Source of the DNA: Pyrinomonadaceae bacterium
GTDB taxonomy: Bacteria > Acidobacteriota > Blastocatellia > Pyrinomonadales > Pyrinomonadaceae
Reading direction: 5' to 3'
Length of the DNA: 34,080 bases
Assembly: GCA_023717605.1 (NCBI GenBank)
Contig: JAMQPH010000667.1
Location: 1 to 34,080 of the forward strand
The notes beneath the pieces are model-generated. The model was not told the origin of the DNA. It did not search any database and was given only the letters and a program-made list of their open reading frames with translations. The translations under genes and the position numbers were made by a program. Shown here in pieces: positions 1 through 34,080 of this stretch. Every line of letters starts with the position of its first letter. Position 1 is the stretch's first letter.

Positions 1-23
1 GCATTAGATGCTGGAATCCGGCA

Positions 24-183
24 GCGGCTTTGCCGGATCCCTTGCGGAAAGGCTCTGCCTTTCCAGCGTACGTTTAAAATTGAAGGCTACGCCTGTTTAG
101 TCACCGAGGCGTAGCCTCAAGAATTTCTGAGGGAGCGCCGCCGGAAAGCCAGAGGCTTTCCGCAAGGGGTGCGGCGAAGCCGC
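24..183. repeat. REP-like inverted repeat, two 45-bp arms
   Basis: Arms at 24-68 and 139-183 are inverted copies that match at 39 of 45 positions. Each arm holds its own hairpin: an 8-bp stem with a TCT loop starting GGAAAG and ending CTTTCC. One stem pair is G-C in the left arm and C-G in the right arm, which is a compensatory change. The left arm is also overlapped by a second hairpin at 16-38. The element lies just downstream of ileS, which is read leftwards, so it would be in the ileS 3' UTR. It resembles REP/BIME elements in design; I do not recognise the family. Confidence 0.75.
80..120 (-). terminator. candidate terminator downstream of ileS
   Basis: An imperfect inverted repeat (80-94 against 107-120, one bulged base, loop of 12) sits at the centre of the REP-like element. 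Read on the minus strand, the stem is followed by a T-rich run (TTCAATTTTAAA). It is about 95 bases past the ileS stop. The T-run is interrupted, so termination is only plausible. Confidence 0.45.
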
Positions 184-184
184 G

Positions 185-222
185 AGTAGCGAACTAAACA
201 CCAAGTAGCGAACTAAACACCC
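185..222. repeat. 19-bp tandem duplication at the ileS 3' end
   Basis: Two 19-bp units (185-203 and 204-222) differ only at the last base. The right-hand unit contains the ileS stop codon (213-215), and the left-hand unit repeats the same bases downstream of it. This looks like a recent slippage duplication. Its presence leaves the ileS reading frame unchanged. Confidence 0.85.
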
Positions 223-3200
223 TCACGCTCAATTTCTTCCAACGCCGCCACGCAACGCTCGCAAACCGTCGGATACCGTGTCGATTCCCCTACGCGAGGC
301 GAATAGTTCCAGCAACGCTCGCATTTCTCGCCGGCTGCGGGATGGATCTCGATTACCACGCCGCTTGCGCCATCTTCCGACGCCAGCACATCTACCTGCG
401 AGACGATGAAGATGTAGCGAAGCTGATCTTTGTATCGTTCAAGCAGTTCGTAGGCGCTACCCGCCGCCGAGATTGCCACACGTGCCTCCAACGAGCTACC
501 AATGAGCTTTCCGATCCTTGATTCTTCCAGGGCCCGGAGGACCTCCTCGCGGATTTCAAAAAGTCGTTCCCAATCTGAGAGCACCCCGGAATCGGTTTGC
601 TGGTTCACATCGGGAAACGTGCCCAGATGTACCAATGCTGACCGTTTTTTGGTTTCGTCCGCCGGCAGATTTTCCCAGATCTCGTCTGCCGTAAACGCGA
701 GTATCGGAGCCAACATGAGCGCGAGCGATTCGGCGATCCGGTAAAGGGCCGTCTGCGCAGAGCGACGCGCGGGATTTCGGGGCGCAAAGGTATACAGTCG
801 ATCCTTGATGATGTCGAAGTAGCGCGCTGAAAGTGTAACCGTGGAGAAATTGTAAAGCGTGTGATAGACCGTGTGAAACTCGTAGGCTTTATACGCTTCG
901 CGAACTTTTCGAATCAAAGCATCAAGCTCGGCCAGCGCCCACCGGTCAATCTCCAGAAGCTCGTCTTCAGTAACGCTGTCGCGTGCAGGATCAAAACCGT
1001 GGAGATTGCCCAGCGCGAAGCGAGCAGTATTGCGCAGTTTGCGATATCCATCTGTGACGCGCTGCAGTATTTCCGCCGAGCAACGCATATCGTCGAAATA
1101 ATTTGAGGACGCACACCATAAACGCAGGATTTCCGCACCCGACTCCTTGATGACTTCATCTGGCGGCACCGCATTGCCCGCCGACTTGTGCATTGCCTTG
1201 CCCTGCGCATCCACCGTCCAACCATGAGTAAGCACGGTTTTATAGGGGGCCCGGTCGTGCACGGCCAGTCCCACCATAAGTGATGAATTGAACCAGCCGC
1301 GAAACTGATCGCCACCTTCGATGTACACGTCAGCCGGCCATTGCAACTCCTGGCGATGTTCCAGAACGGCAATTGACGAGGCGCCACTATCGAACCAAAC
1401 GTCAAGAATATCTGTCTCTTTAATCCACTCGTCCGCACCACACCTCTTACACGTGTAGCCTTCCGGCAAAAGCTCGCGCGCCTCGCGCGTGTACCAGGCA
1501 TCGGCTGACTCGCGTTCAAACACGTCTGCAACGTTGTTTATGATTTGAGGGTCCGCCACCGCCTCGTTGCACTTAGCGCAGTAGAACACGGGAATGGAGA
1601 CTCCCCAGACGCGCTGACGCGAGACGCACCAATCCGTCCGGCCCTCGAACATGTTGCGCATCCGCTCTTCGCCCCAGGAGGGAAGCCATTCAACACGTTC
1701 GATCTCTCGCAAGGCAGCTTCCCTGAGCGAAGCGGGGGAGGCTGAAGTCGCGTCCGAGAAGTTCTCCGTGAAGTTGGTACGGTCACGACCATCTTCGTCT
1801 CGCTCAACCACTGGCCCACCAGCCCTGTCCATGGAAATGAACCACTGCGGCGTGGCCCTGAAGATCACCGGATTCTTGCAGCGCCAGCAATGCGGGTAAC
1901 GGTGCTCGTAGTTTTCGGTGAACAGCAGTACATCGCGTTCGCGCATGAATTCCACAATCCGAGGATTGGCTTCGAAGACATTCTGACCGGCAAAGTGCTC
2001 GACTTCCGGCGTGAAGTGACCGGCGTTGTCCACCGGGCAGTAGATTTCAAGACCGTAGCGCTTACCGATTACAAAGTCGTCGTGCCCGTGGCCAGGCGCG
2101 GTGTGCACACAGCCCGTGCCTGCCTTGCTGGTGACTTTTTTCTCTCTCGCCTCTCTAACGTCCAGTTCGACTTCGGCGTCAGCCTCGCCGCCTAGCGTCA
2201 CGTGTTCTCCCACCATCAGGAGCGATACGCGATCAAGCCAGGCATGACGGCATTCGAGTCGATCGAGCTTGATGCCGGGAAAGCGCGCCAGCACCTTGGG
2301 CGCGACACGATCCCCATTTCCATCGAGTTCGCCCAGATCGCATTTGCTGGCCACGTACTCGAGTAGTTCACTGGCCACAATATAAACCTCATCCCCATGC
2401 TCGAACGCCACGTACTCGAAATCCGGATGCACGGCGATGCCGAGATTGGCGGGAAGCGTCCAGGGCGTCGTGGTCCAGATCAGCACGAACACTTTGCGGC
2501 CTGCCAGTGCCGGATCGATTAACGCCGGATCGCTGCGCAAAGGAAACTTGACGTAAACCGAAGGTCTCGTGTGCTGGTGATACTCGACTTCGGCTTCGGC
2601 AAGCGCTGTTTGATCGTGAATGCACCAGTAAACGGGCCGCGCACCTTTGTACACGTAACCACGTTCGACGAAGCGGCCGAAGAGACGCGCCGTTTCCGCT
2701 TCGTAGTGGTTGGACATCGTGAGATATGGATTGGTCCACTCTCCCAGAATGCCGAGTCGCTGGAAGTCTCTCGTCTGGCGTTTCAATGCCTCTGACGCGT
2801 GCTCCCGGCAGGCGCGGCGAATCGACACCGCCGGCATATTGGCTTTCTTCGCACCCAGCTTGCGGTCTACGTAGAGTTCGATAGGCAGACCGTGGCAGTC
2901 ATAACCGGGAACATAGGGCGCGTCGTAGCCCATCATCGTGCGCGATTTGACTATGAAGTCTTTCAGGATCTTGTTCATTGCCGTGCCGAGGTGGATGTCG
3001 GCATTTGCGTAGGGAGGTCCGTCGTGCAGGATGAACTTCTCCGCGCCGGAGCGGTCCTGCCGGATCATTTCGTAGAGACGAAGTTCGGACCACTTTTTTA
3101 GACGCGCCACTTCACTCTGAGCGAGGTTGGCCTTCTGCGAGAAAGCAGTCTTCGGCAGGTTGATGGTCTTTTTCAGATCGAGCGGGGTTTCAGTGGACAT
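213..3200 (-). CDS. ileS: isoleucyl-tRNA synthetase
   Basis: Class Ia cytoplasmic aminoacyl-tRNA synthetase that charges tRNA-Ile with isoleucine and edits valine. At 995 residues it is in the usual range for bacterial IleRS. The N-terminal catalytic signature PPYANADIHLG is at residues 62-72, followed by the conserved YVPGYDCHGLPIE block. A CP1 editing insertion and the tryptophan-rich WCVSRQRVWG motif follow. The KMSKS loop reads KAMHKSAGN. The last ~35 residues carry a CxxC...CxxC zinc site (CERCWNYSP, then CERC). Two signature positions differ from the textbook forms: HLGT instead of HIGH, and HKS within the KMSKS loop; both variants keep the active-site Lys and Ser. The ATG start at 3200 precedes the canonical N-terminus. 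A terminator at 3281-3314 separates it from the upstream coiled-coil gene, so it probably has its own promoter. Confidence 0.97.
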   Translation of the reverse strand: MSTETPLDLKKTINLPKTAFSQKANLAQSEVARLKKWSELRLYEMIRQDRSGAEKFILHDGPPYANADIHLGTAMNKILKDFIVKSRTMMGYDAPYVPGYDCHGLPIELYVDRKLGAKKANMPAVSIRRACREHASEALKRQTRDFQRLGILGEWTNPYLTMSNHYEAETARLFGRFVERGYVYKGARPVYWCIHDQTALAEAEVEYHQHTRPSVYVKFPLRSDPALIDPALAGRKVFVLIWTTTPWTLPANLGIAVHPDFEYVAFEHGDEVYIVASELLEYVASKCDLGELDGNGDRVAPKVLARFPGIKLDRLECRHAWLDRVSLLMVGEHVTLGGEADAEVELDVREAREKKVTSKAGTGCVHTAPGHGHDDFVIGKRYGLEIYCPVDNAGHFTPEVEHFAGQNVFEANPRIVEFMRERDVLLFTENYEHRYPHCWRCKNPVIFRATPQWFISMDRAGGPVVERDEDGRDRTNFTENFSDATSASPASLREAALREIERVEWLPSWGEERMRNMFEGRTDWCVSRQRVWGVSIPVFYCAKCNEAVADPQIINNVADVFERESADAWYTREARELLPEGYTCKRCGADEWIKETDILDVWFDSGASSIAVLEHRQELQWPADVYIEGGDQFRGWFNSSLMVGLAVHDRAPYKTVLTHGWTVDAQGKAMHKSAGNAVPPDEVIKESGAEILRLWCASSNYFDDMRCSAEILQRVTDGYRKLRNTARFALGNLHGFDPARDSVTEDELLEIDRWALAELDALIRKVREAYKAYEFHTVYHTLYNFSTVTLSARYFDIIKDRLYTFAPRNPARRSAQTALYRIAESLALMLAPILAFTADEIWENLPADETKKRSALVHLGTFPDVNQQTDSGVLSDWERLFEIREEVLRALEESRIGKLIGSSLEARVAISAAGSAYELLERYKDQLRYIFIVSQVDVLASEDGASGVVIEIHPAAGEKCERCWNYSPRVGESTRYPTVCERCVAALEEIEREGV

Positions 3201-3280
3201 AGTTAAATTTGTCAGGTGTCAACAATACTAACAGGAGAACTGCGTGCGCGCCAAAATAGGCGGAAGCCATGAAAACTAAA

Positions 3281-3314
3281 AACCCGAACCATTCTCGGTG
3301 AGATGGTTCGGGTT
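3281..3314 (-). terminator. Rho-independent terminator
   Basis: A perfect 12-bp stem (3281-3292 against 3303-3314) with a 10-nt loop. On the minus strand it is followed directly by TTTTTAGTTTT. It lies about 27 bases beyond the stop of the coiled-coil gene at 3341 and upstream of ileS, so it ends transcription from the YtxH/coiled-coil pair. Confidence 0.85.
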
Positions 3315-3340
3315 CCAGGTGAACTACTGAGGTGGGTTGA

Positions 3341-3910
3341 TCAGCCGATGAACATCTCATCTTCTCCGTATATCTGATTAACGGGCTTCGGCGCGGGCGC
3401 CACCAGAACTTCGAGGCCGCGGCGGAAGCCCGCCATAATCGCCGCCAGCTCACGCGCCGGCCCGATGACCTTCGTCTGAATGAAATCCGTAGTCGAAGCA
3501 ATTTGCCGATGGGTATTGTCAATGGTCCGGCTGACTAGTTCCACCTTGTCGCGAGCCTGGTGGGCACCCTCGCTAACCATCTGCTTCAACTCACCCACTT
3601 CGCCCTTGACTATGGCGAGCGATTCGGAGAAGTGCATGGTGGCTGTAGAGAGATGGTTGGACATGACATTGAACTGTTCAGCGATTTGCCTCCCCTGGAC
3701 GGCGATCTGTTTTCCCTGTTCGCTCATCACGGTGACTCTCTCGACGAGTGGCTCGAGTTTCTCTTCCAGCCGGTTAACCGACTTGACCGCGCGATTCACA
3801 AACACAGCAATTGAGACCATCGCCAGAGCGATCACGATGAAGGACAGAGCGATAACTACCATCACCCAGAACATCGGATCGTTCGTATTGATCTGCAGAG
3901 CGAGAAGCAT
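3341..3910 (-). CDS. membrane-anchored coiled-coil protein (DUF948-like)
   Basis: A 189 aa protein with one strong N-terminal membrane segment (about residues 13-37, MFWVMVVIALSF onward), then a long amphipathic, heptad-patterned helical region with many Glu, Gln and Val residues (about 40-150) and a short C-terminal tail. The layout (single anchor, cytoplasmic coiled coil) resembles the DUF948 family of small Gram-positive and acidobacterial proteins, whose role is unknown. It lies directly downstream of the YtxH-like gene, and such proteins are often neighbours. Its start codon abuts a heptamer inverted repeat (3913-3995), so no normal ribosome-binding site is visible. Met13 (3874) is an alternative start that would remove residues before the membrane segment. 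Family assignment is by architecture only. Confidence 0.6.
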   Translation of the reverse strand: MLLALQINTNDPMFWVMVVIALSFIVIALAMVSIAVFVNRAVKSVNRLEEKLEPLVERVTVMSEQGKQIAVQGRQIAEQFNVMSNHLSTATMHFSESLAIVKGEVGELKQMVSEGAHQARDKVELVSRTIDNTHRQIASTTDFIQTKVIGPARELAAIMAGFRRGLEVLVAPAPKPVNQIYGEDEMFIG

Positions 3911-3912
3911 AA

Positions 3913-3995
3913 GATTGCCGATTTCCGATTGCCAATTGCCGATTAATTGTTCATCCGTGGAGTTACTTCAAATCGGCAATTGGCAATCGGCAATC
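3913..3995. repeat. inverted repeat built of GATTGCC-type heptamers
   Basis: The left arm (3913-3944) is a run of 7-nt units of the type GATTGCC, with variants GATTTCC and AATTGCC. The right arm (3971-3995) is its reverse complement but one heptamer shorter. The loop is about 26 nt. It fills the gap between the YtxH-like stop (4006) and the coiled-coil start (3910), and would form a long hairpin in a shared transcript. Confidence 0.85.
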
Positions 3996-4005
3996 AAAAA
4001 TGCCT

Positions 4006-4440
4006 TTAGTTGGTTGTCTCGTCGTATTTCGGGGCGGCTTCCATTCTGCCCGACAATTCGGTCTTCCGTTTTTCTTCCTGATAGGCTTTCTTGCCGGCGT
4101 CGATAGCCGCCGCCACAGTGCCAGTCTGACGTGCCGCGGTCTCGCGGGCCGTGCGGGCCACCTCACCAACCTTCTCGGAAGCCGTTGAGTAAAGTTCAGC
4201 AGCACGTTCGCGTGTGCTCTCGTAGTACTCGCCGGCGCGGTCGCCAAGTTGCTGGGCAGCCTCGCGCGAACGGTCGATGCCCTTGCGGGTCGCCTCGGCA
4301 ATATCGCCGCGTAGTTCCTGACCAGACTTCGGTGCAAACAGGAGCGCCAGAATTGCTCCGATTCCGCCGCCAATTAAGAGATAAGTTAAACGAGCAGAGA
4401 TATTGTCACCAGTATCCCGCCGATAGTCATCACTTCCCAT
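4006..4440 (-). CDS. YtxH-like envelope protein
   Basis: A 144 aa protein with the YtxH pattern: a glycine-rich membrane segment at about residues 20-36 (YLLIGGGIGAILALLFAPKSG) followed by the hallmark APKSGQELR and a long, charged, Ala-rich helical tail (DIAEATRKGIDRSREAAQQLGDR region, shown here only in part). YtxH proteins are small stress-associated or general envelope proteins of unknown biochemical role. The ATG at 4440 is preceded by AAAGGA at good spacing. It is followed after 95 bases by the coiled-coil gene and both probably share a transcript ended at 3281-3314. A candidate promoter lies at 4518-4547. Confidence 0.85.
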   Translation of the reverse strand: MGSDDYRRDTGDNISARLTYLLIGGGIGAILALLFAPKSGQELRGDIAEATRKGIDRSREAAQQLGDRAGEYYESTRERAAELYSTASEKVGEVARTARETAARQTGTVAAAIDAGKKAYQEEKRKTELSGRMEAAPKYDETTN

Positions 4441-4517
4441 AAGGGATTCCTTTCTTCAGAAAACGAAGCCCCGTGGCCTCGTAAGTTAAGTTGATTCTTG
4501 GAAAATTCCAGCTTTTG

Positions 4518-4547
4518 ACTATAACAAATAGCGTTGGACCGGCGCAA
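4518..4547 (-). promoter_or_regulatory. candidate sigma-70 promoter for the YtxH-like gene
   Basis: On the minus strand, TTGCGC (4542-4547) and TATAGT (4518-4523) are separated by 18 nt, about 75 bases upstream of the YtxH start. The -10 matches 5 of 6 consensus positions; the -35 is weak. Confidence 0.4.
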
Positions 4548-4592
4548 CAAGGTGAATCAGAGGGGTGGCATGATCCACTAATAACAGCTTCC

Positions 4593-6758
4593 TTATTCAG
4601 AACTGCTCCGATCTTGATCGCCATTATATTGTCCAAGCTTCCGGTAGAGAGTCTTGCGGCCTATGCCCAACGCCCGGGCGGCGTGCGACTTATCGCCTTT
4701 GGTGTAGTCGAGAGTTGCTTCGATGGCCTGGCGCTCTATCTCTTCCATCGATGAGGGAACGGTAACTTCAAACGTTGTCGTGCGTCCCTCACTGGCTGCA
4801 CTTGCGCGTTCGACCTTGATGCGATCGCGTTCCTCAAGCACAGTCTTCCCAATTGCTTCCGGAAGATCCTCAAGTTCGATCTGCCGGCCTGAGGCGATTA
4901 TTACCGCGCGCTCTATGGCGTTTTCGAGTTCGCGAACGTTGCCGGCCCATTGGTAGGTCATTAAGGCTTGCAGCGCATCTTTGGAGATGCCGGAAATAAA
5001 GCGCCCGGTCTTCTGCTTGTAGTATTCGAGGAAGTGGATCACCAGTGGGTGAATGTCTTCAGGGCGGTCACGCAGGGGCGGCAACACTATGGGAAATACC
5101 GACAGCCGGTAATAGAGGTCACGGCGAAACGTGCCCAGCTCAGTTGCCCGTTCGAGGTCCACGTTAGATGCCGCAATCACCCGCACATCAGCCTTCAACA
5201 CTTCGTTTCCACCAACGCGAGTGAATTCACCATCCTGCAATACACGCAGAAGACGAACCTGCGCCGACAAACTCATCTCGCCCACTTCGTCGAGAAAAAG
5301 AGTGCCTCCATTAGCCTCTTCAAATCTTCCTCTGCGTCTCGCGCTGGCGTCGGTGAACGCACCCTTCTCGTGTCCGAATAACTCTGATTCGAGCAGCGTT
5401 TCCGGAATCGCGCCGCAGTTTAATTTGACGTAAGGATGGTTTTCGCGCCCGGAATTGTAATGGATCAAATTCGCGAGTAATTCCTTTCCGGTGCCCGATT
5501 CTCCCTGAATCAGGACGGTGGTTTGCGTGTCCGCCACGCTAAGCGCCAATTCCATCGCGCGCCGGATTGCCGCAGTCTGACCAATGATACGGTCTTCGCC
5601 ATAGCGTTCATGCAAAGCACTGCGCAAGTGCATCACTTCGGCGGAGAGTTGGTCTCGCTCCAGGGCCGTGCCGATTTGATCGGCGATGCCCTCGACCAGT
5701 GCTACCTCATGATCCTCGAACCCGTCGCGAGCTTCACTCCAGACCAGTCCCAACAGGCCAAACACATGCCCGCCGACGCGCACGGGAGCCACCAGAGCAG
5801 CGCGTCCGCCAAGAGTCGCATTGAAAATCAGTCGGAACGGGAAGGGAAGATTCTTGTCCAACAAACGAAATGTCTTTCCCTGGGCCAGCACTTCCATCGC
5901 CGCGGGAAACTCAGTCACGTCGAGCGACTGTCCGTGGGCATCAATCAATCCCTGAACGGAATCCGTGGTCGCATGAGGCGCGGCTTTGAAGGCGGCCAGG
6001 CTAATGCGTCCGCCCTTGGGATCGAGGACGCCGAGAGCTGAATAGTCAGCGCCGACGAGGGCTATGGCGCGCTCCAGAACCAGCGATGAGACTTCGCGAA
6101 AGTCGGAGCGGGCGTTAAGTGCGTTGGCGATTTCCAGCAGCGCGCGTTTCGTCTCAGCCTCGCGCTCTTTATCGGTGTAAAGTCGGGTGTACTGGTATCC
6201 GACCGCAATCTGTCGGGCGACGGACTCCAAAAAAGAAACTTCGTCATCCAGCCAAACTCGCGGGGTCCGCGTATTGTGCATTCCTACCAGGCCGAGCACG
6301 TCGTCACCGAGTACGACTGGAACGACGAGCAGAGATCGCGTTCCCAAACTCGCGGCCAAAAAGCGTACCTTCTGATCCAGGCCAGGTCTGGAAGTATCGT
6401 CAAGCCGGATGGGCTTGGTTATGTTTACGTGTTCCGAGAGTTGCTTGAGATCCAGCGGAATTACCGTGCCCAGGCTGGAAGGTACGTCAGTTGAAGCCCT
6501 CCACTCATGGCTGATTCGCAATTCACTGTGCGAAGTCAATTGAATGACATCGCAACGATCCACGTTCATCATGCGCCCCAGCTCCGAGAGGATTACGTTC
6601 AAAAACCTGTCCAGATTAATCGTGGTCGGAAAAGCCAGGGCCAGGCGAGTGATAATCGACTCACGCGCCTCGTGCATCTTAATCTTGCGCTCGAGCGAGA
6701 GGGATTGTGCAGTATCTGACATCGTAGGCAATCGAACAGCGGCAACCAGGATCAACAC
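4593..6758 (-). CDS. sigma-54-dependent activator, GAF-GAF-AAA+-Fis
   Basis: A 721 aa bacterial enhancer-binding protein. Two GAF-type sensor domains occupy about residues 45-190 and 215-365. The AAA+ domain has Walker A GESGTGKE (about 418), the sigma-54 contact loop GAFTDA (about 467) and a Walker B block ending FLDEVGEM. A C-terminal Fis-type helix-turn-helix (about 675-710) reads SHAARALGIGRKTLYRKL. It would open sigma-54 RNA polymerase promoters in response to a small ligand or redox signal sensed by the GAF domains. There is no receiver domain, so it is not a classical two-component regulator. The GTG at 6758 has AGGTGA just upstream; the ATG at 6722 (MSDTAQ) is an alternative with poorer ribosome-binding sequence. 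I found no clear -24/-12 promoter in the window, so its targets are probably elsewhere. Confidence 0.92.
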   Translation of the reverse strand: MLILVAAVRLPTMSDTAQSLSLERKIKMHEARESIITRLALAFPTTINLDRFLNVILSELGRMMNVDRCDVIQLTSHSELRISHEWRASTDVPSSLGTVIPLDLKQLSEHVNITKPIRLDDTSRPGLDQKVRFLAASLGTRSLLVVPVVLGDDVLGLVGMHNTRTPRVWLDDEVSFLESVARQIAVGYQYTRLYTDKEREAETKRALLEIANALNARSDFREVSSLVLERAIALVGADYSALGVLDPKGGRISLAAFKAAPHATTDSVQGLIDAHGQSLDVTEFPAAMEVLAQGKTFRLLDKNLPFPFRLIFNATLGGRAALVAPVRVGGHVFGLLGLVWSEARDGFEDHEVALVEGIADQIGTALERDQLSAEVMHLRSALHERYGEDRIIGQTAAIRRAMELALSVADTQTTVLIQGESGTGKELLANLIHYNSGRENHPYVKLNCGAIPETLLESELFGHEKGAFTDASARRRGRFEEANGGTLFLDEVGEMSLSAQVRLLRVLQDGEFTRVGGNEVLKADVRVIAASNVDLERATELGTFRRDLYYRLSVFPIVLPPLRDRPEDIHPLVIHFLEYYKQKTGRFISGISKDALQALMTYQWAGNVRELENAIERAVIIASGRQIELEDLPEAIGKTVLEERDRIKVERASAASEGRTTTFEVTVPSSMEEIERQAIEATLDYTKGDKSHAARALGIGRKTLYRKLGQYNGDQDRSSSE

Positions 6759-6945
6759 TAATCACCTGATCTAAAATCCGAGGGCCCGCTCCTGAGCGCG
6801 GATCATAACGAACCGGAGATGAAGTTGCAAAGCACATTTGATTCAAGCCAGAGACATTTGCAGGTTGGGAGGGGGCATTTTCCATTTTCCATTCGTCATT
6901 TCTCATTTTTTCATTGCAAGAACATCTAAGGAAGAACGCATCCAA

Positions 6946-7053
6946 ATGCTCTCGAAGCGCAACAACCGAGAGATTCAGAAGATGGCGACGGCCCCAACTG
7001 AAGTCGCCCCTAAGAAACGATCACCGCGCCTAAGAAACGATCACCGCGCTTAA
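6946..7053 (+). CDS. candidate 35 aa basic small protein
   Basis: A short reading frame between the two arms of the heptamer inverted pair. It starts with ATG 11 bases after AAGGAAG and encodes a very basic peptide (MLSKRNNREIQK... ending RNDHRA) with about one third Lys/Arg. Its 3' half lies in a 20-bp tandem repeat, so the C-terminus may simply reflect repeat sequence. I do not recognise it. Translation is possible but unproven. Confidence 0.25.
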   Translation: MLSKRNNREIQKMATAPTEVAPKKRSPRLRNDHRA

Positions 7054-7073
7054 TAAACGATCACAACGATCAC
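7011..7073. repeat. 20-bp tandem repeat, three units
   Basis: Units 7011-7030 and 7031-7050 are identical but for the last base (TAAGAAACGATCACCGCG core). The third (7051-7070) is degenerate and contains a further AACGATCAC duplication. The array sits inside the heptamer inverted pair. Confidence 0.85.
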
Positions 7074-7183
7074 TTAGCCGCCGAATAGACGAGTTCTTGC
7101 AATGACCAATGAGAAATGTCAAATGATATATGGAAAATGAACCGCTTCCCCCGCAATTACCCGGGCCCTAACCAAAGCTCACA

Positions 7184-7212
7184 TTGCAAGGCCGTGAGAC
7201 GGCCCGTATAAT
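7184..7212 (+). promoter_or_regulatory. sigma-70 promoter with palindromic spacer
   Basis: TTGCAA (7184-7189) and a perfect TATAAT (7207-7212) are 17 nt apart, about 40 bases upstream of the FmdB start. The spacer contains a 15-bp dyad, GGCCGT GAG ACGGCC (7190-7204), placed where a repressor or a spacer-binding activator could act. Confidence 0.7.
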
Positions 7213-7253
7213 TCCCCGAGCGATCTATTCGCCCGACGGAGTACCAGAGACCT

Positions 7254-7604
7254 ATGCCCATATACGAGTTCGAGTGTCAGAGATGTAAGGCACATAAGGA
7301 AGTCTTTCAGAAGATGAGCGATAAACCGCCCACCAAGTGTGACAAGTGTGGTGGCCGTTTAGAAAAGCTAGTTTCAGCCTCGGCGATACAGTTCAAGGGC
7401 TCCGGGTGGTATGTGACCGATTATGCCGGTAACGGCAAGAAGGCCGCGGAGAAGGCCGAATCTGAGGCAGCCGGCGCCAGCGACAAGGCTCCCGACAGCG
7501 ATAAGAAAGACTCAAAAAGGGCCGACAGGAAATCAAAAGATAACTCCCCGTCAAAGAAAACTTCCGAAAAAGCTTCATCAACAAAAGCCTCAACTGGTGA
7601 TTGA
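7254..7604 (+). CDS. FmdB-family zinc ribbon protein
   Basis: A 116 aa protein. Residues 1-60 are a FmdB/CxxC zinc ribbon: MPIYEFECQRC at the N-terminus with Cys8 and Cys11, then CDKC (Cys29 and Cys32), and a GSGWYVTDY motif typical of the family. The family was first named as putative regulators in formamidase/amidase operons; its members are mostly uncharacterised. The C-terminal half is a low-complexity tail rich in Lys, Ser, Asp and Ala, probably disordered. It is followed after 20 bases by the VWFA gene, so the two are likely cotranscribed from the promoter at 7184-7212. Confidence 0.9.
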   Translation: MPIYEFECQRCKAHKEVFQKMSDKPPTKCDKCGGRLEKLVSASAIQFKGSGWYVTDYAGNGKKAAEKAESEAAGASDKAPDSDKKDSKRADRKSKDNSPSKKTSEKASSTKASTGD

Positions 7605-7624
7605 AGCGTCAATAACATGAACTG

Positions 7625-8566
7625 ATGTACCGGTCCCTTCGTGGCGGAACTACAACAACTCAACCCAGGAACGGCCGCAAGGTTCTAAAACCATTGGCGG
7701 TTCTGCTGCTCCTGGCGTTGGTCTGTGGTCTGGTGCTTGGCCAAGCCGGTCGGAAACCGCAAAGCTCAAGTAGTCAGAGTGGCGTGCTGGTGAGCGTGGT
7801 GGTTAAGCGTGACGATAAGTCGTCGGCGAACATAACCAGCAAGCAAGTTGCCGTCTATGATAATGGTGTAGAACAGACCATCAAGAACCTCACTCCGGAT
7901 CCTTCGCCCGCTCGCATAGTTCTGTTGGTTGATAACTCTCTGACCCTGCGGGCCGACATCGATAAACTCGAAAAGGCCACGCGCGAATTTGCTTACGAGA
8001 TCTACGAAGGAGACCAATTGCTGATCGTTGGGTACGATGAGGTAGCCGAGATTGTCGCTGACTGGACTGATAACGCGAAGTCCATCGAGGCGTCGCTAAA
8101 GGGTTTCCGGAAGAAAGGCCAGCCGCACCTGTTCGACGCACTCAGTGCGGTTGTCGAGCAGGCATTGAGTCCTCTTGCCGGCCAGAAGCGCGCGATCGTG
8201 GTTATCAGCGATGGTCTTGACCGCGGTAGCAAGACCACGTTTGAGAAGATACTCTCCGACCTGCAAGCGAATGACATCATGGTCTACATGATCCAAATCT
8301 CCGACCGGACGCGGGGTGCCATTCGGCGCGATGTGCCGAAGCCAAAGCAAGTCGTTGAAAAATTAGTCGAAGGAACCGGGGGGCTGGTCCTTTCTATCGA
8401 TGAGACGGTCGAAGCTGCCAAGAGCGTTTGTGATGAACTAAGAAAGAACCGGTACGTGCTTTCATACGTTCCCTCAAGCGTGCCCTATGGCGAAGCGCGG
8501 CGCTTGCTGGTGGTGGGCGATCAGGGGATCACGATCCGATCCAAATCAATGCAGCCGCCTAACTAG
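7625..8566 (+). CDS. secreted VWFA-domain protein (acidobacterial type)
   Basis: A 313 aa protein. A hydrophobic export segment spans residues 21-40 (PLAVLLLLALVCG), then comes a short beta-rich region ending in the pattern VAVYDNGVEQTI (about 75-87), typical of the acidobacterial VWFA-related family. A von Willebrand A domain follows (about 97-270). The metal-ion-dependent adhesion motif is near DNSLT (103-107), a D-x-S-x-T variant of DxSxS; the second MIDAS Asp is probably in ISDGLD. Such proteins are exported and thought to bind ligands or partners; substrates are unknown. The start at 7625 follows the FmdB stop by 20 bases. Confidence 0.85.
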   Translation: MYRSLRGGTTTTQPRNGRKVLKPLAVLLLLALVCGLVLGQAGRKPQSSSSQSGVLVSVVVKRDDKSSANITSKQVAVYDNGVEQTIKNLTPDPSPARIVLLVDNSLTLRADIDKLEKATREFAYEIYEGDQLLIVGYDEVAEIVADWTDNAKSIEASLKGFRKKGQPHLFDALSAVVEQALSPLAGQKRAIVVISDGLDRGSKTTFEKILSDLQANDIMVYMIQISDRTRGAIRRDVPKPKQVVEKLVEGTGGLVLSIDETVEAAKSVCDELRKNRYVLSYVPSSVPYGEARRLLVVGDQGITIRSKSMQPPN

Positions 8567-8567
8567 A

Positions 8568-8611
8568 GACACGGCGAAGCGGAGACTGGGCGACGGGGAG
8601 AAACGGACGAG
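8568..8611. repeat. degenerate octamer array
   Basis: Five consecutive 8-nt units of the type GACACGGC or GACGGGGA (8568-8607), plus a partial sixth. They fill nearly the whole 50-bp gap between the convergent VWFA and small membrane protein genes. No T-run or stable hairpin is obvious. Confidence 0.65.
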
Positions 8612-8616
8612 TTTGA

Positions 8617-8820
8617 TCACTTGTCACTTTTACGGCGCGAGTAGAGGTAGAACAGGACGCCGATGATTATCAGCACCAGGGTTTCCATGAAAATGAAGAA
8701 GCGCGGAACGAATGTTCCATCATCGTCGTGAGCATCCTGATAGGCGACTAGCGTTCCGAGAGTAAGACCCACCGTCAGCCAGATCAATTGTCTTTTAGCA
8801 TCCCACCGGTACTGGTTCAT
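8617..8820 (-). CDS. small membrane protein, two transmembrane segments
   Basis: A 67 aa hypothetical protein with two predicted membrane spans, about residues 12-27 (LIWLTVGLTLGTLVAY) and 42-60 (FFIFMETLVLIIIGVLFYLY), joined by an acidic loop with a DAHDDD cluster and ending in a basic RRKSDK tail (positive-inside). I do not recognise a family. It is convergent with the VWFA gene, from which it is separated by an octamer array. The composition is convincingly protein-like, but the ribosome-binding site is weak. Confidence 0.6.
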   Translation of the reverse strand: MNQYRWDAKRQLIWLTVGLTLGTLVAYQDAHDDDGTFVPRFFIFMETLVLIIIGVLFYLYSRRKSDK

Positions 8821-8890
8821 TATGACTTTGGAAGTTCAGAGTTCATCGACCTTTAGGTTGCGGCCCAGCGACGCTTTACAAGCAGGAAGC

Positions 8891-8930
8891 ATTTGCGGTT
8901 GGTCGTTTGTAATCTGCGGAATCTGCGGAT
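8891..8930. repeat. short nonamer repeat in the spacer
   Basis: AATCTGCGG occurs twice in tandem (8911-8919 and 8920-8928), with a related ATTTGCGGT at 8891-8899. It lies between the small membrane protein start (8820) and the DUF4350-like stop (8938). Confidence 0.5.
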
Positions 8931-8937
8931 AGAGTTC

Positions 8938-9858
8938 CTACAGCTGACCGGACAACCAGTGCATAATGTTAAGCGCAAGTTGTCGATTATCGCTGCCAGG
9001 CACGTTCATACCCATCGGTCGTTTCTCAACACCTACCAACTGCGCCGACAGCATCCCCGCTTCTCCCAGTACCACCACTCGCCCTTTACCGAACTTGAAT
9101 GCAATTCCCTGGGCACGTCCGGCCGCTGAAACGGATGTTTGTGATTCGCGATCGGGCTTATCCCTGGCCGTTTCAGACAGTTGTAGGAGCACTGAGCTAC
9201 CTTCGGGACCTTTGATCGATTGCCCTGTAAATGTGAGGACCTGGTTGATTCTTTCGCCCGCGGTGTGTCCATTTGTAATAGGGTGGTCTAGCAGACGTTT
9301 GTTTTCACGGGAGAAGAGCAGAGTTGAAGGGTCTCCCGACTCCTTGAAGTAATTCTCTGGATCAAAGGTGTATCCCTTGCTCATTTCTACGCCAAAACGC
9401 TTGCCCAGACTTTCGGCAGCTCCGCCAAATGGAGCATGGTCGGCTATCAGCAGCAGAGCGCCCCCACCTTTTACCCAGTCGCGCACCACATCACATTCTT
9501 CTTCCGTGAAAGCGGCACCGTCCGCGCCGTCCTCGTCCATATCTTCGGCGCCCAGTGCGTTGGCAATCACGAGGATCTTGAACGTGCTCAGGGAAGGCTT
9601 GGCGAACAGTTTCCGGCCGGGCACAACGTTATAGCCATCGCTGCCTATAAGATCGACGAAGGGTTTGTAGCGTCCTGTAGTCGTATGAAAGTTGTTGTGA
9701 GCTTCGTCAAAAACGACCCGAGGATAGTTTTTGGTGTAAGCGGGATGCGCGACCGTCGTGTTGAATTCGGCATCGGAGCTTTGTTGCGCTCCTGCGAGTT
9801 GCGATTGGAGCGCAAAGATAAGAGCCAGCGCCAGGAATCGACCGAAATGAATTTTCAT
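8938..9858 (-). CDS. exported DUF4350-like protein
   Basis: A 306 aa protein with a cleavable signal peptide (MKIHFGRFLALALIFALQ, cleavage near AGAQ, about residue 25). The mature part resembles the DUF4350/GATase-like fold: VVFDEAHNNFH near the N-terminus, a KILVIANA strand, the pattern VVRDWVKGGGALLLIADHAPFGG (about residues 125-147, quoted only in part) and GKGRVVVLGEAGMLSA near the C-terminus. Such proteins occur in the periplasm or next to ABC/gliding-type transport genes; no enzymatic activity is established. No partner gene for a transporter is next to it here. The start is at an ATG without a strong Shine-Dalgarno sequence. Confidence 0.65.
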   Translation of the reverse strand: MKIHFGRFLALALIFALQSQLAGAQQSSDAEFNTTVAHPAYTKNYPRVVFDEAHNNFHTTTGRYKPFVDLIGSDGYNVVPGRKLFAKPSLSTFKILVIANALGAEDMDEDGADGAAFTEEECDVVRDWVKGGGALLLIADHAPFGGAAESLGKRFGVEMSKGYTFDPENYFKESGDPSTLLFSRENKRLLDHPITNGHTAGERINQVLTFTGQSIKGPEGSSVLLQLSETARDKPDRESQTSVSAAGRAQGIAFKFGKGRVVVLGEAGMLSAQLVGVEKRPMGMNVPGSDNRQLALNIMHWLSGQL

Positions 9859-9952
9859 GGTGCGGTGAATCAGTAGTTATGAAGCTTGATTGGGATTTTC
9901 GGGCATCGGCTTGCTATTGGACACATTGCAAGGCCGAACGCTGACCTTAGGT

Positions 9953-11152
9953 TCAGGTTCGGGCTTGAAGCTTCTCGAGTCGCTCGCCCGCAAGCAGCAG
10001 GGTCTCATCCTTCTTGCAGAAGCAGAATCTGACCTGTTGCGCACCCCGCTCTGGAACGCTGTAAAAGCTCGAGCCGGGCACGCAGGCCACGCCCACCTCG
10101 CGAATAAGGTGGCGCGTAAACTCAATGTCACTGGCAAAACCAAACCCGGATATGTCAGTCATGATGTAGTAAGCGCCGTCGGGACGGAATGTCTTGAATC
10201 CGGACTTCTCCAGCACTGGCAGCAAGAGATCTCGACGTCGATGGTACTCGACCTGCAAATGCTCGTAGTACTCGGGTGGAAGCGACAATGCATAGGCCCC
10301 GGCCGCTTGTAACGGCGCCGCGGCGCCTACGGTAAGAAAATCGTGCACCTTGCGAATGGCGCTGGTGATCTCCGGCGGGGCGATGCAATAGCCCACCCGC
10401 CAGCCAGTGACCGAATACGTCTTGGACATCGAATTGACGATCACCGTGCGCTCGCGCATGCCGGGAATCTGGGCCATTGAGATGTGTTGGATTTCTGCGT
10501 CTTCCCGCGGGTAGATAATGTGTTCGTAGATCTCATCAGTGAAGCAGAGCGCGTCAAACTCCTGGCAGAGGCCCGCGATGAACACCATCTCCTCGCTCGT
10601 GAAGACTTTGCCTGTCGGGTTATTCGGATTGCAAATGATGATCGCTTTCGTCTTTGTGTTAAACGAGGCGCGCAGTTCGTCTCTGTCAAAACTCCAGTCA
10701 GGCGCACGTAGCGGCACGTAGCGCGGACGAGCGTCGGAGAGAATCGCGTCCGGCGCATAGTTTTCATAGTACGGCTCGAAAACGACCACCTCTTCACCAG
10801 GGTCCACGGTGGCCATCATCGCGGCGATCATTCCTTCGGTTGAGCCACATGTGACGGTCAACTCTGTTTCCGGATCGACATCCAAACCCAGATACCACTT
10901 CGTCTTCTTCGCTATTGACTCGCGAAAGTCGCGCGCACCCCAGGTGATAGCATATTGATTGATATCGTCAGAGATGGCCTGCATCGCTACTCGCTTGATG
11001 TCATCTGGCGCGGCAAAGTCGGGAAAGCCCTGCGAAAGATTTACCGCTCCGTGTTTGAGCGCTTCACGGGTCATCTCCCGAATCACGGATTCAGTAAAAA
11101 GATTCGCCTTCCTGGAAACGTGGCGACGCGTTGAGGGTGCAGGTGTGGTCAT
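9953..11152 (-). CDS. class I/II PLP-dependent aminotransferase
   Basis: A 399 aa fold-type I aminotransferase of the aspartate aminotransferase superfamily. It has the N-terminal AVNLSQGFPDF substrate-side motif, the CNPNNPTGKVF block (about residues 172-183), FTDEIYEHI, and the PLP-lysine motif NSMSKTYSVTGWRVGY (about 239-254, Lys near 243). The closest described groups are the kynurenine--oxoglutarate and methionine aminotransferases (YbdL-like), so it probably transfers an amino group from an aromatic, methionine-like or branched substrate to a 2-oxoacid in the cytoplasm. The exact substrate cannot be read from sequence. It lies between the DUF4350-like gene and the PEGA/TPR gene without obvious functional link. 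Confidence 0.88.
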   Translation of the reverse strand: MTTPAPSTRRHVSRKANLFTESVIREMTREALKHGAVNLSQGFPDFAAPDDIKRVAMQAISDDINQYAITWGARDFRESIAKKTKWYLGLDVDPETELTVTCGSTEGMIAAMMATVDPGEEVVVFEPYYENYAPDAILSDARPRYVPLRAPDWSFDRDELRASFNTKTKAIIICNPNNPTGKVFTSEEMVFIAGLCQEFDALCFTDEIYEHIIYPREDAEIQHISMAQIPGMRERTVIVNSMSKTYSVTGWRVGYCIAPPEITSAIRKVHDFLTVGAAAPLQAAGAYALSLPPEYYEHLQVEYHRRRDLLLPVLEKSGFKTFRPDGAYYIMTDISGFGFASDIEFTRHLIREVGVACVPGSSFYSVPERGAQQVRFCFCKKDETLLLAGERLEKLQART

Positions 11153-11253
11153 ACTCTTGCGATGAACTCAATTAAAAGGAGATCTGACTCAGAAACGGAG
11201 CACGATGCTCTCATAGATAAAGGCGCAGTTCAAGAAATCAAATTCAGGGTGAA

Positions 11254-12300
11254 CTACGGAATGATTTCCACGCCGGCGTCGTCGCGTTTGAGTTGTTCGA
11301 TCATGGAGCGAAGAGCGGGAGCGAGGCTGCCGTTCGGAGCCAGCGCTAGATACTTCTCATAGGCGGCGATGGCGTCTTTATATTTCTGCTGACGCTCGTA
11401 AGCGGCACCCAGCAGTTGATAGATGACGGGTTCGGAATCCATCAGCTGGTCCAGAGCCTTCCGATACTCGGCTATGGCCTCGTGGAACTGACCCTTCTCT
11501 TCCAGGAGGCGCGCCAAGCCGACGTGAGCTTCGGGCTGAAAACCATGCGCTTCTCGAATCGAACGGCGAAAAGATTTGATAGCTTCTTCGTCAAAAGCAG
11601 CTTCGCGATTAATGCGGCCCTCGACCGCGGAGGCTTCGGGATAAATTGGACGCGCGCGTCGGGCAGCATCGATCTCAGCCAGGGCCTCTCGATATTGGTT
11701 GAGCTCGAGAAGAACACGGGCCAGGCCAACGCGGGCTGCGGGAAACGAAGGCCGGAGTTTTAGAGCTCGCCGGTAAGCCTCGACGGCTCTCTGTTGCGCC
11801 TCATCGTCTTTGGCTTTTTCACGCAAGGTTTCTGCTTCCTGAAAGGCCAGTTCAGCCGCGTCGGTGGTACGCACGAGCTTTACGTTGGCGCTTCTTTTCC
11901 CGGGTAAGATGGGAACTGTTGATTCTTTGAATCCATTAGCGCGAACGCGCATGCTGTGCCGGGCCGGCGAAACGTTCTTCACGGTAAGTTTGCCGGAGTC
12001 GTCAGTGACGCCGCGGCGAATCTCATCAATCCAGACGATCGCGTTTGGTTCAGACGTGATTGTGAGGGTCCGTGAGGAGGGACCATCGGTGCTTAGGGGG
12101 CGTTGAGCGAATACCGCATTTGCAAATAAGAGTAGCGCCACCAGGACCAGTAATCGAAATCGACTGGGGCGAACTCCGGAAGTTGCGCCAGATTCGCAGG
12201 TTGGGACGGGTGGTTTACCCCCGCTTGCCTTGCGATGAAACTCAGCGGGGGTAAACCACCCTTCCCAACCTGCGAGACACTCCACCTTGAGAGACGGCAT
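11254..12300 (-). CDS. exported PEGA plus TPR protein
   Basis: A 348 aa protein. Residues 46-66 form a signal peptide (RFRLLVLVALLLFANAVFA) with cleavage after FA. A PEGA-like domain (about 75-130) carries the pattern NAIVWIDEIRRGVTDD. Residues 130-330 are tetratricopeptide repeats, with units such as AVEAYRRALKLRPSFPAA and AIAAYEKYLALAPNG, a scaffold for protein binding. Residues about 9-36 are encoded by one side of a 32-bp inverted repeat, so the true start may lie nearer the signal peptide (no ATG there) or the repeat has lengthened the N-terminus. Exact function unknown; likely a periplasmic assembly protein. Confidence 0.75.
   Translation of the reverse strand: MPSLKVECLAGWEGWFTPAEFHRKASGGKPPVPTCESGATSGVRPSRFRLLVLVALLLFANAVFAQRPLSTDGPSSRTLTITSEPNAIVWIDEIRRGVTDDSGKLTVKNVSPARHSMRVRANGFKESTVPILPGKRSANVKLVRTTDAAELAFQEAETLREKAKDDEAQQRAVEAYRRALKLRPSFPAARVGLARVLLELNQYREALAEIDAARRARPIYPEASAVEGRINREAAFDEEAIKSFRRSIREAHGFQPEAHVGLARLLEEKGQFHEAIAEYRKALDQLMDSEPVIYQLLGAAYERQQKYKDAIAAYEKYLALAPNGSLAPALRSMIEQLKRDDAGVEIIP
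12194..12275. repeat. 32-bp inverted repeat inside the PEGA/TPR coding start
   Basis: Arms 12194-12225 and 12244-12275 are inverted copies with one mismatch and an 18-nt loop. The arms include a run of CCCCCGC and the word GGTGGTTTACC. The whole element is in the first ~36 codons of the PEGA/TPR reading frame. It looks like a REP- or MITE-type element; I see no target duplication. Confidence 0.85.
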
Positions 12301-12318
12301 TTCAAGTACTTTCAGTTC

Positions 12319-12364
12319 ACGAATTACGATTTGCCATTTGACGCTTTACGATTCAGGATTCACG
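12319..12364. repeat. solitary heptamer array, ACGATTT type
   Basis: Six consecutive 7-nt units ending mostly in ATT or TTT (for example ACGATTT, GCCATTT, CAGGATT) span 12319-12360. It occupies the 88-bp gap between the transglycosylase stop and the PEGA/TPR start and has no inverted partner in this window. Confidence 0.6.
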
Positions 12365-12388
12365 CGCCCTAAACTAAACAAACAGCCT

Positions 12389-14743
12389 TTACTCCTCTTC
12401 TTCTCCTCCAACAACTCTGCGTCTGCGCACGGTCGAACCGTTAGGCTCGACAGTTGGAGTTGAGCTAGGTGTGGCAGATCCCTGTCTGGTCACTGCACGC
12501 GTTCCCACCTCGGGCCGAAACTTCCCATTCGCGTCGTAGAGCCGCTCATACTGCATTCGATTACGAACCACGCCTTGAATGTATCCGCGTGTTTCTTTAA
12601 TAGGAACCGCTTCCGCCCACTCGTCCATCTCCGCAGGCAGGGAAGCGCGCCACTGCACCGCCCGCATTGGACCCGCGTTGTAGGCGGCGGCGACATACTC
12701 GATGCGGCCAAACTTATCGATCTGGTCGCGCAGGTAAGCCGTGCCAAGTTGAATATTCAGCCTTGGCTCGAAGAGCGACTCGACGGTAATGGACCGGTCA
12801 ACTCCATACTTCCTGGCTGTCAGTTGTCCAGTCGGAACCAGCAGCTGCATCAGCCCGTAGGCTCGCGCGGGAGAACGCGCTTTGGTGATGAAGACCGTCT
12901 CCTGCCGGATCAAACCCGCCACCTGGTAGGGATCGAGGTTTCTTGCGCGCGACTCCTGGACGATGATGTCCCAATAGGCAAGGGGATAAAAGACATCCCA
13001 CTCTTCTGGAGTCATTTCTTCCGGTTTCATCTGCGAATAGTCCGGGAAGCTCTTTCTCAGCGCGTTCAGCGCACGCACGTTGTCCTCTTGAGAACGATAG
13101 ATCTGAGCAATCGCCAGATTAACTTTGGGGCTCGATGGCGTCGACGCCGAAGCCCGCGATAGTTCTTCGAGCGCCCACTCGTTGACGCCGATGTTCGACA
13201 GTTGATCGGCCTTCGTGATCCGAGTCTCTTCAGCAGGACTGGCCGTCTCTTCCGCCACCGTTACTGTCTGCAGATTCGCAACTGCGCGGGCCACCACCGA
13301 ATCGGGCGCAAATGTTTTTGACTGGGTTTTGCCGGCTCGAGTCATGGCTTCCAGCCGCTGGTTGGCGAGATACCCGTACCAGTTTGCGTCGTAACGTCCG
13401 AGCATGGCCTGGTAAATTGCGCGGGCTTCCGAATACTTTCCAGCCCGTTCAGAATCACGAGCCGCCCAGTATCCAGCCCGACCTCGGTTGTCATTGTTCT
13501 TGTCAACGTAGTGGGCCAGGTGCTCGGTTAACAACCGGGACGATTCCGAGTAGTTCTTTCCTTCGTGCGCGAGCCACGCAAAATCGAATTGGGCTTGAAC
13601 CACCTCGACCGAACCAGGAGCAGAGCTCACAGCCGTTCGCAGAAAATACGAGGCGTCAGTGAGATTCTTCGCGTCTTCAGCCGTTTGTCCCACACTGACG
13701 AGCACTCGCGGTGTAAACGGACTATTCGGAAAGGTGCGACGCAACTCTTCCACAGTCGCTCGGGCTTGTTCCCATTGACGTGCACGTGCGTAGTTCTGGG
13801 CCAGGTAGTAGAGAGCTTCGGCGCGCGCATCTCCAGCAGAGGAGGGAACTCTATTCAATGCCGCAACTGCTTCGGTGGTCTTCCTGGCGTTGGTAGCGGA
13901 AATGCCGCGTCTTAGTTCCGTTTGCGGCGTTGCTAATGCCGGAAACTTCGCGAACGCTTCGGTGTATGCCTGAAGTGCTTCGGCGGGCTTATTCAGCTCA
14001 AAGAGTTTATCCGCGCGCGCGACAGCTTCTTCGGCAGTCGCTGGAGATTGCGTCGAATTGAGTTGCGAAATCAGGGTTGCCGCCGTAATGCTTTCCGGAG
14101 TTCCGGGAGCAAAGAAATAGATGCGCCTATAAGCGGCCAGCGCCCGGGTCTTATCTGTTCCTCTGTATGCATCGCCGACTAGCATGAGAGCCGCCGGGTC
14201 GTCCCTGGCGGTCAAGTCACCTAGCAGACCTGGAACAGTTGAGGCTTGGCCGGACTTGATTGCGATATCAGCAATGCGCATCTTCGCTTCCCGAGCGCGA
14301 TCCGAAGATGGGTAGTCTTTTGTTAACTGTTCATACACGATTCGTGCGTCGGCTGTGCGGCCGGTCTGCTCGAGCGCATTGCCTCGCATGAACAGCGCAT
14401 AGTCACCTAGCGAGGTGTGCTCACGAATGACATTTGTGTCAAGCAGCACGGCCGCTCCCGCATAGTCGTTAGCCCGAATCCTGATCCTGGCCCGCACCAT
14501 TCTTGCCAGGGCCGCCGCTTTGGTTTTGGGAAAGTCTGACTCTATTCGCGCCACTACGTCGTCGGCGGGCAGAGTGCCGCCGCGGGTCTGGCCGCGCAGG
14601 TTGTCGAGAGCCCTGACTTCGGCCGGGGTTTGCTGTCTGGTTAGACAGCTTGCGGTCATGAAGGTCGGGAGCGAGGCACCGACGACAACAGCGAGGCCAA
14701 TCAGAATGAGGATAAGGCGATGCTTACTAAATTTCCTTGCCAA
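12389..14743 (-). CDS. Slt70-like lytic transglycosylase with TPR-like superhelix
   Basis: A 784 aa exported protein. An N-terminal hydrophobic segment (residues 8-28, with a possible weak lipobox ending ASC at 33) targets it to the envelope. Residues about 40-560 are a helical repeat region with TPR-type units. The C-terminal SLT domain (about 600-735) has the catalytic pattern GLIRQETVF, where Glu (about 614) is the proton donor, then ARSPARAYGLMQL, and AAAYNAGPMRA. These match soluble lytic murein transglycosylase. It cleaves peptidoglycan to form 1,6-anhydro-muropeptides during wall turnover. Compared with Slt70 the N-terminal superhelix is longer and the tail after residue 740 is Ser/Thr/Pro-rich. 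It is separated from the PEGA/TPR gene by 88 bases, both on the minus strand. Confidence 0.9.
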   Translation of the reverse strand: MARKFSKHRLILILIGLAVVVGASLPTFMTASCLTRQQTPAEVRALDNLRGQTRGGTLPADDVVARIESDFPKTKAAALARMVRARIRIRANDYAGAAVLLDTNVIREHTSLGDYALFMRGNALEQTGRTADARIVYEQLTKDYPSSDRAREAKMRIADIAIKSGQASTVPGLLGDLTARDDPAALMLVGDAYRGTDKTRALAAYRRIYFFAPGTPESITAATLISQLNSTQSPATAEEAVARADKLFELNKPAEALQAYTEAFAKFPALATPQTELRRGISATNARKTTEAVAALNRVPSSAGDARAEALYYLAQNYARARQWEQARATVEELRRTFPNSPFTPRVLVSVGQTAEDAKNLTDASYFLRTAVSSAPGSVEVVQAQFDFAWLAHEGKNYSESSRLLTEHLAHYVDKNNDNRGRAGYWAARDSERAGKYSEARAIYQAMLGRYDANWYGYLANQRLEAMTRAGKTQSKTFAPDSVVARAVANLQTVTVAEETASPAEETRITKADQLSNIGVNEWALEELSRASASTPSSPKVNLAIAQIYRSQEDNVRALNALRKSFPDYSQMKPEEMTPEEWDVFYPLAYWDIIVQESRARNLDPYQVAGLIRQETVFITKARSPARAYGLMQLLVPTGQLTARKYGVDRSITVESLFEPRLNIQLGTAYLRDQIDKFGRIEYVAAAYNAGPMRAVQWRASLPAEMDEWAEAVPIKETRGYIQGVVRNRMQYERLYDANGKFRPEVGTRAVTRQGSATPSSTPTVEPNGSTVRRRRVVGGEEEE

Positions 14744-14845
14744 CTTCAGTGCTCCTCCCGTGAGTTACCGGTTGCATGTTTATAGCTTGGGGAGGGGCTA
14801 AATGTTTTAGCGGCCGATTCAATTGGCCGGCCAGTTAGTGACACC

Positions 14846-16285
14846 TCACGCGGAAACAGTTGCCCCAGGGTATGCGCTCCCCAATTTCGAAGCGTCACCC
14901 ACTGCCAGCGTGTAAACCAGCTCGTGGTGGAAGTAGTCATACTTCCGCGCCACCTCTGGTTTCACGCGTTTGTCGTACATATCGCGGGAACGATCAATAT
15001 ATTCACGCAGGCGCTCATAGAGATCATTCTGTTCGCGACCGTCTGCCACTTTCTGCTCGTTGTAGAGCTTGATCTCGGAAACCAGCAGTCGAGCAAAACG
15101 CTGAGCATCGATGTGCAAACGTTTTTCTTCTTCACCAGCAACCTCCACGGGCAGCTCCACATCAGTCCCGTAACGCCTGCGGGGGGCAGCGGGTTCGGTA
15201 ACTGCCGCAGGTTGTGGCGGTGGTGGCGCGCTCGTAACCTGATCAAATTGTGCGTGGGTCTCGTGTAGCGCAGGCGGCATTTCAAATTGCGGCGCAGGTG
15301 TCTCAAAGTGCGCGGGCGGCTCTTCCGCGACTTGCGGCGCTTCTGGAACATAAGGCTTGGGCGCGACCTCGTATGGTGGCGGCGCAGCCTCTTCTGATGT
15401 ATCTGCGGGGACTGGTTCCCAATACTCACGCTCCGGCACGTAAGCCGGTGCTGCTGTTTCCGGAACTGGTGCCCTGGCAGCGGGTGCCTCGGCAGCCGGC
15501 GCCTCCACAGCGGGTGCGGGCTCAGCCGCCGGTTGCTTTGCCGGAGCCTGACCAGCCAACAGTTCCACGGCCATTCCCGAAACTTTCGTTAGCGTCTCGA
15601 GAGCTTCGAGGTTGATGGCTTCAGAATCCAATCCGGCAGAGTCGGCATAAAGCACTGCTACCGTTCGGCTGCGCACGGTCAGCGGAATAGCGACTATTCG
15701 TTGAGGCGGCTCTTCGCCAAGTTTGTTAAGGATCAGATGATCCTCGGAATGAGAATGCGGACCGCCACTCCAGGTTGTTCGCGATCTGGCTACATCGCCG
15801 ATGACGGTATCAGCCGAGACTGCGACGGAGATCTGTTGAATGGTGTGGTCGCCGACTGTGCCTTCAAATCCGCGTCCACGCCAGCCAATGGCTCGTTCGT
15901 TCTTGATCGCGAAGACAGCGACCCGCGGCGCGAACGACGCTGCTCGGTTAACCAGAATCTTAAGTACGTCTGCCTGTACGGATTGCTCGCTGATCTCGGA
16001 AACGCCTGCTTTCACAATGGCAATGTCGCTCGATGCTTTAGCCCGCGAGGATTCCGAGGCAGCGAGATCTATCCCCTCTTCGTGCGCGGCTCTGAGATGC
16101 TCGAGAATGGAAGCCGCCACGGATCCATCCAATGTAACTTCGCCCTGGCGATCGAGCAGTCGGGTAAGAGATTCATTTAGTTGGCTCTGGAGTTCAGAAA
16201 TCTCCTGCCTGACTCCGCTCAAGCGCCCTTCGACATAGCTCTCAATCTCATGGCGCAAGCTTTCTTCCAGTTGTCCACTGACCAC
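14846..16285 (-). CDS. GAF-domain protein with proline-rich linker and conserved C-terminal helical domain
   Basis: A 479 aa hypothetical protein. Residues 1-60 are coiled coil. A GAF-like domain follows at about 100-245 (patterns VLKILVNRAASFAPRVAVF and RIVAIPLTVRSRTVAVLYAD, shown separately). Residues 250-375 are an Ala/Pro/Glu-rich, probably disordered, linker. The last ~95 residues form a conserved helical domain (QRFARLLVSEIKLYNEQK, LRE...SRDMYDKRV, YFHHELVYTLA, LGSAYPG) seen in acidobacterial and myxobacterial proteins. No catalytic or DNA-binding motif is visible, so a signalling or cell-organisation role is a guess. The start is GTG (16285), 10 bases after GGAGG; a promoter is at 16397-16426. 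Confidence 0.6.
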   Translation of the reverse strand: MVSGQLEESLRHEIESYVEGRLSGVRQEISELQSQLNESLTRLLDRQGEVTLDGSVAASILEHLRAAHEEGIDLAASESSRAKASSDIAIVKAGVSEISEQSVQADVLKILVNRAASFAPRVAVFAIKNERAIGWRGRGFEGTVGDHTIQQISVAVSADTVIGDVARSRTTWSGGPHSHSEDHLILNKLGEEPPQRIVAIPLTVRSRTVAVLYADSAGLDSEAINLEALETLTKVSGMAVELLAGQAPAKQPAAEPAPAVEAPAAEAPAARAPVPETAAPAYVPEREYWEPVPADTSEEAAPPPYEVAPKPYVPEAPQVAEEPPAHFETPAPQFEMPPALHETHAQFDQVTSAPPPPQPAAVTEPAAPRRRYGTDVELPVEVAGEEEKRLHIDAQRFARLLVSEIKLYNEQKVADGREQNDLYERLREYIDRSRDMYDKRVKPEVARKYDYFHHELVYTLAVGDASKLGSAYPGATVSA

Positions 16286-16396
16286 AGTTTCATTTCCTCC
16301 GTTGGTGCGTCGTTTGGATGACCACAGGTTTCTGGGTAAGGCCCTTTAGTTATCGCTAACCCCGAGAGACTCGCAGGGCGGAAGGTCTCAAAAGTA

Positions 16397-16426
16397 ATTA
16401 TGGACGTTCGAGATTCAGCGAGTCAA
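16397..16426 (-). promoter_or_regulatory. sigma-70 promoter for the GAF/proline-rich gene
   Basis: On the minus strand TTGACT (16421-16426) and CATAAT (16397-16402) are 18 nt apart, about 110 bases upstream of the GTG start. Each box matches 5 of 6 consensus positions. Confidence 0.6.
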
Positions 16427-16447
16427 GAAATGGTTTGGGTGAGAGGG

Positions 16448-16465
16448 GTTCAGTTTGACCTGAAC
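16448..16465. repeat. 6-bp hairpin or operator-like dyad
   Basis: GTTCAG (16448-16453) and CTGAAC (16460-16465) are separated by 6 nt in the divergent spacer, about 20 bases upstream of the -35 box at 16421-16426 on the minus strand. Confidence 0.4.
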
Positions 16466-16485
16466 GCGGTGCCCACACTTAGTCT

Positions 16486-16605
16486 CAGAACCGCGGACCG
16501 GTAGCCACTGGGTCAGTGTGGGTGTCATTCAGGCCGTGTGTAACGGTGAATTGTTGATGCTTGATGCTGGCGCAACGTGACCCAGTTTACCGCTCCTCGG
16601 TTCTG
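16486..16605. other. structured 120-nt inverted repeat element
   Basis: Three nested stems are collinear: 16486-16493 with 16598-16605 (8 bp), 16499-16503 with 16588-16592 (5 bp), and 16507-16515 with 16578-16586 (9 bp). The internal loops are symmetrical (5/5) and asymmetrical (3/1), and the terminal loop is about 62 nt. It lies in the divergent spacer upstream of the receiver gene promoter. It could be a non-coding RNA, a MITE or an extended operator; I do not recognise a known family. Confidence 0.6.
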
Positions 16606-16701
16606 TGCTCGCGTTTAATTGCCCGCTATTGAGCAACTTGAGCCAATGCCTTGGGTGAGGAGGGTCACAAAGTCATGACGCTACCTTCGAGCGAAGTCGA
16701 T

Positions 16702-16730
16702 TTGACTCCCTCGATGGGCTAAGTTATAAG
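16702..16730 (+). promoter_or_regulatory. sigma-70 promoter for the receiver gene
   Basis: TTGACT (16702-16707) and TATAAG (16725-16730) are 17 nt apart. The predicted transcription start is near 16737, giving a short leader before the ATG at 16774. Confidence 0.7.
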
Positions 16731-16773
16731 TCGCTCCATGCAATCGCGCGCCAAGCCCGCGACCTGACACACA

Positions 16774-17211
16774 ATGCCAGCTAGCATTCTCATTGCTGAC
16801 GACTACGAGGACAACCTGGAGCTTCTGCGGCTCTTGTTGGCTGCTGCCGATTATCAGGTCATCGAAGCAAGAAATGGCGAAGAATGTTTGAAGTTGGCCC
16901 GGCAGATGCGACCGGATCTGATTATGGTCGATCTATCTATGCCCGTCCTCGATGGCTGGGAAATGTTTCGAGCGTTGAGAGCTGATAAACTTACGGCTTC
17001 AATTCGCTGCATAGCCGTAACCGCTCATGGTGACGCCGACCGCGAACGCGCTCTTCGAGCCGGATTCAATGCCTATCTCTCAAAGCCATTCCGCGGCGCC
17101 GAGTTACTGGAGACGGTCGCCACACTGTTATCCTCCTCGCCGTCAGCCACCTATGCTGGCGAAGGTTTGCTCTCACGAGACATGATCAGCGAGCCAGTCC
17201 TGGAGTCGTAA
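16774..17211 (+). CDS. stand-alone CheY-like response regulator
   Basis: A 145 aa single receiver domain. The acidic pair is in ILIADDYEDN (residues 5-14), the phospho-acceptor Asp is in LIMVDLSMPVLDGWE (about residue 53), the conserved Thr is in AVTAHG and the Lys in YLSKPF. The last ~25 residues are a short tail without an output domain. It would be phosphorylated by a histidine kinase and act by protein-protein interaction or as a phosphorelay step. No kinase gene is in this window, so its partner is elsewhere. Ribosome-binding sequence is weak. It is convergent with the methyltransferase gene. Confidence 0.9.
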   Translation: MPASILIADDYEDNLELLRLLLAAADYQVIEARNGEECLKLARQMRPDLIMVDLSMPVLDGWEMFRALRADKLTASIRCIAVTAHGDADRERALRAGFNAYLSKPFRGAELLETVATLLSSSPSATYAGEGLLSRDMISEPVLES

Positions 17212-17219
17212 GAACCGTT

Positions 17220-17254
17220 CATTTTCCATTTTCCATTTCTTCCAGATCCTCATT
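17220..17254. repeat. solitary CATT heptamer array
   Basis: Two identical CATTTTC heptamers, then CATTTCT and two degenerate units, run from 17220 to 17254. The array fills the 38-bp gap between the convergent receiver and methyltransferase genes and overlaps the methyltransferase stop codon. It has no inverted partner. Confidence 0.7.
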
Positions 17255-18269
17255 TATGGGCAATAACCACTTGTTGGATGGACGGTGGTAGCTGGTGAAT
17301 CTCGCTGCGAGCGAAACCAGCTGCACCACACATCCGTTCCAGTTCCGGAAATGTATATGCGTCGCCTGCAGGTGTGCTGCCAAGCATCACGATGCCGAAA
17401 CCCGCCGTTTCCGGTGGTGAGATGCGATCTTCGTTGGGCACAAACTCCAGTATCACCGCACGCCCATCGTCCGCCAGTGCAGCGTGAACCTTCCGCAAGA
17501 GCGTTTCGCAAGTTGGCGGATCGAAATGGTGCAGAAAGTTGGTTAACAGCACGAGGTCATAGCCTGTCCCGTAATCAACATCAAATGCACTGCCTGCGAT
17601 TGTTTGGTAACGATCGGCGATGCCTGCCTTGCCTGCATTCTCCCTGGCCACCGCAAGCACATTTGGCCAATCGAGGGCGACGACTTCGGTTTGCGGATTC
17701 TTATTGGCGAAGGCAATTCCATAAAGGCCATGACCCGCAGCAATGTCCAGGACCCTCAACTTTCGATCGGCCTTTTCATCCACGAGATTCGCCATCAACT
17801 GTGCGGGCATAGCCATCATTCCCGTCATGGCGCGAGCGAACTTGACCCAGATTGGATGCTCCGGCGCGATCGTCCCTTCTTCCGAAGCAACTGTGCCACC
17901 CTTGCGCACGGCTCCAGTGAGATCCTTGAAACCCTCCCTAAGCATCGGTGACAGAAGAAACTCAAGACTGTCGCCTAGGTATGCCGGTGAACGTTTATCG
18001 AGGAATAGTGCCGACTCCGGGGTAAGCTTGTAACTCTGACCGTCCTTCGTTAGAAAACCCATAACACAGAGAAAATCGCAAAGAATTCGGATGCCGCGTT
18101 CAGCCGCGCTGCACCGGTCGGCAATCTCGAGAGCGCTTGTTTTGCCTTCGCCGATCGCCGTAAAGACTTCCAACTCTACAGCGGCCTTCAAAGCCTCAGT
18201 CCGCTGATACGCGTTCGCTGTTTGAAAGAATAAATGTGGTGTTGGTTGTTGAAGACCAGGACTGCTCAT
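17250..18269 (-). CDS. SAM-dependent O-methyltransferase-like protein
   Basis: A 339 aa two-domain methyltransferase. The N-terminal ~100 residues are a helical, winged-helix-like dimerisation domain (ALKAAVELEVFTAIGEG...). The Rossmann domain has the SAM-binding motif VLDIAAGHGLYGI (about 172-184), an acidic residue after the second strand (VVALDWP), and LTNFLHHFDPP, with a His-His pair at about residue 245 in the place of the catalytic His of plant-type O-methyltransferases. C-terminal VILEFVPNED fits the same family (acetylserotonin O-methyltransferase-like). The acceptor substrate is unknown. A good GAGGAG site precedes the ATG at 18269. Confidence 0.85.
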   Translation of the reverse strand: MSSPGLQQPTPHLFFQTANAYQRTEALKAAVELEVFTAIGEGKTSALEIADRCSAAERGIRILCDFLCVMGFLTKDGQSYKLTPESALFLDKRSPAYLGDSLEFLLSPMLREGFKDLTGAVRKGGTVASEEGTIAPEHPIWVKFARAMTGMMAMPAQLMANLVDEKADRKLRVLDIAAGHGLYGIAFANKNPQTEVVALDWPNVLAVARENAGKAGIADRYQTIAGSAFDVDYGTGYDLVLLTNFLHHFDPPTCETLLRKVHAALADDGRAVILEFVPNEDRISPPETAGFGIVMLGSTPAGDAYTFPELERMCGAAGFARSEIHQLPPSIQQVVIAHK

Positions 18270-18311
18270 ATTAGGTGCTCCTCATTGAAGGTAGGGGATT
18301 TGCTAACCAGT

Positions 18312-18830
18312 TCAGTATCGGATCAAAGGGGCATCTTTACGACAGAGAAGAAAACGGTCTCTGGTGGTTGGCCCATAGGCGATGGCTGTAACCATGCCAT
18401 CCTGGACCTGGTACTCAATGCCGCTTCGTTTGTCATGATAGTAAGTTGCGCCGGAATCGCCGGTGTACCACTTGTGCTTTTCGATATTTCTTATCTTAAG
18501 ATTCGCAACCGGGATTTCTTCGTGCAAGGTGATGCTGATGTTGACGACCGTATCGCGCGAAACTTTCCAATTGCCCCAGTCGGCAGGGAGTCCCTGCTCG
18601 CAAGGCTTAAGCGCGTACCTCACCTGTACGTGTCCTTGTTTTTTCTCGTAAAGCTCGACCGCCCCCTCGGCTCCGATCTTCGGCTTACCGAGCACTCGTC
18701 TCACATCCGTCCGCTTCGAACGCAGCGGCACAATGCCTCGCCAGGGCTTGGCCACGGCTGCATCAGCCATTCCCAGCAGCAAGGCACAGCAAATTAAAAC
18801 AAACCTGCGCTTCTTTCTATCGCCAATCAT
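18312..18830 (-). CDS. small secreted protein, acidobacterial family
   Basis: A 172 aa protein with a signal peptide (residues 9-27, FVLICCALLLGMADAAVA, cleavage after VA). The mature N-terminus reads WRGIVPLRSKRTDVRRVLGKP, a pattern I associate with a small family of acidobacterial exported proteins of unknown function; I quote it from memory of that family, not from a search. The C-terminal part has GIEYQVQDGMVTAIAYGP, beta-rich. It ends 42 bases before the methyltransferase start, same strand. Its ATG overlaps the end of a short upstream reading frame (18817-18924), which may couple translation. Confidence 0.65.
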   Translation of the reverse strand: MIGDRKKRRFVLICCALLLGMADAAVAKPWRGIVPLRSKRTDVRRVLGKPKIGAEGAVELYEKKQGHVQVRYALKPCEQGLPADWGNWKVSRDTVVNISITLHEEIPVANLKIRNIEKHKWYTGDSGATYYHDKRSGIEYQVQDGMVTAIAYGPTTRDRFLLCRKDAPLIRY

Positions 18831-18924
18831 CGATCACAAAAGCCCCGGGCCGGCTGTATCCGGGTTCGTTAGGCCGGTGCATCTCCACACCCTGAAAGTC
18901 AGTTCTAAAGCCCATTGCGAGCAT
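18817..18924 (-). CDS. candidate 35 aa small protein upstream of the secreted protein
   Basis: A short frame starting at ATG 18924 and ending TAG at 18817, overlapping the start of the next gene by 14 bases. It encodes MLAMGFRTDFQGVE followed by HRPNEPGYSRPG and a hydrophobic C-terminus ending in DDWR. The same frame is open upstream to about 19008 with no ATG. Its codon third-position GC is similar to that of real genes here. A second small frame in another phase (18905-19009, MSSQQAATEA) has a better ribosome-binding site. The two may be remnants of one frameshifted gene or two leader peptides. Low confidence. Confidence 0.35.
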   Translation of the reverse strand: MLAMGFRTDFQGVEMHRPNEPGYSRPGAFVIDDWR

Positions 18925-19009
18925 CTGTTGAGGGTTCCACCAGATCTGCTTCTTGCAAGTTGTCCATTGAAACGTCGATTGCTTCGGTCGCAGCTTGTTG
19001 AGATGACAT
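18905..19009 (-). CDS. candidate 34 aa leader peptide
   Basis: Starts at ATG 19009, eight bases after AGGGA, and ends at a TAG at 18905. It encodes MSSQQAATEAIDV and continues acidic. It overlaps the longer frame at 18817-18924 in a different phase. It may be a real small gene or the N-terminus of a frameshifted gene. Confidence 0.3.
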   Translation of the reverse strand: MSSQQAATEAIDVSMDNLQEADLVEPSTDARNGL

Positions 19010-19042
19010 TAAGTTAATCCCTATTGCTTGGTTGCTGGGCAT

Positions 19043-20779
19043 CTACGGCGTGAAGGTGCGATAAAAGTCGATGCCCGAGAAGTTTAAATGCATGGTCTTT
19101 CCATTTACTAATGTGTCAAAGGTCATGCGCTCAGCCGAATTGATGTCTCCTTGTGGCCGAAATATTCCAGGTTCCAAGGGAAGTAGAAGCTGCTGGTCAT
19201 CGAGAATCAGCCGCCCTTTGCGAACAGACAGGCGGGAGCTTCCATACCACGGACTGTCGGACCGGTACGTTCCAGTGACACTGTCCCACTCTTTTGGATA
19301 CTCGAACACCTTTGGTCCCGCGTATCGTTCGTTGGTCCACCAGTCCGGGCCATGAAACGCTTCAACCACTATGTCTTTATCTCGACCAAACCTCAAGGCG
19401 AACAGATCGTAATCTGGGTGCTTGACGATGAAGCGATCTCGGCCTGCTTGTTCCAGCACTATACGTTGACTGCCGTGCTGCAGTATCAGTTTCTCGCCTT
19501 GAGCGATCAGCACGAGCTTTTTTCCGTCGGGTGCAGAGAAGGTGCCGGCATAGTCGCCGGCATTGTTGACACTGTCCGGAGTCGCTTGAGGTGGGGGCAG
19601 AGCTGGCAACTCCTGATTGCGGGAAGCTGCGTACAACAGATCGAGAGCGTACCTGGTGACCGCCACCGGGCGGTAACCGCGCAAATTGGCATTCACCGAC
19701 GCGAAGGCTGCAAAGCCGTCAGTCAGATCGGCATACATCGCCGAACTGAACGCAACCATACCGCCGGTGTGACGTACGAGCGTGCGGTTGCTGACATCGC
19801 TGTTCCATAGTCCATAACCGTAGCTCGCATCTTCCCCGCGAAAGGGTGCCTTGATGACGGGTTTGACCAATAGCTCAAAACTCTTCTCCGAGATCACCCG
19901 GCCGCGAGGGCCCAGGCCCCGATTCAGCAACATTTGCAGATACGGCACCATGTCGCCGGCCGTTGCCGCCACGCTGCCTGCAGCTTCAGGAACTTCTAAC
20001 CAGGGTGCCTCGGTAATCTTACCTCTGAGCGGGAACGGTCGATCTTCGTGGAGAGGAACATAGCCAATGGCGAGTCTCTCCTTGATCGCGTTAGTAATCA
20101 CCGGCGCACTGGAAGTCATTCCCAGCGGTTCCATAACGCGCTTGAGCAACACTTCCGGGAAGGGTCTTCTGTCGATGGCCTCCAGTAAAAAACCGAGCAG
20201 CACATATCCGATGTTGGAGTAAAGAAAGCGAGCCCCTGGTTCCGATCCGGTCGTTAGGGTGGTTGCGGCTACGCGCATCAGCAGTGGCACGGCGGAAAGG
20301 CCCGCGGTGTGGGTCAGGAGATGATGTGTGGTAAACGGCGCGTATTTGGATTCGATCTTCAACCACGGCAGGTATTCGATGACGGGTTTGTGCAGGTCGA
20401 TCTTTCCCTCATCTGCCAGGCTCAAGATCGCGATAGCTACGAAAGACTTGGAGATCGATCCGATCTCAAATAAAGTCTGCGGACCAACCTTTACTCCCGC
20501 TTTTAGATCCGCAAAGCCATACTGGGAGGTGCGTAGAAGCCCATTGCGATCTGCAAGAGCGAGAGTCATTCCCGGCGCCCCGGTTTCGTTCATGTGTTGA
20601 GCTATGAATGCGTCGAGACGTTTGTAGGCTGGTTGAAATCGGTCGGCGGCACGTTGAAAACTCGCGGAGGCAGCCAGGATGGGTCGACCTATGCCTGGCA
20701 ATCCACCGAAAACAGCAACACCTAGTCCGGCGTTGAATCCATTTCTCAGCAGTGCGCGTCTCGAAATCGTTGTCGACAA
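19043..20779 (-). CDS. exported serine hydrolase, class C beta-lactamase-like
   Basis: A 578 aa penicillin-binding/beta-lactamase fold protein. A Tat-like signal reads SRRALLRNG (residues 6-14) followed by a hydrophobic stretch. The three active-site motifs are present: SxxK in GSISKSF (Ser about 108, Lys about 111), the tyrosine motif in LYSNIGY (about 185), and HTGG (about 337). The C-terminal ~180 residues form a beta-rich extension, as in many serine hydrolases of this family. The reaction is probably hydrolysis of an ester, amide or peptide bond in the periplasm; substrate unknown. The start codon is TTG at 20779 with AAAGGAG seven bases upstream. The 152 aa gene lies upstream on the same strand. 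Confidence 0.88.
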   Translation of the reverse strand: MSTTISRRALLRNGFNAGLGVAVFGGLPGIGRPILAASASFQRAADRFQPAYKRLDAFIAQHMNETGAPGMTLALADRNGLLRTSQYGFADLKAGVKVGPQTLFEIGSISKSFVAIAILSLADEGKIDLHKPVIEYLPWLKIESKYAPFTTHHLLTHTAGLSAVPLLMRVAATTLTTGSEPGARFLYSNIGYVLLGFLLEAIDRRPFPEVLLKRVMEPLGMTSSAPVITNAIKERLAIGYVPLHEDRPFPLRGKITEAPWLEVPEAAGSVAATAGDMVPYLQMLLNRGLGPRGRVISEKSFELLVKPVIKAPFRGEDASYGYGLWNSDVSNRTLVRHTGGMVAFSSAMYADLTDGFAAFASVNANLRGYRPVAVTRYALDLLYAASRNQELPALPPPQATPDSVNNAGDYAGTFSAPDGKKLVLIAQGEKLILQHGSQRIVLEQAGRDRFIVKHPDYDLFALRFGRDKDIVVEAFHGPDWWTNERYAGPKVFEYPKEWDSVTGTYRSDSPWYGSSRLSVRKGRLILDDQQLLLPLEPGIFRPQGDINSAERMTFDTLVNGKTMHLNFSGIDFYRTFTP

Positions 20780-20844
20780 CTTGTGTCTCCTTTAGATTCG
20801 ACCCAGCCCACGTAGCGTGGTGAAAATCCAACTTAGGAATCAAA

Positions 20845-20872
20845 GCGCCGCCCTCAGGTTGGAGAGCGGCGC
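20845..20872 (-). terminator. candidate terminator of the 152 aa gene
   Basis: A GC-rich inverted repeat (20845-20855 against 20862-20872, one mismatch) lies 45 bases past the stop of the 152 aa gene and upstream of the serine hydrolase. The following T-run on the minus strand is short (TTTG), so this is a weak terminator or a transcript-stabilising hairpin. Confidence 0.45.
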
Positions 20873-20916
20873 GTCGTTAACTTAAAACTAGGCAGCCTGA
20901 ATGAGCAACGTCTTGG

Positions 20917-21375
20917 TTACCTGCTTTTTGGCTCGAGCACAATCTCACGAGCCAAACGGTCGCCCATCACCTCGCGAATCTCCAGCCGGTCTCTGTAACC
21001 TTGCCGCTGCTTCTCGTCATCACCTACATCCTTTTGAGCAAGGGCATCTGCCTTGTCCTCATTTGCCTCCATCGCTGCCAGGTTCTTATATTCTGTCATA
21101 AGCATGACGTTCCACTCACCCGGTGTGTGACCCTCAACAGTGAGGACTTTGTAGGAAAGAATTATCCCTTCCTTTTTCGAGGCTTCCTGATTAGCCTTCC
21201 AAGGGCCTGCGAGGTAATTCAGATAAGCCGTTTCCATTCCGGGTTTCATTCTGATGAACGCAATGTTCCAAACAGAACCGTTGTGGAACGGACGATTGAC
21301 TTGAGCAAATACCGAAATGCCTATAATCAAAACAAGCAGTACTACCGAACCAACTAGGGTGCGTCGAAGTTTCAT
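20917..21375 (-). CDS. exported 152 aa protein of unknown function
   Basis: Residues 6-24 are a signal peptide (LVGSVVLLVLIIGISVFA, cleavage near FAQ). The mature part has alternating beta and helix segments with patterns WNIAFIRMKPGMETAYLNYL, EGIILSYKVLTVEG and WNVMLMTEYKNLAAM, which suggests an alpha-beta barrel (dimeric ABM-like) fold; this is a pattern impression only. A good AGGAG precedes the ATG at 21375. It has its own promoter at 21505-21533 and a leader of about 120 nt. Confidence 0.6.
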   Translation of the reverse strand: MKLRRTLVGSVVLLVLIIGISVFAQVNRPFHNGSVWNIAFIRMKPGMETAYLNYLAGPWKANQEASKKEGIILSYKVLTVEGHTPGEWNVMLMTEYKNLAAMEANEDKADALAQKDVGDDEKQRQGYRDRLEIREVMGDRLAREIVLEPKSR

Positions 21376-21504
21376 GCTGGGCTCCTTTTTCCGTAATGGG
21401 GGTTAAGTCGGGCGGGCTTTACGGGTAACGCCGTCCCAACCATGTTGACGCCAAACGAGCATCGCCGTGGGAATGTCGACAATTTATTGGCCTTGGTGGG
21501 GCGG

Positions 21505-21533
21505 ACTTTAAGAGAAAAGTAAAAGGCTGTCAA
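21505..21533 (-). promoter_or_regulatory. sigma-70 promoter for the 152 aa gene
   Basis: On the minus strand a perfect TTGACA (21528-21533) and TAAAGT (21505-21510) are 17 nt apart, about 130 bases upstream of the ATG at 21375. Confidence 0.7.
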
Positions 21534-21535
21534 TA

Positions 21536-21561
21536 TTTGCCACCGATATTGGCAACCGATA
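21536..21561. promoter_or_regulatory. two 13-bp direct repeats upstream of the -35 box
   Basis: Units 21536-21548 and 21549-21561 match at 11 of 13 positions (TTTGCCACCGATA type). They sit immediately upstream of the -35 box of the 152 aa promoter, as an activator or repressor site would. They abut the class V aminotransferase stop. Confidence 0.45.
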
Positions 21562-22884
21562 CTAGGCAGGAAGGCCTTTCCGCGCAATTGTCTCCATCAC
21601 GTTGCAGAACCGATCCAATTCGCCCAGAGTCGTATACACGTTGGGTGTGATGCGGATGCCCTGAAATTCGTCATGGATGATCGGCGTTGTGAAGATATGA
21701 TGCTTGTCGAATAGATAGCTGCCGATGGCCGAAGGGTTTGTCCCTTCAATGTGAATATTAGCTATTGCGCATGACTGGTTGTCGTCAAATGACGTGTTGA
21801 AGCTGACCTTCGGCACCTCCTTAAGTTTGTTCATCCAGTATCGGGACAGATATCGCAACCGCGCTTCTTTGCGTTTACTTCCCAGCCCGTTGTGGAAAAG
21901 CAATGCTTCACCAATCGCCAGTCGGGGCGCGGCGGAATGCGTGCCAATCTCTTCAAACTTGCGGATGTCTGAGGCTTGCTTCGACTCGGCCGCCATCAAA
22001 GGCCATATCTTCGGTATCTTTTCGCGCTTGACGTAAAGCAGACCCGAACCCTTGGGCGCGAACAGCCACTTGTGCAAGCTGGTGCCGAAGTAGTCGCAGC
22101 CAAGGTCCTTCTGCTTGAAATCAAATTGCGCAAAGGAATGAGCACCATCAACTATGGCTTCGATTCCCTTGGCCCGCGCCATTTCACAGACGGCTTTGAC
22201 CGGAGTGATCTGGCCGGTGATGTTGACCATGTGCGCCATCAGGATCAGACGTGTGCGGCTGGTAATCCCTGCCGCAAATGCCGCGGTGATTTCGTCAAGG
22301 TTCTTGGGTGGGATCGGAATCTTGATTAACTTCAAAACCAGACCTTCACGCCTTTCGCGCTGGCGCAAAGTAGTCACCATGCGTCCGTAATCCTGCGTAG
22401 TTGTAAGAATTTCGTCTCCAGGTTTGAAGTCCATGCCCATCAAAAGGATTTCCAGCGACTCGGAAGCATTTCGGGTGATCGCTATTTCTTCCCGATCGCA
22501 GCCGAAGAGTTCCGCCAGCCCGGTCCGGATCGTTTCCGATTGCGGCTCGAGAATCTGCCACATCGTGTAAGCCGTGGCATCCTCCTGTTGCCAGATGTAG
22601 CGCACCAGCGCTTCAGTAACGATACGCGGACTTGGTGAGACGCCGCCGTTGTTCAAGTTGATGATCCCGCGCGTGACTGAGAAGGATCTTTGAATAACAG
22701 CCCAGTAGTCTTCCTCCATTGCCGTTTGTTGCGGTGACAAATGCGCGACGCTTTTCGTCGCCGCCTGGATCTCTTTTAGAAGAGACGCGACGGTTGATGA
22801 AGACAGAGCTGCAAGACCGAGGCTCTTTCCAGTCACGGAGAGAAAGTTACGACGCGAGTACTTGTAGGCAATCGGATTCTTCAT
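21562..22884 (-). CDS. exported class V PLP-dependent aminotransferase
   Basis: A 440 aa fold-type I enzyme with a Tat signal (SRRNFLSVTGKS, residues 10-21, then a hydrophobic stretch to about 40). The PLP Schiff-base Lys is in SLHKWLFAPKGSG (about residue 273), the phosphate-binding and Asp/His positions are in AIVDGAHSFAQFDF. It resembles isopenicillin N epimerase-like and cysteine desulfurase-like members of class V. The Tat signal places a folded, cofactor-loaded enzyme in the periplasm. The reaction is unknown: racemase, epimerase, lyase or desulfurase are all possible. A clear AGAAGGA site precedes the ATG at 22884. The amidohydrolase gene lies upstream on the same strand. Confidence 0.88.
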   Translation of the reverse strand: MKNPIAYKYSRRNFLSVTGKSLGLAALSSSTVASLLKEIQAATKSVAHLSPQQTAMEEDYWAVIQRSFSVTRGIINLNNGGVSPSPRIVTEALVRYIWQQEDATAYTMWQILEPQSETIRTGLAELFGCDREEIAITRNASESLEILLMGMDFKPGDEILTTTQDYGRMVTTLRQRERREGLVLKLIKIPIPPKNLDEITAAFAAGITSRTRLILMAHMVNITGQITPVKAVCEMARAKGIEAIVDGAHSFAQFDFKQKDLGCDYFGTSLHKWLFAPKGSGLLYVKREKIPKIWPLMAAESKQASDIRKFEEIGTHSAAPRLAIGEALLFHNGLGSKRKEARLRYLSRYWMNKLKEVPKVSFNTSFDDNQSCAIANIHIEGTNPSAIGSYLFDKHHIFTTPIIHDEFQGIRITPNVYTTLGELDRFCNVMETIARKGLPA

Positions 22885-22996
22885 GTTTTCCTTCTAATTT
22901 AATAAACCATCTTCCCCTTACAACGCTTCATCTACCAATTGACCTTTGATCGGTTACCTTTTCCCGACAGAATTCTAATTGGGGCTGGTGAAGATT

Positions 22997-24703
22997 CTAC
23001 TTCGCCTCGAAGACAATCTCACCATTGATCACCGTCATCACATTTCGCGTCTTCAGAATTTCCATCTCCGGAATCTTCATAATGTCGGCTGAGAGGATTG
23101 TGAAGTCGGCAAGTTTGCCCACCTCGATTGAGCCTCGAAGCTTTTCTTCAAAGGCAGCGAAGGCAGGCCAAATCGTGAACATCTTAATCGTCTGCTCGCG
23201 GGTAGCAGCCTCTTCGGGATGCCATCCTTCGCCGGAAAAGCCTTTCTGGTCCTTGCGGGCCACTGCTGCGTAGAACTCAATCATAGGCTCCCCACGCTCC
23301 ACCGGAGCGTCCGAGCCTCCAGCCACTACGACGCCTGACTTGATGAACATCTGCCATACGTACGCCCCGGCCAGACGTGGGACTCCCAGTCTGCTGGGCG
23401 CAAAATGCAGGTCGCCTATTGCGTGCGAAGGCTGCATTGAAGGAATCACACCGAGGTTCGCAAAACGTGGGATGTCTGTAGCGTCGACTATCTGCGCGTG
23501 CTCAATCCGCCAACGCGGTTCGCCGATCTTGCGTTGTTCAGGAGGCACGGCTTTGAAAGCCTTCTCATATTCGTCGAGCGTGAAGCGATTGGCGCGATCG
23601 CCAATGGCGTGTGTCTCCACCTGGATCCCCTGCTTCAGCGCTGTCTGCAGCATGGGGCCCAGCTCTTCCTGCTTGACAGTTAGAAAGCCTGACGTGTCGG
23701 GCGCATCTGAGTAAGGTGCGAGCAACGCCGCACCACGCGAACCGAGCGCACCATCAGAAACAACCTTGATCGTCCGCAGTGTGAACCGGTTATCGAAACT
23801 CCCAATCGTTGGCCCTTCCGCCAGCAGACGTGCAGAGCTTGGACCCGGACCGTGCACGGCCTTGTAGATGCGCAACTTGATCTTGCCTTCGCTGTAAAGT
23901 TTTTTGTAAAGGTCGATCTCCTGGTAACCACCTCCGGCATCCTGAATCTGCGTCCACCCGAGTTCAACATTGCGCTTGACGCCCAACTCGATTGCGCGCT
24001 CAGCATCTGCCGGGGTGGTAGCAGGAATGTGACGTCGGACCAACCCCTGCGCGGCGTCCAATAACATGCCGTTTGGCTCGCCTGTCTGCTTGTCCTTGGA
24101 GATTTCGCCACCGAAAGGACTCGGTGTGTTTTTGTTGACTCCAGCAATCTTAAGGGCAGCGCTGTTGACTACCGAAGCATGTCCATCTGCGCGCGTAAGA
24201 ACTACTGGGTTGTTTGGCGCAACTGTGTCGAGGTCTGCGCGAGTCGGAAAGACTGGCGGCTTCCAAAATGTTTCAATCCAGCCTCGACCGGTTACCCAAT
24301 CGCCGGGTCGTGCCTGCTCAACGCGCGCTTTCACTTTGCTTAGAAAGTCTTCAAGGCTGGTGACGCCTTCGAGATTCAAGGTCATCTCGCGGAAGCCGAC
24401 GCCGGTGAGGTGCTGATGAGCATCGGTCATTCCCGGCACCACGGTCTTACCCTGGAGATCTACAACTCTCGTGTTTTTGCCAACGTACTTCTGCGCTTCG
24501 GTATTTGATCCGACAAACACGATGCGATCTGCTTTTACAGCGACGGCTTCAGCCTTTGGTCTGTTGGAGTCGACGGTGTAGACATTTCCGTTCTTAAAAA
24601 CTACATCGGCGCTGGTTTGAACCTGGGGCGTTGTCCCATTGACCGCCAACAGACCAAGCGCAGCCAGGGCAATCAACATGAACGTCTGCGTAAACAGTTT
24701 CAT
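22997..24703 (-). CDS. exported amidohydrolase, YtcJ-like
   Basis: A 568 aa metal-dependent hydrolase of the amidohydrolase superfamily. A signal peptide (LFTQTFMLIALAALGLLAVNG) leads into a beta-sandwich with VVFKNGNVYTVDSNRPKAEA. The metal-binding HxH is in TDAHQHLTG; other conserved blocks are GRGWIETFW, ETHAIGDRA and ASIEVGKLADFTIL-like C-terminal pattern GSIEVGKLADFTIL. It is close to the YtcJ/exoenzyme regulatory AepA-like group, which hydrolyses amide or formyl bonds; substrate unknown. The start is taken at the ATG at 24703, preceded by AAGGA; a TTG at 24724 would add seven residues. Confidence 0.87.
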   Translation of the reverse strand: MKLFTQTFMLIALAALGLLAVNGTTPQVQTSADVVFKNGNVYTVDSNRPKAEAVAVKADRIVFVGSNTEAQKYVGKNTRVVDLQGKTVVPGMTDAHQHLTGVGFREMTLNLEGVTSLEDFLSKVKARVEQARPGDWVTGRGWIETFWKPPVFPTRADLDTVAPNNPVVLTRADGHASVVNSAALKIAGVNKNTPSPFGGEISKDKQTGEPNGMLLDAAQGLVRRHIPATTPADAERAIELGVKRNVELGWTQIQDAGGGYQEIDLYKKLYSEGKIKLRIYKAVHGPGPSSARLLAEGPTIGSFDNRFTLRTIKVVSDGALGSRGAALLAPYSDAPDTSGFLTVKQEELGPMLQTALKQGIQVETHAIGDRANRFTLDEYEKAFKAVPPEQRKIGEPRWRIEHAQIVDATDIPRFANLGVIPSMQPSHAIGDLHFAPSRLGVPRLAGAYVWQMFIKSGVVVAGGSDAPVERGEPMIEFYAAVARKDQKGFSGEGWHPEEAATREQTIKMFTIWPAFAAFEEKLRGSIEVGKLADFTILSADIMKIPEMEILKTRNVMTVINGEIVFEAK

Positions 24704-24843
24704 ATGCATTCCTTGGGAAAACAATTGATTAGACGCGAGCAGAATTCTTCGGAGCGGCAGTTTTATACCATTGAAGCAGCCGTTTCATACAGCATTGGAC
24801 GCCAAAGCTGCGAGGCGAAGTATTTTTTCTGATGCCTCTAACA

Positions 24844-24849
24844 TATAAT
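24844..24849 (+). promoter_or_regulatory. candidate -10 box for the dienelactone hydrolase
   Basis: A perfect TATAAT lies about 58 bases upstream of the start at 24907. No good -35 box is visible at 17 nt (TATTTT at 24821-24826), so the promoter is tentative. Confidence 0.35.
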
Positions 24850-24906
24850 TCCCACATTCGCAGCAACTGTCCGATCGTGGCCAATTGTCGTAGGGGGTTA
24901 ACTAAG

Positions 24907-25599
24907 ATGAACGCTGAAACACTCAACCTGAACACTTCAAGAGGCCAAACCACCGCCGTCGTTGCGCGCCCAGATGGGGACGCCACCGCAACGGTGATTC
25001 TGATTCACGAATGGTGGGGTATTAATGATCACATTCGCGACCTTGCCGGCCGGTACGCCAACGAAGGTTATATCGGCGTGGCGCCGGATCTGTATCGCGG
25101 CAAAGTGGCCAAGGATTCAGAAGAGGCGTCCCGGTTTATGTACGAGCTCGACACCGTGGACGGGCTGGAAACGATCAGCCAGGCACTCATGGAAGCCAAA
25201 CGCGCCTACGGAGTCCAGAAAATCGGCATTACCGGCTACTGTATGGGCGGCACCTTCGCGTTACGTGCGGCCTGCGAGATGAGCGAGCTAGCAGCTGCGG
25301 CTGCTTTTTACGGAGACATCCCAGAGGAAAAGGAGATCTCTAAACTGAAAGTGCCAACTATCTTCTTTGCAGGAAAGCGCGACAATTGGATCAACCCTGA
25401 AAAAGTCGCGATATTGAAAAAGGCGGCGCGCGAATACAGCCTACCGCTCGAAGTTGTGAGCTACGACGCAGACCACGCCTTCTTCAATGACACCAGGCCT
25501 GAAGTTTACGATGCGAATGCTGCAAAGGATGCGTGGCAGCGCGTGCTGACTCATTTCCGAAAGCACCTTTCTGAAGCCGCTCGACCAACTCGAGCGTGA
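24907..25599 (+). CDS. dienelactone hydrolase family protein
   Basis: A 230 aa alpha/beta hydrolase. The triad is Cys112 (GYCMGG), Asp159 (KRDNW) and His190 (DADHAFF), with the same spacing pattern as carboxymethylenebutenolidase. The early pattern ILIHEWWGINDHIRD is typical of the family. It would hydrolyse a lactone or ester in the cytoplasm, classically dienelactone in the chlorocatechol and beta-ketoadipate-type routes. No catechol genes are nearby. The start is the ATG at 24907 with AGGGGG upstream; an upstream ATG at 24832 would add 25 residues without family similarity. It is convergent with the PfkB gene. Confidence 0.9.
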   Translation: MNAETLNLNTSRGQTTAVVARPDGDATATVILIHEWWGINDHIRDLAGRYANEGYIGVAPDLYRGKVAKDSEEASRFMYELDTVDGLETISQALMEAKRAYGVQKIGITGYCMGGTFALRAACEMSELAAAAAFYGDIPEEKEISKLKVPTIFFAGKRDNWINPEKVAILKKAAREYSLPLEVVSYDADHAFFNDTRPEVYDANAAKDAWQRVLTHFRKHLSEAARPTRA

Positions 25600-25638
25600 T
25601 GCAGGATTAGAATTCTTCTGTAAGGAAGTTGGTCGTTT

Positions 25639-25743
25639 CATTTTCCATATCTCATTTTTCATTTCTCATTGGTCATTGGCCGGACGGTGCTGGGCTTTCT
25701 TTCCAATGAAAAACGAGAAATGAAAAATGACATATGGAAAATG
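25639..25743. repeat. inverted pair of CATT heptamer arrays, short loop
   Basis: Left array 25639-25680 and right array 25703-25743, with a 22-bp loop, are inverted copies. Each has six 7-nt units such as CATTTTC, CATTTCT and CATTGGT. It lies between the convergent dienelactone hydrolase and PfkB genes, and its right edge is one base from the PfkB stop codon. Transcripts of either gene would form a 40-bp hairpin. Confidence 0.9.
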
Positions 25744-25744
25744 A

Positions 25745-26692
25745 TCAGATGGGTGTGGCCGTCTTAAGGAACTCTTCCAACTCGACTCCTGTCGGTAGGG
25801 CCGTCCGCGCACCTAAAGCGCGACACTTCAAAGCGGCGGTTGCGTTCGCGAATCTCAAACTCGTTTCTATATCTTCTCCACGAAACAGTCCATATAAAAG
25901 GCCTCCATGGAATGCGTCTCCGGCTCCAGTGGTGTCGCGACAGGCGCCCGGCACTTCATAGGCAGGTGATTCGAAGAACTGGCCATCGCAGTATACCGTT
26001 GCGCCTCGCTTGCCCATGGTCATGCCCACCACTGCGCAGCCATAGCATGCTTTCAACTCGACCAGCGAGGCACGCTCGTCGCTGATGCCAGTTAGTCGGT
26101 GTGGAAATTCTCTTGAAGTAACCAGGACATCGATTAAGGGCAGCAGTTCGGGCAGTCCTTTGTAGATGTTGTCGATATCGGCAGTTACTATGGTCCCCGC
26201 TGCCCGCGCTGCTTGGGCCAGCCGGGTGCATGCCGGTGGATCATGGGCATCGATGTGCAAGACACGTCCCAACGAGGAGATTTTGACAGGTGCTTCGTCA
26301 GCGCCATATGCAAGGCGCTCATCGCGGTCCCAGACTATGGTTCGCTCACCAGAGCGCGCATCGATGATGATGAAAGCAACCTGATTGCGAGCGCCGGAAA
26401 CCACTTCAGCAAGCTCAATGTCAACACCTTCACCCTTGAGCGAGCTGAGTCCAAATTGTCCTTCTGCGTCAGATCCGAAGCGACCTGCGTAAGCCGTTTG
26501 CAAGCCGAACCGCTGTAAAGCAACCATTGCGCTTGCGGTTTGACCACCAGGAGACTGGCGATGCTCTTTGAATCGCACCTTAGTATCAAAAGCTGGATAT
26601 TCCGACACGACTATTAAATGATCGACTGCATTGACACCGAAACCGACAGCGTCGAATTGTCTTTGAGTCGGTAGTTTGAAAGGAAATAGCAC
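25745..26692 (-). CDS. PfkB family sugar kinase
   Basis: A 315 aa ribokinase-fold kinase. The N-terminal motif GGQTASAMVALQRFG (about residues 47-61) and the C-terminal ATP/catalytic motif DTTGAGDAFHGG (about 252-263, catalytic Asp near 258) are both clear. It phosphorylates a sugar or related alcohol; substrate unknown from sequence. The start is GTG at 26692. It is divergent from uvrC, and the two starts are about 96 bases apart, so their promoters share this spacer. Confidence 0.9.
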   Translation of the reverse strand: MLFPFKLPTQRQFDAVGFGVNAVDHLIVVSEYPAFDTKVRFKEHRQSPGGQTASAMVALQRFGLQTAYAGRFGSDAEGQFGLSSLKGEGVDIELAEVVSGARNQVAFIIIDARSGERTIVWDRDERLAYGADEAPVKISSLGRVLHIDAHDPPACTRLAQAARAAGTIVTADIDNIYKGLPELLPLIDVLVTSREFPHRLTGISDERASLVELKACYGCAVVGMTMGKRGATVYCDGQFFESPAYEVPGACRDTTGAGDAFHGGLLYGLFRGEDIETSLRFANATAALKCRALGARTALPTGVELEEFLKTATPI

Positions 26693-26788
26693 TATGAGGT
26701 TCTCTTTTCGAAGCAGAAATGCATTCGTTATCCTTCTAAGCTAAAATGAATCGAGCAAATCCCCTGTAATTCCAAAGCAATTGCCGAA

Positions 26789-28657
26789 GTGACCTTAGAC
26801 GAAAAACTAAAAGAAATTCCACGTTCTGCCGGTGTCTATCTCTACAAAGACAGCGCCGGTAAGACTATCTACATCGGCAAGGCGAAAAACCTGCGTAGCC
26901 GGGTCCGTTCCTACTTTCAAGCGCGACCCTTCGATCGTAAGACCGACGCCCTTCTCAGACAGATTGCTGATGTCGAGTTCATCGTCACTGACAATGAAGT
27001 CGAGGCATTGATACTCGAAGCAACGCTAACTAAAAAACATAAGCCTCGCTACAACGTCAATCTGAAAGATGATAAGTCGTATCCGCACCTTAAACTTACT
27101 ATCAATGAACCGTTTCCGAAGGTCGTAATCACCAGACGAATACAAAATGATGGAGCGCTTTACTTCGGCCCCTTCTTGCCGGCCAGCCTCGCTCGCAAGA
27201 CCATCGACCTGATTAATCGAACATTCCAACTGCGAACCTGCGATATCGAAATTGACGGTAAGGCCCCTCGACCGTGTCTTGAGTACCACATCAAACGCTG
27301 CCTTGGTCCATGCGTCAAGGGATTGTGCACCCCGCAGCAGTATCAGGAAGCGGTGAGAGATGTGCGCCTGTTGCTGGAAGGGCGGAACAAAGAGCTCGCC
27401 GATACACTTGCTGACCGCATGACGCAAGCTTCGACAGATCTTCGTTACGAAATGGCGGCTAAGTATCGCGATCTACGTAAGACTGTTATCAAGCTTTCGG
27501 AACAACAGAAGATGGCCACTTCGCCGGAGCGGGATGTGGACATCTTTGCCTACTACCGCGAAGGTCGCCGGCTGGCGCTGCAGCTATTCACAATGCGTGA
27601 AGGCCACATCGTCGGGCGGCGTGAGTTTTTCTGGGAAGATCTGCCGGAAGGCGATTTCGATCCGGCTTCATTCCTGAGTGATGTTCTAGCCCAGTACTAC
27701 ACGACCGACTACGTGCCCAAAGAGATTCACGTGCCGGTAGATTTCGAAGATCGCGAGTTGCTGGAACAGGCCTTGAGCTCGCGAAAGGGACGGCGCGTCA
27801 AGATTCAGCATACCCAACGAGGAGAGAAGCGCGACTTGATTGATCTAGGCGAGAAGAATGCAAAGCTGGCGTTTGAGCAGCGGTTTCGCGTGCTTAAGCC
27901 GGACATGAAACTCGTGCTCGAGGAGTTGCAGGAGACTCTGGAATTGCCTCGGTTTCCAACTCGTATTGAGTCTTTCGATATCTCAAACATTCAAGGCGCG
28001 GAGAATGTGGCCGGGATGGTGGTCTCGGAAAACGGAAAGATGAATCGCGCGGAATATCGTAAGTTTCGTATCCGGACGGTTGAAGGCTCAAACGATGTTG
28101 CGTCTATGCGCGAAGCAGTCTTTCGCCGCTACCGCCGGGTGCTGGATGAAGGAAAGCCCTTACCGGACTTGATCATGATTGATGGAGGCAAGGGTCAACT
28201 CAAGGCGGCTGCCGATGCCATGCGCGAACTTGATCTGGAGGCAGTGCCGATGGTTGGCGTCGTCAAACCTCCGTTCCGACACAACGATGTATCGCACCTA
28301 CTGGTAAAAGGGCGAGAGGATGAACCAGTTTATCTCGACTCTCATTCACTGATTCTCCGCTTGTTGCAGATGATTCGCGACGAAACACATCGATACGCTG
28401 TCACCTATCATCGCAAACGCCGGGAGTTGCGCGACTTTACGTCCGAGCTGACCGCCATACCCGGGGTTGGTGCCAAGCGCAAGACTCGTTTGCTGAGGCA
28501 GTTCGGCTCGATTCAACGAGTCGCGCTGGCGAGCGTGTCGGAGCTGTCGCCTTTCGTGGGATTGAAAACCGCTACTGAGATTGTCGAGCACTTCGGTCGC
28601 CAACGCAGCCTCGCCGAAGGTGAAACGGCAATAGCGCACGACAGCACAAGCGGCTGA
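26789..28657 (+). CDS. uvrC: UvrABC excinuclease subunit C
   Basis: A 622 aa nucleotide-excision-repair nuclease that makes both incisions around UvrB-bound DNA damage. The GIY-YIG domain (residues 14-40, GVYLYKDSAGKTIYIGKAKN) has Arg and Tyr residues of the 3' incision site. A cysteine cluster (TCDIEIDGKAPRPC, CLGPC) lies at about 150-180. The UVR and central RNase H-like 5' endonuclease domain follow, with VPVDFEDRELLEQAL, SFDISNIQG and MIDGGKGQ. A helix-hairpin-helix pair ends the protein (AIPGVGAKRKTRLLRQFGS). The start is GTG (26789). A DUF2231 membrane gene follows after about 100 bases. Confidence 0.97.
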   Translation: MTLDEKLKEIPRSAGVYLYKDSAGKTIYIGKAKNLRSRVRSYFQARPFDRKTDALLRQIADVEFIVTDNEVEALILEATLTKKHKPRYNVNLKDDKSYPHLKLTINEPFPKVVITRRIQNDGALYFGPFLPASLARKTIDLINRTFQLRTCDIEIDGKAPRPCLEYHIKRCLGPCVKGLCTPQQYQEAVRDVRLLLEGRNKELADTLADRMTQASTDLRYEMAAKYRDLRKTVIKLSEQQKMATSPERDVDIFAYYREGRRLALQLFTMREGHIVGRREFFWEDLPEGDFDPASFLSDVLAQYYTTDYVPKEIHVPVDFEDRELLEQALSSRKGRRVKIQHTQRGEKRDLIDLGEKNAKLAFEQRFRVLKPDMKLVLEELQETLELPRFPTRIESFDISNIQGAENVAGMVVSENGKMNRAEYRKFRIRTVEGSNDVASMREAVFRRYRRVLDEGKPLPDLIMIDGGKGQLKAAADAMRELDLEAVPMVGVVKPPFRHNDVSHLLVKGREDEPVYLDSHSLILRLLQMIRDETHRYAVTYHRKRRELRDFTSELTAIPGVGAKRKTRLLRQFGSIQRVALASVSELSPFVGLKTATEIVEHFGRQRSLAEGETAIAHDSTSG

Positions 28658-28759
28658 GAACTCGGACGGTTCAGTGACAGCGAAGCAAGAAGCCATCAAG
28701 CGTCGGTTAAACTCAAACTCTGTCACCTATATAAACCAAACAACCTGAGGAGGTTACTC

Positions 28760-29251
28760 ATGGCGAGCAAAGCAAGTATCGCAGGTCATCCGATTCACCC
28801 GATGATCATTCCTTTTCCTCTCGCTCTATGGACCACCTCGTTCGTGGCTGATGTGATCTTCTATTTCTGGCGTGGCCAAAGTCTGCTTGTGATCTCAAAG
28901 TTTTTGCTTGCAGCAGGCTGCCTGGGCGCGGTTGCGGCAGCAATACCAGGCATTATTGATTGGTTAGCTATCAAGGATACGAAGGTGAAACGAATAGCTA
29001 ACTGGCACGCGCGTTTGAATATTATTGCGCTGATAGTATTTGCGACGAGTCTCTACTTGCGAATGAAGGTTGGTGCGCCGTTAGTTAACTACGGCCTCAA
29101 GATCCCCTATCTGCTATCCCTTCTCGGCGTGATTCTGATTTCAATCTCGGGGTGGCTCGGTGGCGCCTTGTCTTTTGAACACGGCGTGGGAGTAGCGCCG
29201 CAACACGACTCGCCGGAAGAGGAAGTAGCAAAGGTCAGGTTTCCTGCTTGA
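28760..29251 (+). CDS. DUF2231 membrane protein
   Basis: A 163 aa integral membrane protein with about four hydrophobic segments (residues 18-36, 44-66, 85-100 and 117-140). The N-terminal motif GHPIHPMIIPFP is the family signature of DUF2231; the conserved His-Pro pairs may bind a cofactor or metal. Function is not established. The start has a strong AGGAGG-type site. A terminator follows at 29293-29333. Confidence 0.9.
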   Translation: MASKASIAGHPIHPMIIPFPLALWTTSFVADVIFYFWRGQSLLVISKFLLAAGCLGAVAAAIPGIIDWLAIKDTKVKRIANWHARLNIIALIVFATSLYLRMKVGAPLVNYGLKIPYLLSLLGVILISISGWLGGALSFEHGVGVAPQHDSPEEEVAKVRFPA

Positions 29252-29292
29252 CCGCAGCCCTGACCTGGTTCCTCGACGTCCTTAAACACAAC

Positions 29293-29333
29293 ACCGCCCG
29301 GACTTCGCCTGAAATCCGGGCGGTAGTTTTTTC
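29293..29333 (+). terminator. Rho-independent terminator
   Basis: A perfect 10-bp stem (29293-29302 against 29315-29324) with a 12-nt loop is followed by a T-rich run (AGTTTTTT). It ends the uvrC/DUF2231 transcript at the junction with the convergent gene at 29346. It is the only convergent junction here with a conventional terminator. Confidence 0.88.
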
Positions 29334-29345
29334 TCCGCAGCTTGA

Positions 29346-30098
29346 TTAACCCTGGGGTTGTGGACCTCGCGTGCCGCTGAACTCATACGAGATGTGCATC
29401 TTGAGCGATCCATCCAACATCTCCGCTCGAACGTCTTTTACCCGGGCTTTCACCGCTCCATTACTCGCTCTTACCGGAATCATGAGTTGTAGTTGTGCGG
29501 CTCGGATTAACTCAAGCGGATTTACGCGCTGGTCGATAGCGTTGCGCACGAACACGGTCACGAAGTTGTTCGCCATGGGATTCACACCCTCCAGGGTGAC
29601 GCCCTCAACGTTCACTTGTCCGTAGACGGTTTGGCTTCCTTCGTCGAAGCGGAGTTGGATGCTCGTCTGCGCCCAACCCTTAAACTGCATACAGTTGCCC
29701 AGCAGATTGTAGCTACCGCTAAAGGCGAGCGGAGCCGTGATCTTGCCGTTGGCAAATTGAACTTCGGTTTTGATGTTGCTGCCTTCCGGCGCCAACGTGA
29801 TTGTATTGGTACAGCCTTGCTGGAAAGCGATGAGCTCCGTGCCGGCAGAGATCGGTGCTGGCTCGATTCCAGCGAGGTGAAACGATGGTGCACCCAGGTC
29901 CTGGAAGATCGTGGCCAGAAACTTTTGCACGAACCCGTTTGTGAGAGTGACAACTACCGTGCCCCCCGCATCGCCGCTCGCTTCAGGAGCTTGCACCTGC
30001 GTCCCCGGCGTCGACTTCGCGCGCGGTGTGCCGAGGAAGAACACTGCCGCTCCTGCTCCCACAACCAACCCCAGGAGAAGAATAATCAAGTATTTCAT
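29346..30098 (-). CDS. membrane-anchored envelope protein, 250 aa
   Basis: Residues 3-22 (YLIILLLGLVVGAGAAVFFL) are an uncleaved anchor or signal peptide. The rest is a predicted extracytoplasmic beta-rich domain with the patterns VTLTNGFVQKFLATIF, NIKTEVQFANGKITAPL and QVNVEGVTLEGV, and a pair of Cys residues (about 95 and 137) that could form a disulphide. I do not recognise a family. It follows the 305 aa lipoprotein gene after 8 bases on the same strand, so the two are probably an operon. Confidence 0.65.
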   Translation of the reverse strand: MKYLIILLLGLVVGAGAAVFFLGTPRAKSTPGTQVQAPEASGDAGGTVVVTLTNGFVQKFLATIFQDLGAPSFHLAGIEPAPISAGTELIAFQQGCTNTITLAPEGSNIKTEVQFANGKITAPLAFSGSYNLLGNCMQFKGWAQTSIQLRFDEGSQTVYGQVNVEGVTLEGVNPMANNFVTVFVRNAIDQRVNPLELIRAAQLQLMIPVRASNGAVKARVKDVRAEMLDGSLKMHISYEFSGTRGPQPQG

Positions 30099-30106
30099 CA
30101 GAATGT

Positions 30107-31024
30107 CTAACCTCGCGGCGAAGGTGATGATGTTGCAGTTGGTGATGCGCCGGGCGTGGAACTACCCTGCGTAGCCATACTACTAAGCAGCGCCTTAACC
30201 AACGCGGCCGCCGCATTTGTCACGGCGTCTATTTGCTGCCTGACCTGCGCAGGTGGCACTTTACTGAATCCGGCAGGCACTTCAAACAGCGCATTGTCGA
30301 CGTTCGTGTTGATGTCGCGCATCTCTGCGACTACCTTCGCGCCTTTAACGCCCTGGACATTGCCGCTGGCTTCCGTGAATAGTTCAGCTCGCAGGGGCAG
30401 ACCAGTTTCCTTGTCTACAAAAACAAATGCTTCAGCGCTGACCTGGCCTGCTTGTGTGCCGGTGTTTCGGGTAGTCGCGTACCGATACTTATCGGCAGTT
30501 CGTCCTGTGATCGTCTCTTCGCCAACTCGTTCGACGCCTTTCAAGTTTTCCAGGCGCGAGACTAGTTGTCCCGGAGTCATCAGCTTGTGCAGTTGAAACC
30601 CGGTGGCTTCAGGAGTCAGCTCCGCATACTGCTTGCGGGCCGGTGCGATGACAATGTGCAGGCCAGCCTTTTCCAGGTAAATGAGATCCGAGCCGTCCGG
30701 CAGCTTGAATGAAACACGGCGATCGCCGCCACTGCGCGCCACTTCAGCGGATAAGGTTGGGATACCGATCGTCTTTTCGCCACCCTCAGTTTCCGCGCTA
30801 AGCACCAGCGTCGCGCGATATCGCTCGGGTTCGCGCGCGGCAATACCGGCGGCCGGCGCTGTAGAGACGTTGGCATTTACGTTAGCTGGTGCTGAGTTTG
30901 CGTTAGCAGTCAGGTTCGCATTGGAGTTTGTATTGGTAGCAGGCTGACAGGCGCTGCCTATTGCGATTAATGCGGCTGTCATAACAGAACAGATTAGTGC
31001 CGATGGCTTACCAGGTGTTTTCAT
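30107..31024 (-). CDS. lipoprotein, LolA-like domain
   Basis: A 305 aa lipoprotein. The signal peptide ends in the lipobox GSAC (Cys about 26). An Asn/Ala-rich linker follows (NTNSNANL and similar, about 30-60). The main domain (about 65-260) has a beta-rich pattern with YRATLVLSAET, VSFKLPDGSDLIYLEKAG, GEETITGRTADKYRY and FVFVDKETGLPLRAEL, which resembles the outer-membrane lipoprotein-sorting/LolA-like fold. The C-terminus is Thr/Ser/Pro-rich. It probably sits in an envelope membrane. It has a clear GGAG site before its ATG and is followed by the 250 aa gene. Confidence 0.72.
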   Translation of the reverse strand: MKTPGKPSALICSVMTAALIAIGSACQPATNTNSNANLTANANSAPANVNANVSTAPAAGIAAREPERYRATLVLSAETEGGEKTIGIPTLSAEVARSGGDRRVSFKLPDGSDLIYLEKAGLHIVIAPARKQYAELTPEATGFQLHKLMTPGQLVSRLENLKGVERVGEETITGRTADKYRYATTRNTGTQAGQVSAEAFVFVDKETGLPLRAELFTEASGNVQGVKGAKVVAEMRDINTNVDNALFEVPAGFSKVPPAQVRQQIDAVTNAAAALVKALLSSMATQGSSTPGASPTATSSPSPRG

Positions 31025-31128
31025 GAGAGATCTCCGGAATTCAAGCGCCGCAGCGCTGTTTTAATCAGAGGGGGTGAAAGGGAAGTCGTAGGATACCATG
31101 CACGGCCCAGCAGGCAAACAGTCGATCA

Positions 31129-31157
31129 TTGACTTAGATCCGGTTTTAGACTAGAAG
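31129..31157 (+). promoter_or_regulatory. sigma-70 promoter for the small lipoprotein
   Basis: TTGACT (31129-31134) and TAGAAG (31152-31157) are 17 nt apart, 36 bases upstream of the ATG at 31194. Confidence 0.6.
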
Positions 31158-31193
31158 CGGACTGCTTTTCCATTCCACTTGCGGGTTCAAACA

Positions 31194-31823
31194 ATGAAAC
31201 ACATTCCACTCTTTCTGGTTTTGGGATTTGCTCTTTCACTATGCGGCTTGACCAATAAGCTAAAAAAAGAAGTAAGCAGCTCTGGCGACGCAAACAAATC
31301 TACTGCGAGCGATAACGACGCACCTGCCGAGCGCCCTGTGCCAACAGCAGGTCAGATTGCAGCAATTTCAGGTGGTCAAACCGTTACTTGGGATCAACAG
31401 GGGATGTCCTGGACCGTCCCGTCGAATTGGTCGAAGGCGTCCGAGGAGTCTAAAGAACTCTTGTGGCGTTCACCCGGCGGGTCCGACGCGGCCAACCTAA
31501 TCGTGAGCATTTCACCGATGGATGAAAGCTTTCCCACCGACATCAGCATTAAGGCGTTCTATGATGGAGCCAAGACTCGCGCTAAGAACGGAGAAGTGGA
31601 TGAATTGAAGTGGGTCGAGATTGACGGCCTCAAGGGTGTTCAGTTTCGCGAATCAAATCCCGAGAAGCCCGACGGTATCAGGCGGCTACAATGGCTGGCC
31701 TATCGCAAATACGCCGGGCAGGTGCAGATGATTAATCTGATGCTCTCCAGTAGCGGCAAGGGCTTTCCCCAGCACCAGGATGCAATGTATGGGATCCTTT
31801 ACTCCACGAAGATCACTAAGTGA
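31194..31823 (+). CDS. small lipoprotein, 209 aa
   Basis: Starts at ATG 31194 (MKHIPLFLVLGFALSLC), with a lipobox LSLC (Cys about residue 17) and a GLTNKLKK motif after it, common in related lipoproteins. A Ser/Asp-rich linker is followed by a domain with MSWTVPSNWSKASEESKELLWRSP in the first half and KGVQFRES, IRRLQWLAYRKYAGQVQMI in the second, of unknown function. A TTG at 31179 would add five residues and is less likely. It is convergent with the ARPP-1 gene, from which it is separated by a heptamer inverted pair. Confidence 0.7.
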   Translation: MKHIPLFLVLGFALSLCGLTNKLKKEVSSSGDANKSTASDNDAPAERPVPTAGQIAAISGGQTVTWDQQGMSWTVPSNWSKASEESKELLWRSPGGSDAANLIVSISPMDESFPTDISIKAFYDGAKTRAKNGEVDELKWVEIDGLKGVQFRESNPEKPDGIRRLQWLAYRKYAGQVQMINLMLSSSGKGFPQHQDAMYGILYSTKITK

Positions 31824-31835
31824 CATAGACCGGTC

Positions 31836-32002
31836 CATTTTCCATATATCATTTGACATTTCCCATTGGTCATTTAAGAGTGTGTGCTCGCTTAAGTCGC
31901 CGGCTCTTGACTCGTTGGAGATCGTCCACGCTTACAAACGAAAACCTAGATCCGATTCTAGACAATGAGCAATGAGAAATGTCAAATGATATATGGAAAA
32001 TG
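31836..32002. repeat. inverted pair of CATT heptamer arrays
   Basis: Left array 31836-31874 and right array 31963-32002 are inverted copies with the same heptamer order (CATTTTC, CATATAT, CATTTGA and so on). Outer flanks also match (CCGG). The enclosed ~88 bp has no gene. The right arm closely matches the arm at 7092-7140, more than 24 kb away. It lies between the convergent lipoprotein and ARPP-1 genes. Confidence 0.9.
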
Positions 32003-32035
32003 AACCGGGTCATTCCCCCGTAATCATCTACTCAT

Positions 32036-33133
32036 CTACTTCCGAATATAGTTCCGGTGTATCCATCTCTTCTGAGATCGATCCTTGGTTTCGAAGAGAA
32101 TGTTCTTGTCATCCTCGCGGGTCAGCAGGCTAATGCGCGCGGTCACTTCCTTTTCTGAAGCCTTGCTGCTTTCCGCCTCAGCCAGGAATGTCGTTACATT
32201 TTCTGCAGTCGCCGGCTCAAACTTCGAATCTTTCTCCAGCTCGGCGATTGCTTCGATCGCATTTGCCTTGAGCAGCTTGGGCCAGAGTTTTTTAAACAAC
32301 GCGCTGGAAGCGTAGACGTCCGCGCTGTTGACCGCTCCGTTTATCGCGAAGACGTACCCAATCACATCGGCTTTGCCCCTGACCACTCCCGCCAGCGCCC
32401 TGGTGTAGCTCGCCGCGGTTTCCTGCACCTTTCGGTTTTCGACAGCAAGTTGCAAGCTCGATACAGATACTGTCGAATTAACGGTAGTGCTGAGATTCGC
32501 GCTAAGTTTGTCCTGAGCCACGGTCACGTTTGCCCAAACGGCGTCTTGCGATTTTGCACTCTTGGCCGCCAACTTCAGATCCTTCGTCGCGACGGCGTCC
32601 CCCGCACTGCTGAACACCTCAGCCCGCTCACCCTCGCGCTTGTTCCACCTCCCGGACTCAACGCAAAAGGCCTCGATCGGCATTCTGCCCGATCTAGGTG
32701 GCACAATGAGATCAACAGCCAACACGCGGTCTTGTTGCCCGCCTTTTACAATTTCCCCAGCTTGGACGTAGATATCCTGATTTGAGCGATTCTGGATGGA
32801 GAGTTCGTTTACGTCATTTGTTTCGTAAACCACCACCTTCTTTTGCTCGAGCGCCTCCTGCAGCGTCAGGAACGATCTGCCTTCGATCATATTTTTTCCG
32901 TGAATGAGAAAGATTGTGAGGTTCTTGTGCGTGTACGGACCAGAAAGGCGGTAATCATTCGCTTGCATGCTCGGGTTTTGCGCCGGCTGGGCTTGCCCCG
33001 ACTCTTTTTCGGCAGGCCCGCCTTTGTCGTTGCCTGACGACTCACTCCGCACCTGAGCACTAATAAGCACCCCTAACGGGACCGCAACAGCTAGCAAGAC
33101 CATCGCGATGGTCATGACAAATGTATTTTTCAT
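32036..33133 (-). CDS. exported ARPP-1 (DUF6569) domain protein
   Basis: A 365 aa protein. It starts at ATG 33133, preceded by GAGGAG at eight bases. Residues 1-27 (FVMTIAMVLLAVAVPLGVLISA) are a signal peptide or anchor. The conserved region begins with LSGPYTHKNLTIFLIHG, then VVYETNDVNELSIQNRS, VQAGEIVKGGQQDRVLAVD and IEAFCVESGRWNKR, which I recognise as the ARPP-1 (DUF6569) signature. The function is unknown. The C-terminal part is Ala/Glu-rich and probably helical. An upstream extension to 33310 is open but lacks family similarity and is rejected. Confidence 0.75.
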   Translation of the reverse strand: MKNTFVMTIAMVLLAVAVPLGVLISAQVRSESSGNDKGGPAEKESGQAQPAQNPSMQANDYRLSGPYTHKNLTIFLIHGKNMIEGRSFLTLQEALEQKKVVVYETNDVNELSIQNRSNQDIYVQAGEIVKGGQQDRVLAVDLIVPPRSGRMPIEAFCVESGRWNKREGERAEVFSSAGDAVATKDLKLAAKSAKSQDAVWANVTVAQDKLSANLSTTVNSTVSVSSLQLAVENRKVQETAASYTRALAGVVRGKADVIGYVFAINGAVNSADVYASSALFKKLWPKLLKANAIEAIAELEKDSKFEPATAENVTTFLAEAESSKASEKEVTARISLLTREDDKNILFETKDRSQKRWIHRNYIRK

Positions 33134-33686
33134 AGTCGTACTCCTCGGGTAGAGCCGAAGCTGAACGAACAGCGTGTGCAAAGGACCAACGGCGTGTCCG
33201 TGTGGGTTGGTATCAGAACATGCTGCAGTACCAGCGCTCAGCAAATATGTAGACGCGGGGAAACCACCTATTTGTCGCGGAGAGACCACTGGTTCGGACG
33301 GGGAGAGCACTTAACAGACGCAGGGGAGATTCGAGCGATTGACACGGCATCTACATCATCGGCCTTATTGAAGCAGGTTCTTTGCACACGAAGGCCCTGA
33401 CTTCCACAGACAAAGCCCTGAGTGGACGAAGCCCTGCGAACGAAACCTCGCTAATGAACCTCTGCTGGTTTCGGGGAGACCAATTGTCTTGCAGTCTTAG
33501 AACGATGATGGGGAGTCTTCTTGCGTTTGGACGGGCCACTGGCCCAAACCGTTGCCAGACTTTTGTACTTTATGACGAATGATTGTTCTGCGCGTCCGCT
33601 TACGGACCGAGAGCGCTGGAGCGCTTCTTCCAGCATGAACTGGTCAGGTCTCCCAAGTCCGACAGTGGTCTCGTTGCTGATTCCGA
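33134..33686. other. 553-bp spacer without a recognised gene
   Basis: Between the ARPP-1 start and the thymidine kinase stop. Only short, unconvincing frames are present. Three copies of GCCCTG (33394, 33415, 33431), two of them as AAGCCCTG, occur in a 45-bp stretch. The ARPP-1 promoter is expected here, but I found no strong box pair. Confidence 0.5.
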
Positions 33687-34080
33687 CTAGGAATGCTTTG
33701 TCGGGGCGTCGGCGTGGGGTACAAAACACCTGCGGCAGCGGGCTTCGTACATGCCGACGGCGCCGACGGCGACGCGCTCTTCTGATTCGAAGATGCGTTG
33801 TGAGTAGTTGGCGGGCTGGCCACATTTCATGCAGATGGCGTGAGTTTTGGTGATGTACTCGGCGATGGCGAGGAGTTGCGGCATCGGCTCCCAGGGTTTG
33901 CCGGTGTAGTCCTGGTCCAGTCCGGCGATTATTACCCGCACACCTCTCTTAGCTAGCTCGTTGGCTACGTCAACGAGTGCGTTGTCGAAAAACTGACCTT
34001 CGTCGATTCCTACAACTTCGGTATCAGTCTCGACCGCGGCAAGCAGTTCCGCTGCCGTGCGGATCTTTGAAGACTCGTGG
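33687..34080 (-). CDS. tdk: thymidine kinase, C-terminal part
   Basis: A partial gene. The start lies beyond the right edge; about 131 codons are visible. They include [10 protein letters not shown] (Walker B-like block), [11 protein letters not shown], and the zinc-binding lid with CMKC followed by CRRC, then a short C-terminal tail. The protein phosphorylates thymidine in the pyrimidine salvage pathway. The remaining family motifs, including the Walker A loop, are outside the window. Confidence 0.93.

Follow-up and report, generated by a model that had tools for sequence, protein, structure and literature searches.

What is the short, strongly folding stretch at the very start of a bacterial contig, and why should two of the few differences between its arms be partners in a single stem? 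The question is raised by positions 24–183 of the window, i.e., the whole 34,080-nt stretch of DNA from a Pyrinomonadaceae bacterium analysed here (its genome is referred to below as G000). A repeat search placed two 45-nt inverted arms, 87% complementary and 70 nt apart, at 24–68 and 139–183, with six mismatches (31/176, 36/171, 38/169, 52/155, 58/149, and 65/142). The original prediction, made from the letters alone, of two 45-bp arms with six differences was thereby recovered with the same span and the same number of mismatches. Its remark that two of the differences are stem partners swapping G-C for C-G also held: the pair G52-C58 of the left arm is represented by C149-G155 in the right one. 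Each arm compensates the swap within its local hairpin; pairing one arm with the other would instead leave G.G and C.C mismatches there. The window strand folds far better than its dinucleotide shuffles (z = -9.5 as RNA and -9.0 as DNA, with none of 200 shuffles as good). The parts of this 160-nt copy of a hairpin repeat, and the gene beside it, are as follows:

24–183, unstranded: whole gene-less element; its outer edges are the outer ends of H1 on both sides
24–36, unstranded: left H1, GCGGC-TTT-GCCGG; outermost pair 24/36 broken in the window copy
37–44, unstranded: left tag/linker between H1 and H2; read on the minus strand, CAAGGGAT
45–65, unstranded: left H2, GGAAAGGC-TCT-GCCTTTCC; foot pair C45/A65 broken; holds the pair G52-C58
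84–94, unstranded: inner hairpin H3, AGGC-TAC-GCCT
106–118, unstranded: inner hairpin H3', GAGGC-GTA-GCCTC
142–162, unstranded: H2', CGGAAAGCC-AGA-GGCTTTCCG; holds the swapped pair C149-G155
163–170, unstranded: right tag/linker, CAAGGGGT, with the tag CAAGG, as in the C382 RAYT element (see below)
171–183, unstranded: H1', GCGGC-GAA-GCCGC
213–3200, minus strand: adjoining ileS-like ORF, the element lying just downstream of its stop codon

The ORF at 213–3200, which we take to be the isoleucyl-tRNA synthetase gene (ileS), ends 29 nt from the element. Only 23 nt separate the element from the contig start, which is also the window edge, and the site therefore lacks one flank. Beside the element, there is also a direct tandem duplication at 185–221 (AGTAGCGAACTAAACACC, two copies, 19 nt apart), spanning the stop codon of the ileS-like gene.

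The repeat is by no means unique to the window. A 260-nt query returned 52 matches in its own genome (a copy may be matched once per strand), and an arm covariance model built from 59 arms of G000 returned 87 matches at E <= 0.001 and 97 at E <= 0.1 in the same genome; hence, the window repeat is not a product of chance. Of the 87 arms in the G000 loci examined, 13 stand unpaired, including the four that border the two RAYT genes described below, and the rest form 37 inverted pairs facing outward. Two of these pairs are each one hairpin read on both strands, so that 35 elements have a middle. From the inside outwards, the arm consists of a 9-bp hairpin H2 (consensus CGGAAAGsC nnn GsCTTTCCG), an unpaired tag reading CAAGGGAG and similar, and a 5-bp hairpin H1 (GCGGC nnn GCCGC), whereas the middle of the element is made up of the small GC hairpins H3 and H3', both present in 24/35 elements of G000 and 12/18 of the related genome G004, with one in the remaining 11/35 and 6/18. 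No fixed target could be discerned outside H1, where the flank information is near background (64 flanks in G000, 36 in G004), although the first bases lean weakly to purine. Neither were there nearly identical copies, the most similar pair reaching 85% among the 35 elements of G000 and 88% among the 18 of G004.

What kind of element this is became apparent from the genes found between such arms. The own genome harbors 14 Y1_Tnp matches, so the anticipated presence of a Y1/RAYT gene was borne out, and two open RAYT genes, on contigs C382 and C502, each lie between two arms of the window-element family:

L043:1919–1960 and 2652–2693: arms of the C382 RAYT
L036:1143–1183 and 1813–1854: arms of the C502 RAYT

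H3-like hairpins are seen by eye at both ends of both genes, and the order of the full element is H1-tag-H2-H3-[RAYT gene]-H3'-H2'-tag'-H1'. Because two RAYT genes of the same genome sit between two such arms, the window copy is a gene-less form of the RAYT element. The two proteins are 61% identical and score 84.3 and 83.3 with the NCBIfam model REP_Tyr_transpos (NF047646, cut-off 80); in the Pfam search, Y1_Tnp was the only family found in the RAYT proteins, one of the two passing (25.9) and the other falling just under the threshold (21.5 vs 23). The catalytic motifs MPDHxH and YxHxNP are invariant in 26 related sequences, and the C382 protein carries MIDHLH and YVHQNP. A predicted model of a related RAYT (L123, pLDDT 94.3) has a fold like that of ISDra2 TnpA (2xma, E 6.7e-8), with 2a6o also among its structure matches; the E. 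coli TnpAREP (4er8) ranked sixth (E 2.3e-7, TM 0.61/0.67), while a profile search gave 4er8 as the first match. In a different arrangement, the RAYT gene at L066 (G014:C7:277854–279843), like that at L137, is bordered on both sides by complete elements rather than lying inside one.

Arms and RAYT genes occur together well beyond the source genome. Among the 28 loci with RAYTs of 45–59% identity (L123–L150), all but one bear Acidobacteriota-type titles, many of them Blastocatellia or Pyrinomonadaceae, the exception being titled Planctomycetota; L123 (in G004) and L128 (in G014) belong to congeners, both titled Pyrinomonadaceae. At least one arm match was found at 27 of these 28 loci (L127, L140, L142, and L147 are among several with one-sided or weak matches) versus 2 of the 52 loci with more distant or partial RAYTs (L151–L202). 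In the set of 59 genomes (own, genus, family, class), arms were present in all 16 whose RAYT match reached E <= 1e-40 and in 15/43 others. One 97% complete draft (G006) has 92 arm matches and no detected RAYT match; thus, arms can outlive the gene or occur without it. The RAYT genes of several relatives contain in-frame stops, which fits elements that spread and then decayed. At one locus, L130, six left-type and six right-type arms flank the RAYT gene, and rows of arms are also seen in L075 and L145.

Taken with the evidence discussed below, the window element is very probably a non-autonomous (MITE- or REPIN-like) copy of a RAYT mobile element with putative recognition of single-strand hairpins, belonging to a family found mainly in Acidobacteriota (Blastocatellia/Pyrinomonadaceae). 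By analogy with REP and IS200/IS605 elements, each arm would fold into its own hairpins in single-stranded DNA, e.g., in the lagging-strand template. The cognate RAYT, a HuH/Tyr single-strand nuclease, would bind H2 mainly by shape, so that stem letters may change in matched pairs, and would read the unpaired tag by sequence; on the inward-reading strand, the tag is 5' of H2, where the REP tetranucleotide and the IS608 "guide" are also located. The enzyme may then cut and join single strands at the element ends, in what would be a single-stranded transposition.

The covariation expected among other copies proved strong both within the own genome and among relatives. In 59 own-genome arms, one H2 pair is A-U in 31 and U-A in 26, with two broken, and another is G-C in 42 and C-G in 17, with none broken. 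Overall, 95.5% of the own-genome H2 cells are paired versus 89.2% in shuffles, none of 500 being as high; at least as many doubly changed pairs (four) arose in 29/500 shuffles, and at least as many pair types in 344/500. In 54 arms from 29 RAYT elements (27 from relatives and two own, 33 distinct rows), 98.3% of H2 cells are paired versus 85.0% in shuffles, 32 cells are changed on both sides versus 5.8, and such changes occur at 8/9 H2 pairs, the pair types again being unexceptional (reached by 374/500 shuffles). In both sets, shifting the partner by 1–3 columns removes most of the signal. Within the own genome, the left and right arms of 28 parsed elements show 11 both-sided differences, 10 of them between standard pairs, as well as 17 one-sided ones; the both-sided differences are mostly one recurring G-C/C-G swap, hence few independent events. 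The comparisons among RAYT elements rest on 44 loci searched for arm pairs, seven of which (L075, L127, L140, L142, L145, L151, L152) had one-sided, multiple, or no flanking arms and were unused, while another seven (L069, L070, L071, L072, L074, L077, L149) were dropped for another arm type or a poor parse, giving 30 elements; at L066, L135, and L137, the arm used on one or both sides is part of a neighboring complete element.

If covariation reports folding, copies standing at one site in two genomes report what happens to the fold in place. Six copies are common to G000 and G007 at the same site, with flanks about 81–87% identical; they remain from eight candidates after two unalignable pairs (L003/L313 and L235/L343), and two of the six cover half an element. 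With damaged stems counted, 23/348 stem, 19/81 loop, and 115/403 spacer plus linker positions are changed in the six pairs (stems vs spacers, Fisher p 1.7e-15). Five pairs with largely intact canonical stems in G000, a count that omits damaged stems, give 16/262, 16/63, and 98/355, respectively (p 1.2e-12), and an automatic stem parse of the six pairs, which also counts chance stem extensions, gives 43/375, 19/76, and 95/381. All three counts agree in direction: changes were about fourfold rarer in stems than in spacers, and nearly as frequent in loops as in spacers. Since copying between arms should homogenize loops too, such copying would not explain the constraint on stems. In the five-pair count, 14 pairs are changed on one side (nine lost pairing, one gained it, four kept it), and the only double change is unpaired in both copies, leaving zero compensated ones; this pattern suggests stems that erode slowly under constraint, not stems being corrected.

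Several other accounts of the same hairpins have to be weighed against these data. The matched changes might be mutational, arising by template switching within a hairpin, with one stem side rewritten from its partner. Such quasi-palindrome correction yields matched changes without selection, and the few events behind the both-sided differences of the own genome would suit it; the far slower change of orthologous stems than of spacers, and the one-sided changes with no compensated partner in the five pairs, speak against it, and we regard this account as very unlikely. Alternatively, the functional unit might be a single long hairpin that pairs arm with arm over the whole 160 nt, the way REPINs are drawn, with the local hairpins as a by-product. 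Energy minimization does fold the window copy into the long arm-to-arm hairpin, but the H2 pairing is kept within the arm in 486/504 cells versus 465/504 from arm to arm (28/37 G000 elements; the nine omitted comprise two single hairpins, one element cut by a contig end, and six unparsed). Moreover, some 600 nt separate the two arms in most RAYT elements, and matched changes between them are frequent: across 25 elements, leaving aside six arms whose loop has 4 nt, 12 differences affect both sides of a pair and 6 only one, the counts being 8 and 5 across 23 elements when L135 and L137 are excluded. A single long hairpin is, hence, improbable, and the original claim of selection for the folded form is supported by the covariation and the RAYT genes, with stems conserved at fixed sites as well, though for short hairpins in each arm instead of the long one.

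A role at the RNA level, in which the hairpins spread long ago and were kept mainly as terminators or stabilizers of mRNA 3' ends, draws on the same conservation of stems at fixed sites, on the position of the window copy behind the ileS-like gene, and on the mostly intergenic placement of the copies, many of them in tandem or convergent ORF pairs. However, 5/36 copies tabulated in G000 and 2/18 in G004 lie between divergent ORFs (as picked mechanically), where no transcript ends; the promoter/terminator scan of window positions 1–400 gave no match and no terminator-like site, and scans for Rfam families, plasmid DNA similarity, and tRNAs gave no match. Nor would this role explain why tags are symmetric and specific to each element, or why RAYT genes lie within it. 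This role is not needed to account for the data and has, in our judgment, little probability as the main one. The RAYT-mobilized element, with stems under selection in each arm, thus remains the preferred reading.

The tag beside H2 behaves differently from the stem. Its first five nucleotides are the same in both arms of 27/30 RAYT elements (allowing a one-base parse shift), compared with 39/435 pairs of different RAYT elements. The tags of gene-less copies match those of RAYT elements in three of the four open-RAYT genomes compared, a partial correspondence; the counts that follow include the RAYT's own arms where retrieved, and the location of arms with a model built on G000 favors similar tags. 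In G000, the RAYT tags are CAAGG and CACTG, and the arm tags comprise 25 and 23 of these, plus seven CACGG; in G014, the RAYT tag CACTG is met by 29 CACTG and four CACGG arms; and in G017, the RAYT tags CACTG and C[TC]ATG, the second RAYT having a reported in-frame stop, are accompanied by 9 and 10 arms, plus three CAATG and one CGATG. G004 disagrees, since its RAYT tag is CACAGG and its arms carry CACGG (26) and CAAGG (5). In G001 and G010, with a handful of arms only, the decayed CACGG RAYTs are unlike the arm tags, and one CAAGG arm of G001 adjoins a RAYT fragment; the RAYT of G007 has a different arm type and falls outside the comparison. The Mantel test related RAYT distance to tag distance (r 0.28, p 0.0014) and likewise to stem distance (r 0.315, p 0.013), so it does not single out the tag, and shared descent alone could give both correlations.

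The distribution of copies across the genus is patchy. The ileS-like gene has matches of at least 75% identity in 13/16 genus genomes, the own one included and a few being partial; by eye, the gap after it holds no element in G007, G002, G010, G009, G015, and G003, and a diverged hairpin element in G014. At site C460, the element is common to G000 and G007, a similar one occupies the place in G012, interrupted remnants are found in G001 and G002 and one arm-like stretch in G011, and there is no element in G014, G003, G015, G004, G005, and G013. The element of site C435 is absent from G009 and G007; of two G001 sites, one is common with G000 and lacks the element in G002, G007, and G009, whereas the other lacks it in G000. 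At none of these five sites was a base-precise empty site found, and the stretches replacing absent copies do not align cleanly. Together with the lack of nearly identical copies, this means that recent or present activity is not evident in the genomes compared. Another palindromic repeat, CCCAGGGTTG...CAACCCTGGG, interrupts the C460 orthologue in L275 (G002) and L276 (G001) and is also present after the ileS-like gene of G002 (L204).

Among known systems, the family is of the RAYT-repeat kind without being a canonical REP, and its closest known counterparts are TIRtrons and REPINs; in the published, mainly open-access literature searched, no paper title describes it. The original label "REP-like" is apt insofar as short palindromes are dispersed between genes in inverted pairs and a cognate RAYT is flanked by the same repeats (C382, C502, and relatives), and inapt in that no GT[AG]G stands at the H2 foot on either strand, where CAAGG, CACTG, CACGG, CACATCG, CTCATCG, CCATGTG, and others are read instead. 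As described by Di Nocera et al. 2013, RAYT-like genes may lie between long terminal inverted repeats, some of them "double palindromic", and the repeats are dispersed singly, in dimers, or in clusters, with an Acidobacteria group of transposases distinguished (PMC3733652). The TIRtron (TIRYT) arrangement of a RAYT-type gene between long terminal inverted repeats (PMC3733652) is seen here too, the likeness lying in the described layout; unlike in that description, the arm here consists of two hairpins with a tag between them, the tag is specific to the element, and covariation has been measured. The TIRtron hosts named there, K. versatilis, T. saanensis, A. capsulatum, and G. mallensis (PMC3733652), are not among the relatives found here, and the TIRYT groups are given as mostly subclass 2.1 with a C-terminal HTH-like domain (PMC3733652).

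With REPINs and their RAYTs, as presented in PMC3116915 and PMC8049555, the window family shares the non-autonomous inverted doublet with a variable spacer, dispersed between genes and moved by a RAYT; it differs in the missing GT[AG]G tag, in two hairpins per arm plus the inner ones, in compensation within each arm's stem, and in a RAYT gene inside the doublet. The proteins have the HuH and Y---NP motifs of class 2 TnpAY1 and a predicted TnpAREP-like fold, and a tag at the hairpin foot is likewise a feature of REPtrons (PMC6006769; PMC8266576). However, the combination HuH DHLH / W-D / YVHQNP fits no subclass row in Table 1 of Quentin et al. 2018, where REP types are listed by subclass (PMC6006769), and, unlike in REPtrons as given there, the tag is not GT[AG]G and each arm has two hairpins. 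The IS200/IS605 elements (IS608, ISDra2) resemble the family in the transposase fold (2xma and 2a6o, by the predicted model) and in hairpins near the ends, whereas here the inverted arms are long, with two hairpins each, and two diverged gene-bearing copies stand against dozens of gene-less ones in the own genome. The Y---NP motif speaks against an IS200/IS605 insertion sequence, as class 1 proteins are stated to carry Y---Q (PMC6006769).

In vitro tests of how RAYTs recognize and maintain REP-like repeats have covered a few proteobacterial systems (Corneloup et al. 2021, PMC8266576). The window family supplies dozens of natural variants whose stem letters may differ as long as they pair, while the short tag is fixed per element, making the division of labor between shape and sequence directly testable; it also allows transposase recognition to be told apart from the conservation of individual copies. 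A bolder reading is that recognition is a two-part rewritable code (stem shape and tag letters, with RAYT and tag changing together) and that copies are, at the same time, held by selection on stems for a host role independent of mobility. We consider this combination doubtful, yet worth bearing in mind: if true, one genome would host two RAYT/repeat populations told apart by the tag alone (CAAGG/CACTG in G000, CACTG/CYATG in G017), and G006, with its arms and no detectable RAYT, may exemplify the mobility-independent host role.

The source genome has further Y1/RAYT loci. Inverted repeats of their own type lie near both gene ends at 10 of the 11 other loci scanned (L029, L030, L031, L033, L034, L035, L037, L038, L040, and L042), L039 having none; L037 and L040 share a repeat type, the repeat of L033 overlaps the ORF, and that of L042 is weak. 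Hence, this genome seems to hold many separate RAYT-repeat systems. One of these loci, L030:45–878 (G000:C421, minus strand), contains a 278-aa ORF of two fused Y1 transposase domains with complementary losses, flanked by 47-nt inverted repeats. As seen by eye, its first half keeps the Tyr motif QYLEQQAEHH and has no HuH, and its second half keeps the HuH motif PDHVHLL with Trp where Tyr is expected; judging from these motifs, the product may be an enzyme whose single chain builds one composite active site from the two halves.
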